Shown piece after piece: positions 1 to 58,384 of a DNA stretch of 58,384 nt. Each line of letters starts with the position of its first letter. The first letter of the stretch is position 1. The translations under genes were made by a program, and so were the position numbers. The stretch is from Candidatus Agathobaculum pullicola (GTDB taxonomy: Bacteria; Bacillota; Clostridia; Oscillospirales; Butyricicoccaceae), in the NCBI GenBank assembly GCA_019115085.1, contig DXEF01000032.1, positions 1 through 58,384 of the forward strand. Reading direction: 5' to 3'. The notes beneath the pieces are model-generated. The model saw only the letters and a program-made list of their open reading frames with translations, searched no databases and was not told the origin of the DNA.

Positions 1-5
1 AGAAG

Positions 6-296
6 ATGGGGGAACATGAGGCGGAGATTGAGAAAATCAAAAATGTGTTCCTGGCTATCCTGCGGGATATTAAGAAAGATATTGACAACGGGGAACAGCC
101 GGGGGAAGCTGTGACCGCCGCTATGTTCCAAGCCATGCGGGACGCACTGGCGGAGCAGAAACAAAAACCGCTTTCCATTGACGATGTAACGGCGATGGTT
201 GCCGGACAGATCGGACAGCTTGCGCCGATGGACGAGGAAGCCGCCGACCTGTTTCAAAAGCTGGCGAAGAAGATGATGGAGCAGACAAGAAAGTAA
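6..296 (+). CDS. Hypothetical protein of the left element, possibly 5'-truncated
   Basis: This is a 96-residue charged, mostly helical protein with no signal peptide or membrane segment. I do not recognise the family. The frame stays open upstream of the ATG to the window edge, and no clear ribosome binding site is visible in the five bases available. It may therefore be the C-terminal part of a longer protein. It reads in the same direction as the methyltransferase gene 107 bases downstream and lies in the same mobile element, so a mobilisation or accessory role is possible but unproven. Confidence 0.5.
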   Translation: MGEHEAEIEKIKNVFLAILRDIKKDIDNGEQPGEAVTAAMFQAMRDALAEQKQKPLSIDDVTAMVAGQIGQLAPMDEEAADLFQKLAKKMMEQTRK

Positions 297-402
297 GCAT
301 AAAAAGTGCAGAAACCGAAAATGAAATTTTCATATTGCCGCCAAAAAGGAAGTGAGATATAATCTAAATTAGCTACAACTAACGCCGAAAGGAGCATTGT
401 GT

Positions 403-1020
403 ATGTCTTTTTTTCAAAATACTTGCAAGCCAAAAGGAATTGGCGGGAAAATTATGGTTAATATGATGAATTCAGGACATTCATCTATGGCTGAATGGGG
501 CTTTACACATATAGAAATTGCTGAGAATAATATATGTCTGGATATTGGGTGTGGCGGTGGTGCCAATGTTAAAAAACTGTTAGAAAAAAGTCCTCACGGC
601 AAAGTGACGGGTATTGATTACTCAGAAATCAGTGTGGAAAAATCTCAAAAAATCAACAAAGCAGAAATATCAAATAAGCGTTGCAAAATCTTACAAGGTA
701 ATGTAATGGAACTTCCGTTTGAAAATGAAACTTTTGATGTGATTACTGCATTTGAAACAATATATTTTTGGCCTGATATTAGTGGCGCTTTTAAGCAAGT
801 ATATAGAGTTTTAAAAAATACTGGAACTTTTATGATTTGCAACGAGTCAAATGGAGAAAATCCCAAAGAAGAAAAGTGGACTAAAATGATACAAGGAATG
901 AAAATATACAATTCTGAACAAGTTAAAAAATCTTTAGAGGACGCTGGTTTTACAGACATAAAAATACACAAAAATAAAAAAGGCTGGCTCTGCGTAGTTT
1001 GTAAAAAAATTAAGATGTAA
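403..1020 (+). CDS. Class I SAM-dependent methyltransferase (element cargo)
   Basis: A 205-residue soluble protein with the Rossmann methyltransferase signature: motif I LDIGCGGGANV near residue 50, an acidic residue after the second strand (GIDYS), motif III-like QGNVMELPFENETFD and a UbiE/Methyltransf_11-like C-terminal half. The substrate cannot be told from sequence. ATG 403 is chosen because AAAGGAG lies 8 bases upstream; a TTG at 397 would sit almost on the Shine-Dalgarno. Its codon usage is visibly AT-rich compared with the chromosomal genes, consistent with cargo acquired separately from its host. Small methyltransferases on such elements sometimes give resistance or modify small molecules, but nothing here shows that. 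Confidence 0.8.
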   Translation: MSFFQNTCKPKGIGGKIMVNMMNSGHSSMAEWGFTHIEIAENNICLDIGCGGGANVKKLLEKSPHGKVTGIDYSEISVEKSQKINKAEISNKRCKILQGNVMELPFENETFDVITAFETIYFWPDISGAFKQVYRVLKNTGTFMICNESNGENPKEEKWTKMIQGMKIYNSEQVKKSLEDAGFTDIKIHKNKKGWLCVVCKKIKM

Positions 1021-1732
1021 TTCTTTTATTATTCGTGAAATAGCAAAGCCAGCCGAGCCAGTCAACGGTCAAGATGAACGGCGCACAAGTGCGCCGCCGT
1101 TGACAGTCCCGCCCGTCTTTGCTAAAGGGTAATCAAGGCGGGAAAGCCCTAAAATGGCTTCCCGCCCATTTCAATTTCGAGAAAAGAAGCACTTCAAAAT
1201 TGGAAAGAGTGCGGCCAAGCACTTTGAGGGATTGGCCGCCTTGTCCATCCATTCAGCGGAACGGCGGGCGGCGGTCAAGGCCGGGTGTAAACCCGTTCAT
1301 TTCAGTCTTGACGGTTGCCCGCTGTCCTGCTATTTTTCCGAGAGTGTGGCCACAACTTCGGGACACTTTGTCCACAAGTCAGAGCGTAGGACGAAGAACG
1401 GGGCGTTCATATACGCCCTGTCTGCTGTCGAAAACAGACCTGCGCTTGCGGCTCCACGCCACGCAAGCACAGCCCTGTTTTCCTGCCGCTTCAAATGCCC
1501 TTGCCCTCCCCAGCGGCAACCTCATTTTCACGGCAACGCCGACAGAGCGTATAACACACTACACTTTGCAAGCAAAGTCGTGTGCCAAATAGGGGCTTTG
1601 CCCCCTTTGGAAACCCCCACAAGAAAAGGCAGTACGCTACCCCTCTACGGGGCGCATACCGCCTTTTCTTGTTATCCAGCCCTCCGGCTGTATCGGTTGA
1701 GCAAAAGTCAGCGTGGGAATGGTGTGGTATCT
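1021..1732. other. Non-coding, palindrome-rich end of the left element
   Basis: No convincing gene lies here. Two overlapping plus-strand frames stay open (1119-1592 and 1154-1744), but their translations are low-complexity and match no family I know. The DNA holds several inverted repeats: an AACGGCG/CGCCGTT arm pair around 1076-1101, GGCGGGAAGCC-type arms at about 1136-1166, and a terminator-like hairpin at 1624-1671. Such structured non-coding ends are common in conjugative and mobilisable elements. Confidence 0.5.
1622..1673. terminator. Terminator-like hairpin in the left element
   Basis: The arms AAAAGGCAGTACGC and GCATACCGCCTTTTC surround a G/C-rich loop and are followed by TTGTT. The inner part can also pair (CCCC/GGGG). 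It could end transcription leaving the element on either strand. Confidence 0.45.
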
Positions 1733-1870
1733 TTATCTAAGTGATACCCCGTTCTCCCATTTGCTGACCGCCTTATCCGACACCAGCAGTCGTTCGGCCA
1801 GCTGCTTTTGCGTCAGTCCCAATGCCTTCCGCCGCGCGGCAATCAGTGCGCCCATAGTCCTTGCATCCAT
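1733..1870 (-). pseudogene. XRE-family HTH regulator, truncated by the left element
   Basis: Starting at ATG 1870 (preceded by GGGAGGTG), the minus strand encodes MDARTMGALIAARRKALG, then LTQKQLAERLLVSDKAVSKW and ENGVSL. This is the N-terminal HTH_3 domain of a DNA-binding repressor, complete through the recognition helix. Normal proteins of this type continue with PDVSLLPELA-like sequence and a C-terminal effector region. Here the frame meets TAA (1735-1733) after 45 codons, inside the sequence that starts the mobile element. The rest of the gene should lie at the other end of that element, outside the window. The remaining HTH might still bind DNA, but this is doubtful. Confidence 0.75.
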
Positions 1871-1936
1871 ACACTACACCTCCCTTTTCTGCTCCCAGCA
1901 TAACAGCATATGCCGCGCAGAGCAACCGACAGACGG

Positions 1937-1973
1937 AAGAAGGGCGCTCTACCAGCGGTAGAATGCCCTTCCA
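1937..1973 (-). terminator. Terminator after the phosphatase-acetyltransferase gene
   Basis: The arms GAAGGGC-GCTCTACC and GGTAGAA-TGCCCTTC pair with a three-base loop, just past the stop codon of the minus-strand gene at 1981. They separate it from the truncated XRE gene. Confidence 0.6.
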
Positions 1974-1980
1974 AAATGCG

Positions 1981-3141
1981 TCAATCGATGCAGATCCGCT
2001 TGAACATGCGAAAATGCAGGCCGTTTTCGTCCCGATATTCGCCGCGCTGCTCAAACGCGAATTTGTGATAAAAGCCCTGCGCACGCGCGTTCTCTGACGC
2101 GACATGCGCGCATAAGTAATCCTTGCCGAGCGCACGGTATACGCTGATGGCCTGTCCGAGAATCTGCCCGCTCAGGCCATGGCCGCGATATGCTTTATCG
2201 ATGCAGAAGCCGCCGACCAGCCCCACGTCCGGCTCGTCATCATACCAGGTTTTCAGATAGACCAGTGACACGGGCGTGCCGTCCTCCAGACAGCCGAAGC
2301 AGCACGAGCGCGGCGACACCCGCTGCGCGCGTGCGACATCCGCAAGCAGAGCTGCGGGGCTCAGACCTGCGTCCGTGCCGTAGGCGTTTTGATGCAGCTC
2401 GCGCATAAACGCGACGATTTTTGCCGCGTCCTCCTCGTCCATCGGGTCGGCACGGCGAAACCAGATTTGCGGCGTGCTCGGCACGCCCTTGTGATCCGTC
2501 CAGCCGATGGAGGCGAACGTGGACAGCTCCTGCGGCAGGTGCGAGGCGTCGTTTTCGTACACCACGTCGATTTTGTCCGGACCGTCAAACACAAATTTGG
2601 CAACACAGGTGTTATCGCCCCAGCCGATTTCCCCCATCTGCTCGGGCGCAAGTCCATGCGCAATCGTCAGCGCGCCGCGAATGGCCGATCCATGCGTCAC
2701 AACCGCAAAGGTCTGTCCCGCATGCGCCGCGACCAAACGCCGCACACCATCCAGCATACGCCGCCCCGCCTGCATGACGCTTTCACCGTGCGGCGGCACC
2801 GCTTCCCATGGACGCGCGTGCCAAACTGCATATTCCTCCGGCCAGATGCGCGGCAGCTCGGCCCACGGGATATCCTCCCAATCGCCCATGTCGATTTCGC
2901 GCAGCACCGGACGGGTTTCCACATTCAGCCCGTGCGGCGCGGCAACGGCTTTCGCTGTCGTGCGCGCACGGAACAAATCGGACGCATAAACCGCATCCAG
3001 CGGCACGGCTTCAAACCGCTTTGCCAGATACGGCAGCTGCTGATGCCCGCGGGGTGTAAGCAGGCTGTCGTACTGCCCTTGGCAGCGGCGATAGACATTG
3101 CCCTCGGCCTCGGCGTGGCGGATGAGATAAACCGTGGTCAT
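1981..3141 (-). CDS. Histidine phosphatase - GNAT acetyltransferase fusion protein
   Basis: A 386-residue soluble two-domain protein. Residues 1-200 form a phosphoglycerate-mutase-like histidine phosphatase, with the phosphohistidine motif YLIRHAEAEGN at residues 5-15 and the second histidine in VVTHGSAIRG near residue 150. Residues about 225-386 form a GNAT acetyltransferase with the acetyl-CoA loop AYRGHGLSGQIL and a typical C-terminal YHKFAFEQRGEYR segment. It follows pyrD after three bases, so it is probably the last gene of the pyrK-pyrD operon. The substrates are unknown. The fusion suggests that one small metabolite or pathway uses both activities, which is inference. The phosphatase alone might resemble CobC or GpmB. 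Confidence 0.88.
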   Translation of the reverse strand: MTTVYLIRHAEAEGNVYRRCQGQYDSLLTPRGHQQLPYLAKRFEAVPLDAVYASDLFRARTTAKAVAAPHGLNVETRPVLREIDMGDWEDIPWAELPRIWPEEYAVWHARPWEAVPPHGESVMQAGRRMLDGVRRLVAAHAGQTFAVVTHGSAIRGALTIAHGLAPEQMGEIGWGDNTCVAKFVFDGPDKIDVVYENDASHLPQELSTFASIGWTDHKGVPSTPQIWFRRADPMDEEDAAKIVAFMRELHQNAYGTDAGLSPAALLADVARAQRVSPRSCCFGCLEDGTPVSLVYLKTWYDDEPDVGLVGGFCIDKAYRGHGLSGQILGQAISVYRALGKDYLCAHVASENARAQGFYHKFAFEQRGEYRDENGLHFRMFKRICID

Positions 3142-3144
3142 GCT

Positions 3145-4053
3145 TTAGACCTCCACCGCGCCGGACAGCTCGGAAACCGATTTCACGCCGTGCGCATCCA
3201 TCCATTCTTCCAGTTCACGCAATGCTTTGACCGGCGCCATCGGGTCGGCAAACATGACCGTACCCATCGCCACCGCGCCCGCGCCCGCAAGCAGCATCTC
3301 CACGATATCCTTACCCGTGCGGATGCCGCCCATACCGAGAATCGGCACGGAGACCGACCGCCGCACCTGATAGACCATACGCACCGCGACTGGGAACACC
3401 GCCGGGCCGGACAGGCCGCCCATGACGTTGGACAGAATCGGCTTGCGGGTTTCAATATTGATGCGCATACCGAGCAGCGTGTTGATAAGGCTTAAAGCGT
3501 CCGCGCCCGCCGCTTCTGCCGCGCGCGCGATCTCGGTAATATCGGTCACATTGGGGCTGAGCTTGACGATCAGCGGCTTTTTCGCTTTCTTTTTTGCCGC
3601 CGACACGACTTCTTCAACCATGTCCGGCCGCGTGCCGAACGCCATACCGCCGCATTTGACATTCGGGCAGGAGATGTTCATTTCGATCAGGTCGACATCC
3701 GCGTCCGAAATCTTCTCAACCATACCCTCGTATTCCTCGACCGTGTTGCCCGACACGTTCGCGATAATCGCGGTGTCATACTGCCGCAGGAACGGGATTT
3801 GCTCGGCAATAAAACGGTCGATACCCGGATTTTGCAAGCCCACGCAATTTAAAATGCCCGCCGGGGTTTCCGCGATGCGGGGCGCGGGGTTACCGAGCCG
3901 CTCGGTCGGGGTCAGGCCCTTGACGCCGACGCCGCCAAGCAGAGACAGGTCGAAAAACTCGCCGTACTCGTGGCCGAAGCCGAACGTGCCGGACGCGGTC
4001 GTGATGGGGTTTTTCAGCTCCACGCCGCAGAAATTCACTCTCAAATCCGCCAT
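3145..4053 (-). CDS. pyrD: Dihydroorotate dehydrogenase B, catalytic subunit
   Basis: A 302-residue FMN enzyme that oxidises dihydroorotate to orotate in pyrimidine synthesis. Class 1B features are visible: the catalytic cysteine in NISCPNVKCGG, the lysine in LIVKLSPNVTD, and the FMN-phosphate loops NVMGGLSGPAV and MGGIRTGKDIVEMLLAGA. Class 1B enzymes work as a heterotetramer with PyrK, encoded immediately upstream. ATG 4053 is chosen: it overlaps the pyrK stop as TAATG, and AGGAGG lies 10 bases upstream. GTG 4059 is possible but sits only four bases from the Shine-Dalgarno. It is probably co-transcribed with pyrK and the downstream fusion gene. Confidence 0.95.
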   Translation of the reverse strand: MADLRVNFCGVELKNPITTASGTFGFGHEYGEFFDLSLLGGVGVKGLTPTERLGNPAPRIAETPAGILNCVGLQNPGIDRFIAEQIPFLRQYDTAIIANVSGNTVEEYEGMVEKISDADVDLIEMNISCPNVKCGGMAFGTRPDMVEEVVSAAKKKAKKPLIVKLSPNVTDITEIARAAEAAGADALSLINTLLGMRINIETRKPILSNVMGGLSGPAVFPVAVRMVYQVRRSVSVPILGMGGIRTGKDIVEMLLAGAGAVAMGTVMFADPMAPVKALRELEEWMDAHGVKSVSELSGAVEV

Positions 4054-4820
4054 TACCACTCGACCTCCTTTGCGTCAAACACCGGCCCGTCCTTGCAGAC
4101 ATGGCCATATCGGGTTTCGCCGTTTTTGCTCTTGAGCGCGCAGGCGCACACCAGACACGCGCCGATGCCGCAGCCCATCCGCTCCTCCATCGAGACCTGA
4201 CAGGGCACGCCCGCCTCGTCCGCGATGGCGGCGATGGCTTTGAGCATCGGCTTGGGGCCGCAGGCGGCCACGCCGGTCGCGTCCCCCATCAGTTCCTTCA
4301 GCACGTCGGTGACAAAGCCGTGCCGCGCATACGAGCCGTCGTCGGTCGTGATAAACGCTTCGCAGACCGCCTTAAAATCCTCCTCGAGGATGACCGCGTC
4401 TTTGTTCCGGAAACCGAGGACTGCGCGCGGCTGCGCGCCCTCGCCCGCCGCTTTTTTGGCACACGCGAGCATGGGCGGCACGCCGATGCCGCCGCCGACA
4501 AAGATGGGCTTTGCGCCGAGCACGGCGGTATCAAACCCGTGACCGAGCGGCCCGAGCACATCCAGCTCGTCCCCTGTTTTACGGGCGGCGAGCCACTTTG
4601 TGCCCTCGCCTTTGACCTGAAATACAATACGCAAATTGCCGTCCTGCCAGTCACAAATCGAAATCGGGCGGCGCAGCAGATTTCCCTCGCCGCACGCGAT
4701 ATGCACAAACTGGCCGACCTGTGTCTGCCCGCAGATGGCGGGCGCGTGCATGGTAATGGAATATAAACCTTCGCCCAGACGCGTACATTCCGCGACCCGG
4801 CAGATTTCCTGAATCGACAT
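4053..4820 (-). CDS. pyrK: Dihydroorotate dehydrogenase B, electron-transfer subunit
   Basis: A 255-residue ferredoxin-reductase-like subunit that passes electrons from PyrD to NAD+ through FAD and a 2Fe-2S cluster. The FAD site (LLRRPISICD), the pyridine-nucleotide site (VGGGIGVPPMLA) and the cluster cysteines (MGCGIGACLVCAC and a later GHVCKDGP) are all present. The start MSIQEICRVAEC at 4820 follows AGGGGAAGAGGT. The same frame runs open to 5054, but that extension crosses terminator hairpins and is not coding. It leads the pyrK-pyrD-phosphatase/acetyltransferase operon. Confidence 0.94.
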   Translation of the reverse strand: MSIQEICRVAECTRLGEGLYSITMHAPAICGQTQVGQFVHIACGEGNLLRRPISICDWQDGNLRIVFQVKGEGTKWLAARKTGDELDVLGPLGHGFDTAVLGAKPIFVGGGIGVPPMLACAKKAAGEGAQPRAVLGFRNKDAVILEEDFKAVCEAFITTDDGSYARHGFVTDVLKELMGDATGVAACGPKPMLKAIAAIADEAGVPCQVSMEERMGCGIGACLVCACALKSKNGETRYGHVCKDGPVFDAKEVEW

Positions 4821-4879
4821 ACCTCTTCCCCTTTCGGTGGTTACTGTTTCTATTGTACAGGAAGTTTGCGCAAAAGGGA

Positions 4880-4912
4880 ACAAAAAAGGACAGGGAAACC
4901 TGTCCTTTTTCA
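4880..4912. terminator. Hairpin terminator between pgsA and pyrK
   Basis: AAAAAAGGACAGG and CCTGTCCTTTTT pair around GAAA. The runs of A and T on both sides allow termination on either strand; upstream minus-strand transcripts come from rimO-pgsA. Confidence 0.7.
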
Positions 4913-4951
4913 GACCGTTGATCGAAACCATGGTTTCGATCGAATCAGACG

Positions 4952-4983
4952 CATCAAAAGTCGAGCAAAACTCGACTTTTTGA
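4952..4983 (-). terminator. Hairpin terminator downstream of pgsA
   Basis: The arms AAAAGTCGAG and CTCGACTTTTT pair around a short AT-rich loop. A further palindrome, GATCGAAACC/GGTTTCGATC, lies at 4920-4941. Together with the hairpin at 4880 they fill most of the 261-base gap between pyrK and pgsA. Confidence 0.6.
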
Positions 4984-5081
4984 TGCCGCTCAAGGTGAAT
5001 TGCGGCAAAGCCGCGAGAGAAGGTCCTCTGGAGGACACAGAGCGGCTGAATCATTGCGCTGCGGCGCAGAATTTTTCATAT

Positions 5082-5756
5082 TTACTTTTGCTTTACTGCG
5101 CCTTCCTTGATAATATCCCAGTTCTTGCGCAGGTAGTCCCAACCGGAGTAAACCGTCACCAGCGTGACCACCCAGCCGATTACGGCAATCAGGCTAATTG
5201 TCTGCATGGGTTCGGGTATCTGCTGTGCATACTGCGGCGGCATGAGCCACATGGGGTCACGAAAACCAATGCTGGGAAATGCGATGTAATACAGATAGAT
5301 TAGAATAATACCGCCGATCTGGACGCAGGTTTTGACCTTGCCCGTCCACGTTGCGGCAAGCACGCGGCCCTTGTTCGCCGCGACCACGCGCAGCGAGGTG
5401 ATAATCAGCTCGCGCGCGAGGATGACACACACCATCCAGCCCGCCATCGCGCCTTGCTCGGCAATCAGGATGAGCGCCGAAGATACGAGCAATTTATCCG
5501 CCAGTGGATCGACAAACTTACCAAAGTCGGTCACCTGATTGTACTTGCGAGCGACATAGCCGTCGAGAAAATCCGTAAAACTTGCCACACAGAACAGCAC
5601 CAGTGCCACGACTGTTGCCGTCGGGAATATAAAGGTCGGCACATAGGTCTGCGCAGAGGTTACTTCATCATAAATAACCATCGGCTGTGAGGCAAAATAC
5701 AGGAAAAACGGGATCATCGCGATGCGCGTGAGCGTAATTTTATTGGCTGTTGTCAT
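5082..5756 (-). CDS. pgsA: CDP-diacylglycerol-glycerol-3-phosphate 3-phosphatidyltransferase
   Basis: A 224-residue integral membrane enzyme making phosphatidylglycerophosphate, the committed step of phosphatidylglycerol synthesis. The CDP-alcohol phosphatidyltransferase motif D-G-x2-A-R-x8-G-x3-D-x3-D is complete (DGYVARKYNQVTDFGKFVD followed by PLADK). About five or six hydrophobic helices are visible. It starts at ATG 5756, three bases after the rimO stop, so the two are almost certainly co-transcribed. The N-terminal loop (residues about 20-40) is somewhat longer than in the Bacillus enzyme. Confidence 0.94.
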   Translation of the reverse strand: MTTANKITLTRIAMIPFFLYFASQPMVIYDEVTSAQTYVPTFIFPTATVVALVLFCVASFTDFLDGYVARKYNQVTDFGKFVDPLADKLLVSSALILIAEQGAMAGWMVCVILARELIITSLRVVAANKGRVLAATWTGKVKTCVQIGGIILIYLYYIAFPSIGFRDPMWLMPPQYAQQIPEPMQTISLIAVIGWVVTLVTVYSGWDYLRKNWDIIKEGAVKQK

Positions 5757-5759
5757 ATC

Positions 5760-7091
5760 TCATTCCCCCTTTTGCCGGACGCCGAGCAAGTCCGCCCCAA
5801 GGCTTTCGGTGATGCGCACCGGAACAAACATGCCCGCTTCGGGTGCGTCGTCGCTTTCAAAATACACATGCCCATCCACCTCAACCGAGTCGGCATAGGT
5901 GCGGCCGTACCAGAGCTGCTGCTCGTCGTCCCAGCCCTCGCACAAAACCTCCATCACTTCGCCGTGGCGCGCGGTGTTGTAGTCATCCAGCACGCCCGAC
6001 TGCAATTCCTCGACGATCAAGCGGCGGTTTGCCTTGGTCTCCGCGTCAATCTGGTCGGGCAGCTCGGCGGCTTCCGTCCCCTCTTCGGGCGAAAACTCAA
6101 ACACGCCGACGCGCTCGATTTGCGTCTCTTGCAAAAAGCTGCACAGCTCGGCAAACTCCTCTTCCGTTTCGCCCGGCAGGCCTACGATCAGACTGGTGCG
6201 CAGCACCAGACCCGGGATACGCTGCCGCAGCTTTGCGATAAGCGCAGCGAACGTCTCGCCGTCGCCCGGACGGTGCATCGCGCGCAGGATACGCTTTGAC
6301 ACATGCTGCAGCGGGATGTCCAGATACTTGACGATTTTCGGCTCGGACGCAATCACGTCAATCAGCTCGTCTGTAATCTGGTCGGGGTACAGATAGTGCA
6401 GGCGCACCCAAGTAAAGTCCAGCTGACACAGCTGCCGCAGCAGTTCAGGCAGCAGGCGCTTGCGCTCGGGCAGGTCCATACCATACTTGGTGATGTCCTG
6501 GGCAATAACGATCAGTTCCTTCACCCCGGCATCCGACAACTGACGCGCTTCTTCCAGCAAAGCCTGCATTTCACGCGAACGGTACGGCCCGCGCAGTTTG
6601 GGGATAATGCAGTAGCCGCAGCGGTTGGAGCAGCCTTCCGCAATCTTAAAGTAAGCGGTATAGGATGGAGTCAGACGGTTGCGGTCGCCCTCGAGCGCGG
6701 CCGACGCCATATCCGCCATATACGCGGCCTTTTCGCCGCCGAGCGCGGCATTTGCCGCGTCCACGATGTTTTCATAGCTGCCCGTGCCGCAGATGGCGTC
6801 AATTTCCGGCAGCTCTTTCTGCATTTCCTCCGCGTAACGCTGCACCAGACAGCCGGTCACGACCAAACCTTTCATATTTCCGGTCTGCTTGTACTGCGCG
6901 GTCTCGAGAATCGTCTCGATGGCCTCGCTCTTGGCCGCTTCGATGAAGCCGCAGGTGTTGACTACACCTACATCGGCCTCGGTCATATCCTCGGTAATTT
7001 CCCAGCCCGCTGCGCGCAGCAGGGCCAGCATATGCTCGCTGTCCACCAGATTTTTGGCGCAGCCGAGCGAGACCAATCCGATTTTCGGCAT
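5760..7091 (-). CDS. rimO: Ribosomal protein S12 methylthiotransferase
   Basis: A 443-residue radical-SAM enzyme adding a methylthio group to an aspartate of ribosomal protein S12. It has the N-terminal UPF0004 cluster domain (SLGCAKNLVDSEHML, with further cysteines in NTCGF and TGCLVQR), the radical-SAM triad CSNRCGYC near residue 145 and a C-terminal TRAM domain. RimO is preferred over MiaB because of the N-terminal SLGCAKN and the overall length. The start MPKIGLVSLGC at 7091 has AGAGGAG upstream; the frame extends to 7133 without a ribosome binding site. It is the first gene of a pair with pgsA. Confidence 0.93.
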   Translation of the reverse strand: MPKIGLVSLGCAKNLVDSEHMLALLRAAGWEITEDMTEADVGVVNTCGFIEAAKSEAIETILETAQYKQTGNMKGLVVTGCLVQRYAEEMQKELPEIDAICGTGSYENIVDAANAALGGEKAAYMADMASAALEGDRNRLTPSYTAYFKIAEGCSNRCGYCIIPKLRGPYRSREMQALLEEARQLSDAGVKELIVIAQDITKYGMDLPERKRLLPELLRQLCQLDFTWVRLHYLYPDQITDELIDVIASEPKIVKYLDIPLQHVSKRILRAMHRPGDGETFAALIAKLRQRIPGLVLRTSLIVGLPGETEEEFAELCSFLQETQIERVGVFEFSPEEGTEAAELPDQIDAETKANRRLIVEELQSGVLDDYNTARHGEVMEVLCEGWDDEQQLWYGRTYADSVEVDGHVYFESDDAPEAGMFVPVRITESLGADLLGVRQKGE

Positions 7092-7305
7092 TGAATTTCT
7101 CCTCTCTAATAGTTCAAGGCAGCGCCGCATCATTTATCAAAAGCGATTTGCGTGTAAATTTTACGTTCGGACGCGGCATATTTTTGCAGCAATACTGGAT
7201 GTATTGCAAGAAAACATAACAAAGTCCGGGCGGAAAATTTCCGCAAAGCGCCGCAGATACAATGGTGCGGTGCTGCCTACATTATACAGGATTTGCGCGT
7301 GTTTG

Positions 7306-9105
7306 TCACGCGAGAAGCATTTCCATTTCACCGATGAGCGTGTCAAACAGTTTGGTCGCGTCCTCAACCGGAACGGGGCTTGCCATATCCACGCCCGCGC
7401 CGCGCAGGAGCGTAATCGGGTCGGCCGAGCAGCCGCCCGACAGAAATCCCAGATAGTCGCGCACAGCGCTCTCGCCCTCGCGCAGAATACGGCGCGACAA
7501 CGCAATCGCCGCGGCATAGCCTGTGGCGTACTGGTAGACATAATAATCATAGTAGAAATGCGGGATACGCGCCCACTCGAGCGCAATCTCATCATCCACC
7601 ACCATATCCGGTCCGAAATACTGCACGTTCAAATCCTTGTAAAGCGCGCACAGCGCCTCGGCGGTCGTTCCTTCGCCGCGCTGGGTCATTTCGTTGACGC
7701 GAAGCTCGAACTCCGCGAACATGGTCTGGCGGTACAGTGTACCCCGGAACTGCTCAAGGAAATGGTTGATGAGATAGGCGCGCTGTTTTTTATCCTCGGT
7801 GACCGACAGCAGATATTCCATCAGCAGCGCTTCGTTGCAGGTAGAGGCCACCTCGGCGACAAAAATCACATAATCCTGATAGGCGGTCGGCTGATGCTTG
7901 TTGGACAGATAGGAGTGAATGGCGTGGCCCATTTCATGCACCAGCGTGAACACATCATCAAGCGTACCCTTGAAGTTCAAGAGCACAAAGGGGTGTACGC
8001 GCGCACCCGCAGAATACGCACCCGAACGCTTGCCCTCATTTTCGTATACGTCGATCCAGCCATTACTGAAACCCTCGCGCAGCAGGTTTAAATAGTCCTC
8101 GCCGAGCGGCGCAAGCGCCTTCAGGGCAATCTCCTTGGCTTCATCGAAGGTGAACTTCATCTCCACGCCCTCGACAATCGGCACATACAAATCGTACATG
8201 TGCAGCTGGTCAACGCCAAGCGCGCGGCGGCGCAGCGCAACATAGCGGTGCATGGGCGCAAATGAGCGATGCACCGCGTCAATCAAATTGTGATAGATTT
8301 GCGGGTCGACCTCGGTGCTATCGAGCGCGGCGGCGAGCGTCGAGGCGTATTTGCGGGCGTTCGAGAAGAACAAAAGCTGCTTCATCTGCGCGGACAGAAT
8401 GGCGGCCGCCGTGTTGCGGAACTGGCCGTAGACCGAGTAGAGTGAATCAAACGCGGACTTGCGCAGCATGCGGTCATAGGACTGCATGAGCGGGATATAG
8501 GTGCCATGGGTGACAGGATGCTTGTTTCCGCCCTGATCCACAGCGTCCGGGAACTTAAGGTCAGCGTCGTTGAGCATGGAGAATACATCGTCGGGCGCGG
8601 CGGCCATTTCGCCCGCGGCAGCAAGCAGCGCCTCCTCCTTATCCGACAGCACATGCTCCTTGCGGCGGCGCACACGATCGATATTCCGGCGGTACAGCTC
8701 CAGCTCCGGCGCGGTTTGATAGAAGCCCTCCAGCGTATCGTCCGGAATAGCGAGCAGTTCGGGCGTCTGGAACGCCGCCGCCGACTGCAACTCGACCGCA
8801 AGCCGCGTTACCTGACTGACCATCTCCTGATAGGCTGCAACGCGGGTATCCTCATCACTTTTGCGTTGCGCATAATGCACCAGCGCATCGAACGCAAGGC
8901 TGATTTCATCGTCCAGCCGCAGGTAGTCCAGCAGCGTCGCGGCGCTCTCACCCAATCGGCCGCAGAACGCGCTGACCCGGGGGATAAACTCTTTGGCCGC
9001 AGCAAGCGCCGCGCGCCAGTCATCGTCGGTGGCAAACAAATCATGAATCGCCCATTTGTCCTGCGCGGCAACATCCGCTCGGGCGGGAATCTGCATGGTT
9101 TCCAT
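7306..9105 (-). CDS. pepF: Oligoendopeptidase F (M3B metallopeptidase)
   Basis: A 599-residue cytoplasmic zinc peptidase that degrades short peptides. The M3 zinc motif HEMGHAIHS lies near residue 388, with the third ligand glutamate in FVAEVASTCNEALL about 25 residues later, and the N-terminal PepF domain is present. ATG 9105 is used because AAAGGAAG lies seven bases upstream; a second ATG three codons later is also possible. It stands alone between the rimO promoter region and the recA-recX terminator. Its function in this organism is probably general peptide recycling. Confidence 0.93.
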   Translation of the reverse strand: METMQIPARADVAAQDKWAIHDLFATDDDWRAALAAAKEFIPRVSAFCGRLGESAATLLDYLRLDDEISLAFDALVHYAQRKSDEDTRVAAYQEMVSQVTRLAVELQSAAAFQTPELLAIPDDTLEGFYQTAPELELYRRNIDRVRRRKEHVLSDKEEALLAAAGEMAAAPDDVFSMLNDADLKFPDAVDQGGNKHPVTHGTYIPLMQSYDRMLRKSAFDSLYSVYGQFRNTAAAILSAQMKQLLFFSNARKYASTLAAALDSTEVDPQIYHNLIDAVHRSFAPMHRYVALRRRALGVDQLHMYDLYVPIVEGVEMKFTFDEAKEIALKALAPLGEDYLNLLREGFSNGWIDVYENEGKRSGAYSAGARVHPFVLLNFKGTLDDVFTLVHEMGHAIHSYLSNKHQPTAYQDYVIFVAEVASTCNEALLMEYLLSVTEDKKQRAYLINHFLEQFRGTLYRQTMFAEFELRVNEMTQRGEGTTAEALCALYKDLNVQYFGPDMVVDDEIALEWARIPHFYYDYYVYQYATGYAAAIALSRRILREGESAVRDYLGFLSGGCSADPITLLRGAGVDMASPVPVEDATKLFDTLIGEMEMLLA

Positions 9106-9405
9106 GGAAATACTTCCTTTCCGGTGTAAATTTCAATACTCTATTATGATACCCCAACCAGTGAAAACATGCAAGTTTTTCGATGAAAGCGTACAGCTTT
9201 CATCAAGAAAACGCACCGCACATAGCGCGGATGCGTCCAAAGCGAGAAAAAGTTCCGCCATGCGAAACTTTCTCTCTTACCTGTATCAAAAGGCAGGCAC
9301 ATGTCCTGCCTTTTGATGAAAAAGCTGTTTCACAGACTTTTTCTATTGTATGTCGCTCTGCTCCCGAAATACAAATAAAAAGAAGCGTGCATAGCACGCT
9401 TCTTT
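9106..9405. other. Palindrome-rich spacer between recX and pepF
   Basis: No gene is supported. Three hairpins follow one another: GATGAAAGC/GCTTTCATC at 9182-9204, GAGAAAAAGTT/AACTTTCTC at about 9241-9274, and a longer CAAAAGGCAGG/CCTGCCTTTTG at 9287-9315. A terminator lies at 9377-9407. Similar clusters occur in the gaps at 4880-5060 and 12080-12300. Confidence 0.5.
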
Positions 9406-9407
9406 TT
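9377..9407. terminator. Terminator of the recA-recX operon
   Basis: Two 14-base arms (AAAAAGAAGCGTGC and its complement) surround the loop ATA, with T runs on both sides. The stem overlaps the recX stop codon at 9406-9408. Confidence 0.8.
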
Positions 9408-9876
9408 ATTCAAACGTATCCGGGATGCTCTGTCCGTATTCCGCGAGGGCATCGCGGATGTCCTGCCACGAAAAGCCGCGCCGCTGCAAAAAGGCAACCG
9501 CTTTATCAATCTCCTTGCGGTCGGACACATTGCCGCGCAGACGCTTATCCAGCAGCGCACACAGCTGCGCACGGTCAGGAGAAAAGCCTGCGAGCGCGGC
9601 TTCTGTTGTGTCTCGGTCGACCCCGCGGCGCGTCAACTCCTGCCGGATACGCATTTCGCCGTACCCCTTGCGGGCGCAGCTGCGCACAACGCTCTCCGCG
9701 TAAGCTGTGTCGTCCAGCAAGTGCCGCTCGGTCAGCCACGCAAGCGCGTAGTCCGCCGCTTCTTCGTCGTGGCCCTTATCCAGCAGCTTTTCGCGCAATC
9801 CCTTGGCGCTCAACGCACGGTAGGACAGCTGCTTGGCAGCGGCATCCAGCGCCGCGTGGTATTTATCCTCACTCAT
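9406..9876 (-). CDS. recX: RecA regulatory protein RecX
   Basis: A 156-residue protein of RecX three-helix repeats. Recognisable features are [19 protein letters not shown] near the N-terminus and [19 protein letters not shown] in the middle repeat. RecX modulates RecA filaments. The ATG overlaps the recA stop by four bases (ATGA), giving tight translational coupling, and expression should follow recA. No odd features were seen. Confidence 0.9.
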
Positions 9877-11048
9877 TCTTCATCAAGGTCGTCAAAATCA
9901 TCCGCGTCAATCGAAACCGCCTTGGACGAGCTGGTCTTGGCTGCTGCGGGCTTGGCCGCCGGTGCGGCGACAGGCGCGGCGACAGGCGTTCCCGGCTTGG
10001 CTGCCATCGTCTGATGCGCACTGCGGCGCTCCTCCTCCACCTTTTCCATGATCTGCTTCTGCACATTGTCCGCAATGTCCGGATGATCCTTAAAATACTG
10101 CTTAGCAGCATCGCGGCCCTGACCCAGACGGGTTTCACCCATCGAAAACCACGCGCCCGACTTGTTGACGATGCCGTATTTGACGCCCAAATCGACCAGC
10201 TCGCTGGTGCGCGAGATGCCTTCGCCGTACATGATGTCAAACTCTGCCTCCTTGAACGGAGGCGCAACCTTGTTCTTGACCACCTTGACCCTCGTGTGGC
10301 TGCCGATCATTTCGGTGCCGTTCTTCAGGTGCTCCATACGGCGCACATCCAGACGCACGGATGCGTAGAACTTGAGCGCGCGGCCGCCGGTCGTCACTTC
10401 CGGGCTTCCGTAAATCACGCCCACCTTTTCGCGCAGCTGGTTGATGAAAATAGCGACGCAGTTGGATTTGGAAATCGAGCCGGCTAGCTTGCGCATCGCC
10501 TGACTCATCATACGCGCGTGCAGGCCGACAAATGAGTCGCCCATTTCACCCTCGATCTCGGCACGCGGAGTGAGCGCGGCAACCGAGTCAATAACCACAA
10601 TATCAATCGCGCCCGAGCGCACAAGCGCTTCCGCGATATCCAGACCCTGCTCGCCGGTGTCTGGCTGAGAAACCAGCAAGCTGTCGATGTCCACACCCAG
10701 CGCCTGCGCGTAGACCGGATCGAGTGCATGCTCCGCGTCGATAAACGCGGCGGTGCCGCCCATCTTCTGTGCCTCGGCCACGCAGTGCAGCGCAACCGTG
10801 GTTTTACCCGAGGATTCCGGCCCGTAAATTTCTACAATACGGCCGCGCGGCAGGCCACCGATGCCCAGCGCGAGGTCCAGCCCGATTGAACCGGTCGGGA
10901 TATGGTCTATACTCATACCGGCGTTTTCGCCCAGACGCATGACCGAGCCTTTGCCGAACTGCTTTTCGATCTGCCCGAGTGCGGCCTCCAGCGCCTTCTT
11001 TTTATCGGCCGCAGGCGCGACCGGTTCCAACTGTTTCTTGGTAGCCAT
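9873..11048 (-). CDS. recA: Recombinase RecA
   Basis: A 391-residue ATP-dependent strand-exchange protein for homologous recombination and SOS induction. Walker [10 protein letters not shown], the MAW signature region ([14 protein letters not shown]), loop L2 ([22 protein letters not shown]) and the DNA-binding C-terminal domain are intact. The tail is an Ala/Pro/Lys-rich linker ending in an acidic [11 protein letters not shown], longer than in Bacillus. The start is supported by GGAGG upstream of ATG 11048. A promoter and a possible LexA box lie upstream (separate entries). Confidence 0.97.
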
Positions 11049-11086
11049 GAAAAGCCTCCTGCACGTTTCAAAAAATTCCTGCTCTT

Positions 11087-11136
11087 ATTATAACAGTGCC
11101 AAAAAACAAAAGCAAGAAAAATCGAAAATTTGTTCG
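11087..11136 (-). promoter_or_regulatory. recA promoter with possible LexA/DinR box
   Basis: Reading the minus strand, TTGCTT (11115-11110) and TATAAT (11092-11087) are 17 bases apart. Just upstream, CGAAAATTTGTTCG (11123-11136) matches the Gram-positive LexA box CGAACRNRYGTTYG except at two central positions. LexA control of recA is the usual arrangement. The box assignment is by eye only. Confidence 0.55.
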
Positions 11137-11152
11137 TTTTATTTTTGCAGCA

Positions 11153-11184
11153 AAAATGCCCACCGATAGGATGGGCATAACATC
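11153..11184 (-). terminator. Terminator after prmC
   Basis: ATGCCCA and TGGGCAT pair around a nine-base loop, followed on the minus strand by TTTTTG. It separates prmC from recA. Confidence 0.65.
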
Positions 11185-11187
11185 CGT

Positions 11188-12066
11188 TTATTCCAACAGA
11201 TCATTGATTTCCGTGTTGTAGCCGTAGACAATGCGCGGTACTCCGGCCAAATCCTCGGTGATACCGATGCCGCCGAAACGATTTTCCTCCAGAATAGCGG
11301 CTACATCATTTGCCTGATGCCAACCGCACTCAAACAGAATGATGCCACCAGTGACCAGCAGTGAGCCCCATTTCGAGCAGATCGACCGATAAAAATCCAA
11401 ACCGTCCACACCGCCGTATAGTGCTTCGTGTGGCTCGTAATGGTATACGCTTTTATCCAGCTCGCGCATTTCCGCGCGGGTCACATAGGGCGGATTGGAT
11501 ACGATAATATCGAATTGTCCCATGTTGACCGGCGGGCGGAATCGCACATCCGCATTGATTGCAATAAATCGGATCTGTACCCCCAGCCGCCGCGCGTTTT
11601 CCCGTGTAATGCGCAGCGCGCCTTCGGAATTATCTACAGCGGCAACACGCGCGTCCTCTACGGTATGCGCCGCGGCAATGCCAATACATCCCGAACCGCA
11701 GCACAGGTCGAGAATCCGAGGCGAGACTTTTTTCTTTGCCTGCGCAATCACCATCTCGCACAGTGGTTCGGTATCCGCGCGCGGAATAAGGACATTTTTG
11801 TCCACCAGAAAGGTCAGCCCGTAAAAATCCCATTCCCCGAGAATATATGCCAGCGGTTCTCCATCCAGACACTTATCGCACAATAAATGTGCATAATCCA
11901 CTGTCGCCTCGTCCAGATAAACATGTCCCCAATCCGCGGTTTTATTTTTGTCCGCCTTACAGGCATAAGCGGTCAGCTCACGCGCAGACAGCGATGGCTG
12001 TGGGTCATCCGCCTCTTTAAGACGGTGAAACAGCTCCATATAGACATCATTGATTGTTTTGGTCAA
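11188..12066 (-). CDS. prmC: Release factor N5-glutamine methyltransferase
   Basis: A 292-residue SAM methyltransferase that modifies the GGQ glutamine of release factors RF1 and RF2. It has a PrmC N-terminal helical domain, the link region LIPRADTEPL, motif I LDLCCGSGCIGIAAA near residue 120 and the catalytic NPPY in IIVSNPPYVTRAEM near residue 190. The start is TTG 12066, seven bases after AGAGGTG; no ATG fits as well. Clostridia often place prmC after a DUF1385 gene and before prfA. Here DUF1385 is upstream and no prfA follows. The domain order and NPPY make the call firm. Confidence 0.9.
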   Translation of the reverse strand: MTKTINDVYMELFHRLKEADDPQPSLSARELTAYACKADKNKTADWGHVYLDEATVDYAHLLCDKCLDGEPLAYILGEWDFYGLTFLVDKNVLIPRADTEPLCEMVIAQAKKKVSPRILDLCCGSGCIGIAAAHTVEDARVAAVDNSEGALRITRENARRLGVQIRFIAINADVRFRPPVNMGQFDIIVSNPPYVTRAEMRELDKSVYHYEPHEALYGGVDGLDFYRSICSKWGSLLVTGGIILFECGWHQANDVAAILEENRFGGIGITEDLAGVPRIVYGYNTEINDLLE

Positions 12067-12231
12067 TCAGATTCACCTCTTTTTGTGAAATGACGCGCAG
12101 GATGAAATCGTACCCCTCCCCTCTGGGGTGGCAACCGTGCAGGTTGTTCTGTTCCCGCGAAATGGGCGGCAGCCGCAAGCAGAAACTCTGCTTTGCGCGC
12201 GCAGCGCGCCCTTGCGAAAAAAGGGTGATTC

Positions 12232-12267
12232 GCAAGAGGGGAGAAACCTTTGGTGTCTCCCCTCTTG
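12232..12267 (-). terminator. Strong hairpin between the DUF1385 gene and prmC
   Basis: CAAGAGGGGAGA and TCTCCCCTCTTG arms pair around ACACCAAAGGTT. The T run is weak, so it may be a processing site or attenuator rather than a full terminator. Other short palindromes fill the 252-base gap down to prmC. Confidence 0.45.
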
Positions 12268-12318
12268 TGTGCCTGCGGCGCACAGCCGCATCGTTTCTAT
12301 CGTTTGAATAAAGCGTTT

Positions 12319-13254
12319 TCACCAGTTATCCGATCCATCGTCCGGAATAACTGCTTTCATACCGGTGATGGCAACCTCAATCATGGAGTCGTCCGGCTCA
12401 AACACGGTCAAATGCTGGATCATCAGGCCGGGCCAGCGCAGTGCGCGCGACACCAGACTCTCCGACCGACCAGCATAGCGATTGAACTCATAACTGATGC
12501 CAACCACCAGCGGCAGCAGAATCAGGTGCGCCAGCATGCGCAGAAACGGATTGGTCACCTCAATAATGGAAAACACGATAGATGAAACAATAGTCGCAAT
12601 GATAATCAGCACAAACATAAAGCTGGTGCCGCAGCGGGGATGATACTTTTGCTGGCGGCGCACGTTTTCCACCGTCAGCTCCTCTCCCGCTTCGTAGCAG
12701 AAAATCGTCTTATGCTCCGCGCCGTGGTACTCAAACGTGCGGCGGATGTCCTTCATGTGCGATACCGACCACATAAAAATCAGAAAGATAATGACGCGCA
12801 CAATGCCTTCCAGCACATTGCGGGCGAGTACGCCCCAGCTTTCCGGCACAAAGCCGCCGAGAAAGCTCGGCAGCAGCAGAAAAAGCGCAACCGGCAGTGC
12901 AATGCCGATGATGGTCGAAATGCCGAGAATGAATTTATCCAGCCCTTCCGAGCCGAACTTACTTTCCACCCACAGCTCAAACTTGGAGGGCGGTACATCA
13001 GCCTCCTCATCCTCAAAAAAGGACGCGGAGTAGTTGATAGCCTTAATACCGTCCTTCATAGCCATGAACAGACCGTAAGCGCCGCGAAAGACCGGCTTTT
13101 TCCACAAGGCGGACGGCTGATGCGCGTCCTCTTCTTTTGTCACCAGTTCACCATTGGCGCGGCGCACAACCGTACAGGTTTTTTTCGGGCCTTTCATCAC
13201 GATACCCTCAATGATGGCCTGACCGCCGATGGTGGTTTTCTTTTGCGTTGTCAT
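12319..13254 (-). CDS. DUF1385 family membrane protein (YqhQ-like)
   Basis: A 311-residue protein with the family opening GGQAIIEGIVMKGP, a cytoplasmic N-terminal half, about four membrane helices (around residues 105-130, 140-165, 205-225 and 232-255) and the conserved HGAEHKTIFCYEAGEELTV plus RRQQKYHPRCGTSFMF segment. The histidines, glutamates and cysteine suggest metal binding or catalysis, but the function is not established. Its start overlaps the end of the sensor kinase gene by four bases, so it is translated with the two-component system. In many Clostridia the gene sits by prmC, as here. Confidence 0.9.
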   Translation of the reverse strand: MTTQKKTTIGGQAIIEGIVMKGPKKTCTVVRRANGELVTKEEDAHQPSALWKKPVFRGAYGLFMAMKDGIKAINYSASFFEDEEADVPPSKFELWVESKFGSEGLDKFILGISTIIGIALPVALFLLLPSFLGGFVPESWGVLARNVLEGIVRVIIFLIFMWSVSHMKDIRRTFEYHGAEHKTIFCYEAGEELTVENVRRQQKYHPRCGTSFMFVLIIIATIVSSIVFSIIEVTNPFLRMLAHLILLPLVVGISYEFNRYAGRSESLVSRALRWPGLMIQHLTVFEPDDSMIEVAITGMKAVIPDDGSDNW

Positions 13255-14804
13255 GGGTTCTCTCCTTCGGGGGTATAGGGATTGTCCGGAATTTTCGGGA
13301 TTGCGCCCGTGATGCCGAGCGCCTCTTCGGCCTCGGCGGCGGGCAACGTGACAGTCACTGTTGTGCCCGCGCCCAGCGTGGACGCGATATCCAGCGTACC
13401 GCCGTGCAGCGACACGATTTCATCGGTCACGGCAAGGCCGATGCCGCTGCCGCGCTGCTTGGACGAGCCTTTATAAAATTTCTCTTTGACAAACGGCAGT
13501 TCGGCTTCCGGAATGCCCTGACCGTAGTCCCGCACACTTGCCACTACCTTGCCGCCGTCGCGCTGTAGGGTGATGTCAATTTTCTTGCCGTCGCCGCCGT
13601 ACTTCGCGGCGTTATCCAGAATATTAAGGAACACCTGCTTCATACGGTGACGGTCGCCGTTGATATAATAGTTGGCGTCCACATCCTCGTCATAGCTGAG
13701 CTTGATGCCGCTTTTATGCAGCAGATTTTCATACATGTAAACCGCTTCGTACAGCTCAATGGATAAATCAAACAGCTCAACCTCGAGCTTCATACGGCCG
13801 GACTCGATGCGCGCAAAGTCCAGCAGCTCCTCGACCATGCGGGTCAGGCGGCTCGCCTCCTTCTGGATGATGGTCAGGCCCTGCATGACCTCCTCCGGAT
13901 CCTCGCCGCCGCCGGCAAGCAGGGTTTCGCTCCAGCCGCCGATGGCGGTCAGCGGTGTGCGCAGCTCATGCGACACCGAGGAAATAAAATCGTTTTTCAT
14001 GCGCTCGGCACGGCTGATTTCGTCCGACATATAGTTGATGGTGTCGCACAGCTCACCAATTTCGTCGTCATAGGTTTTTTGCAGGCGCACGCCATAACGG
14101 CCCGCTGCAATTTCCTTGGCAATCGTGTTGATTTTGAGCACCGGGTCAACGATTGATTTGACAAAATAGCTGTTGGACGCAACCACCAGCACCAAAAACA
14201 CAAAGCAGGCCAGCAGCGCAATGCCAATAATTATCCAAATCTGCCGCTCGACAATGCGCAGCGAAGTGATAAAACGCACTCCGCCAATCAGGTCGCCGCG
14301 CGCGGACAGCAGCGGCGCGGTCACGCTCATCACCCGTTCACCCGAAAGCGGGTCGCGGCCGGTATATACTGCGGCCTTTTGCGTGGCAAGCGCCTGCGTA
14401 GCATCCTCGGTCGAGGCCATGCCTCCGCCCGACAGTCCCGAGGTGGAAAGCAGAATACGGCCGGTTGAATCCAGAAACTGCTGCTCCAGCTTATCCTGCT
14501 CCTGAAAGGTGGTCACAGTCGATTCCGCCTGCGTATAAAACTGGTCGTATGTCTCGGTGAAATATTTGCGGAAGGTATCCGCTGCGGTTGTGGCGCGGGA
14601 CACCAGATTATCCCGCACGGTCGCATAATAATAGCCCGATATGCCCACCGATATCAGGATCATCACGACCGCAAGGATGACAAGCACAAACGACAGCGAA
14701 TTCATCATCCAGCGTCCTTTGATACCGCCCGGTGAGTGCAGCACCTTGGGCACGGCCGGCTGCGGCGGCACTTCAGGCTTTTTCTTTTGTTTGTGATAAT
14801 TCAT
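13251..14804 (-). CDS. Membrane sensor histidine kinase
   Basis: A 517-residue kinase: a basic proline-rich N-terminal tail (1-33), TM1 (about 35-60), an extracytoplasmic domain of about 125 residues, TM2 (about 188-213), HAMP, a HisKA domain with SVSHELRTPLTAIGG (His near residue 282) and an HATPase_c domain with N box (LNILDNAAKYGGDG), G1 (VRDYGQGIPEAELP) and G2 (GSGIGLAVTDEIV). The layout resembles PhoR/WalK-type kinases. The regulator gene is 61 bases upstream and the DUF1385 gene overlaps its end. The signal is unknown; the neighbouring lipoprotein could be a sensor partner or target, which is inference. Confidence 0.93.
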   Translation of the reverse strand: MNYHKQKKKPEVPPQPAVPKVLHSPGGIKGRWMMNSLSFVLVILAVVMILISVGISGYYYATVRDNLVSRATTAADTFRKYFTETYDQFYTQAESTVTTFQEQDKLEQQFLDSTGRILLSTSGLSGGGMASTEDATQALATQKAAVYTGRDPLSGERVMSVTAPLLSARGDLIGGVRFITSLRIVERQIWIIIGIALLACFVFLVLVVASNSYFVKSIVDPVLKINTIAKEIAAGRYGVRLQKTYDDEIGELCDTINYMSDEISRAERMKNDFISSVSHELRTPLTAIGGWSETLLAGGGEDPEEVMQGLTIIQKEASRLTRMVEELLDFARIESGRMKLEVELFDLSIELYEAVYMYENLLHKSGIKLSYDEDVDANYYINGDRHRMKQVFLNILDNAAKYGGDGKKIDITLQRDGGKVVASVRDYGQGIPEAELPFVKEKFYKGSSKQRGSGIGLAVTDEIVSLHGGTLDIASTLGAGTTVTVTLPAAEAEEALGITGAIPKIPDNPYTPEGENP

Positions 14805-14865
14805 AACAGGGGCCTTTCTGCAAAATGCCGGTTTTCAGGCGGCAAAACGCCGCGGGAAGGCCAAA

Positions 14866-15555
14866 TCAGCCTTCCCACATATAACCGTAGCCGCGCACCG
14901 TAACAATATGCGTCGGTTCGGCCGGATCGTCCTCAATTTTAATGCGCAGACGACGGATATTCACATCCACGATTTTCAGCTCGCCCACATAGTGATGGCC
15001 CCACACCATCTCGAGCAGCTCGTCACGCGAGAGCGCCTTGCCGATGTTCTCCATAAACGCTTTCAGCAGACCGTATTCAATCTGCGTCAGCTCAATCTTG
15101 ATGCCATTCTTGAGCACCTCACGCGCGCGCAGGTTGAGCTTGAACGGGCCGGACTTGATGACGTCCTCCTCCGAGAAGGGCGAACCCGACACGCGGCGAT
15201 ACAGCGCGTCCACGCGCGCGGCCAGCTCAATCACCGAGAAGGGCTTGGTGACATAATCGTCCGCGCCGTTCATCAGGCCGGTGACCTTGTCAGCCTCCTG
15301 TGTACGGGCGGTCAGCATGATAACACCCGCCGCATAGCCCGCCGCGCGCATCGCGCGGCAGACCTCATAGCCGTCAATACCAGGCAGCATGACGTCCAGC
15401 ACCGCCACCGCGATATCCTGATTGGCATGGTATTTTTCCAGCGCCTGCTCGCCGGTTTCCGCTTCTATCACTTCGTAACCGCTGCGCTTGAGGTTTATCA
15501 CCAAAAACGAGCGGATATTCTCCTCATCTTCCAAAACCAGTATCTTACGCTTCAT
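14866..15555 (-). CDS. OmpR/PhoB-family response regulator
   Basis: A 229-residue regulator. The receiver domain contains the acidic pair LEDEEN, the phosphoacceptor aspartate in VAVLDVMLPGIDGYE (near residue 55), the conserved threonine in VIMLTART and the lysine in DDYVTKPFS. A winged-helix Trans_reg_C domain follows, with GPFKLNLRAREVLKNG and IRRLRIKIEDDPAEPTHI. It should be phosphorylated by the adjacent kinase and act as a transcription factor. It lies 27 bases after the lipoprotein gene, so lipoprotein, regulator, kinase and DUF1385 probably form one transcript. Confidence 0.94.
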   Translation of the reverse strand: MKRKILVLEDEENIRSFLVINLKRSGYEVIEAETGEQALEKYHANQDIAVAVLDVMLPGIDGYEVCRAMRAAGYAAGVIMLTARTQEADKVTGLMNGADDYVTKPFSVIELAARVDALYRRVSGSPFSEEDVIKSGPFKLNLRAREVLKNGIKIELTQIEYGLLKAFMENIGKALSRDELLEMVWGHHYVGELKIVDVNIRRLRIKIEDDPAEPTHIVTVRGYGYMWEG

Positions 15556-15582
15556 GAATTGTCCTCCTTTTATTACAAACCA

Positions 15583-16917
15583 TCAGTTATTCCAATCCTG
15601 TTTGACGAGGGAGAAACGATTTTGTATCTCCTCTGCGTTAATTTCCAGCGAACTTTGTTCAATCTCGTCCGCGATGCGCGCGAAATATACCGCCTGCGTC
15701 GTCTGACCAAGCTGCAGCAGATCGGTGCGTCCGGCATAATAATCCCGGTTTGAACCGGTTGCGCAATAGATGGTAAAGAGCGGAATATGTCCGCCTCTGC
15801 CGACATATTCTGAAAATGTTACAGCGCTCAAACCGCTGTCAGTTGTTTTGACTGCTGTAATGCGGTCATGCCAGTCAGGGTCTATCACCAGACTCCACGC
15901 ATCCGAAATATTTTGATAAGTGGTCATCACCAGCACGGGCGGCTCGTTCACGCTATAGGCATACCAATCGAGCATAAACACTGCGTCGGATGCCGCCGCA
16001 TCCGTATAGCCCGCCATAAGCACCGCGCGCGGCAGCTCGGTTACGCCGTCGCTATTAATGTCGGAAGCATAGACCGACACCGGTCGATAGGTGCTGCGGG
16101 TGATGGAATCCTCGCCGTCCAGCGCCAAATTGAGCAGCGTCCGGTCGGCAAACACAAAGATATCGGTTGTCAATCCCACGCCGCTTGCCATCTTCTCCTC
16201 GGCAAGCACCGCTGTATAATCGCCCAGCATATGACCGGTCCCCATACGCTCCACCGAAACCGTTTCCGCGCTGGTGGACGCTTCGCCAACCATCAACAGG
16301 CTGCCGTCGCTGTACCGATACAGCCGCGCCACGCGTTTGCCCTCGGGCGCGGTAGTCATAAGCAGCAGATCTTTTGCGCCGTCGCCGTCCATATCGGTCA
16401 GTTCCATGGCGGAATACTCGGTTTCCAGCAGTACGCCCGGCGCGCAGTCGCTGCCAAAGTCGCACATGGTCAGCGCGCCTGTGCCATCGGCGGAAAGCCG
16501 CCATGTGATGACCATACCGCGGCGGCCATCCGGCGTGATGACCGGATAATCCACCGACTGGATTGACGTGCCCGTGCCTTCAACCGAGCCGGTACAGACA
16601 TAGCGCTCGTCCTGTTTCCGATAAACATATACCTTAAATTCATTGCTGGTTACCGATGAGGAGCCGCGGAAAAAGGAGATGGCCTCCTCGACACCGTCAT
16701 TATCCAAATCAATCAGCTGAATAGAGGAGCGATTTTCTCCCTCCACCGGCGCGGTGTAAGAGATACCCGAGGCAATCTGTTTCTCCAGCTCAGCCTGCAA
16801 TGTCTGATAATTTGTAGACGGCTTGGGCGCGGCCAGAAGGTCGTCGCCCGAAGGAAACGTACAGCCGCTGAGCACCAGCAAAGGCAGCAGTACGGATAGC
16901 ATACGGATCAGTTTCAT
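15583..16917 (-). CDS. Lipoprotein with VCBS/FG-GAP-like calcium-motif repeats
   Basis: A 444-residue exported lipoprotein. The signal peptide MKLIRMLSVLLPLLVLSGCT ends in a lipobox LSGC with the acylated cysteine near residue 19. The mature part holds repeated D-x-D-x-D/N-G motifs (LIDLDNDGVEEA, LTDMDGDGAKDL, ASDINSDGVTEL), the calcium-binding turns of FG-GAP/VCBS beta-propeller blades. The start at 16917 follows GGGAG; the open frame extends to 17037 but lacks signal-like sequence. It is the first gene of the two-component cluster, suggesting a cell-surface sensing or envelope role. I do not recognise a named family. Confidence 0.8.
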   Translation of the reverse strand: MKLIRMLSVLLPLLVLSGCTFPSGDDLLAAPKPSTNYQTLQAELEKQIASGISYTAPVEGENRSSIQLIDLDNDGVEEAISFFRGSSSVTSNEFKVYVYRKQDERYVCTGSVEGTGTSIQSVDYPVITPDGRRGMVITWRLSADGTGALTMCDFGSDCAPGVLLETEYSAMELTDMDGDGAKDLLLMTTAPEGKRVARLYRYSDGSLLMVGEASTSAETVSVERMGTGHMLGDYTAVLAEEKMASGVGLTTDIFVFADRTLLNLALDGEDSITRSTYRPVSVYASDINSDGVTELPRAVLMAGYTDAAASDAVFMLDWYAYSVNEPPVLVMTTYQNISDAWSLVIDPDWHDRITAVKTTDSGLSAVTFSEYVGRGGHIPLFTIYCATGSNRDYYAGRTDLLQLGQTTQAVYFARIADEIEQSSLEINAEEIQNRFSLVKQDWNN

Positions 16918-17076
16918 GGATTTCTCCCATTCATAATACTGCAACAGATATACAAATTCAGTATAGCACAAACCGGCTTGCTTTGGTACTGGAAATTGTA
17001 TAATTTTTATGCGTATCACGCGGCTTTTCTGCGTCAAAATGCTGTACTGTTTCTTTTATTTCCGCCACGATTTTAT

Positions 17077-17105
17077 TTGACAAAACCGTGTGAAATGGGT
17101 ATACT
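17077..17105 (+). promoter_or_regulatory. Promoter of tRNA-Leu
   Basis: TTGACA (17077-17082) and TATACT (17100-17105) are separated by exactly 17 bases, 26 bases before the tRNA. Confidence 0.8.
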
Positions 17106-17131
17106 GTTGTTACGTCTTTTTGCAAATCTAT

Positions 17132-17216
17132 GCGGGTATGGCGGAATTGGCAGACGTGCAGGATTTAGGTTCCTGTGCCGTAAGGCGTGTGGGTTCGACC
17201 CCCACTACCCGTACCA
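17132..17216 (+). tRNA. tRNA-Leu (anticodon UAG)
   Basis: An 85-base class II tRNA with encoded CCA. The acceptor arm GCGGGTA pairs with TACCCGT (the first pair is G-U). The anticodon stem CAGGA/TCCTG holds loop TTTAGGT with anticodon TAG, there is a long variable arm, and the T arm is GTGGG-TTCGACC-CCCAC. It reads CUA codons and by wobble other CUN leucine codons. It has its own promoter and terminator. Confidence 0.95.
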
Positions 17217-17221
17217 GTGCA

Positions 17222-17267
17222 ACAAATCCGGATATCTCCCATGCGGAGATATCCGGATTTGTTTTTG
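17222..17267 (+). terminator. Terminator of tRNA-Leu
   Basis: Arms CAAATCCGGATATCTCC and GGAGATATCCGGATTTG form a perfect 17-base stem with loop CATGC, followed by TTTTTG. Confidence 0.9.
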
Positions 17268-17308
17268 TTCTGTTTATACCCTGCGATTACCAAGCAACAT
17301 CAGCTATC

Positions 17309-17920
17309 CTATTTATCCGCCGCAATTTCCCACAGATACAAGCCCGCTACGGTCGCATAGGGGGAATACCGCGCGCGGTACTCTTCAAATTGCGCACGGG
17401 TCAACGTCTCTAATCCATACAGGCGGCACAATCCTTTTCGGATACCGAAATCGTCGAACGCGAGCACATTCGGCCGCTCAAGGGAAAAAATCAGCAGCAT
17501 TTCTGCTGTCCAGCGGCCTACGCCGGGCAGAGCAGTCAATGTTTTTATCACTTCTTCATCCGATTGATCCACAAGGCTGTGGATAGGCAATGTTCCATCC
17601 TGTACAGTGCGCGCCGCTGCGAGCATATACCCCGCTTTGCGGCCGGACATTCCGCACGCGCGCAGACCTTGCTCCCCTGCGGTCAGCACGGTTTCCGGTG
17701 TGATTTCTTTCAGACTGTCGCACAGTCTGCCCCACACCGTTGCCAGTGCTTTTCCGGATATCTGTTGTCCGGCGATAGAATTCACCAAAGCAGTAAACAG
17801 GTTGGGGATAACTGCGCGCTCGATATGGCCGATACGCGCTATTGCGGCTCCTAAAATCGGGTCGTTCTCCGATAGATATGCGATTTCGGCTTGCCCATAT
17901 TGGAAGATTTTCTGTTCCAT
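17309..17920 (-). CDS. DNA-3-methyladenine glycosylase, AlkA-like (HhH-GPD family)
   Basis: A 203-residue base-excision repair glycosylase that removes alkylated purines. The helix-hairpin-helix LPGVGRWTAEMLLIF near residue 135 and the catalytic aspartate in LAFDDFGIRKGL about 20 residues later are intact. It lacks the N-terminal beta domain of E. coli AlkA, as is usual for compact Firmicute enzymes. It starts at ATG 17920. A terminator lies between it and the upstream thioesterase gene, so it is probably transcribed alone. A related HhH-GPD specificity cannot be excluded. Confidence 0.88.
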   Translation of the reverse strand: MEQKIFQYGQAEIAYLSENDPILGAAIARIGHIERAVIPNLFTALVNSIAGQQISGKALATVWGRLCDSLKEITPETVLTAGEQGLRACGMSGRKAGYMLAAARTVQDGTLPIHSLVDQSDEEVIKTLTALPGVGRWTAEMLLIFSLERPNVLAFDDFGIRKGLCRLYGLETLTRAQFEEYRARYSPYATVAGLYLWEIAADK

Positions 17921-17933
17921 ATGTCACTTCCTA

Positions 17934-17969
17934 TCAAAAAAGGACGGGGTTTTCCCCGCCCTTTTTTTC
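17934..17969 (-). terminator. Terminator after the thioesterase gene
   Basis: AAAAAAGGACGGGG and CCCCGCCCTTTTTTT arms pair around a TTTT loop, directly after the stop at 17970. Confidence 0.75.
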
Positions 17970-18362
17970 TTATGCGTTTTTCTTGGCCTGCGCCTTTTCC
18001 TCAAAGCGCTCCTTTGCAACGATGGCGCGCTGATGCGTACCCTCGCCAATCAGGCCCGCCTCATCGTAAGCCGCTACCTTAAAAGTCAGCATTTTACCGT
18101 TGGGCGCGATCTCCACCAGTTCGGTCTCAACGCGCACCTCCATACCCTCAGGGGTAGCGGCGACATGGCTGACGTTCACCAGCGTACCGACCGTCGTCTT
18201 TCCCTCTTCCAGATGGGGTGCGACGCTGCCCGCCGCGGTATTCTCAATTGCCGCAATCATCATCGGTGTGGCATATACCGATACCAGACCGCTGCCGACG
18301 TTGCATGCGAGCTTATCAGCCGTGACAACCAGCTTCTGCTCCCCTTTGATTCCAATTTCCAT
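17970..18362 (-). CDS. Hotdog-fold thioesterase, FlK-like
   Basis: A 130-residue protein resembling the fluoroacetyl-CoA thioesterase (FlK)/YbgC-type hotdog group. Features are VTADKLACNVGSGLVSVYATP, MMIAAIENTAAGSVAPHLEEG (with the Glu expected in the helix), GTLVNVSHVAATPEGMEV and GEGTHQRAIV. The likely reaction is hydrolysis of a short acyl-CoA; true fluoroacetyl-CoA specificity is unlikely in a gut Firmicute and is not claimed. It follows serS after four bases and so shares its transcript, which may reflect convenience rather than function. Confidence 0.82.
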   Translation of the reverse strand: MEIGIKGEQKLVVTADKLACNVGSGLVSVYATPMMIAAIENTAAGSVAPHLEEGKTTVGTLVNVSHVAATPEGMEVRVETELVEIAPNGKMLTFKVAAYDEAGLIGEGTHQRAIVAKERFEEKAQAKKNA

Positions 18363-18366
18363 ATTC

Positions 18367-19662
18367 TTACTCTCCCTTTTTACGGATCTCGGTCATGCCG
18401 CCCATATACGGCTGAAGCGGCTTGGGAATAGCGACCGAGCCGTCCGCACGCAGGTTATTCTCGAGGAAAGCAATCAGCATGCGCGGAGGTGCAACCACGG
18501 TATTATTCAGGGTGTGCGCGAAATACAATTCCTTAGCGTCTTTTGCACGAACGCGAATGCCCAGACGACGCGCCTGTGCATCACCCAGATTAGAGCAGGA
18601 GCCGACCTCGAAGTACTTCTTCTGGCGAGGCGACCATGCCTCGACGTCACAGGACTTGACCTTCAGGTCAGCCAGGTCACCCGAGCAGCATTCCAGCGTG
18701 CGCACCGGAATATCCAGCGTACGGAAGAAGTCGACCGTGTTCTGCCAAAGTTTATCGTACCACATCGGGGATTCCTCCGGCTTGCAGACAACGACCATTT
18801 CCTGCTTCTCAAACTGATGGATACGGTATACGCCGCGCTCCTCGATGCCATGCGCGCCGACTTCCTTACGGAAGCAGGGCGAATAGCTGGTCAGCGTCTG
18901 CGGCAGGGTGGATTCCTCATTGATGGTATCGATAAACTTACCGATCATCGAGTGCTCGGACGTACCGATAAGATACAGATCCTCGCCCTCAATCTTATAC
19001 ATCATGTTCTCCATTTCCTTAAAGGACATAACGCCTTTTACCACATCACCGTGGATCATGAACGGCGGGATATAGTAGGTAAAGCCGCGGTCGATCATAA
19101 AGTCACGCGCATAGGACAGGATAGAGGAGTGCAGACGTGCGATATCGCCCTTGAGATAGTAAAAACCGTTGCCCGAGGTACGGCGGGCTGCATCCAGATC
19201 AATGCCGTCGAACGACTCCATGATATCCACATGATAGGGAATCTCGTAATCCGGTACAACCGGATCGCCGAACTTCTCAATTTCAACGTTCTCAGAATCG
19301 TCCTTACCAATCGGTACCGAAGGGTCGATGATATTCGGAATAACCATCATGCGGTTTTTAACTTCCTCCGCATAGGTCTTTTCATCCTCTTCGAGCTTTT
19401 CCATCTCATCGGCCATTGCCTTAACCTCGGCCTTAACCTTCTCCGCCTCGTCCTTCTGGCCCTTTGCCATCAGGCCGCCGATCTCCTTGGACTTCTTGTT
19501 GCGCTGCGCGCGCAGTTCATCACAACGTGTCTTGGCTGCACGGAACTTGGCGTCATACTCGATGACCTCATCCACAAGCGGCAGCTTTTCGTCCTGAAAC
19601 TTCTTTTTGATGTTTTCCTTGACCGCGTCCGTATTCTGACGGACAAATTTGATATCCAGCAT
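18367..19662 (-). CDS. serS: Seryl-tRNA synthetase
   Basis: A 431-residue class II aminoacyl-tRNA synthetase. The N-terminal long coiled-coil arm (about 30-105) binds the tRNA-Ser variable arm. Motif 2 lies in SPCFRKEVGAHGIEERGVYR and motif 3 in the C-terminal region. Motif 3 is unusual: TLNNTVVAPPRMLIAFLENN replaces the common LNGSGLAVGRTL form, but the arginine and the trailing LEN are kept. The protein starts at ATG 19662. No T-box leader precedes it: the gap to the upstream gene is only 29 bases. Probable cotranscription with the thioesterase gene. Confidence 0.95.
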   Translation of the reverse strand: MLDIKFVRQNTDAVKENIKKKFQDEKLPLVDEVIEYDAKFRAAKTRCDELRAQRNKKSKEIGGLMAKGQKDEAEKVKAEVKAMADEMEKLEEDEKTYAEEVKNRMMVIPNIIDPSVPIGKDDSENVEIEKFGDPVVPDYEIPYHVDIMESFDGIDLDAARRTSGNGFYYLKGDIARLHSSILSYARDFMIDRGFTYYIPPFMIHGDVVKGVMSFKEMENMMYKIEGEDLYLIGTSEHSMIGKFIDTINEESTLPQTLTSYSPCFRKEVGAHGIEERGVYRIHQFEKQEMVVVCKPEESPMWYDKLWQNTVDFFRTLDIPVRTLECCSGDLADLKVKSCDVEAWSPRQKKYFEVGSCSNLGDAQARRLGIRVRAKDAKELYFAHTLNNTVVAPPRMLIAFLENNLRADGSVAIPKPLQPYMGGMTEIRKKGE

Positions 19663-19691
19663 GCTTTTATTCTCCTTTTTTTATCTGATTT

Positions 19692-20231
19692 TTATTCTTC
19701 TCTATTTTGATTGTTGATTTGCTGCTGCACTGCTTGGAACAACTTGTTGATATCCGCATCAAAGCCGTCCTCTGTGTTGCCCAAAAGGCGTTCTTCGCTG
19801 TATTTCTGCACCAGCTCATCATATGCCTGCTTGGCATCTGTCAGGTTGTCTGCCAGCAGCTGTGCGTTGATACGAGCCAGCAGTGCATAAACCTCACGCT
19901 CAGCCATGCGCTGCTCGGTAGCACCTACCACATCTGTTTTCGCCAGTTCTGTGTCCAGTACCTCACGTACTTTATCCAGTGCTGTTCTTTGTATGTCATA
20001 TTGCACCTGCAAATCTTCCATTTTTTGGGTTGCGCCTTGTGCAACCGTTTGCTGCTCATTGAGCTGATTGGTCAGTGTATCCAGCTGCCGGTCTGCGCGG
20101 GCTTGTGCAACATAACTAATGAGTATCAATGCAATCGCCACAGAGAACAGGCCGACAATATAAAAAGTCAAAGTGGTGCGGCTGAGTTTTTTCTCGGGTT
20201 TTACCTGCTCAGGCTTTTTCTTTTCATCCAT
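19692..20231 (-). CDS. Hypothetical single-pass membrane protein with coiled coil
   Basis: A 179-residue protein with a lysine-rich cytoplasmic N-terminus (1-18), one membrane helix (TLTFYIVGLFSVAIALILISY, about residues 20-42) and a long polar, coiled-coil-like segment (about 45-105), then a helical C-terminal domain facing outward. The positive-inside rule predicts that most of the protein is extracytoplasmic. I do not recognise the family. It sits 12 bases after parB and 29 bases before serS. Proximity to parAB hints at a cell-envelope or division-linked role, but that is speculation. Confidence 0.75.
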   Translation of the reverse strand: MDEKKKPEQVKPEKKLSRTTLTFYIVGLFSVAIALILISYVAQARADRQLDTLTNQLNEQQTVAQGATQKMEDLQVQYDIQRTALDKVREVLDTELAKTDVVGATEQRMAEREVYALLARINAQLLADNLTDAKQAYDELVQKYSEERLLGNTEDGFDADINKLFQAVQQQINNQNREE

Positions 20232-20243
20232 AGCAGCTCCTCC

Positions 20244-21116
20244 TTATACGCGCAAACCGCGCAGGGCTTCGATTAGGCGTTCCAGATCGTCTGCGCCGTA
20301 ATATTCCAGCGACAGAGTGCCGCTGTTTTTGCCCTGTTCAATACGGATCTTACGGCCAAGCACACTTTCCAATTCTTTTTCAACCTCTTCGACATAGTCA
20401 ACGGAGAATGTCTCATGCTGCGGCTTGGGCGTTGGCTTTTTGTTCATGCGCTTTGCCAGCGCTTCCGCCTGCCGCACGCTCATACCGACCATCTGTTTGG
20501 CTGCCTCTACGCGCTTGTCCTCTTCTGCCACGGCCAAAACAGCGCGCGCGTGACCGCCGGATAACTTGCCCTCGGACACCATGGTGCGCACTTCATCCGG
20601 CAAAGCAAGTAAACGCAGCGCATTGGCTACCGCCGGACGGGATTTTACCACGCGGTGGGCAACCTCCTCTTGCGTCATACCAAACTGGCGCATGAGCAGG
20701 TCATATCCTTCGGCTTCTTCAATCGGATTCAAGTCTTGTCGCTGTAGGTTTTCAATCAGCGCCAGCTCCATAACTTCGCTTTCGTGTGCTTCAAGCACCA
20801 TCGCGGGAAGCTCTTTCAATCCTGCCAGACGGGCTGCGCGCCATCGGCGCTCGCCGGCGATAATCTGATAATACCCTTCTTTGTCTCCTGGCCGCACGGT
20901 AATCGGTGTGATAATGCCATGCAGTCGAATACTCTCGGCCAGCTCTTCCAACGCCTGCTGATCGAATTTTTTACGCGGCTGGTTGGGGTTGGGTTCGATT
21001 TTGGAAAGCGCAATCTGAGAAACACTGTCGGTCGCACCGGCAGCGCTCAAATCAGTCGCATCCGCGCCGAACAGGTTGGACAGGCCGCCTCCCAATCCTT
21101 TTTTGGTTGACGCCAT
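20244..21116 (-). CDS. parB: Chromosome-partitioning protein ParB (Spo0J)
   Basis: A 290-residue parS-binding CTPase. The N-terminus KGLGGGLSNLFG is typical. The ParB/Srx domain has the CTP-binding motifs around IITPITVRPG and GERRWRAARLAG, the central HTH is MTQEEVAHRVVKSRPAVANA, and a C-terminal dimerisation domain follows. It starts two bases after the parA stop. It should load on the two parS sites at 21991 and 22051, slide as a clamp and recruit SMC. It differs from the Noc paralogue at 22101 in the HTH, which is where specificity for parS versus NBS sites lies. Confidence 0.95.
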   Translation of the reverse strand: MASTKKGLGGGLSNLFGADATDLSAAGATDSVSQIALSKIEPNPNQPRKKFDQQALEELAESIRLHGIITPITVRPGDKEGYYQIIAGERRWRAARLAGLKELPAMVLEAHESEVMELALIENLQRQDLNPIEEAEGYDLLMRQFGMTQEEVAHRVVKSRPAVANALRLLALPDEVRTMVSEGKLSGGHARAVLAVAEEDKRVEAAKQMVGMSVRQAEALAKRMNKKPTPKPQHETFSVDYVEEVEKELESVLGRKIRIEQGKNSGTLSLEYYGADDLERLIEALRGLRV

Positions 21117-21118
21117 GT

Positions 21119-21895
21119 TCAGCCTCTCCCCTTCCTTTCTGTCTTTTTCAGTATTTCATCCGCCAAGGATAAATATGCCTCCGCGCCGCGACACAATCGG
21201 TCATAGTCTGTAATCGGTTTGCCGTGGCTGGGCGCTTCACTCAAGCGCACATTGCGCGGAACGACTGACGAAAATACCTGACCCGGGAAGTGCTTTTTGA
21301 CCTCTTCAACCACTTGAATGGACAAATTGGTACGGCCGTCAAACATCGTCAACAGCACGCCCTCCAGCTCCAATGCCGGATTCATTGATTTTTTTACCAT
21401 CCGAACGGTCGTCATCAGTTGGCTCAGGCCTTCCAGTGCATAATATTCACACTGAAGCGGCACAAGAAAGCTATCCGATGCACACAAACAATTGAGCGTC
21501 AACAGGCCAAGAGACGGCGGACAATCGATAAAAATGTAATCATAGTCGTCACGGACACGGTCAAGCACGCTTTTAAGGCGGTTTTCGCGATTCTCCATTG
21601 CGATCAGATCCAACTCTGCGCCTGCCAGATTGACGTTTGCCCCAATCAGATCCACCCATTTTGTGGATACAATTGCGCTTTTGACATCCGGATTATCGGC
21701 TACAATCAAATCATAGACCGAGGTTTCGAGTGAACGCGGGTCCACGCCGAAGCCTGAGGTCGCGTTACCCTGCGGATCGAAATCGCACAGCAGCATACGC
21801 TTGCCGCGCTCGTAGAGCGCAGCCGCCAGATTGATGGCCGTGGTGGTTTTCCCTACGCCGCCTTTCTGGTTGGCGAACGCGATAATTTTCCCCAT
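21119..21895 (-). CDS. parA: Chromosome-partitioning ATPase ParA (Soj)
   Basis: A 258-residue deviant-Walker ATPase. The signature KGGVGKTTTAINLAAAL, switch I DFDPQGNATSGFGV and Walker B FIDCPPSLGLLTLN are complete. In Firmicutes Soj acts with Spo0J in origin segregation and regulates DnaA. It leads parA-parB and probably the downstream membrane protein. The two parS sites lie immediately upstream, in the gap to noc. Confidence 0.96.
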   Translation of the reverse strand: MGKIIAFANQKGGVGKTTTAINLAAALYERGKRMLLCDFDPQGNATSGFGVDPRSLETSVYDLIVADNPDVKSAIVSTKWVDLIGANVNLAGAELDLIAMENRENRLKSVLDRVRDDYDYIFIDCPPSLGLLTLNCLCASDSFLVPLQCEYYALEGLSQLMTTVRMVKKSMNPALELEGVLLTMFDGRTNLSIQVVEEVKKHFPGQVFSSVVPRNVRLSEAPSHGKPITDYDRLCRGAEAYLSLADEILKKTERKGRG

Positions 21896-21990
21896 ATCTG
21901 GTTCCCTCTTATCTTTGGTAATTTTCCTACGCGTTTCATTATATCACACCCTTGTTGGATTGCAAAGCAAATCCCTTAAATTTTCTCACT

Positions 21991-22006
21991 TGTTTCACGT
22001 GAAACA
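21991..22006. promoter_or_regulatory. parS site 1
   Basis: The 16-base palindrome TGTTTCACGTGAAACA matches the Bacillus parS consensus exactly. It lies between the parA start and the noc terminator. Confidence 0.96.
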
Positions 22007-22011
22007 TAAAA

Positions 22012-22041
22012 TAAAGAGCTGCCATATGGCAGCTCTTTATA
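22012..22041 (-). terminator. Terminator of noc, between the two parS sites
   Basis: ATAAAGAGCTGCCAT and its complement form a perfect palindrome around a central ATAT, with T-rich ends. It can end noc transcription before the parA promoter region. Confidence 0.75.
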
Positions 22042-22050
22042 AAGGGGAAA

Positions 22051-22066
22051 TGTTTCACGTGAAACA
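22051..22066. promoter_or_regulatory. parS site 2
   Basis: A second perfect TGTTTCACGTGAAACA, exactly 60 bases from the first. Clustered parS sites next to parAB near oriC are the norm in Firmicutes. Confidence 0.96.
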
Positions 22067-22100
22067 CAGGCGCAGCAAATGCTAATTAAGTATAATAGAT

Positions 22101-22925
22101 CTATACACGGGCATGCGGAATATTGATAGTCAAGGTCAAGCTATCATCATCCTCGGATTGATCAACCGTTGCGCCAATACCTGCATCCACCATCACCCCG
22201 ACCGCACGATTGAGCGTGTTGAGAAAAAACCGGACATCCTTGATCAGACGCACCACCTTACGCTCTCCCGTCGCGGGCGGTTCATCCTTCTCCTTGAGCA
22301 ATGAATCGATGTATTGCTCTGACCGACTGACATTCAAATCATGCTCGATAATATATTTGGTCGCATTGATACGATCGTTTTCATCATCAAGCCGCAGCAG
22401 ACAACGCGCATGTCGCTCGGTTAAATTTGCACTGCGAATCAGTTCCATATTTGGCGTGGACAATCGCAGCAGTCGCAGTTTATTTGCTACCGCTGATTGT
22501 GTTTTACCTACCTTGCGCGCGGCTTCCTCCTGCGTCAGACCATATTGATCAATCAATCGCTTAAAACCCTCTGCTTCCTCAAAGAAATCCAAATCGCGGC
22601 GCTGTAAATTCTCCACCAGCGCAATCGCGGACGAATCTTCATTATCTGCCGCAATTACCAAGCAAGGTACATCATTCAAACCCGCAACACGAGCAGCACG
22701 CAGCCGACGCTCCCCTGCCACCAACTCATAACCGCCGCCTGGCGCACGGCGTACCGTCAACGGATTCAGTACACCATACTGTCGAATACTCTCCGCAAGC
22801 TGTGCAATTGCCTCCGGGTCAAAATACTTGCGCGGCTGATTGGGATTGCGTACAATATCGCTCACTCGAATCCGCCGCAGTGTCCGGTCCTCTTTTCCCG
22901 TCACCAATGTTAAAACCGACATCAT
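22101..22925 (-). CDS. noc: Nucleoid occlusion protein Noc (ParB paralogue)
   Basis: A 274-residue ParB-family CTPase. The ParB domain (VSDIVRNPNQPRKYFDPEA, GERRLRAARVAG) and HTH (LTQEEAARKVGKTQSAVANK) are present. Position between rsmG and parA matches Bacillus noc, and it differs from the adjacent ParB. Noc binds NBS sites and blocks division over the nucleoid through an N-terminal amphipathic helix. Here the N-terminus (MMSVLTLVTGKEDRTLRRI) is short and only weakly amphipathic, so membrane binding is uncertain. The start ATG 22925 has AGGAG upstream. It could instead be a second Spo0J-like protein. Confidence 0.85.
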   Translation of the reverse strand: MMSVLTLVTGKEDRTLRRIRVSDIVRNPNQPRKYFDPEAIAQLAESIRQYGVLNPLTVRRAPGGGYELVAGERRLRAARVAGLNDVPCLVIAADNEDSSAIALVENLQRRDLDFFEEAEGFKRLIDQYGLTQEEAARKVGKTQSAVANKLRLLRLSTPNMELIRSANLTERHARCLLRLDDENDRINATKYIIEHDLNVSRSEQYIDSLLKEKDEPPATGERKVVRLIKDVRFFLNTLNRAVGVMVDAGIGATVDQSEDDDSLTLTINIPHARV

Positions 22926-23104
22926 GTCATCTCCTCCTTGTGCTGTCGACCGGCCAAAACACCACGCCGGTTTGTCCTTCGGTAATAGATTACCATATTA
23001 TTACATTTTGGCAAGGAAAATCGACCGCAAAACCTGCCTGTTTCGACATAGATTTGTCATTTCCTTCCAAATATCACACATTTCCATTCATTTTCGGACA
23101 AAAA

Positions 23105-23137
23105 ATAACCCTCTGTAATTTCCATACAGAGGGTAAA
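23105..23137 (-). terminator. Terminator after rsmG
   Basis: Arms ACCCTCTGTA (23108-23117) and TACAGAGGGT (23125-23134), followed on the minus strand by TATTTTTTG. Confidence 0.8.
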
Positions 23138-23156
23138 CAAATGGTATTGACTTGAT

Positions 23157-23861
23157 TCAAAGTGGATTGGTCTGAATCTTTTTGAAGCGACGCGGATATT
23201 GAACCGACGTTTCTTTGGTCTTTTGCAAGCGCACCAGCACGCGCTCGACTCCGTCATGCGGAACGGTATACCGCAGCAGCTCGGCCGCAGGCGCACCCAA
23301 AACAGCAAAAGCCTGTGACGCCGAACCAACCTCATCCTCACAGTCCGCCGCCTTCATTGCATAAAACGCGCCGCCCACCTTGACCATCGGCAGTGCAAGC
23401 TCACACAGCACGCGCAGCTCCGCCACCGCGCGCGAAACCGCCAAATCAAAGGACGCGCGATGCTGCAAAGCAAACTCTTCAGCACGCGCATGCACCGGCA
23501 GAACATTGGTCAATTCCAGCGCGTCGACAACCTCGCTTAAAAAGTCGATGCGCTTACGCTGCGCATCCAAAAGCGTAAACTGCGCACCCGGACAAAGGAT
23601 AGCAAGCGGCAATCCCGGAAAACCAGCACCTGTGCCAACATCCAACACTGTCTGCCCCTTCTCTATATAGGGTACAAGCGAAGCACAGTCGAGAAAATGG
23701 CGCGTGACAACCTCGCAAGGATCGGACACAGCGGTCAGATTCATCACCTTGTTTTTTTCCAAAAGCAGATCGGAAAATTGCAATAATTTATCCACAGCTT
23801 GTGGAGAACTCTCCGGGATAATCTGGTGTAAACCGGAAACCAGAAGCTCATAAGCGGTCAC
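23157..23861 (-). CDS. rsmG: 16S rRNA (guanine527-N7)-methyltransferase
   Basis: A 234-residue SAM methyltransferase modifying G527 of 16S rRNA; loss often gives low-level streptomycin resistance. Motif I is [17 protein letters not shown], followed by [12 protein letters not shown] and the RsmG segment [16 protein letters not shown]. The start is GTG 23861, not the upstream ATG 23879. GGAGGG lies six bases before the GTG, and the GTG overlaps the mnmG stop as GTGA, giving coupled translation; the upstream ATG has no ribosome binding site. It is the last gene of the mnmE-mnmG-rsmG block. Confidence 0.93.
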
Positions 23862-25744
23862 GGCTTGCCCTCCTTCCATCGCGTTTCCATATAAATCATC
23901 AATGCAGTGATGTCCGCAGGGGAAACACCGGAAATACGCGCGGCCTGACCGAAATTAAGCGGCCGCACTGCATTGAGCTTTTGCCGCGCCTCTAAACGAA
24001 GGGACTCTACTTTCTCATAATCCAAATCCATCGGCAGCGGCCGCGACTGCAGCTTGCGATACTGCGCGACATCCCTCTGCTGACGGTCGATATAACCCGC
24101 GTACTTGACACGGATTTCCACTTGTTCACGGATGACTGCGGGCAGCGTGGGACGCTCCGGGTCAAAACGAGCAAGGTCAGCATAGCTCAACTCCGGACGG
24201 CGAAGCAAATCAATCAGCTTACAGCCTGCCTTGACCGGCGCGCTGTTTTTCCCCGCAAGAAAGCCGTTGAGCGCATCCGACGGCGCAATGCCAACCGCCG
24301 CGATTCGATTGATTTCCTCTTGCACCGCCTGATATTTACGACACACCTTTTCGCCGCGCTCGGGCGGATTCAGTCCAATCCGCACGCCGATTGACACCAA
24401 GCGTTCATCCGCGTTATCCTGCCGCAGCAGCAAACGATACTCCGAACGCGAAGTCATCATACGATACGGCTCGTTGGTACCGCGCGTCACCAAATCGTCA
24501 ATCAAGGTGCCGATATAGCCATCCGCACGATCGAGGATGAGCAGCTCGTCTCCCTTGAGAGCAAGCGCCGCATTCACGCCCGCAATCAAGCCCTGCGCCG
24601 CGGCTTCTTCATAACCAGATGAGCCGCAAAACTGCCCTGCCCCGTATAGGCCTTTGACCTTTTTTGTCTCCAGCGTCGGACGCAGCTCCAACGGGTCGAT
24701 GCAATCATATTCAATCGCGTAGGCCGGACGCATAATCTCCGCATGCTCCAACCCCTTGACCGTGTGCAGCATATCACGCTGTACATCAAACGGCATGGAG
24801 GATGAAAACCCCTGCACATAAATTTCTTCTGTGTCCAAACCCATCGGCTCCAAAAAGAGCTGATGGCGCGGCTTATCCGCAAAACGAACCACCTTATCCT
24901 CAATAGATGGACAATACCGCGGGCCGACGCCTTCAATCTGACCGCCGTACAGCGGAGAACGATCCAAATTTGCGCGAATAAGTTCGTGTGTGCGGTCGGT
25001 TGTATAGGTCAAATAGCAAACCGCGCGGTTTTCCGGTGGTTTATCCGTCTCGAACGAAAACGGGATAATCTCCTTCTCCCCTTCCTGCAATTCCAGACCG
25101 GTAAAATCGATAGAACGGCGATGAATACGCGGCGGCGTACCAGTCTTAAAGCGCTGCAACCGTAGGCCGAGTGCGCGCAGCGATTCGGTCAGCGGCTTTG
25201 CCGCCGCCATACCGTCCGGCCCGCTTTCCCGCGCATATTCCCCAATGATGATACGGCCTCCAAGAAAGGTACCGGATGCAATAATCACCGCTTTCGCTGG
25301 ATGACGCGCACCAATCGCCGTTACAACTGCAGACACAGCACCATTTTCCGTCTCAACAGAGACGATTTCATCCTGCATCAGCTGCAAGCCTTCCTGCTGC
25401 TCCAGCGCATGCTTCATATACGTTCGGTATTTGACACGGTCAGCCTGCGCGCGCAGCGAGTGCACCGCCGGACCTTTGCCGCGGTTCAGCATACGGTACT
25501 GAATACAGGCGATATCCGCCGCACGCGCCATTTCACCGCCCAGTGCATCAATCTCACGCACCAGATGGCCCTTAGCCGTGCCGCCGATGGCCGGATTACA
25601 CGGCATATTACCGACAGCGTCCAGATTGATGGTAAAACAAGCGGTTTTCATTCCGAGACGCGCGGCAGCAAGCGCCGCTTCAATCCCTGCATGCCCCGCG
25701 CCGACAACCACAACATCAAATGCTTCGGCCGGAAAAACCGTCAT
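23858..25744 (-). CDS. mnmG: tRNA uridine-5-carboxymethylaminomethyl modification enzyme MnmG (GidA)
   Basis: A 628-residue FAD protein that with MnmE modifies U34 of several tRNAs. It has the N-terminal dinucleotide-binding motif [21 protein letters not shown], GidA signatures ([20 protein letters not shown]) and the helical C-terminal domain ending in [17 protein letters not shown]. Length is typical. It overlaps rsmG by four bases. Its 235-base upstream gap is AT-rich with three DnaA-box-like sequences (separate entry). Confidence 0.97.
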
Positions 25745-25817
25745 GAATCCTCCTCCTTCTTATTGCTTCACAGTTACCCGCAGAATACAGCATGATAATC
25801 CCGCCCCTGTGCATACC

Positions 25818-25928
25818 TGTTGATAACTCTGTGTAAACTTTGGATAACTTGCACTTTTGGTAAAAATTTTGATTACATAAACAGATAATTTAACTTTATA
25901 TTACGAATAGTAATTATTCTTTTCCACA
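25818..25928. promoter_or_regulatory. Cluster of three near-consensus DnaA boxes upstream of mnmG
   Basis: TGTTGATAA (25818-25826), TTTGGATAA (25839-25847) and TTTTCCACA (25920-25928) each differ at one base from the DnaA box TTATCCACA or its complement. They lie in an AT-rich stretch. This could affect mnmG expression, titrate DnaA, or belong to the wider origin region. Binding is not shown. Confidence 0.4.
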
Positions 25929-25964
25929 GAAAAGGGCCGCTGCGCGCGGCAGGCGACCCTTCAC
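25929..25964 (-). terminator. Terminator after mnmE
   Basis: On the minus strand, AAGGGTCGC and GCGGCCCTTTTC arms pair around a GC-rich loop and run into TTTTC, 16 bases after the mnmE stop. This implies that mnmE and mnmG are transcribed separately. Confidence 0.6.
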
Positions 25965-25979
25965 ACTGTGGCATCCATA

Positions 25980-27341
25980 TTATTTACCCACACAGAAATT
26001 ACTGAAGATGCGGGAAACAACCGCTTCGGTCACGGTCTCTCCGGTGATTTCTCCAAGCGCGGCAATCGCACCTTCCGCGTCCATGACAACCGCGTCCGGG
26101 GTCATACCGGACTGTGCGGCATACAGTGCAGCTTCACAGCGCTCGGCCGCACGGGCCAGAGCGGCAGCCTGTCGGGCATTGGTAATCAGCGCGCCGTCAA
26201 ACGCGCCGTCACCCAAACCAATCGTGCGCGGAATGAGCGAAAGCAGCTTTTCCATGCCGGCGCCTGTCTTGGCAGACAGCGGGACAATATGAAGAAAATG
26301 CTTTTTGAGCAATTTTTCGTCCAGCTGCTGCGGCAAATCGACCTTGTTCACCACCGCAATCGCGCGATGTCCCGCCGCGCGGGCAAGCACCAGCATATCT
26401 TCGTCTCCAATCGGCTGTGAGCCGTCAAAAACCGCAAGAATCAATGCGGAAGCGGACGCTTCGGCCATTGCACGGTCAATACCCGCCTGTTCAATCGGGT
26501 CGGTCGTATCCCGTAGACCTGCCGTATCGGTCACACGGAGCAAAAGTTGGCCCACCTTGACATTTTCCTCAATCAAATCGCGGGTTGTGCCCGGAATATC
26601 GGTCACAATAGCGCGCTCACGGCCCAGCAAGGTATTGAGCAGTGTGCTCTTGCCTGCGTTCGGTCGGCCCAAGATCACACATGGCACACCCTCGCGCAGG
26701 ATACGTCCGCGCTCATAGCTTTCGGCCATCGCATACAAACGGCTGGTAGTGCGGTGAAGCAGCGCGGCGGCGTCATCAAACAAAATCGGGTCGATATCCT
26801 CATCCGGAAAATCCACCACCGCATGAAAATGCGCCACCATGCCGATCAGCTCGTCCCGCATCTGCTGCACGGGAGACCCAACCGCGCCCATCATCTGCGC
26901 CGCGGCGTTTTGCGCAGCCTCAGCAGTACGGGCGGTAATCAGGTCGTGCACAGCCTCGGCCTCAGACAATCCGAGTTTACCATTTAAAAATGCCCGACGA
27001 GTGAATTCGCCCGCCTCGGCCTGACGCACACCCTGCGCAAACAGCGCATCCATCGCCTGCTGCAATACAGCGGTCGAGCCATGACACTGCAATTCTGCCA
27101 TCGGCTCACCGGTATAGGTATGCGGTGCATGAAAGACCACCGCATAGCAGCAGTCTATCATCTTGCCGTCTTTATTATACAGCATACCGTAAATCAGCTT
27201 TTGTCCCGGTGCATCCAGCATACGTTTGCCGTTTTTTGCACGGAAAACGGTATTTACTACCTGTATCGCCTGCTCACCCGACACCCGAATCAGACCGATC
27301 GGCCCGCCGGCGGAAGAAATGGCGGCAATCGTATCGTTCAT
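25980..27341 (-). CDS. mnmE: tRNA modification GTPase MnmE (TrmE)
   Basis: A 453-residue dimeric GTPase, partner of MnmG in U34 modification. The N-terminal formyl-THF-binding domain (TIAAISSAGGPIGLIRVSG), the inserted Ras-like G domain with P-loop GRPNAGKSTLLN, DTAGLRDT and NKVD, and the C-terminal FCVGK (the catalytic cysteine of the C[IV]GK tail) are present. It starts at ATG 27341, 15 bases after the jag stop. Confidence 0.97.
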   Translation of the reverse strand: MNDTIAAISSAGGPIGLIRVSGEQAIQVVNTVFRAKNGKRMLDAPGQKLIYGMLYNKDGKMIDCCYAVVFHAPHTYTGEPMAELQCHGSTAVLQQAMDALFAQGVRQAEAGEFTRRAFLNGKLGLSEAEAVHDLITARTAEAAQNAAAQMMGAVGSPVQQMRDELIGMVAHFHAVVDFPDEDIDPILFDDAAALLHRTTSRLYAMAESYERGRILREGVPCVILGRPNAGKSTLLNTLLGRERAIVTDIPGTTRDLIEENVKVGQLLLRVTDTAGLRDTTDPIEQAGIDRAMAEASASALILAVFDGSQPIGDEDMLVLARAAGHRAIAVVNKVDLPQQLDEKLLKKHFLHIVPLSAKTGAGMEKLLSLIPRTIGLGDGAFDGALITNARQAAALARAAERCEAALYAAQSGMTPDAVVMDAEGAIAALGEITGETVTEAVVSRIFSNFCVGK

Positions 27342-27356
27342 AAGCAGTACCCCGCG

Positions 27357-28337
27357 TTAAGAACGGGCGTGAAAGTTGTTATCCGGTGCAATAACAACGC
27401 GACGGCCGGGTTCAGTGCCGGTCGAATACGTGGTGACGCCGTTGAAATCCTGCAGCGCAGCATGAATGATGCGGCGCTCATAGGGGTTCATAGGCTCCAG
27501 CGTCATCGAGCGGTGGGATTTTACCACCTTCATCGCTATCTTGCGAGCCAGTCTCTCCAGACTTTCCGCGCGCTTTTCGCGGTAATTCTCGGTGTTGACT
27601 GACAGACGCACATGCTCGTCCAGCGCGTTATTGAGCACCAGCGAGCCAAGATACTGGATTGCATCCAGCGTATCGCCGCGACGACCGATAATCGGACCCA
27701 TATCCGGACCGGAAATCTCCAGACGCAGCTGGTCGCACTCTACCTGCGGCAATGTGGTGACGGTACCTTCCACGCCCATTTTTTCCAGCAGGCCGGTGAC
27801 GAAATCGGTCGCCAGCTGCTCAGCCTTCTTCATACATTCCTCGGAAACCGGAATCAACTCGCGCTCCTTGGGAACCGAAGGCGTAATCGGGCGCTCTTCG
27901 CGGGGACGGCGCTCACGGCGGCCACCGCGTTCCCGACGCGGACGCTCCCGACGCGGCGGGCGCTCCACATCCAGTTTTTCCGGCACAAAATCCGCGGGCG
28001 CAGCCTTGACCAGACGCGGCGTATCATCCGCATCGGTAATGGACAGCTTTTGCGGCTTTTCAGCGGCTTTCTCTTCCTTTACCGGTTTTTCAGCACGATG
28101 CGGCTTCGCAGGTTTTTCCACAGGGCTGTGGACAGGCTCCTCCTTCTTCACCGGCTCATCCGGCACTTCATAGGTGACGCGCACACGCGCAGGCGTTGCG
28201 CCAATGCCGAGAAAACCCTTCTTACCATTATCCAAAACCTCTACCGATACATCGTCCCGGTCCATACCGAGCTGCTTGAGCGCTGCTTCAATCGCAGCGT
28301 CACGGGTATCGCCTGTAGCTTCTATAAATTTTTCCAT
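27357..28337 (-). CDS. jag: RNA-binding protein Jag/KhpB (Jag_N, KH, R3H)
   Basis: A 326-residue protein. The Jag_N domain is residues 1-55 (FIEATGDTRDAAIEAALKQL, GKKGFLGIGATPARV). A charged Lys/Pro/Arg-rich linker (about 65-165) carries an RERGGRRERR-like tract. A KH domain with GPDMGPIIGRRGDTLDAIQY and a C-terminal R3H with NPYERRIIHAALQDF follow. It is longer than the Bacillus protein because of the linker. KhpB proteins act with KhpA as RNA chaperones and affect cell elongation in streptococci. It is coupled to yidC, ending the rpmH-rnpA-yidD-yidC-jag series. Confidence 0.93.
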   Translation of the reverse strand: MEKFIEATGDTRDAAIEAALKQLGMDRDDVSVEVLDNGKKGFLGIGATPARVRVTYEVPDEPVKKEEPVHSPVEKPAKPHRAEKPVKEEKAAEKPQKLSITDADDTPRLVKAAPADFVPEKLDVERPPRRERPRRERGGRRERRPREERPITPSVPKERELIPVSEECMKKAEQLATDFVTGLLEKMGVEGTVTTLPQVECDQLRLEISGPDMGPIIGRRGDTLDAIQYLGSLVLNNALDEHVRLSVNTENYREKRAESLERLARKIAMKVVKSHRSMTLEPMNPYERRIIHAALQDFNGVTTYSTGTEPGRRVVIAPDNNFHARS

Positions 28338-28340
28338 AGC

Positions 28341-29315
28341 TTACTTGTCCCCCTTCTTTTTCTTGGCATTTTGGGACTGTTCCTGCTGAGCGGCTCTGCT
28401 TGCCGCGCGCTTGGCTTCCTTTTCCGCCTCAACACGCGCAAAGTCCTCCGCATCCTTCTTTTCCTTTTTGCCGCGCAGATAAGTCGTCAGCACAATTTCC
28501 TGCACGCAAGCAAAAATGTTGTTGAAAATCCAGTAGATACCGATTGCACCCGGCAGGATAAAACCGAAATACAACGACATGAGCGGCATCATGATATTGA
28601 GCATCTTCATCTGACCGGCAGCGGCACTATTCTGTGTGCCCTGCATTTTCTGCATCACAAAGCTGGACAGAAATGCGGTTGCACCCGACAGAATCGGGAT
28701 GATCCATAAAATACTCGGATTCGGAAAGGTCGGAGTCTGCGCCAGATTCAGACCGAGGAAGTTAAAATCAATGTTGAGCAGTTCGCCCGCGCCGTTGGTG
28801 ATTTTGGTCACGGCCTCCGGCCACACGCCGCCGTTCTGGGTAAACAGGTCGCCCAGCTTTTCGGCAATCGTTATTTGGCTATAATAGCCTGCTGTCGCGG
28901 TATCCACACCTACCAGCACCGCCAGCTGATTGATCACATCCTGATTAAAGCCCATCATAAACTTGAGCGGCTGCTGCACCGCATAGTACAGACCCATCAT
29001 GATCGGCAGCGGGATAAACTGCGGCAGACAGCCCGACATCGGATTGACGCCATGTTTGTCATACAGCTTCTGAATTTCCTCGTTGAGCTTGACGCGATTA
29101 TTCGCGTACTTTTTTTGCAGCTGCTGCATTTCCGCATTGAGTGCGTTCATGGCAAGCATACTCTTTTTGCCCTTAATCGCCAGCGGAATACAAATCAGCT
29201 TGACCAGCAACGCAAACAGAATAACCGCAAGACCGTAGGATCCTATCGCCTTAAAGATTCCCAGCAGGATAAGACCGAGCGGTCTGACGATGACAAGTCC
29301 GAAAATATCTCCCAT
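28341..29315 (-). CDS. yidC: Membrane protein insertase YidC (SpoIIIJ-like)
   Basis: A 324-residue insertase of the short Gram-positive type. After an N-terminal hydrophobic segment (IFGLVIVRPLGLILLGIFKA), the conserved 60KD_IMP core has LICIPLAIKGKKS with the cytoplasmic coiled hairpin, LPQFIPLPIMMGLYYAVQQP, and a final helix region PGAIGIYWIFNNIF, followed by a Lys/Glu/Ala-rich tail. The start MGDIFGLV (29315) has ACGGAGG five bases upstream; the nine-codon extension to 29342 has none. No lipobox is seen at the start, unlike Bacillus SpoIIIJ. Confidence 0.95.
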   Translation of the reverse strand: MGDIFGLVIVRPLGLILLGIFKAIGSYGLAVILFALLVKLICIPLAIKGKKSMLAMNALNAEMQQLQKKYANNRVKLNEEIQKLYDKHGVNPMSGCLPQFIPLPIMMGLYYAVQQPLKFMMGFNQDVINQLAVLVGVDTATAGYYSQITIAEKLGDLFTQNGGVWPEAVTKITNGAGELLNIDFNFLGLNLAQTPTFPNPSILWIIPILSGATAFLSSFVMQKMQGTQNSAAAGQMKMLNIMMPLMSLYFGFILPGAIGIYWIFNNIFACVQEIVLTTYLRGKKEKKDAEDFARVEAEKEAKRAASRAAQQEQSQNAKKKKGDK

Positions 29316-29386
29316 ATAAACCTCCGTAGGGTTGTTTTTCATTCGTGAAACGAAATTTTTCCGATACCATTTCTTTTTCCCCTTTA

Positions 29387-29599
29387 TTACGGCACGGGAT
29401 CATATGGCTCGCGTTTGGAGAAGGGATGGCATCGGCAGATGCGTTTGAACGCCAGCCATCCGCCCTTGAGCACGCCGTATTTCTCGATTGCCTCGATCGC
29501 ATACTGCGAACAGGTCGGGATATAACGGCAGCAGGGAGGTTTGGTCGGCGAAATATGCCGGCGGTAAAAACGGATTGCCGCCAGCAAAAAACGCTTCAT
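29387..29599 (-). CDS. yidD: Membrane protein insertion efficiency factor YidD
   Basis: A 70-residue protein of the YidD/Haemolytic family: [20 protein letters not shown], then [20 protein letters not shown] and RICRCHPF. It has the conserved cysteines and an amphipathic N-terminus. It overlaps the rnpA stop by four bases and lies 71 bases before yidC, the standard order. Confidence 0.95.
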
Positions 29600-29940
29600 G
29601 ACCGAGCTGCCGCGACTTTATTTTCCTGCAAAGCCCGCAGCAGCGATTTTTCAATTTCCAAATAGCTTGCACCCACCGCGCGGCTGCGCGCGACAAGCAC
29701 CAAATCCACGCCCACCGCAAATTCGTCCTCATGCAGACGATACGCTTCGCGGAACAGGCGTTTGACGCGGTTTCTCTGCACCGCGCCGGCCAGCTTAGCG
29801 CTGACCGTCAGCCCCAGCCGGTTATATCCCAATCGGTTTTTCCGACAATACAGAACCAGATGTCTGCCCGCCGAAGAAACGCCCCGGTGATACAGCCGCC
29901 GGAACTCATGGTTTTCCTTCAAGGATATCGTGTTTTTCAT
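29596..29940 (-). CDS. rnpA: Ribonuclease P protein component
   Basis: A 114-residue basic protein that helps RNase P RNA process tRNA 5' ends. The conserved RNR-like segment [18 protein letters not shown] and the N-terminal [17 protein letters not shown] are diagnostic. It lies 288 bases after rpmH, with an rpmH terminator between them, then overlaps yidD. Confidence 0.95.
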
Positions 29941-30144
29941 CTTTTTCTCCTCGTTTTTCCGATGCCCGGGAAAAAACGGAAGGTAATGCCCGATTTGAAC
30001 ATTATCTTAAATATCTTTGCAGCTAAGTATGTTTGCAAAGCTGGTCATATCTCTTTCATTCCGGCGGATACAACCCAAATCCCTCTTGCCGGTTTCTTTC
30101 GTCCGAACAAAACCCGCCTTTGAGCCTGTTCTCTTTGTGACAAA

Positions 30145-30190
30145 AGAAAAAAAGCGAACCGCAGGATAAAGCGGCTCGCTTCGTTTTTCC
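30145..30190 (-). terminator. Terminator after rpmH
   Basis: Arms AAGCGAACCGC (30152-30162) and GCGGCTCGCTT (30171-30181), T-rich on the minus strand afterwards. It suggests that rnpA may be partly uncoupled from the rpmH promoter. The rest of the 29941-30228 gap shows no gene. Confidence 0.65.
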
Positions 30191-30228
30191 TCCGCGCCGC
30201 CGGCGCGTATTGAAAAATCGGTTTTCGC

Positions 30229-30363
30229 TTAGTGCGTCAGGCGCGCGCGGCCCTTGGCACGGCGACGGGCCAGTACCTTGCGGCCGTTCGACGTACGCAT
30301 ACGCTTGCGGAAACCATGCTCCTTGGATCGCTGACGCTTCTTGGGCTGATACGTTCTCTTCAT
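30229..30363 (-). CDS. rpmH: 50S ribosomal protein L34
   Basis: A 44-residue basic protein, [20 protein letters not shown] followed by [20 protein letters not shown], the complete L34. The start ATG 30363 has GGGAGG ten bases upstream. The frame is open to 30501, but that part overlaps the promoter and is not coding. It is the first minus-strand gene left of oriC. Confidence 0.98.
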
Positions 30364-30472
30364 TTCTTCGTGCACCTCCCTGTTTTTGAATTTACGGATG
30401 GGCACCGGCATAGGTCCGGCGCGAGACGCGGGCATATGCCGCTGCCTGTCCGCAGAATATGAGACAATAATT

Positions 30473-30501
30473 ATTATCCTATAGAAACAACAAAATGTCA
30501 A
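30473..30501 (-). promoter_or_regulatory. Promoter of rpmH
   Basis: Minus strand TTGACA (30501-30496), 17-base spacer, GATAAT (30478-30473). The leader to ATG 30363 is about 105 bases. Confidence 0.8.
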
Positions 30502-30525
30502 GGTTTTTTTGCATTTTCAACATCT

Positions 30526-30617
30526 TGTGGAAAAGTTTCAAAATGATACTACAAATTGGGTTATCAAATGGAGAACCACAAAAAATGATACACAAATTTC
30601 CGCACAGCTGTGTATAA
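30526..30617. other. oriC upstream part: DnaA-box region between rpmH and dnaA
   Basis: TGTGGAAAA (30526-30534) and TGTGTATAA (30609-30617) each differ from the DnaA box TGTGGATAA at one position and lie in AT-rich DNA upstream of dnaA. Bipartite origins with DnaA boxes on both sides of dnaA are established in Bacillus. These boxes may also serve autoregulation of dnaA, whose promoter starts ten bases later. Confidence 0.5.
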
Positions 30618-30626
30618 CCCTTGCTG

Positions 30627-30655
30627 TTGAAACTGCCCGAAACTTATGATATTAT
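30627..30655 (+). promoter_or_regulatory. Promoter of dnaA
   Basis: TTGAAA (30627-30632), 17-base spacer, TATTAT (30650-30655); a DnaA-box-like sequence ends ten bases upstream. Confidence 0.75.
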
Positions 30656-30693
30656 ATTATTATCTATGTACTTATATCGACAGGAGGCGCCCC

Positions 30694-31974
30694 ATGGCTA
30701 ATAATATATTGGAAATGGCGCTCGAACGCCTTGAACGCGATTTCCCGCCGTCCAGCCTTTCCGCCTGGTTCGACGATGCAACGGTTGTTTCTTTTACGGA
30801 CAACCGTTTGATTTTGCATTCTCCGGTCCAGTTCAAAAAAGAGTTTATCGACCAGAAATTCATCGAGCCGCTGCAAAACGCGCTGTATGAGTTGACCGGC
30901 GACCCGACAACCGTCGTGGTTGTGACCGGCGAGTACACTGCGTCTACCACCAGCTCTTCCCCCTATGATGATTACACGTTTGAACGGTTCATCGTCGGTT
31001 CGAGCAACAAATTTGCACACGCGGCAGCGCTCGCGGTCGCCCAGCGTCCGGCAGCCGAAAATAACCCGCTTTTTATTTACGGAAACTCTGGACTGGGCAA
31101 AACCCACCTGATGTACGCGATTGCAAATGTTTTGCGCCGCACACATCCCGAATTTCGCATCATCTATGTCAAGGGCGAGGACTTCACCAACGAGCTGATC
31201 ACCGCCATTCAGGAAGGCAATGTGCAGACCTTCCGCAACAAATACCGCATGGTTGACCTGCTGCTATTGGACGACGTGCAGTTTATTGCAGGTAAGGAGC
31301 GCACACAGGAAGAGTTTTTCCATACCTTCAACGCACTGTACGAAGCAAAAAAGCAGATTGTACTGACCTCGGACCGGCCGCCCAAGGAAATCAACACCCT
31401 GGAAGACCGCATGAAAACCCGTTTTGAATGGGGTCTGCTGGCCGATATTCAGCCGCCCGACTTTGAAACCCGTATCGCCATCATCCGTGACAAAGCGGTC
31501 AAGATGGGCGTGGATCTGCCCGACGATGTTTCCGTCTACATTGCTGAAAACATTCAGGCCAACATTCGACAGCTGGAAGGCGCAGTCAAAAAAATCAAAG
31601 CCATGCACGAGCTGATGGGGGAACGCATTACGGTTACGCTGGCGGAAAACGCAATCGATGCGTTGCGTATCGAAAACCCCGGGCTCAATCCCACACCCGA
31701 ACGCATCATGGAGGCCGTCGCCAACTATTTCTATATCCCTGTCGAGCAGATGATCTCACAAAACCGCTCTAAGGACGTCGCCTATCCGCGCCAGATGGCC
31801 ATGTATATGATCCGTCAGGAGTTGGAATACTCCTTCCCCGATATCGCCAAAATCTTCAAGCGCGACCATACGACGGTCATGCACGCCTGCAACAAAATCG
31901 AGGAGGAACGAAAAAACTCCAGAGAGACTGAAGAGGTCATCAAAAAGCTGCACAACAACATCCGCGGGGAATAA
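30694..31974 (+). CDS. dnaA: Chromosomal replication initiator DnaA
   Basis: A 426-residue AAA+ initiator. A short domain I-II (1-85) is followed by the ATPase domain with Walker A YGNSGLGKTHLMYA and Walker B LLLDDVQFIAG, and domain IV with the DnaA signature FKRDHTTVMHACNKIEEER, which binds DnaA boxes. It is slightly shorter than the usual 440-450 residues because domain II is short. The start is MANNILEMALERLERDF at 30694 after AGGAGG; an in-frame ATG at 30646 lies inside the promoter. It is the first gene of dnaA-dnaN. Confidence 0.98.
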   Translation: MANNILEMALERLERDFPPSSLSAWFDDATVVSFTDNRLILHSPVQFKKEFIDQKFIEPLQNALYELTGDPTTVVVVTGEYTASTTSSSPYDDYTFERFIVGSSNKFAHAAALAVAQRPAAENNPLFIYGNSGLGKTHLMYAIANVLRRTHPEFRIIYVKGEDFTNELITAIQEGNVQTFRNKYRMVDLLLLDDVQFIAGKERTQEEFFHTFNALYEAKKQIVLTSDRPPKEINTLEDRMKTRFEWGLLADIQPPDFETRIAIIRDKAVKMGVDLPDDVSVYIAENIQANIRQLEGAVKKIKAMHELMGERITVTLAENAIDALRIENPGLNPTPERIMEAVANYFYIPVEQMISQNRSKDVAYPRQMAMYMIRQELEYSFPDIAKIFKRDHTTVMHACNKIEEERKNSRETEEVIKKLHNNIRGE

Positions 31975-31978
31975 AAAT

Positions 31979-32070
31979 CTATCCACATATCCCTGTGGAT
32001 TCCACAAGACTTGTCCTGTGGATAAAAAAGCCGACTGTGGAAGCTGTGGAGCGCGCAGAATTCATCCACA
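31979..32070. other. oriC core: DnaA-box cluster between dnaA and dnaN
   Basis: Within 92 bases are one perfect DnaA box, TGTGGATAA (32017-32025), two one-mismatch boxes, CTATCCACA (31979-31987) and TCATCCACA (32062-32070), and weaker ones at 31994, 32036 and 32045. Boxes occur in both orientations. Position, strand switch and gene order all support the replication origin. Confidence 0.88.
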
Positions 32071-32137
32071 TCCTCCTGTGTACGACATTTCCCGCACCAC
32101 GTCTGGCTTTGCACCGTTTTTCCCCAATTTCCCCAGC

Positions 32138-32186
32138 CTCTACTACTACGATAAAATCCTATCCTATTTTTTCTTACGATTTCCAA
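32138..32186. other. Probable DNA-unwinding element with DnaA-trio repeats
   Basis: CTACTACTACGA starts at 32140 and is followed by the AT-rich TAAAATCCTATCCTATTTTT. DnaA-trios in Bacillus read CTA/TTA-type triplets next to the boxes, where DnaA strands assemble on single-stranded DNA. Here the last box is about 70 bases away, farther than in Bacillus, so the exact assignment is tentative. Confidence 0.55.
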
Positions 32187-32203
32187 AGAAAGAGGAACGT
32201 CCG

Positions 32204-33313
32204 ATGAAATTCTCCTGTGAAAAAGAAACCCTGCTCGATCTGATCGGTACTGCCTCCCGTGCTGTGACAGGCAAAAGCTCCATGCCATTGCTCGAAGGTC
32301 TTCTCGTCACCGCAGAAACCGATTCGCTCACTTTGACCGGCTATGACCTTTCCATGGGTATTCGTACCACTGCCGAAGCCGATATTGTAGAGCCCGGCAG
32401 CATTGTGCTTAACGCCAAGCTGTTTTATGACATTGTTCGCAAGCTGCCGCAGGATGTCGTCTATCTGGAAACCGATGACAAACTGCTGACCACCATCAAA
32501 TGCGGCCGCGCCGTATTTAATCTGGTCGCGACCGAAGCCGATGAATACCCGGCTTTAGCCGAGGTTTCCGCCGACACTGGCTTTTCCCTGCCGCAGTCTA
32601 TGCTCAAAAGCATGATTGCCCAGACGATTTTCTCGGTATCCGACAACGAATCCAAACCTATCCACACGGGCTGTTTATTTGAACTGGAAAGCAACCGTTT
32701 GAATGTTGTCGCGGTCGACGGATATCGACTGTCCGTGCGCCGCGAAACGGTAGAAGGCATTTCCGGGGACATGAAATTCGTTGTGCCCGGCCCGTCGCTG
32801 CGTGAAATCGAGCGTATTTTAACCGAAGAAGACGGCGACGTGGAGATTTTTCCCGACCGAAAGAACATTTTGTTCCGCATCGGGGGCACCACGCTCATCA
32901 CCCGTCTGATTGACGGCGAATTTCTCAATTACCGCGCGGCAATCCCGTCAGAATTTGAATATGTCGTTACGGCCGATCGGCATGAGATGATCACCTGTAT
33001 TGAGCGCGTCTCCCTGATCGTCTCCGAAAAGCTGAAAAACCCGGTCAGATTCCATTTTGACGGCTCCTATGTGCAGATGTCGTGCATCACGGCCGTCGGC
33101 AAAAGCTATGACGAATGTGCGTTTGAAGGCACGATTGACGATTTGGAAATCGGCTTTAACAACCGCTACATCTTGGACGCACTGCGCGCGGCCGGCGACG
33201 AAACCGTAAAGATTCAGCTCAAAGGCTCGCTCAATCCGATTGTCGTCTCTCCGCTGGAAGGCGATAAATACACCTATCTGGTGCTGCCGGTGAGGTTAAA
33301 GGCCAATGACTGA
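32204..33313 (+). CDS. dnaN: DNA polymerase III beta subunit (sliding clamp)
   Basis: A 369-residue clamp with three DNA-clamp folds: [20 protein letters not shown] in domain 1, [20 protein letters not shown] in domain 2 and the C-terminal [19 protein letters not shown]. The start [14 protein letters not shown] at 32204 follows AAAGAGGAACG; the open frame back to 32018 runs through oriC and is not coding. The 3' end overlaps the S4-domain gene by eight bases. Confidence 0.97.
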
Positions 33314-33512
33314 AATCAAAATCCAAACGGAATTCATTAAATTGGATGCACTGTTAAAATTTTCTAATTTAGTCAGCTCGGGCGGAGAAGCGAAAATCCG
33401 TATCGCGGAGGGAGAAGTGCTGGTAAACGGCGAAAGCTGCACCATGCGTGGCAAAAAACTGCGTCCGGGCGACTCTGTGACGCTTGACGGGGAAACCGTC
33501 AAAATCGTATGA
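33306..33512 (+). CDS. S4-domain RNA-binding protein (YaaA/RlbA-like)
   Basis: A 68-residue S4 domain: [20 protein letters not shown], then [14 protein letters not shown] and [11 protein letters not shown]. Such proteins sit between dnaN and recF in most Firmicutes and are thought to act in ribosome biogenesis. It overlaps dnaN by eight bases and recF by four. Confidence 0.92.
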
Positions 33513-34609
33513 ATATCCGTTCGCTGGATCTGGAACAGTTCCGCAATTATGAGCATGCGCGATTTGTATTTGACCCTGCTGTCAACCTGATTTGCGGCGA
33601 AAACGGACAGGGAAAAACCAATCTGCTCGAAGCTGCCGCCGCCTGCTCCACCATGCGCTTATTCCGCACCGCGCAGAAAAAAGAAGGATTGCGCTTCGGT
33701 GAGGATCACGCGCGGATTATAGCCGATTTTCAGGCGCAAAGACGGGATTTTACGCTTGAGCTGCGTCTTTCACGCATGAAATCCATGGAAATTTATAAGA
33801 ATGGTGTGCGGCAGAAGCGTCAGTCGGATGCGCAGGGTATTTTGAAAACCGTTCTGTTTTGCCCAGAGGATCTGATGCTGGTGCGGCAGGGCGCGGGCGC
33901 GAGACGGCGCTTTCTGGATACCGCGCTGTGCCAGCTGCGTCCATACTATGCGCGCTATCTGGAGGAATATAACCGCTTGCATGAGCACAAAACGCGTATC
34001 CTGCGTGACAGCGAGGAAAAACCCTCGCTTTTGCCCATGTGGGAGGATTTTTCGCTGCGCATGGCGCACATTGGCGCGCAGATTATCCGTTACCGCGCGT
34101 ATTACTGCAAAAAATTGCTTGAAGCAGCGGCGGCTGTTTATGCCGACATCGCGCCGCAGGAAACGCTTTCGGGCGAATATCAAACCGTCTCTTCGGTCAC
34201 CGACCCCTTTGCGTCCGCAAAGCAAATCGAGCAGGAGCTTATCGACCACGTTTTGCGCCATAAACAGGCTGAAATCGCGGCGCGAAGCTGCCTTTCCGGC
34301 CCGCATAAGGATGATTTGGTGCTGCTGCTCGATGGACGCAGCGCGGCGTCCTACGGCTCACAGGGACAGGTGCGCACCTGTACGCTGTCTTTAAAGCTTG
34401 CCGAGCGCGAGCTGTTTTTCGGGGAGGACGGCGAGTATCCGGTTTTGCTGCTCGACGATGTGCTTTCCGAACTGGACCGCCGGCGGCAGGACTTTGTTTT
34501 AAACCGTATTTCCGCCGGTCAGGTAATGATTACCTGCTGTGAGGACGGCATTTCGGATAAGCTGCGCGCAGGCGCGGTTTTCCAAATACAAAATGGTAAA
34601 ATCATTTAA
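33509..34609 (+). CDS. recF: DNA replication and repair protein RecF
   Basis: A 366-residue SMC-like ABC ATPase for gap repair and replication restart. Walker [14 protein letters not shown], the signature region [16 protein letters not shown] and Walker [16 protein letters not shown] are intact. ATG overlaps the preceding stop (ATGA). A 175-base spacer before remB holds a possible TATAAT at 34652. Confidence 0.96.
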
Positions 34610-34784
34610 GTTTTTCCGTCTATTCGGTACACAAAACCTGAAAAAAGTGGTATAATTAGAATAGAATACAGCCCGAGGGACAGACTGGCGGACGATATTT
34701 CGCGCGGTGGCTGCATATTTCAGCGCAAGGTCGTTCCACGGTCTGTTATTATGTCCATTTTGTGGGAAAACAGGAGGATTTTCC

Positions 34785-37035
<2,251 letters not shown>

Positions 37036-37082
37036 TGCGCGGACGGCATGTATAATAACGCCAACAATTCCGGAGGCAAAGA

Positions 37083-39650
37083 ATGAGTCAAGAATACGAA
37101 CAGCAAAAAATATTGCAGGTCGATCTCGAAAAAGAGATGAAAAAGAGCTACATCGACTATGCGATGAGCGTCATTGTCGGCCGCGCGCTGCCCGATGTGC
37201 GCGACGGCTTAAAGCCTGTACACCGCCGTATCCTGTACGCGATGTACGAGGACGGCCTGACCTCGGATAAGCCCTACCGCAAGTCCGCTACGACCGTCGG
37301 TAATGTGCTCGGCCGCTATCATCCGCACGGCGACGCATCGGTATACGACGCTTTGGTGCGTATGGCGCAGCCGTTTTCGCTCCACTATCCGCTGATTGAC
37401 GGTCACGGCAACTTCGGTTCGGTCGACGGCGACCCCCCGGCAGCCTACCGTTATACCGAGGCCCGCATGGCCAAGATTTCCAACTACATGCTGGCCGATA
37501 TCAAGAAAAATACGGTCGACTTCGGTCCGAACTTTGACGAAGAACTCAAAGAACCGCTTGTATTGCCCTCACGCTTTCCTAATCTGCTGGTAAACGGCTC
37601 GTCGGGTATCGCGGTCGGCATGGCCACCAATATCCCGCCGCACAACCTTACCGAGGTGATCGATGGCATCTGCCATGTCATCGACCATCCGGAAGCCGAA
37701 ATGGACGAGATATGCCAGTTTATCAAAGGACCGGACTTCCCGACCGGCGGCGTCATCATGGGCCGCAGCGGTATCCGTGCGGCGTATGCGACCGGCCGCG
37801 GCAAAATCAAGGTACGTGCCAAAACCGAGATTGTCGATCTGCCGAACGGCAAAAGTCAGATCCTGATTACCGAGATCCCCTACATGGTCAACAAGGCGCG
37901 TCTGGTCGAGTCCATGGCGAACCTCGTCAAGGACAAGCGCGTCGACGGTATCACCAACATTCAGGACCATTCCTCGCGCGAGGGCATGCAGATTGTGGTC
38001 GACATTCGACGCGACGCGAACGCGCAGGTGATTCTCAACCAGCTGTTTACCTATACCCAGCTTGAGGATACCATCTCGATGATTCACATTGCGCTCGTGC
38101 CGTCGGGCGCAGCGGGTAAGCTGCAGCCGCGTGTACTCACGCTGCGGCAGATCATCGACCAGTATGTCGTCTTCCAGAAAGACGTTGTCGAGCGCCGCAC
38201 GCGTTTTGATTTGAAAAAAGCGCAGGACCGCGCGCATATTCTGGAAGGTCTCAAGGTGGCGACCGATAACATCGACCGCATTATCGCCATCATCCGTGCA
38301 TCTAAAAACGAAGCGGAAGCCAAGGTAAACCTGATGGCTGAGCCGTTCTGGATTGACCAGATTGCGCTGCTCGGCATCGTGGACGGCTCGGAACACTTCG
38401 AGTTCCATCTCGATGAGCCGCAGGCGCAGGCGATTGTCGATATGCGTCTGGGCCGTCTGTCCGGTCTGGAGCAGGAGAAAATCAACGACGAATATAACGA
38501 ACTCGAGGGAAAAATCGCTTCGTTTGAGGAAATTTTGTCGTGCGACGCGAATATTCTCGCGGTCGTTAAAGCAGAATTGCAGGAGATCAAGCAGAAATAC
38601 GGCGATGAACGTCACACCGAGATTGCCAATGTCGCGGATGAAATTGATATTGAAGATTTGATTGAGGAACAGCAATGTGCGTACACGCTGACCCATTTCG
38701 GCTATATCAAGCGTCAGCCGACCTCGGTTTATCGTGCGCAGCGGCGTGGCGGTCGCGGCATTTCCGCGATGAGCACGCGCGAAGAGGACTTCGCCAAGGA
38801 TATTTTCACCGCGTCGACGCATGATACCATTTTGTTCTTCTCCAACCGCGGTAAGGTATACAAGCTCAAGGGTTATCAGATTCCCGAAACCGGCCGCTCG
38901 GCAAAGGGAATGAACATTGTAAACCTTCTGGAGCTGGAAAGCGATGAGAAAATCACCGCGATGTTCGCTATCAAGGAATTTGCCGACGATAAATTCCTGT
39001 TCTTTGTCACCCGTCAGGGCGTTGCCAAGCGCGTGGTGCTGTCCGATTTGCAGAACATCCGCCGCGCGGGTCTGCGCGCGCTCAATCTCAATGAGGATGA
39101 CGCGCTGGTTGACGTGCGTCTGACCGACGGTGAGCAGAATATCCTGATTGCAACGCATGAAGGTCGCGCGATTTGCTTTGACGAGAACGAAGTACGCGCA
39201 ATGGGCCGCACGGCGACCGGTGTACGCGGCATCCGCCTGAGCGAAGGCGACTATGTTGTCGGCGCGGCGCGGGCGCGTAAGGGCGCGTATGTGCTGTCGA
39301 TTACCGAGAACGGCTACGGCAAGCGCACGCCTGTTGAGGAGTTTACCATTCATCACCGTGGCGGCAGCGGTATGACACTGCATAATCTGACCGCAAAGAC
39401 CGGTTTGGTGGCTGGTATAGCGGTCGTAGACAGCGATAATGATGTAATGATTATTACGGATGATGGTGTTATCATTCGTACAGGCTGTGAGGAAATCCGC
39501 GAATGTGGCAGAGGCAGCCAGGGTGTTATCGTGATGCGCACAAGCGAAGATGTGAAGGTTATCTCGATTGCCCGCACCGACAAGCAGGAAGAGGACGAGG
39601 CTACCGAGGACGGCGAATCGGCTGAATCCTCCGAGGCTACCGAAGAATAA
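37083..39650 (+). CDS. gyrA: DNA gyrase subunit A
   Basis: An 855-residue gyrase A subunit. The breakage-reunion domain has its catalytic tyrosine in [10 protein letters not shown] (Tyr124). The GyrA box QRRGGRG near residue 560 and a six-bladed C-terminal propeller identify gyrase rather than topoisomerase IV. In the quinolone-determining region the E. coli Ser83 position is alanine (HGDASVYD, Ala85 here). The C-terminus is an acidic tail. A terminator follows at once. Confidence 0.97.
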
Positions 39651-39653
39651 GTC

Positions 39654-39687
39654 AAAAGGACGCACAAAAGTGCGTCCTTTTTTTGTC
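39654..39687 (+). terminator. Terminator of gyrA
   Basis: AAAAGGACGCAC and GTGCGTCCTTTT arms pair around AAAA, followed by a T run. Confidence 0.85.
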
Positions 39688-39708
39688 TCCCTTACCCGAT
39701 GCAAAGAA

Positions 39709-39717
39709 TTATCCACA
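39709..39717. promoter_or_regulatory. Isolated perfect DnaA box
   Basis: TTATCCACA on the plus strand, followed by an inverted CTGTGGAAAA. It lies 25 bases before the -35 of the next operon. Confidence 0.6.
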
Positions 39718-39741
39718 ATACTGTGGAAAAAGAAATGGATG

Positions 39742-39798
39742 TTGACAATGTATGTACTGTGTGATATATTTATCACACAAAGATATAAATATATCACA
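39742..39798 (+). promoter_or_regulatory. Promoter and inverted-repeat operator of the membrane-protein/XRE operon
   Basis: TTGACA (39742-39747) and TATATT (39765-39770) are 17 bases apart. TGTGATATATTTA (39760-39772) and its exact complement TAAATATATCACA (39786-39798) are separated by 13 bases. A tighter repeat, TGTGATA-TATT-TATCACA, is nested at 39760-39777. The arms cover the -10 and the transcription start. This is a classic repressor site; autoregulation by the XRE protein encoded downstream is the simplest reading. Confidence 0.75.
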
Positions 39799-39812
39799 TA
39801 TGGGAGGGATAT

Positions 39813-40199
39813 ATGATGACGTTAACTCGTGCAAAGCTGCTCCATGCCGGCGTATGGGGCGTGCTTGTTGTCCTGTGGGTGTTTGCCAAAAACTACGGCC
39901 CGATCAAAGCACAGCCGTGGCAGGGAATCTTGATTGCACTGTGCATGGTACTGCTGATCAGTCTGGTGCTGCTGGAAATCGGTGTAGGTGTAGAAAAGCC
40001 GGACGAGCGCGCACACACCAACGGCTATAAAGCCAATTCCCTGCTGTTTAATATCATCAACGGTGCACTGCTGTTGTATATCATTTTCGGTGAGGAAATG
40101 CCGCTTACCATTCCCTATGAATACGCATTGCTGCTGATGGGGCTATTCAACGTTTTTCAGGATGTGGCGTTTTTGTATTATGAACGCCGCTCGGCATGA
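39813..40199 (+). CDS. Small membrane protein, partner of an XRE regulator
   Basis: A 128-residue protein with about four hydrophobic helices ([77 protein letters not shown]). I do not recognise a named family. The small size and its pairing with a regulator of the YozG/DUF2178-neighbour type are common in Firmicutes, where the membrane protein is often of unknown function. The start follows GGGAGG at 39801-39806; the operator is just upstream. The next gene overlaps by four bases. Confidence 0.8.
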
Positions 40200-40405
40200 C
40201 CGCCATGCTGAAAACACGAATCAAAGAGCTGCGCGCCGCGCGCGGCATGGATCAGGTACAGCTGGCGGAATTGGTCGGCGTGCGTCGTGAGACCATCGGA
40301 CGGCTGGAAAATGGACAGTATAATCCGTCGCTCAAGCTCGCAATGGACATAGCAAAGGTATTCGGCCTGACGGTCGAGGAGGTTTTTATCTTTACCGACG
40401 AATGA
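40196..40405 (+). CDS. XRE-family HTH transcriptional regulator (small, YozG-like)
   Basis: A 69-residue one-domain regulator: [20 protein letters not shown] then [20 protein letters not shown] and a typical VEEVFIF end. The first ATG (40196) overlaps the upstream stop; ATG 40205 (MLKTRIKEL) is an alternative. It very probably represses its own operon through the operator at 39760-39798. Confidence 0.9.
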
Positions 40406-40407
40406 GC

Positions 40408-40446
40408 AAAAAAATACCGCTTTTCATTAGAAAAGCGGTATTTGTG
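40408..40446. terminator. Bidirectional terminator between the XRE gene and rpsR
   Basis: AAATACCGCTTTTC and GAAAAGCGGTATTT arms with a five-base loop, between convergent genes. Confidence 0.8.
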
Positions 40447-40471
40447 TATTCTTTTATGATGAAAACAATGA

Positions 40472-40744
40472 TTACTCCGCAGTATAGGGCAGCAGAGCAA
40501 TGTGACGGGCGCGCTTGATCGCCTCGGTCAGCTGGCGCTGATGATGCGCGCAGGTACCGGTCATACGGCGGGGCAGGATCTTGCCGCGCTCGGACATATA
40601 CTTGCGCAGCTTGCCGGCATCCTTATAATCAACGTGCTCGACTTTATCAACACAGAAAGCGCAAACCTTACGGCGGCGACGGCCGCGCTGCGGGCGCTCT
40701 GCACGCTCCGGACGGGGCGTGAATTCCTTCTTGGTTTCTTCCAT
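40472..40744 (-). CDS. rpsR: 30S ribosomal protein S18
   Basis: A 90-residue protein: a basic, proline-rich N-terminus, then [20 protein letters not shown] and [20 protein letters not shown]. The CxxC (CAFC) and the later cysteine-histidine pair are those of zinc-binding S18 forms. It is the last gene of rpsF-ssb-rpsR; this operon runs against the direction of replication here. Confidence 0.97.
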
Positions 40745-40765
40745 TGTCGCGTAACCTCCTTCAGT

Positions 40766-41257
40766 TTAGAATGGGACATCGCCGTCGTCATCGGCCAGCT
40801 CCTGAAAATCCGAATCGCCCGCGGGCAAATCGAATGCCGGAGTCACCTGAGACGCGGCAGGCTCGGGCCGCATCTGCGATCCGTTATCATAGCCGCCATA
40901 ACCGCCGCCGGCATAGCCGACGTTTGCTTCGCGGGACTTTTTAGTCTCGCCGAAGGAAACTTCATCGCAGTTCACTTCGATTGCAGTACGGTTGTTGCCG
41001 TTCTGGTCCGTCCAACGACGGGACTGAATACGGCCGACTACGATTGCCATTGCACCTTTGGTAAACCACTGTGATACGAACTCTGCCTGACGACCCCATG
41101 CGACACAGTCGATGAAGTCGGTCTGGCGTTCGCCGTTCTGATCTTTGCGGCCACGATCGATCGCAAGAGAGAACGAACACACAGCCATATTGGATTGCGT
41201 ATGGCGCAACTCGGGATCGCGGGTCAAACGACCCATCAGAATAGCCTTGTTGAGCAT
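40766..41257 (-). CDS. ssb: Single-stranded DNA-binding protein
   Basis: A 163-residue SSB. The OB fold starts LNKAILMGRLTRDPELRHTQ and includes TDFIDCVAWGRQAEFV. A Gly/Pro-rich linker leads to the acidic tip DDDGDVPF, the usual docking site for partner proteins. It lies between rpsF (15 bases) and rpsR. Confidence 0.97.
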   Translation of the reverse strand: MLNKAILMGRLTRDPELRHTQSNMAVCSFSLAIDRGRKDQNGERQTDFIDCVAWGRQAEFVSQWFTKGAMAIVVGRIQSRRWTDQNGNNRTAIEVNCDEVSFGETKKSREANVGYAGGGYGGYDNGSQMRPEPAASQVTPAFDLPAGDSDFQELADDDGDVPF

Positions 41258-41272
41258 TGGTCGTTCACCGCC

Positions 41273-41569
41273 TTAGTCGTCCAGGCAGACGATCAGGGAA
41301 CGCATGATACCGTCCGTAATCTTGTAGATACGGTCCAGCTCAGCCGGGAACTCCGGCTTGGACTCAAAACGAATCAGGGTGTAGATACCCTCGTTCTGGT
41401 CCTCGATCGGGTACGCCAGACGACGCTTGCCCCAATCTTCCACTTCCACGTTCGTGCCGTTCGCCTCGACGAGAGACTTGAACTTGTCCACAACAGCGGT
41501 AGCCGCTGCCTCTTCCAGCGTGGGGTTGACAATGAAGATTGTCTCGTACTTGCCAGAAATCTTTGCCAT
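41273..41569 (-). CDS. rpsF: 30S ribosomal protein S6
   Basis: A 98-residue S6: KYETIFIVNPTLEEAAATAV, then VEVEDWGKRRLAYPIEDQNE and GIYTLIRFESKP. The start MAKISGKYE at 41569 follows AAAGGAGG. The frame runs open to 41701 through the promoter. The leader may carry the known S6:S18 autoregulatory structure, which I could not confirm. Confidence 0.97.
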   Translation of the reverse strand: MAKISGKYETIFIVNPTLEEAAATAVVDKFKSLVEANGTNVEVEDWGKRRLAYPIEDQNEGIYTLIRFESKPEFPAELDRIYKITDGIMRSLIVCLDD

Positions 41570-41633
41570 TTTCTTAGCACCTCCTTTTGGACTTTTGGCC
41601 CATATCTTTTGATATGAGCAAGGATACTTTACT

Positions 41634-41661
41634 ATTATAGCGGATAGCCAGAAAAAGTCAA
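41634..41661 (-). promoter_or_regulatory. Promoter of rpsF-ssb-rpsR
   Basis: Minus strand TTGACT (41661-41656), 16-base spacer, TATAAT (41639-41634). Confidence 0.8.
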
Positions 41662-41680
41662 GGAAAATATCAAAAAAAGA

Positions 41681-41709
41681 TTGACGAAAGCAAAAAAACA
41701 TGATATACT
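41681..41709 (+). promoter_or_regulatory. Promoter of tRNA-Thr
   Basis: TTGACG (41681-41686), 17-base spacer, TATACT (41704-41709). It is back-to-back with the rpsF promoter; the two -35 boxes are only 19 bases apart. Confidence 0.8.
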
Positions 41710-41751
41710 ATCAAGGCTGACATACAGAAGAACAGTCAGTCAATTAAGATT

Positions 41752-41827
41752 GCTTGCGTGGCTCAGTTGGTAGAGCAGCGCATTCGTAATGCGCAGGTCG
41801 CCGGTTCGAGTCCGGCCGCAAGCTCCA
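41752..41827 (+). tRNA. tRNA-Thr (anticodon CGU)
   Basis: A 76-base cloverleaf with encoded CCA: acceptor GCTTGCG/CGCAAGC, anticodon stem-loop GCGCA-TTCGTAA-TGCGC with anticodon CGT, T arm CCGG-TTCGAGT-CCGG. It reads ACG. Accessory DNA with an integrase gene begins just downstream, so its 3' end is the probable attachment site. Confidence 0.96.
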
Positions 41828-41828
41828 C

Positions 41829-41867
41829 AAAAACCCGTTATTTCTTTCGAAATAACGGGTTTTTTGT
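41829..41867 (+). terminator. Terminator of tRNA-Thr
   Basis: AAAACCCGTTATTTC and GAAATAACGGGTTTTTTG arms with loop TTTC. Confidence 0.85.
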
Positions 41868-41903
41868 ACTTTTTAAGGCATTACAATTTTTCCAACCGGC
41901 GAG

Positions 41904-41936
41904 TTGGTGTTTATTTGGTGTTTACGTTGGTGTTTA
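41904..41936. repeat. Three direct repeats of TTGGTGTTTA
   Basis: Perfect copies at 41904-41913, 41915-41924 and 41927-41936, spaced 11-12 bases (about one helical turn). They lie between the tRNA and the integrase gene, where integrase arm-type or excisionase sites are expected. An inverted repeat TAGTGCA/TGCACTA follows at 41950-41968. Confidence 0.65.
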
Positions 41937-42052
41937 TAACTGCTGATAATAGTGCATAACTTGCACTATAATGCCGATATTTGTTGCGGCGTTTACAATA
42001 GATAAACTATTTTACAGCTAACTGATGATCTCATTGAAAGCATATCGCTCAT

Positions 42053-43472
42053 TTATGACATATTCTTTTTCCCATGCGTAGCTGTTTTCGGACGAAGAAT
42101 GTTATCCAGATATTGAGAAGCTGCCTCTTCAGATGATTGGATTGCATGGGCATAGATTTTACTGGTTGTGCTGGAATTTGCATGTCCAGCGCGGGCGGCT
42201 ACTGTTGTAAGTGGAATGCCCGCCGGCAATTTGCAGCGTGATATTGGTGTGACGGATACTATGCAAGTGAATGTCCGGTAAGTCGGAATTTAAGATGAAC
42301 GTATGAAACCAATTCGTTACCGTACTGGGATGGATTGGCGCACCATTCCATTGCACAAGAATATGTCCTGAATTCTGCCACCGATCTCCCAGTTTCAAAC
42401 GTTGCTCTTTCTGTTGCAGTCTGTATTTTTTAAGCAGTTGGATAACATGATCCGGTACTTTAATTGGTCGTATTGAAGAAGTGTTTTTTGTTTCATCTGT
42501 AAATATCCCCTTTCCCGGAAGGTATAAAGAGGAACGGCTGACGTTGATAATCGCATGTTTGAAGTTGATATCTTTCCACTCCAAGCCACAAATTTCACCG
42601 CGTCTCATGCCTGTATATAAGGCCAGAATAACAATGACCTGGTGCTGCAATGTATCAGACTGTACAAGATCCAACAAATGACTGGCCTGTTTTTCATCCA
42701 GATAGAGTACATCTTTATGACTTAGTTTTGGCGGTTGAACACGTTCACACGGATTGTACGGAATCAGTTGCCATTTAACAGCAGTGGATAAAATAGAAGA
42801 AAGCACAGCATGATGCTTACGGATCGTGGAAGAATCCAACTTTTGTTTCACATCTGGGACAATAAATATCTCTGTGAGCGTTTTATCTAATGCATGACAG
42901 ATTTTTTCTGCAGATTGTATGGAAACAGGTCGATTATTACAGGCTTCACAAAGAGTTCGGATCGATATATTTGAAGATTTTGCAAAGGATTCCATTGTAA
43001 AACCATTGGATCGAAGCATCTGCTTCAAGTCAATGTGTTTATTTTTTGTAAGAGATATTGCACGCTGTGCCACGCCCTCTTCCGAGAGACTTTGATATAA
43101 GGAAATAATATGCTTTGGACGGAGCTTATCTAAACGAATATGGCCGATTGACTGATTTAATCGATCAATAATTTGGCGATAACTTCGAATGGTAGTTGGG
43201 CGAAGTTGTACCTCGGCATAATCACGAAGCCACTGTTCACAAAAGTCACAAAAACGGATATTTCCGTCTAATATTTGTCCTAATTCAACCTGCTCTTCAA
43301 ATAGTACGGCCTGCCGATTAACTTCTTTCTCAATCTGTTTTGCAGTCATACCGATGGGCGGTGTCCATGTCATGGTATGGCGGATTTGATGGCCGTTCAT
43401 ATCATAGCCGTCAGAAACACTGATGCGATAGCTTTGTCCCCGTTTCTCGATTGTTGCCATTCGGATGATCAT
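42053..43472 (-). pseudogene. Tyrosine integrase with internal XRE-like HTH, frameshifted before the catalytic tyrosine
   Basis: The intact frame from ATG 43472 (overlapping the upstream stop as ATGA) gives an AP2-like N-terminal domain, a SAM-like core-binding domain, an inserted HTH of about 55 residues (150-205) and a catalytic domain with TGMRRGEICGLEW and HSIRHTNITLQIA. Then one extra G in a GGG run at 42219-42221 sends the frame to a stop at 42159. In the other frame the expected ending continues: IPLTTVAARAGHANSSTTSK, IYAHAIQSSEEAASQY and on to a stop at 42053. The nucleophilic tyrosine (SKIYAHA) is thus lost in the predicted protein. It is either a real inactivating mutation or a sequencing error. 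Confidence 0.85.
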
Positions 43473-44740
43473 CTCGCTTTCCAAATATCCAACGCAGACA
43501 TCATCTCAGATTCGGATAATTCTCCAGCCCGGTAAGAATGTTCAAGCTGTTTGGACTTTTGTTTGAATTCTTCAAACTGTCTTGCATATTCTGGTTGTTC
43601 CGGATGACGCTCTTTTTGATTTCTCAATCTGTTATATATTCTCTTCAGTTCGTTTTTCACCTTATCATTTTTTATTTTATTTTGCGAATATTGTTTGGGG
43701 CCAATATCTCGGCAAGTTTGTTTTGCTCCGCGTTTACGCGAACAATATTCAATATTATTGTTTCCGATTGGTACAAAATACCGGCCGCAAAGCTTACACT
43801 TTTTGATCGTTAAACAACTGTCAATAATCATTTCAAGCATATCTGCTAAAAAAACGCTAAAGTGAGATCTCACAATTGTTTTTTTCTTTTTTGAAGGGAT
43901 ATTTTTTACGAACTCATGAAAGGTAATCTTAAATTTCTCATCATCCCTATTCTGAAATGATTGAAGCAAGAGATTTTTTTCCGTAATAGCGTCATTAGTT
44001 ATTTTTGGAATATAAGGTTTCTCTTCAAAAAGTTGATACCGCTGACGGAATGCAGCGAAATGACCAGGCGCACCATATACTGCTGGACTTTTTACATAAG
44101 CTGCGCAGTATTCCTGAAGCAAAATGTAATCAAACCAATCACGCTCATAAATCTGAATAATGCGGGACCGAGCTTCCTCATATGAAAGGTTTTTATAATT
44201 TGCCTTATTTTTTTCCAGAAAGAAATCGGCTTCATCATCCAATATAAACAGTTTACTAAAAGTCGAATATTTTTTTAATAGGAGATTTATATCAGGTGAA
44301 TGAACTTCTTTGTATAGTCCGGATTTATTGAGAAGATACTCAACGTAATCTGAGATAAATTTTCTCATGTTGACTGCCAGAAAATCACAAAACAGGAGAA
44401 AAGGTGCTTGAAGGATGATAGGAAATTTGTGGTGTAAACCAAGATCAATATAATCAGAAGAAAGTATTGTATCGTGTGGCGGTTCATCTGGTAGTAAAGC
44501 ATTGACACCATGCAAATCCAAAGAATAATCGTCCATCAAAGCGTGAAATAGCGCTGCATCAGGAAACTCCTCCGGTGGCAACATATCGAGAACCCAAATG
44601 TCTTGAAGATACTTACTGGTCACATATTCATTAGTTAGCAAAACAATACATTCGCTTTGTGTTTGAGACATTTTTCCTATATCAATAAATGATACATAAA
44701 AAAAATTAGGGCAAATAGTAGACTTACTGTTCGGTTCCAT
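43469..44740 (-). CDS. DUF6076-like zinc-finger protein, coupled to the integrase
   Basis: A 423-residue protein with a helical N-terminal region of unknown function and a C-terminal treble-clef-like finger: CKLCGRYFVPIGNNNIEYCS then a later cysteine in AKQTCRDIG. The tail is Lys/Arg/Glu-rich. The finger resembles the CGNR and DUF6076 families; the name is from memory and not certain. It starts at ATG 44740 after AGGAG, is driven by a clear promoter and overlaps the integrase gene by four bases, so the two are made together. A role in DNA binding or control of integration is inferred. Confidence 0.7.
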   Translation of the reverse strand: MEPNSKSTICPNFFYVSFIDIGKMSQTQSECIVLLTNEYVTSKYLQDIWVLDMLPPEEFPDAALFHALMDDYSLDLHGVNALLPDEPPHDTILSSDYIDLGLHHKFPIILQAPFLLFCDFLAVNMRKFISDYVEYLLNKSGLYKEVHSPDINLLLKKYSTFSKLFILDDEADFFLEKNKANYKNLSYEEARSRIIQIYERDWFDYILLQEYCAAYVKSPAVYGAPGHFAAFRQRYQLFEEKPYIPKITNDAITEKNLLLQSFQNRDDEKFKITFHEFVKNIPSKKKKTIVRSHFSVFLADMLEMIIDSCLTIKKCKLCGRYFVPIGNNNIEYCSRKRGAKQTCRDIGPKQYSQNKIKNDKVKNELKRIYNRLRNQKERHPEQPEYARQFEEFKQKSKQLEHSYRAGELSESEMMSALDIWKAR

Positions 44741-44760
44741 ATCATCATCTCCTATGACAT

Positions 44761-44789
44761 ATAATATTCCTTAAAAGTGTTGTTGTCAA
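44761..44789 (-). promoter_or_regulatory. Promoter of the DUF6076-integrase operon
   Basis: Minus strand TTGACA (44789-44784), 17-base spacer, TATTAT (44766-44761), 20 bases before the start codon. The AT-rich gap up to 44939 probably also holds the divergent promoter of the next gene. Confidence 0.75.
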
Positions 44790-44939
44790 GTTCTTATACT
44801 TAAACAAAAAAGATACAAATAATTAAAGCTAAAATATACAAATAAAAAATGAAAATAGGTGAATTTTGCGAATATTAAATATGACTTTTGTGTAGTACAA
44901 TGAATTTTCAAAATAAAAAAACAGAAAGGAGTGAACAGC

Positions 44940-45512
44940 ATGAAATTGCGATATGCAGATGAAGCTGTAAAGGAAATAAAACAGATTGATCCATCAAGTG
45001 CTGTAACAGCCAGAATGATACGCAGCTTAATAAAAAAACAAGTCATTCCATCAATTCCTGTCGGTAATGGTTGTCGCAAATTAATTGATTTAGACGTATT
45101 GATGGATTATCTGTCCGACCTAACGAAATATGTGATAAATATGCCACGTAGTCCATATAGAAGAAATAAGGTTCCGTTTCCGCCTTGGTTTACAAAGATA
45201 GAAACTGGTATGGAACGAAAGTACATACGAATTGGTGAAACAATGATCAAATCGGAAGCATGGAACACATTGCCGTCATCTACAACAAAATTACTACTTT
45301 GCATGATGTATGTGGCGAACGGAAAACAACACTTTCAATTTCCTTGTCATCTTGCAGTTCAGTGCGGTTTTTCGCGCAGCAGTTTCTGGCGCTACCGTGA
45401 CGAACTGATTGCTTATGGTTTTATCGAAGTCGTTGCAAATAATAAGCTGCAGCGCCGCAATAATGTGTATGGCTTTTGTTCAAAGTGGAAGGAATTTTCC
45501 GATAAAAATTAA
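44940..45512 (+). CDS. Excisionase-like / winged-helix protein of the integrase module
   Basis: A 190-residue protein. Residues 1-60 look like an excisionase-type HTH_17 (ITARMIRSLI-like helix: VTARMIRSLIKKQVIPSIPV, then GNGCRKLIDLDVLMDYL). The C-terminal half (LLLCMMYVANGKQHFQFPCH, GFSRSSFWRYRDELIAYGFI) resembles a winged helix of replication-initiator or regulator type. ATG 44940 is eight bases after AAAGGAG. It is divergent from the integrase operon, as expected for a recombination directionality factor or replication regulator. No closer family was recognised. Confidence 0.65.
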   Translation: MKLRYADEAVKEIKQIDPSSAVTARMIRSLIKKQVIPSIPVGNGCRKLIDLDVLMDYLSDLTKYVINMPRSPYRRNKVPFPPWFTKIETGMERKYIRIGETMIKSEAWNTLPSSTTKLLLCMMYVANGKQHFQFPCHLAVQCGFSRSSFWRYRDELIAYGFIEVVANNKLQRRNNVYGFCSKWKEFSDKN

Positions 45513-45525
45513 CAAAAAAGAGTGG

Positions 45526-45560
45526 ATACCCCGCGGCACGTCTGCCACGGGGTATTTTTG
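45526..45560 (+). terminator. Terminator at the end of the integrase module
   Basis: ATACCCCG (45526-45533) and CGGGGTAT (45548-45555) arms, followed by TTTTG. It marks the border with the TnpB element. Confidence 0.75.
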
Positions 45561-45720
45561 CGAGCAGAAAACAATCTTCGTGACGCCATTCACGAGGCTC
45601 GCGCGCGTGCGTATCACACCCAGACGTCCGAGGGCGGTCAACACGATCTTACTCCAGATGACGGAAGCCTTCATCACGGATGTTGCGGGCTGCATTGTGG
45701 TCACGGCGGATGATCACACC
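45560..45720 (-). ncRNA. Possible guide RNA (omegaRNA/reRNA) at the 3' end of tnpB
   Basis: TnpB elements encode a guide RNA that overlaps the tnpB 3' end and runs into the right end, with the guide taken from flanking DNA. The minus strand here has the expected place and structure (a CTCGTGA/TCACGAAG-type hairpin near 45574-45602). No alignment was possible, so the exact ends are unknown. Confidence 0.35.
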
Positions 45721-46758
45721 ACAGTGCGGACAGGTGATGTATTCCCTCCCGAGTGGTTGTTTACCAAGATAAGCACCACAGCAGGAACAAATCTGAGAGG
45801 ACGGAAACTGCGCATCGACACGGATCAGCTTTTTGCCGTTCCGATGCAAGATCTGCTCCAGTTTGCGGAAAAAGGCTGCACAGGCATTGTCGTTAAGTTT
45901 AGGCGACAGCGAAGGATTCATCTGTTTCATACCAGCGAAATCCAGCGTTTCGACACAGATTGCATCATGTTCTTTGCAGAGTTTGTGTGCCTGCTGATAC
46001 TGCCAGTTGCGGCGCTGATGCACGATATGCCGTTCTAGTTTTGCGGCACGCTGCTTGTGTTTATGCCAACGATGGCTTCCGGTGTGAAACCGTTCTGCTG
46101 CACGATGGTGACGGCGAAGCTGTTCCTGGACTATCCTGCGATAACCTGGATAACCAGCGTTTTCACCGGTATTGGTGACATACAGGCCATTTTGTGTATA
46201 ATCCAAACCGACTACCTTTTCATAACGCACCGGCTGCTCTTCTGCAATTGGGAGAGAGACCGCCAGCACCAGATCAACACGGTATTTGGCACCATAGCAG
46301 TCTACCAGAATCTTAGCATAACGAAGCTCTGCATGATCAGGAAACGGACGATAGCCGCGCATGGCAATTGTACCGATCGATGGAATAACCAGATAATGCT
46401 CGCTGATGCCAACCGTCTTATAGGTAAACGAGCGCTGCTGGCGGTCAGGCAGGCGAAAACGAATGCGCTCAATCTGGTGGTCACAGAGACGGCGTGCCAG
46501 TGTCAGCACATGGCTGCGAGTAACGCTGAGTGCATAACGATCCTCCCGGCGTTCGGTCAGGATTTCGTGCGATTCAATCTCTTTCTGAATTGTCTCGTAG
46601 TTTTTGCCCTGTGCGACACCGCGATTGGCAAGGTCGGCCCAATCGTTGAACGCATGATCCTGCAAGTCAAACAGTGCTTTGAGTTCCAGCTGCTGCATTT
46701 TGGTCGGGTACAAGCGATAGGAATAGGTACGGAATACGGTTTCAAACTTGGTGTTCAT
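45649..46758 (-). CDS. tnpB: RNA-guided endonuclease TnpB (IS200/IS605 family)
   Basis: A 369-residue protein. The RuvC-like catalytic residues are all visible: Asp186 in VVGLDYTQNGLYV, Glu270 in ICVETLDFAGM and Asp353 in RRDHNAARNI. The zinc finger is CSCC (C324/C327) and CPHC (C343/C346). The N-terminus TYSYRLYPTKMQQLELK is typical. The start at 46758 follows AAAGGAGG; the ORF opens at 46797 without one. All features of an active TnpB are kept, though the element lacks TnpA. Confidence 0.93.
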   Translation of the reverse strand: MNTKFETVFRTYSYRLYPTKMQQLELKALFDLQDHAFNDWADLANRGVAQGKNYETIQKEIESHEILTERREDRYALSVTRSHVLTLARRLCDHQIERIRFRLPDRQQRSFTYKTVGISEHYLVIPSIGTIAMRGYRPFPDHAELRYAKILVDCYGAKYRVDLVLAVSLPIAEEQPVRYEKVVGLDYTQNGLYVTNTGENAGYPGYRRIVQEQLRRHHRAAERFHTGSHRWHKHKQRAAKLERHIVHQRRNWQYQQAHKLCKEHDAICVETLDFAGMKQMNPSLSPKLNDNACAAFFRKLEQILHRNGKKLIRVDAQFPSSQICSCCGAYLGKQPLGREYITCPHCGVIIRRDHNAARNIRDEGFRHLE

Positions 46759-47085
46759 GTTGCTTCCTCCTTTTGTCGGATGGTTAAAATACATCAAACA
46801 AAAAATACCATGAAGGGCTTGTGGCCTACACGGTACGGAGGTCTGAATCGAATGCGAAATACGCCCCGCAAAACAGTCCCCATCTTGTCAAAGAGGTCAA
46901 AAAAGGGTATACTGGTTTCACGGTGCGGAGTAATCCGTTGTGTAGGTGGCTGATTCACCTGCGCAGGCGTGTGGAGGTTGCCGCCTCCATACGCTGCCGT
47001 ATTTTTTATTTCTATAGATATTATATCATACGAACAAATGTTCTGCAATCATTTTTCTTATTTTTTTCTCATTGTTTATATAATA

Positions 47086-47134
47086 AAAAAACAGATCCTT
47101 CCAATTTGAAGATGGAGAGATCTGTTTTTATTTT
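47086..47134. terminator. Terminator-like hairpin right of the TnpB element
   Basis: AAAAACAGATC and AGATCTGTTTTTA arms around a loop of about 20 bases, downstream of the 47192 gene on the minus strand. Confidence 0.55.
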
Positions 47135-47191
47135 TGATATCATTGGGCAGTTATTCATTAGGATTGTATCAGGCGATAGAATTTTTTATGA

Positions 47192-47419
47192 TTATTCATG
47201 TGCTTCCACTTTGTCAATTATGGCATCTATTTGAGCCAAAACTTCCACCGCTGGAATTCCTTTTACGCCTTGTTCACGGTTTCTTTTTGCTTCGAGGAGA
47301 TGTTCACATAATGATTGCTCAGTACAAAGTGAATTCGACATTGGAACAGTTTCATCGAGTGCAATTTGATGCAGGAACATATGGACAACCTCTGATTCTT
47401 TCTTCAATTTTAAATTCAT
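47192..47419 (-). pseudogene. RelB/DinJ-like antitoxin fragment
   Basis: A 75-residue protein. The segment VVHMFLHQIALDETVPMSN resembles the end of the RelB/DinJ ribbon-helix-helix (VxxFLKQxxxxxxIPF). The tail LLEAKRNREQGVKGIPAVEV with LAQIDAII resembles the C-terminal half. In the same frame upstream of the ATG the DNA reads LNIQ before MNLKLKKESE, the usual first strand. About 20 residues that should separate the strand and the helix are missing, so the gene looks internally deleted. No ribosome binding site precedes the ATG and no RelE/YafQ toxin is adjacent. It may be decayed or still expressed. Confidence 0.45.
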
Positions 47420-47459
47420 TTGAATGTTCAGTTTAAGCGCTTTTCTGGTTGTATTGGAT

Positions 47460-47696
47460 TTATAGCAAGTTTAACACATGCTTTGCGAGGTCAAAGTTCT
47501 CATTCTGTACATAGACATCGTATGCGATTTGCTTATCAACGAGTTGTCCGAAGGTGCCGCCGCTCAAATTTGACTGTTTCTTTTTGACAAGAAAGGAGAT
47601 GTCATTCGCTTTCAGTTTTTCTTTTACCTGCAAAACATCCTCGGCAGAAAAGCTGGAAAATACCAGCCGGTGTGTTAAAAAGTAGGGTAAAGACAT
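47460..47696 (-). CDS. Small DUF2007-like protein
   Basis: A 78-residue protein with a beta-alpha-beta pattern, LVFSSFSAEDVLQVKEKLKA and a final YDVYVQNENFDLAKHVLNLL. The last part resembles the end of DUF2007 putative signal-transducing proteins (YEVWVxxEDxxxAxxLL). The middle (KKQSNLSGGTFGQLVDKQIA) fits the loop of that family. The start at 47696 is not preceded by a strong Shine-Dalgarno. It may form a transcript with the fragment at 47192, 40 bases downstream. Function unknown. Confidence 0.6.
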   Translation of the reverse strand: MSLPYFLTHRLVFSSFSAEDVLQVKEKLKANDISFLVKKKQSNLSGGTFGQLVDKQIAYDVYVQNENFDLAKHVLNLL

Positions 47697-48283
47697 TGAA
47701 AAGCCCCCTTACTGATAATAACCACGGAAAACAGGTCAAGCACAACTTCTTTTCTTAAAATTAGTATAGGATGCGAAGAAAATGATATCAATTGCATAAT
47801 GCGACAAATATTTATCCTATTTTTATCTAAAACAACGGTACGAAAATCCGGCTATCTGTCTCGCGTGAAAAGCTTTGCTTTCCGTGTTCCAGCCCTGTCC
47901 CAAAATCCCTATTTTCACTTTCTATACTGCGAAGCAGCCGATTTTAGGCTGACGGATCGCACCTTATCTAACCATCATATAACCAGATGAAAATTTATTC
48001 TGTCAGTTTATCCACCCAGTGGGAGGATGCGGCAAGGGTCATATAGAAAGATGCGTTTCTTTCTGCAATTCCCAAACCGACGCCCACGCCGGATTTTTCC
48101 CCGCGCATCGGCATCGCTGGTTTTGTCTACGTGTACATGCCGGTTGATTGTTTCAACAGCATGGCATCGGCAGCTATACCATGGGATGCGTTTCCTATGA
48201 CGGCTGTTTGCAGGCACCCACAAGGGTGAGATGCCACCGTTCCCCTATCCGCCCCCGACCATCAGAGAAAGGATTCTGATTTT
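47697..48283. other. Gene-poor stretch upstream of the recombinase
   Basis: No gene is supported. An AT-rich part (47700-48000) is followed by a GC-rich part (48008-48260). The frames open here (for example 47799-47990 plus and 48008-48223 minus) give unfamiliar, Arg/His/Cys-rich translations. This could be decayed coding DNA or the recombination-site region of the next gene. Confidence 0.4.
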
Positions 48284-49303
48284 ATGAATATAGCACAAGC
48301 TGTTCCCACTAGTTTTGCACAGGCCTGTGAACAAAAGCTGTTATCCAGTCTCGGCAAGGGCATCAGTAAGCACAGCGAACGCGCACGCAACATTGCAGCA
48401 GGAAGCGAACGCATGTCCAGCGATTTGCTGCATTCCGATGACACGATCAACAGCTATGCCAACTGCCTGACACAGTATGCACGCTGGATAAAAGAAAATC
48501 ATCCTGATTGCCATCGTCTTCAGATTGCAAAGAAGCGGCATTATGATCATGAATTTATCCAGCATCTGATCAACACACATGCCTATGCACCTACCACTAT
48601 CAAGCAGTATACAGCTGCTCTTGCTTTTGTGCATGGCTGTACGATGAATCAGGTACACAATGTCCGTCCGACCGTTCGTGCGGAAGATGCTACGCGCAGC
48701 CGCAGCTACACAGAAGAGAAGTTTAACCGTCAGCTGCAGTACCGTCTACAACACGGCCCTGCTTGCGTGGCAGCAATCATGCAGATCTGCCGTGCTACCG
48801 GATTGCGCCGCGACGAAGCAGAGCAGGTGCGTTCATCCAATTTTTACTTTAACGGAACGCACTATATCTGCCATCTTTCCGGCAATCCTGATCATCTGGA
48901 ATTCCCGGGCGAAAAGACCGTTTGGACTAAGGGCGGCCGTATGCGTACCATCGAGATCCTGCCTAAGTACAATGATGTTGTGTACCGAATTATGTCCTTC
49001 TGCGATCCGAATGAAAAGATCTGCCCGAAGATTCCAGACCGCATTGATGTCCATGGTATCCGCAGCATGTATGCCTGTGAGTTATATCTGGCGTTTGCTC
49101 GTCCAATCGATATGATAAAACCCTCTGACCGCACAATGGAGCATGACAAATCCCGTCCTACCCGGTACCGTGACCGGCAGGGATATACGTGGGATCGTGA
49201 CGCACTTCTGCGTGTTTCTGCGTCTCTGGGTCATAACCGCTCGGAAGTCGTTGTGCGGCACTATCTGTGGAGGCTGCGGCAGGAGAAATCTAAGATTTCA
49301 TGA
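48284..49303 (+). CDS. Atypical tyrosine recombinase
   Basis: A 339-residue protein with an N-terminal SAM-like domain (about 48-130: DDTINSYANCLTQYARWIKE, TIKQYTAALAFVH) and a catalytic domain with all six expected residues: Arg175 (TGLRRDEAEQV), Lys216 (TKGGRMRTI), His257/Arg260 (VHGIRSMYA), His317 (LGHNRSEVV) and Tyr327 (VRHYLW). Between box I and box II it has a long insert (about 265-310). It is not close to XerC/D or to the integrase at 42053. It may be an integrase domain protein of an integrative element. The start has AAAGG 11 bases upstream. Confidence 0.8.
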   Translation: MNIAQAVPTSFAQACEQKLLSSLGKGISKHSERARNIAAGSERMSSDLLHSDDTINSYANCLTQYARWIKENHPDCHRLQIAKKRHYDHEFIQHLINTHAYAPTTIKQYTAALAFVHGCTMNQVHNVRPTVRAEDATRSRSYTEEKFNRQLQYRLQHGPACVAAIMQICRATGLRRDEAEQVRSSNFYFNGTHYICHLSGNPDHLEFPGEKTVWTKGGRMRTIEILPKYNDVVYRIMSFCDPNEKICPKIPDRIDVHGIRSMYACELYLAFARPIDMIKPSDRTMEHDKSRPTRYRDRQGYTWDRDALLRVSASLGHNRSEVVVRHYLWRLRQEKSKIS

Positions 49304-49967
49304 TTTTTTGCTTTTCCGCTTTCTATGGTCTTTGCAATTTTTCCCACCGACCTGTTATTTCAAATAACACACTCCATGGGTCTAAAATTGCACCGTATTC
49401 CTTGCAATATACCAAGTGATTATTTTCGTCTATAACATATGTTGGTTCTTTGCATCGGCATATTTTCCGGCGGTCACGCTCGATGATTGCCGGGAGCCCT
49501 TATCGCTTCGCTCAGGGGAACCATCCCCCTGTCCGATTCGCTCCAGGGGGATGGTATATATATTATATATATGTTTTATTTTGGCACAAGGAAAATGGCA
49601 ATTAAATGTCTGGCAGTTATCTTTTTTTTGAAATAGTATAAAAAGTTAGATATTCCAGAAAAATATAAGTTTTTCGTGTTTTGGAGTTCCATCTTGATAC
49701 AGCCAAAATGATTTTTATTGACCATTTTATAAGGCGTGAGAATGATATGACACTACTTTCAAAAGGCATATCTCGTCAAAGTGTTTTCCTCGCAGTAGAA
49801 AGTGCAGCGGCTTGCTGCAATTATCATAGCAGAGCAGAGGGGTTCCCCAAACATTTAATCTTGCTACAATTGGCGAAGCCTAAAAGCAAGTCATTTCTGT
49901 CCCTCAGGCGTATCAGTTTTTAGCATGCCTAATCAAAGAATACAGCCTGACGAGAGGAGGAGTTACC
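49304..49967. other. Gene-poor stretch with a long hairpin
   Basis: No gene is supported; a frame at 49681-49923 (80 codons) lacks a ribosome binding site and known motifs. ACCATCCCCCTG (49520-49531) and its exact complement (49544-49555) form a perfect 12-base stem followed by an AT-only tract; it could terminate or mark an element end. The tract after 49560 is AT-rich. Confidence 0.45.
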
Positions 49968-50642
49968 TCACCTGCTCAGGAGCCAACAAAGGCCTGCAGC
50001 TGTGCGTTCTACAGCTTGGTTATAGTGATTGCCTGGATTCAGCTGGAACACTGTGTCAATGCCTTTGCTTTGATAGAAGGCGTGAATCTCCTCTGTGTTC
50101 TGTCGGACACTTCTCAGAACCGGGTTTCGGGTTTTGCTTTCCTTGTCACCTAGGGAGAAATACATGCAGTCCGGCCAGTGCTTTGGCTCATGGGAGAAGA
50201 TATACTCCTTCATTCCGGGAAACCAGAGAGAGCCGGACATGCTGCCCACACGGGAAAACAGGTCCGTCTGGTAGATGGCATACAGCGCAAATAGCCCAGC
50301 CAAAGAGTATCCGGCAATCCCACGCCAACGAGGAATTCCAGCAATTTGTTTCTCTGCTATTGGGATAATTTCCTCAGTCAGGAGCCGCAAATAGTCATCT
50401 GCACCACCGGTGCAGGGATCGGCATTTTTGAAAGCAGGCGGACTGTCCCAGGGTGTCATGTCATGGTTCCAGTCCAGATCACTGATGGCCACCAAAGTGA
50501 ACGGCGGACAGCCGGCAGTCTGCATTGCCTTGTATACCTTCTGTCCTTCACCAGAGAAGGTGTTGAGGTAGATAATAGGTGCGTTTACTTTAAAATTTGG
50601 GAAAATGGATATCGTTTTGCCCTTTGTTGAGAAAGTGTACAT
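49968..50642 (-). CDS. Esterase-family alpha/beta hydrolase
   Basis: A 224-residue hydrolase. The nucleophile elbow GYSLAG near residue 115, a downstream Asp in SLGDKESKT and a final catalytic histidine in NPGNHYNQAVERT form the triad. It resembles the esterase D/Fes-like group (PF00756) acting on siderophore-type or acyl esters; no signal peptide is present, so it is cytoplasmic. The ATG at 50642 (MYTFSTKG) is chosen because the ATG at 50654 sits on the Shine-Dalgarno (GGGG). It is divergent from the helicase operon. Confidence 0.8.
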   Translation of the reverse strand: MYTFSTKGKTISIFPNFKVNAPIIYLNTFSGEGQKVYKAMQTAGCPPFTLVAISDLDWNHDMTPWDSPPAFKNADPCTGGADDYLRLLTEEIIPIAEKQIAGIPRWRGIAGYSLAGLFALYAIYQTDLFSRVGSMSGSLWFPGMKEYIFSHEPKHWPDCMYFSLGDKESKTRNPVLRSVRQNTEEIHAFYQSKGIDTVFQLNPGNHYNQAVERTAAGLCWLLSR

Positions 50643-50793
50643 AGCTTGAATCATCCCCTTTCTATTTTGACAGGGAGCAGCACACAGGAAAGTCCTGTTT
50701 ATTGGATAAATATTGTGCGAAACTATTTAAAAATAATGGTGAACGCATTGTCGACAAAGACGGATGGTTTTGTTGATATTTGCCAATAAGTCC

Positions 50794-50822
50794 TTGTCGG
50801 ATTTTGGAATTCCAGTTATACT
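50794..50822 (+). promoter_or_regulatory. Promoter of the helicase-Nudix-MazG operon
   Basis: TTGTCG (50794-50799), 17-base spacer, TATACT (50817-50822), 47 bases before the first ATG. Confidence 0.65.
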
Positions 50823-50869
50823 AAATACAATATACATCCATAAAGAGAAGATAGGAAGAGTGAAATATA

Positions 50870-53800
50870 ATGCTGCCTCCTGGCCTTTATGAACAAGTCA
50901 TTAATACTGCCCTGAACCGCGAGCTTTCGAAAATCCCAGATGCCCGCAAATCAGTTGCGCCCATTGACAAGGCGGAGGCCTCCAAGGTATTGGCGCAGTA
51001 TCTGGCGGATGTGGTGCAAAAGGGCCTGGAGAATGTGGTAGACAACGGCGGGGACATCTCCAAGCAGATTGGCCTCGCCAACAAGATTGTAGATATTATC
51101 CAGAATATAACTGGGGAAGCTGACTTTGCTGCGCTGAGTGTTGACCAGCAGGCAGAGCAGCTTCTTGCGCTTTTACGGGAGCAGGACCCACGGCTGGCAG
51201 TGGGCAAAACGGCTGCTGACCTGAATCGGCCAGAGACCTCCATTGCCCAGAGTAGTTTGTTCACCGGGGCCATCCATGAGCCCCAGATGTACACGGAGCT
51301 CAAAAAGGAGATCGTTTCTGCTGATCGCATCGATATGTTGGTGTCCTTTATCAAGTGGAGTGGATTGCGGCTCCTAATAGATGAGCTGTGGGAGTTTACC
51401 CAGAACGGTGGCGAGCTACGGATCATTACCACTTCCTATATGGGAGCCACCGATGTAAAGGCCATTGAGGAACTGCGCAAGCTGCCTAACACTAAAATCA
51501 AGGTCAGTTACGACACCAAACGCACCCGCCTCCACGCTAAGACCTACGTTTTTTACCGGAACACCGGCTTTACTACTGCCTATGTGGGATCTTCGAACCT
51601 ATCCAACGCCGCCATCTCCAGCGGTCTGGAATGGAATGTGAAAGTCACTCGCCGGGATTTGCCCGAGACCATCGACAAGATAGCCGCCACTTTAGAGAGT
51701 TATTGGAATTCCAACGAGTTTGAGTACTACTCCGAGGATCAGAAGGAACGGCTAGCCCGCGTGTTGAAGGCAGAAAAATACTTCGACGCCAACAACGCCG
51801 AAGTCTATACCATGGATATTGCGCCCTACTCCTATCAGCAGGAGATTCTGGACAAGCTGGAGGCCGAACGCACCGTGCGGGGATATACCCGCAACTTGGT
51901 GGTGGCCGCCACTGGCACCGGAAAAACTGTGATCTCCGCTCTGGACTATAAGCGTTTTTGTAAGCAGTACCTCGGTAAGCCCTGCAGGCTGCTCTTTGTG
52001 GCGCACCGGGAGGAGATTTTGCGGCAGAGTTTGTATACCTTCCGGGCAGTTCTGAAGGACGCTAACTTCGGGGAACTGTTTGTAGGCAGCTACCGACCGG
52101 AAAGCATTGACCATCTGTTTTTGTCCATTCAGACCTTCAATTCTCAGGATTTTGCCGGCAAAACGGATCCGGATTTTTACGACTATATTGTTGTGGACGA
52201 GTTCCACCATGCAGCAGCGCCCACCTATCAGAAGCTATTGACTTACTATAAGCCCCAGATTCTGCTTGGCCTGACCGCTACCCCGGAACGTATGGACGGC
52301 AAGAATGTGCTGCCCTATTTTAACAACCGAATTGCCGCGGAAATCCGCTTGCCGGAGGCTATTGACCGCAAACTGCTGTGCCCCTTCCAGTATTTTGGTG
52401 TCACCGACACGGTGGATCTGAACACGTTGAGATGGAGCGCCGGCGGCTATGACAAAAATGAGCTTTCCAATCTCTATACGTTCAGCGGTGCCGTGGCCAA
52501 CCGCCGCGCTGATCTGGTAGTGTCCTCGCTTCTGAAGTATGTGACTGATATTGATGAGGTCAAGGGGCTTGGATTCTGCGTGTCCATTGAGCATGCAAAG
52601 TTTATGTGCCGCTATTTTAACGACCACGGGATTTCGTCCATCTTTCTGACGGGAAAATCCACCGATGAGAAGAGAAAAACCGCCAAAGGACGGCTGGTCA
52701 GCGGCGAGGTGCGTTTTATCTTCGTGGTAGACATCTACAATGAGGGCGTAGACATACCGGAGGTCAATACGGTACTATTCCTGCGGCCCACGGAGTCCTT
52801 GACGATTTTCCTTCAGCAGCTGGGCCGTGGTCTGCGCCTTGCAGAGGATAAAGAATGTCTGACTGTGCTGGACTTTATCGGTCAGGCCAACAAGCGGTAT
52901 AACTTTGAGGATAAGTTCGCTGCCCTGTTATCCAATACCACTCGCAGCGTGACCCGGGAGATCAAGGACGGATTTGTCTCTGCACCCAAGGGCTGCTACA
53001 TACAGCTGGAAAAGAAAGCTGCCAAGTATATTCTGGATAACATTCGTGCCTCCTATGGCAATACTGCCGGGCTGGTGTCTCGGGTGGCCAGCTTTACCGA
53101 AGATAGCGGACTGGAACTGACACTGGCAAATTTCCTAGATTATTACCATCTGGATCCCAGAGCAATTTATAGGTTTTCTTCCTTCTCTCGCATCTGCGCC
53201 CGGGCGGATGCAATTGCGGACTTTAATGAACCGCTGGAGGACGTACTGACAAAAGCCTTTGGTCGGTTGGCCGTTGTGGACTCCCGGCGCTGGATCCGCT
53301 TTTTGCTGGACCTGCTGCCCCGTCTGGACGATGTGGACTTCACGGCGCTGAGTAAACTGGAAAAGCGGATGCTCCAGATGTTCTATGTGACCGTTTGGGG
53401 CAAGGCGGCAGAGAGTTGGGCATCTAGTGAGGTTCTGGACAATCTGCATGCTCTTTCGGACAGCCCTGTGTTGCTGGGTGAGCTTTTGGACCTGCTCCGC
53501 TATCGGTATGAGCAGATCGACTTCATTGACGAGCCGGTGGACCTGGGCTTTGACTGCCCACTGGACCTCCACTGTACCTATACCCGTGACCAACTGCTGG
53601 TTGCATTGGATTTCTTGAAACCGGCAACGGTGCGCGAAGGCGTCAAGTGGCTGCGAGAGAAGCAACTGGATGTGTTCTTTGTGACGCTGAATAAGGCGGA
53701 TAAAGACTACTCGCCTACCACCATGTATAACGACTACTCCATCAATGAGAGCCTGTTTCATTGGCAAAGCCAGAGCACCACGGCGGCGGATTCGCCAACC

Positions 53801-54025
53801 GGACAACGGTACATCCATCATCGGGAGCGTGGGAGCAAGGTGCTGCTGTTTGTCCGGGAGTTTAAAGCGGACCGGATCACAGGTGGTGCAGCAGCCTATA
53901 CTTTCTTGGGAACGGCGAATTATGTAAAGCATGACGGAAGTAGGCCCATGAATATCACCTGGCGGCTGGATCGACCGATTCCGGCGAAGTTTTTGAAGAA
54001 GACAAATAAATTGGTGGTGGGATAA
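50870..54025 (+). CDS. PLD nuclease - SF2 helicase - DUF3427 protein
   Basis: A 1051-residue multidomain protein. Residues 1-110 are helical. A phospholipase D-like domain (about 125-290) holds one HxK motif, RLHAKTYVFYRNTG with GSSNLSNAAISSGLEWNV after it (His near 222). The SF2 helicase has Walker A AATGTGKTVIS (about 346), a DEFHH box (about 442), LTATPERMDG and motif VI QQLGRGLRLAED (about 648). The rest (about 700-1051) matches DUF3427 in length and place. PLD-helicase fusions are found in defence islands and may cut or process nucleic acids; the single HKD suggests that it acts as a dimer. The Nudix gene follows directly. Confidence 0.9.
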   Translation: MLPPGLYEQVINTALNRELSKIPDARKSVAPIDKAEASKVLAQYLADVVQKGLENVVDNGGDISKQIGLANKIVDIIQNITGEADFAALSVDQQAEQLLALLREQDPRLAVGKTAADLNRPETSIAQSSLFTGAIHEPQMYTELKKEIVSADRIDMLVSFIKWSGLRLLIDELWEFTQNGGELRIITTSYMGATDVKAIEELRKLPNTKIKVSYDTKRTRLHAKTYVFYRNTGFTTAYVGSSNLSNAAISSGLEWNVKVTRRDLPETIDKIAATLESYWNSNEFEYYSEDQKERLARVLKAEKYFDANNAEVYTMDIAPYSYQQEILDKLEAERTVRGYTRNLVVAATGTGKTVISALDYKRFCKQYLGKPCRLLFVAHREEILRQSLYTFRAVLKDANFGELFVGSYRPESIDHLFLSIQTFNSQDFAGKTDPDFYDYIVVDEFHHAAAPTYQKLLTYYKPQILLGLTATPERMDGKNVLPYFNNRIAAEIRLPEAIDRKLLCPFQYFGVTDTVDLNTLRWSAGGYDKNELSNLYTFSGAVANRRADLVVSSLLKYVTDIDEVKGLGFCVSIEHAKFMCRYFNDHGISSIFLTGKSTDEKRKTAKGRLVSGEVRFIFVVDIYNEGVDIPEVNTVLFLRPTESLTIFLQQLGRGLRLAEDKECLTVLDFIGQANKRYNFEDKFAALLSNTTRSVTREIKDGFVSAPKGCYIQLEKKAAKYILDNIRASYGNTAGLVSRVASFTEDSGLELTLANFLDYYHLDPRAIYRFSSFSRICARADAIADFNEPLEDVLTKAFGRLAVVDSRRWIRFLLDLLPRLDDVDFTALSKLEKRMLQMFYVTVWGKAAESWASSEVLDNLHALSDSPVLLGELLDLLRYRYEQIDFIDEPVDLGFDCPLDLHCTYTRDQLLVALDFLKPATVREGVKWLREKQLDVFFVTLNKADKDYSPTTMYNDYSINESLFHWQSQSTTAADSPTGQRYIHHRERGSKVLLFVREFKADRITGGAAAYTFLGTANYVKHDGSRPMNITWRLDRPIPAKFLKKTNKLVVG

Positions 54026-54409
54026 ATGACTGAAGTAGTAGCGGCCCTGATCTGGAATCAGGACAAGTTTATGATTTGCCAGCGCCCGGCGCATAAGGCC
54101 AGAGGGCTGCTGTGGGAGTTTGTTGGTGGTAAGGTAGAGCCAGGCGAAACTAAAGAACAGGCACTTATCCGGGAATGTCAGGAAGAACTGGCTATCACTT
54201 TGAATGTGGGAGAGGTATTCATGGATGTGACGCATGAATACCCAGATTTGACCGTTCATCTGACACTATTTCATGCGACCGTCCGGGAGGGTATTCCTCA
54301 GAAATTAGGGCACAATGATATCTGCTGGATCACTGTGGATGAGATTGATCAATATGCGTTCTGTCCAGCGGATGAGGAGATTTTAAGGAGGCTGAAAGAT
54401 GCCTATTAA
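54026..54409 (+). CDS. MutT-like Nudix hydrolase
   Basis: A 127-residue (deoxy)nucleoside triphosphate pyrophosphohydrolase. The Nudix box G-x5-E-x7-R-E-x2-E-E is complete in GGKVEPGETKEQALIRECQE followed by EL. The size matches MutT/8-oxo-dGTPases. Its ATG abuts the helicase stop and it overlaps the next gene by 11 bases. Adjacent placement to a DUF3427 helicase suggests joint work: nucleotide removal or cleaning during DNA processing. That is inference. Confidence 0.93.
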   Translation: MTEVVAALIWNQDKFMICQRPAHKARGLLWEFVGGKVEPGETKEQALIRECQEELAITLNVGEVFMDVTHEYPDLTVHLTLFHATVREGIPQKLGHNDICWITVDEIDQYAFCPADEEILRRLKDAY

Positions 54410-54722
54410 AACCTATCACAAGTTGGTGCGTGATCGTATTCCAGAGATTATTGAAGCAGACGGGAAAATCTGCGTCTACGAAACACTTACTGATGAGGAC
54501 TACATGCATCTTCTGGACCAGAAGCTGAACGAAGAGCTTGCTGAGTACCAGGAGAGCAAATCTCTGGAGGAACTGGCCGATCTTCTGGAGGTCATGCAGG
54601 CTGTCGTGAAAGCCCGTGGCTGGACACTGGAAGAATTGGAGCAAGTGCGGGCAGACAAAGCGGCCGAACGGGGTGGATTTGAGAAAAAGATCCTTTTGAA
54701 GGAAGTAAGGGAGGAACGCTGA
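54399..54722 (+). CDS. MazG-like / phosphoribosyl-ATP pyrophosphohydrolase-like protein
   Basis: A 107-residue all-alpha protein with the family opening KTYHKLVRDRIPEIIEADGK and metal-binding residues in LNEELAEYQ and EELADLLEVMQAVVKARG (E-E-x2-E ... E-x2-D). Such proteins hydrolyse NTPs or dNTPs. The LVRDRIPEII start identifies the small house-cleaning subgroup rather than HisE. The AAGGAGG lies eight bases before its ATG. The combination Nudix plus MazG-like gives the operon two nucleotide hydrolases. Confidence 0.88.
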   Translation: MPIKTYHKLVRDRIPEIIEADGKICVYETLTDEDYMHLLDQKLNEELAEYQESKSLEELADLLEVMQAVVKARGWTLEELEQVRADKAAERGGFEKKILLKEVREER

Positions 54723-55070
54723 ATGGATATTGCGAGAGCAAAAGAGCTCCTATCTGCTTTAGCAGATGGTATAGACCCCTTTACCGGAGAACTTTTCCCA
54801 CGAGACCATATTTGTAATCATCCTGATATCATTCGCGCTTTGCATCAGATACTTGGTTCGACACAAGAAATCAAAAAAAGCCCCAGTGCGCCAAATGCAG
54901 GCAAACCTTGGCCGCAGGAAGAAAAAGACAAGCTGGTGGATGAATTTCATGCTGGAATAAAAATATCGACGATGGCCAAAGAACACGGAAGAAGCAGAGG
55001 GTCCATTGAAGCAAAATTGGCGCATTTAGGTTTGATTGAAGATTCTTATTTTACCAGGAAACTGAGGTGA
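54723..55070 (+). CDS. Small HTH (SANT/Myb-like) protein
   Basis: A 115-residue protein. Residues 1-45 carry the sequence LADGIDPFTGELFPRDHICN, seen in my memory in several bacterial small defence- or repair-linked proteins. The C-terminal half, PWPQEEKDKLVDEFHAGIKI then STMAKEHGRSRGSIEAKLAH, is a three-helix HTH of the Myb/SANT type. The start follows GGGAGGAACGC and abuts the stop of the previous gene. It may bind DNA for the nuclease-helicases, an inference. No enzyme motif is seen. Confidence 0.7.
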   Translation: MDIARAKELLSALADGIDPFTGELFPRDHICNHPDIIRALHQILGSTQEIKKSPSAPNAGKPWPQEEKDKLVDEFHAGIKISTMAKEHGRSRGSIEAKLAHLGLIEDSYFTRKLR

Positions 55071-55075
55071 ACCTT

Positions 55076-56599
55076 ATGCCAACCTACCGCTCCGCCTCTG
55101 GCAGCAGTGTTGAGGACTTGTTCATCGAACTGTTCTCCGACACCTTTGGCGCCGAAAAGGCTAGCTATCTCTACTTCCAATATCCCTTCTCCGACATCTA
55201 CCAGAACAGCCGGTTTGCAGATATTCTGATTGAAAACGGTGGGCGTAAGGTGGCCATTGAGATCGACGATGAGGCATCCCACAATCCAAAACTGGTTTCC
55301 CAGAACAAGTTTTATGATGACCTGCTCAAGCAGAACAGCATGATCTACCTGGGCTGGAATGTGTACCGCTGGGCGGTGCGACAGATGCAGCAGCAGCCGG
55401 AGACTGTCAAGGATGAATTGCGGGTATTTCTGGGCCAGCACCCCAACTTCAAGGAAATTGAGGACTACATCCCCACCCAGCGTGGCAAGTCTCTAGATGG
55501 GTCTAATCTGGAGCTAAAGGAGCATCAGAAACAGGCACTGGCGGCGTTGGAGGAGATGCGCTGCAACTTCGAGACCATCGCCCTTCTCTACCACGCAACA
55601 GGTACTGGCAAAACGGTGACCGCCGTCATGGACGCTAAGCGATTCGGAAAACGTACGCTTTTTTTGGCCCACACGGTGGAACTGGTGGATCAGGCAGCGA
55701 AAACCTTTCGAAAACTTTGGCCTCAGGTCACAGTGGGTCGCTATGTGGAGAGCATGAAGCAGGGTAACGCCTTTGTGGTCTGCGGTAGTATTCAGAGCAT
55801 TGCCCTGAATCTGGAGCGGTTCAAGCCGGATGATTTCGGCTACATTATAGTGGACGAAGCTCACCACGCTTCTGCCGATACATACCAGAAAGTCCTGTCC
55901 TATTTCGCACCGGAATTTACACTGGGTTTGACTGCCATGCCAGAGCGGCCCGACGACAAAAATATTCTGGATATTTTCAAAAATACCGCCCACAAGCTGG
56001 ATATACAGACTGCTGTGGAGATCGGCGAGTTGGTGCCGGTGCGGTGCATTCGCATCCACACCAATATTGACCTGACCAAGGTGCGGTTTAACAGCATCCA
56101 GTACAATATTCGGGATCTGGAGAGCAAGATTTATGTGCCGGAGCGGAACCAGCTCATTGTGGACACTTGGCTCCAGTATGTGAGGGACAGGCGGACGGTT
56201 ATTTTCTGTGCCTCAGTTAAACATGCGCAGGAGATTGCAGGGCGGTTTCACGACGCTGGTGTGGCTGCTGAGGCGGTATCCGGAGAAATCAAGGCTAGCG
56301 ACCGCCGGGAAATGTTGGCCCGGTTTGAAAAGGGCAAGATCAAAGTGCTATGCGCCTGCGACCTACTTAACGAGGGCTGGGATTGCCCTGCTACGGAAGT
56401 ACTGTTCATGGCCCGGCCCACCATGTCCAAGGTGCTCTATACCCAGCAACTGGGCCGCGGTATGCGACTGGCACCTGGCAAGGAGAGCCTGATGGTATTT
56501 GATTTCGTGGACAACGCCAGCCAGTACAACATTCCCTACTCCATGCACCGGCTGTTTCGACTGAAAGACTATAAGCCCGGTGCTCTTACTGATGTGTGA
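55076..56599 (+). CDS. PD-(D/E)XK nuclease - SF2 helicase, 3'-truncated by a serine-recombinase element
   Basis: A 507-residue protein. Residues about 10-115 look like a restriction-endonuclease fold (SVEDLFIELFSDTFG; the catalytic D in FADILI and E-x-D in KVAIEIDDE; a final YLGWNVYRW). The helicase follows: Walker A HATGTGKTVTA (about 175), DEAHHA (about 262), LTAMPERPDD and motif VI QQLGRGMRLAPG (about 457). Related proteins continue for some 300-400 more residues after KDYKPGAL. Here the frame goes into a new sequence and stops in T|GATAAA, the first bases of the element. ATG 55076 has GAGGTG seven bases upstream; the GTG at 55067 is an alternative. Confidence 0.85.
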   Translation: MPTYRSASGSSVEDLFIELFSDTFGAEKASYLYFQYPFSDIYQNSRFADILIENGGRKVAIEIDDEASHNPKLVSQNKFYDDLLKQNSMIYLGWNVYRWAVRQMQQQPETVKDELRVFLGQHPNFKEIEDYIPTQRGKSLDGSNLELKEHQKQALAALEEMRCNFETIALLYHATGTGKTVTAVMDAKRFGKRTLFLAHTVELVDQAAKTFRKLWPQVTVGRYVESMKQGNAFVVCGSIQSIALNLERFKPDDFGYIIVDEAHHASADTYQKVLSYFAPEFTLGLTAMPERPDDKNILDIFKNTAHKLDIQTAVEIGELVPVRCIRIHTNIDLTKVRFNSIQYNIRDLESKIYVPERNQLIVDTWLQYVRDRRTVIFCASVKHAQEIAGRFHDAGVAAEAVSGEIKASDRREMLARFEKGKIKVLCACDLLNEGWDCPATEVLFMARPTMSKVLYTQQLGRGMRLAPGKESLMVFDFVDNASQYNIPYSMHRLFRLKDYKPGALTDV

Positions 56600-58384
56600 T
56601 AAAGAAGTAATAGAAGTGTAAAAAATTTTGCCGTTCCTATCCGGCGTTTCGCGATTACGTCGGATAGGTCGGGCGGTTATTCCGGCAAGTCAATCTTGCC
56701 GACAAAGCTGTAATAAATCTCTATGTCCTGCCTGCGGGTGCCGTCCTCGTCGTAGCTGCACTCATGGACGACGATTTTCTCAATCATTTCCCGCAAGAGG
56801 GTGGGAGTAAGTTTCTCAAAAGTAAGGTGCTTTCTCACAATCCCCATGAATTTTTCCGCGTTGACGGTGGCGGCCTGCGACTTGTCCAGTTCTTCCTGCA
56901 AACCAGCGGCGCGGTCTTTCAGTTCCCGCTGTTCCTGCTCGTAGTCTGCGGACAGTTCCATGAAACGCTCGTCGCTGATTTTCCCGCTTACGTTGTCCTC
57001 ATACAGACGCTTGATAATGCGGCTGATTTCAGAAATGCGCTCCTGTACCTGTTCAAGCTGCTTGGTGGCTGCGGCGGTCTTTCTCCTGCCGCCGATTTCG
57101 TTCTGCTGGATAAGCAGCTTTACAAAGCGGCTCTCATGCTTGGCGGCGTATTCCGTCACTTGCCGGAGATTGGAGAGGACGCCGGCGGTCAATAAGTCGG
57201 TGCGGATAAAGTGCGCCGTACAATCGCGGGTGCGCTTTTTGTAGCTGCCGCAGATGTAACAGTCCTGTTTCCGCTTGTCCGTCTGGTATCTCTGCTGATA
57301 GAGGACGCTGCCGCAGTCGGCGCAGAACAGCATACCGGAGAACAAGCCCACTTCATCATAGCGGTTCGGGCGTTTGCGCTGCTTGCGTAGCTCCTGCACA
57401 CGCTCCCATGTTTCTGTGTCGATAATCGGCTCATGGTGGCCGGGGAAAATCGCCTGCTTTTCAATGGGGTTCTCTACACTGTGCTTGGTCTTGTAAGAGG
57501 GCTTTTCTGTCTTGAAGTTTACCAGACAGCCGGTGTACTCCCGGTTTTCAAGGATATGAACGACGGTGTTCGTCGCCCATTTGCACTCATAGCCGGGGTG
57601 GTAGCGGCGGGTGCTGCCCGTCCTGCGGTATTCCAGCGTCCCCGGCGTGGGGATTTGCTGCTCCGTAAGCATACGGGCAATCTTGGTCGGGCCGTTCCCC
57701 GCAAGGCAAAGCTGGTAAATCTTCTGTACTACCGGGGCGGTTTCCTCGTCCATGATGTAATTCTCGTCCTCGTCCATGAGGTAGCCATATACCGGCTTAC
57801 TGGTAATGGGCTTTCCGCTCATGCCTTTGGCTCTCTTGACAGCCTTGATTTTCTTGCTCGTATCTCTCACCAGCCATTCGTTAAAAAGATTCCGCAGCGG
57901 GGTAAAATCGTTGTCCATGCCGCCGTTTTCACTGTCTACGTTGTCATTGACAGCGATAAACCGCACGCCCTTTTGGGGGAACAGCATTTCCGTATAAAAT
58001 CCCACTTGCAAGTAGTTTCGCCCTAACCGGCTCATGTCCTTGACGATGACGGTGCCGACTTTCCCGGCCTCGATGTCCGCAAGCATGGCTTGGAAACCGG
58101 GGCGGTCAAAGTTCGCGCCGGAAAAGCCGTCGTCGGTGTACCAGCGCAGGTTGGTAAAGCCGTTCTGCTTGGCGTAGGTTTCCAAAATCCGCTTTTGGTT
58201 GGATATGGAATTGCTCTCGCCTTGCAACTCGTCCTCATGGGACAATCTCGGATAAAGGGCGGTAATGAGGTTTTGGGTGGCTCGTCTTAACATAAATTCC
58301 TCCGTTTCCGACAGCCAGCCCACTATTCCGTGGTTTCATTGTACCACGAAATAGGGCGGGCTGTATAGCGGCAAAAATGTAAAA
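56598..58384. mobile_element. Left end of a TndX/TnpX-type element, continuing beyond the window
   Basis: The end begins GATAAAGA (56598-56605), which matches the end of the left element read inward. A palindrome CCTATCCG/CGGATAGG (56637-56667) lies before the tail of the recombinase gene. The recombinase reads toward the end. The sequence after 58323 is non-coding to the window edge, and the rest of the element is not visible. Confidence 0.8.
56677..58293 (-). CDS. Large serine recombinase, TndX-like
   Basis: A 538-residue site-specific recombinase. The resolvase domain has the catalytic serine region ITALYPRLSHEDELQGESNS (Ser17), DDGFSGANFDRPGFQAML and VIVKDMSRLGRNYLQVGFY. The Recombinase domain then has a zinc ribbon CADCGSVLYQQRYQTDKRK plus CYICGSYKKRTRDC, and a long coiled coil (about 390-480). 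The start MLRRATQNLITALYPR at 58293 follows CGGAGGAATTT; the open frame extends ten codons upstream without support. The size is near TndX of Tn5397 (about 530) and below TnpX of Tn4451. It is likely responsible for excision and insertion of the element at 56598. Confidence 0.95.
   Translation of the reverse strand: MLRRATQNLITALYPRLSHEDELQGESNSISNQKRILETYAKQNGFTNLRWYTDDGFSGANFDRPGFQAMLADIEAGKVGTVIVKDMSRLGRNYLQVGFYTEMLFPQKGVRFIAVNDNVDSENGGMDNDFTPLRNLFNEWLVRDTSKKIKAVKRAKGMSGKPITSKPVYGYLMDEDENYIMDEETAPVVQKIYQLCLAGNGPTKIARMLTEQQIPTPGTLEYRRTGSTRRYHPGYECKWATNTVVHILENREYTGCLVNFKTEKPSYKTKHSVENPIEKQAIFPGHHEPIIDTETWERVQELRKQRKRPNRYDEVGLFSGMLFCADCGSVLYQQRYQTDKRKQDCYICGSYKKRTRDCTAHFIRTDLLTAGVLSNLRQVTEYAAKHESRFVKLLIQQNEIGGRRKTAAATKQLEQVQERISEISRIIKRLYEDNVSGKISDERFMELSADYEQEQRELKDRAAGLQEELDKSQAATVNAEKFMGIVRKHLTFEKLTPTLLREMIEKIVVHECSYDEDGTRRQDIEIYYSFVGKIDLPE

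Follow-up and report, generated by a model that had tools for sequence, protein, structure and literature searches.

A SauUSI-like restriction enzyme and an abutting Nudix hydrolase in a modular, defence-associated operon of Candidatus Agathobaculum pullicola

Modified DNA is the target of type IV restriction enzymes, which lack a partner methyltransferase that would shield the host. The type IV enzyme SauUSI of Staphylococcus aureus (structure 7clg) has a PLD, SF2 ATPase and DUF3427/SRA architecture and is described, in the accessible text of the reports, as cutting DNA with 5-methyl- or 5-hydroxymethylcytosine (PMC7913695; PMC3874153). Other enzymes act on the corresponding free nucleotides. 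In the accessible parts of the respective articles, the Nudix hydrolase NudG/Orf135 (2rrk) is listed as a 5-methyl-dCTP pyrophosphatase that also acts on dCTP (PMC5389931), values of 4.8 and 4.4 x 10^6 M-1 s-1 are given for 5-Me-dCTP and 5-MeOH-dCTP, respectively, with B. fragilis Q5LBB1 (3gwy) (PMC5158307), and DCTPP1, a member of the MazG superfamily, takes 5-methyl-dCTP as well as dCTP (PMC7162842).

The window studied here is a 58,384-nucleotide stretch of DNA from Candidatus Agathobaculum pullicola. A sequence-only reading had described five tightly packed genes in it and, indeed, five open reading frames were identified on the same strand within 50870-56599, with junctions of 0-5 bases or overlaps. 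According to the ORF coordinates, genes 1 and 2 and genes 3 and 4 are joined with 0 bases between them, genes 2 and 3 overlap by 11 bases, and genes 4 and 5 overlap by 4 bases or, when the ATG start of gene 5 is used, are separated by a 5-base gap.

Gene 1 (50870..54025, forward strand, 1051 aa) had been read as a PLD-SF2-DUF3427 protein, which was confirmed by Pfam matches to PLDc_2, ResIII, Helicase_C and DUF3427. As expected for SauUSI-type enzymes, the domain order is PLD nuclease, SF2 ATPase and DUF3427/SRA-type domain. In PADLOC, gene 1 scored 766 bits over almost the full mREase_IV profile PDLC03659 and 310 bits with the SauUSI-type profile PDLC03658, and structure 7clg matched with an E-value of 2.7e-89. 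By alignment, gene 1 falls in the ~30-35% identity class relative to SauUSI and shares the HxK and GSSN motifs and the SRA pocket residues F841, D858 and W868, which correspond to F937, D955 and W965. These three residues are invariant across 20 rows, down to 30% identity; I842 of SauUSI corresponds to V938, and Tyr831 and Met829 lie beyond the aligned stretch. The nuclease motif HxK(x)4E, as given for SauUSI in the accessible text (PMC7913695), is incomplete in gene 1: H222 and K224 are invariant in the 20 rows, but Tyr229 replaces Glu126, and an invariant Glu254 is found further on. Therefore, the protein is called SauUSI-like and not SauUSI. It further differs from SauUSI by an additional N-terminal stretch of ~115 residues ahead of the PADLOC match. 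By analogy, the gene 1 enzyme is predicted to read modified cytosine via its SRA-type domain and to cleave the DNA.

For gene 2 (54026..54409, forward strand, 127 aa), the proposed Nudix identity was supported by Pfam NUDIX and by a PADLOC PDC-S07 match of 146.5 bits. PDC-S07 is the entry under which PADLOC already lists this same Nudix family as a candidate for defence by a single gene; as shown, it names neither a partner nor a mechanism. The Nudix box Gx5Ex7REUxEE is intact in gene 2 (GGKVEPGETKEQALIRECQEE) and is kept in the rows covering this region of both Nudix lineages, A and B, that pair with the restriction enzyme. NudG/Orf135 and Q5LBB1, which share the Nudix box and a C-terminal Asp with the operon Nudix proteins, are the closest or near-closest solved chains of these lineages: 2rrk is nearest for lineage A, and for lineage B 3gwy ranks second with 85.7 bits, MutT-annotated 5x1x being close as well. 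Gene 2 itself scored 85.6 bits with 2rrk (nearest), 84.0 with 5x1x and 53.7 with E. coli MutT, and in NCBIfam 103.1 with NudG and 91.4 with MutT, both below the cut-off. On these scores, 8-oxo repair by a MutT is disfavoured. By analogy, gene 2 would likely hydrolyse 5-methyl-dCTP. Nothing usable on specificity residues was found in the literature on MutT2 and Orf135.

The MazG-like label of gene 3 (54399..54722, forward strand, 107 aa) was upheld in part. No match was obtained in the Pfam search, and in this lack of a profile match, as in its position ahead of a nuclease-helicase, the family differs from MazG and DCTPP1. With these all-alpha NTP pyrophosphatases it shares predicted helices and an EExxE...ExxD metal motif, which is present in 22 of 23 distinct MazG-like proteins, gene 3 included (L013 is without the Asp). 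In a second comparison, the predicted fold of gene 3 ranks among all-alpha NTP pyrophosphatases, although Foldseek alone gave no match at E <= 0.001.

It is tentatively proposed, at somewhat less than even probability, that the locus is a modular operon in which restriction of modified DNA is backed by hydrolases that clear the matching modified nucleotides. Gene 1 would cut DNA with 5-methyl- or 5-hydroxymethylcytosine, and the Nudix and MazG-like proteins would destroy free 5-methyl- and 5-hydroxymethyl-dCTP, which may originate from degraded foreign DNA or from phage synthesis. By keeping modified cytosine nucleotides from entering newly made DNA, the hydrolases would spare the host a mark for cleavage of its own DNA and would deprive a phage that uses modified cytosine of its precursor. 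A further, doubtful form of this proposal is that one mark is policed twice, by a 5-methylcytosine-dependent nuclease on DNA and by hydrolases that clear 5-methyl- and 5-hydroxymethyl-dCTP from the pool as the missing self-protection of an enzyme lacking a methyltransferase, with two Nudix lineages recruited repeatedly.

The pairing of enzyme and Nudix is the firmest link in the operon. A Nudix gene lies within 600 bp downstream of the enzyme gene in 33 of 74 loci and upstream in 1 of 70; at over half of the enzyme loci an adjacent Nudix is absent. On the enzyme tree, the pairing with lineages A and B takes 16 parsimony changes, of which the starred branches force at least 5 for lineage A and at least 7 for lineage B. 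The Nudix tree requires 9 linked/unlinked changes, but its well-supported branches force only 1, so that this tree alone does not show repeated recruitment. A phylum sample added 28 loci, or 27 once L195, which duplicates the DNA of L076, was dropped; an abutting same-strand Nudix was found in 6 of these 27. Among the best 5 of 80 loci on viral contigs a Nudix abuts in two (L219 and L221), in L221 also together with MazG. We know of no report that ties NudG/Orf135 or Q5LBB1 to a restriction enzyme, which gene 2 directly follows. No SauUSI-Nudix link was found by literature searches and in the accessible passages of some of the papers retrieved, and Nudix goes unmentioned in the accessible part of the SauUSI paper.

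The hydrolases might instead be ordinary cleaners of oxidised or damaged nucleotides that are passengers in a defence hotspot, where the nuclease-helicases and inserted modules alone would defend. This explanation is possible, although rather unlikely. It would fit with the wide distribution of the Nudix family, which occurs in 73 of 247 genomes compared to 19 of 247 for the enzyme family, with a second Nudix copy in the genome of the window, with many unlinked copies that stand alone amid housekeeping-looking genes (judged by position only), and with the closeness of 5x1x to both Nudix lineages. Gene 2-type Nudix genes also adjoin other defence genes. What speaks against a passenger is the strand- and side-specific abutment, the repeated pairing of two separate lineages, and the higher score of NudG over the MutT models.

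It is improbable that the hydrolases drain dCTP or dNTPs upon infection regardless of the modified base, like known nucleotide-depletion defences. The dCTP activity given for NudG and DCTPP1 in the accessible texts (PMC5389931; PMC7162842) and the defence setting of the operon in relatives would be in line with this, but the nearest characterised Nudix enzymes reportedly prefer the 5-substituted form, in the accessible part of the study (PMC5158307), and neither Pfam nor PADLOC detected a regulatory or sensor domain alongside the hydrolases. In our judgement, neither general depletion of dNTPs nor 8-oxo repair suits the families as well as hydrolysis of 5-substituted dCTP would.

The neighbourhood results rest on codon-scored gene calls and direct matches. 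The relative order enzyme, Nudix, MazG, small gene, helicase is kept in 18 of 20 chosen loci, and at the junctions relatives carry defence modules, namely Wadjet JetABCD, GmrSD-type (GmrSD_N), PLD, DEDDh and methylase-HerA. Together with the mREase_IV and PDC-S07 matches, these modules in the same operon support the suggested link to defence. Core defence hotspots, for example in Pseudomonas aeruginosa, likewise hold variable defence genes among conserved genes, according to the accessible text (PMC10250203); here, in contrast, the conserved frame genes are themselves of defence type and form one co-directional operon. As to carriage by a plasmid or phage, only partial matches with 60-80% identity to 6 plasmid and 2 phage records were obtained.

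Gene 4 (54723..55070, forward strand, 115 aa, 132 relatives) is a small exchangeable slot gene. Of 20 loci with both MazG and helicase, 6 have a member of its family in the slot, and in 14 it is replaced or absent, unrelated genes standing in for it in relatives. Its product is a predicted DNA-binding protein; the HTH identity assigned to it goes back to one source's name for a relative and has no profile behind it, as no family matches were obtained in Pfam, PADLOC or NCBIfam. A dedicated five-gene complex in which every product is needed, along the lines of the sequence-only reading, is very improbable despite the tight packing and the conserved order, and a fixed five-gene machine was rejected, since gene 4 is so often replaced or lost, the enzyme-Nudix and MazG-helicase pairs also occur apart, and all five families were found in only 1 of 247 order-level genomes, that of the window; the sequence-only reading had itself named rare co-occurrence elsewhere as counting against it. 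Another genome (G018) holds four of the five together with helicase fragments; unlike the full set, pairs of operon families recur strongly.

The MazG-like gene precedes the nuclease-helicase in 7 of 7 helicase loci among the 247 genomes, and the two probably form a second, separable module. Gene 5 (55067, or ATG 55076, to 56599, forward strand) encodes the N-terminal two thirds of this nuclease-helicase. The SF2 helicase core of the suggested PD-(D/E)XK-SF2 protein is clear (ResIII and Helicase_C in Pfam, and relatives), whereas PD-(D/E)XK is weak, based on MTES_1575 with 22 bits against a cut-off of 38.2. With 510 aa, gene 5 is shorter than most relatives (~750-760 aa; 120 relatives among the matches listed), a shortening that the sequence-only reading did not state. 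The gene is split after residue ~505: homology to an intact relative stops at 56586, and the remaining frame (56586..56599, forward strand) belongs to the inserted side. A second contig of this genome (G000:C44) carries the missing C-terminal half close to its start, and base 1511 of the relative's gene is both the end of the window piece and the start of the C44 piece. A natural 510-aa helicase was rejected, as most relatives among the matches listed have ~755 aa and the halves meet at the same base. The predicted fold of the helicase C-terminal third was set aside because the model was weak (pLDDT 66) and the listed matches lay mainly over the helicase core.

Beside the break, a large serine recombinase (56677..58323, reverse strand; Pfam Resolvase, Recombinase, Zn_ribbon_recom and DUF4368) is encoded, and the contig ends 61 bases past it. 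Probably, a mobile element cut the helicase gene in two and the recombinase is its integrase; a recombinase next to a split helicase was not seen at the relatives' loci examined. Since the helicase gene is split here, the enzyme and hydrolases are likely the only functional part of the operon in this genome.

Should the hydrolases indeed prevent the mark from entering host DNA, self-protection in restriction would take a new form, and PDC-S07-type Nudix genes would gain a role. With its conserved frame and its fixed junctions that take up gene-sized insertions, the operon offers a simple hunting ground for novel defence genes of gut Clostridia. In the upstream flank of the operon, a putative esterase (49968..50654, reverse strand; Pfam Esterase) is encoded, which is also found upstream of the restriction enzyme in some relatives (L006, L008, L011 and others).

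Positions 50870-56599 hold five co-directional ORFs. The first and third junctions have 0 bases between the genes, and the genes overlap by 11 bases at the second junction and by 4 at the fourth, in agreement with the sequence-only reading, which had placed the genes 0-5 bases apart or overlapping. The operon genes were scanned for protein families, including those of PADLOC. Gene 1 (the enzyme) carries PLDc_2, ResIII, Helicase_C and DUF3427 domains and matched the PADLOC family mREase_IV PDLC03659 with 766 bits over nearly the entire profile. Gene 2 was identified as NUDIX, with a match of 146.5 bits to the PADLOC defence candidate PDC-S07, and gene 5 as a RadD-related SF2 helicase core with a weak MTES_1575 nuclease match. 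Genes 3 (predicted MazG-like pyrophosphatase) and 4 (small gene) had no match in the family scans. Upstream of the operon, a divergent tyrosine-recombinase-like gene could be observed (48284-49303; Integrase_1 and Phage_int_SAM_4 below the cut-off).

SauUSI is described in passages of two papers as cleaving DNA that carries 5-methyl- or 5-hydroxymethylcytosine (PMC7913695, PMC3874153). Residues F937, D955 and W965 of gene 1, invariant in 20 rows, correspond in the alignment to the SauUSI pocket residues F841, D858 and W868, whereas Tyr229 takes the place of the SauUSI nuclease-motif residue Glu126; the gene 1 protein is therefore named SauUSI-like. From its sequence, it is predicted to recognize 5-substituted cytosine in DNA.

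The solved chain nearest to gene 2 was 2rrk (85.6 bits), which an excerpt of PMC5389931 lists as the E. coli 5-methyl-dCTP pyrophosphatase, followed by 5x1x, annotated as MutT (84.0 bits); E. coli MutT itself reached 53.7, and 5-methyl-dCTP is given in a section of PMC3744803 as a weak MutT substrate. Gene 2 belongs to lineage A of the two Nudix lineages found beside the enzyme. For L044, a locus with a lineage-B member, the top solved chains were 5x1x (86.8) and 3gwy (85.7). The portion of PMC5158307 on 3GWY (Q5LBB1) reports kcat/Km values of 4.8 and 4.4 x 10^6 M-1 s-1 for 5-Me-dCTP and 5-MeOH-dCTP, respectively, and Orf135 and DCTPP1 are termed highly specific 5-methyl-dCTP hydrolases in part of PMC10742078. 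An Asp near the Nudix C-terminus, present in 24/24 lineage-A and 13/13 lineage-B rows holding this region (L042 lies outside the set), is consistent with such a substrate but not diagnostic, because 5x1x and 3r03 share it.

The family evidence converges on one chemical mark, 5-substituted cytosine, as the predicted target of gene 1 in DNA and, as 5-substituted dCTP, of genes 2 and 3. Genes 2 and 3, which resemble enzymes removing 5-substituted dCTP, may keep modified dCTP out of the pool, so that host DNA would not become a target; this removal would also starve a phage producing modified dCTP.

Genome contigs were scanned with gene 1, the best 80 of 152 loci were kept, and 24 loci, picked for holding several of the operon genes, were inspected closely. 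The order enzyme, Nudix, MazG, helicase on one strand was conserved in 18 of 20 loci with at least three of these four genes, with L033 and L023 as exceptions. At loci without an insert, a stop codon alone separates enzyme and Nudix in 9/10 and an identical Nudix-MazG overlap is found in 8/9. The sequence-only reading had proposed to look for defence genes in the neighbourhood, and these are present as Wadjet, GmrSD_N, PLD, DEDDh and methylase-HerA inserts in operon junctions of relatives. In L016, enzyme and Nudix are separated by a complete Wadjet JetABCD set (JetC 1183.5 bits), and in L111 another lies between enzyme and MazG; Wadjet genes immediately precede the Nudix gene in L016 (13241-19821), L133 and L137, and MazG in L111. 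In L008 (4853-9175), the genes between enzyme and Nudix encode a DNA methylase, a HerA-like ATPase and a 464-aa protein, and HerA-like relatives occur downstream too in L026 and L042. L013, L075 and L113 carry a PLD protein as the insert, L065 a GmrSD_N protein and L026 a DEDDh nuclease. Several enzyme copies are decayed, including those of L026, L111 and L113. In L113 (G018:C18:570000-585000, another genome) the operon has decayed, with several stops in the enzyme gene and the helicase in fragments; the Nudix and PLD genes remain open. As a separate observation, L028 (3176-8437) encodes a 1753-aa protein upstream of the enzyme and in the same orientation, with relatives near the enzyme in 5 of the best 80 of 152 loci, four of them upstream.

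Gene 4 is an option and not a core part. At the 20 loci where MazG and helicase are both present, its slot holds the gene 4 family in six, an HTH-like relative in two, DUF6998 in six (fragmentary in one of them), a 155-aa protein in two and another stretch in one, and is empty in three. The MazG-helicase pair looks separable, since in L171 and L173 the stretch read contains the pair but no enzyme, and in L033 the pair lies on the other side of the enzyme. In L172, a 90%-identical MazG follows a 35%-identical SauUSI relative. Among 247 order-level genomes, the enzyme occurred in 19, Nudix in 73, MazG in 18, the helicase in 6 (7 loci) and gene 4 in 11; MazG lay ≤500 bp upstream of the helicase at 7/7 helicase loci. 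The five families did not hold up as a recurring set, all five being found together only in the window's genome.

The enzyme-Nudix association was counted over all ORFs of the 80 loci (best 80 of 152), with their own upstream flanks as control. Of the 74 loci offering sufficient sequence, 33 have a Nudix gene that starts ≤600 bp downstream of the enzyme (23 lineage A, 10 lineage B), compared to 1/70 upstream; within 10 kb, one is present in 38/80 downstream versus 2/70 upstream. On the enzyme tree, a quick tree with several long branches, the Nudix state (A, B or none) changed 16 times by parsimony, and well-supported branches force at least five changes for A and at least seven for B, gains and losses pooled. 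The Nudix label was also clustered on this tree, and therefore inheritance accounts for part of the pairing. In a phylum sample, 73/398 genomes had an enzyme match; 28 returned loci were examined with flanks of ≤1.5 kb, one of which was already present in the first set, leaving 27. An abutting same-strand Nudix was present in 6/27 (four downstream, two upstream) and an opposite-strand one in 1/27.

The main rival to the proposed removal of modified dCTP is a generic island or passenger role for the hydrolases. Against the proposed mechanism stand the 41/74 loci with no Nudix ≤600 bp downstream of the enzyme, and the defence-type genes adjoining three of five unlinked Nudix loci with scanned neighbours (Wadjet JetCD, an RT_UG30/PDC-S41 pair and a DEDDh nuclease). 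In L136 (1212-8953), a lineage-A Nudix has a PDC-S41 gene on one side and a UG30-type reverse transcriptase on the other; further upstream lie a type II methyltransferase and an MzaE-like gene. The window's genome (G000) also holds a second, 87%-identical Nudix on another contig in a different setting (G000:C28:23660-24040, L131), and the Nudix tree, whose resolution is poor, does not demonstrate repeated recruitment when taken alone. The parts are of known kinds: a type IV enzyme, the Nudix candidate PDC-S07 and defence islands with variable cargo. For the link of SauUSI-like enzymes to these hydrolases, no report was found in the open-licence literature searched.

Gene 5 is broken in the window; among 120 relatives listed, most are ∼755 aa. 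The lacking C-terminal portion was located in the window's genome itself, close to the start of contig C44, and compared with one intact relative the break point is shared, the window piece ending and the C44 piece starting at base 1511. A large serine recombinase is encoded on the opposite strand 77 bases past the gene 5 stop, and the contig ends 61 bases past the recombinase gene. Site-specific insertion would be the simplest reading of the split, and the helicase gene was probably divided by a serine-recombinase element, whose probable ends lie at 56677-58384 of the window and G000:C44:1-130, with the middle absent from the assembly. On C44, the helicase part is followed by a NucS-like PDC-S11 gene, a GDSL-type protein and a rhodanese, the latter two named by sequence reading with no profile result; a GDSL-type protein and a rhodanese also end the operon in several relatives.
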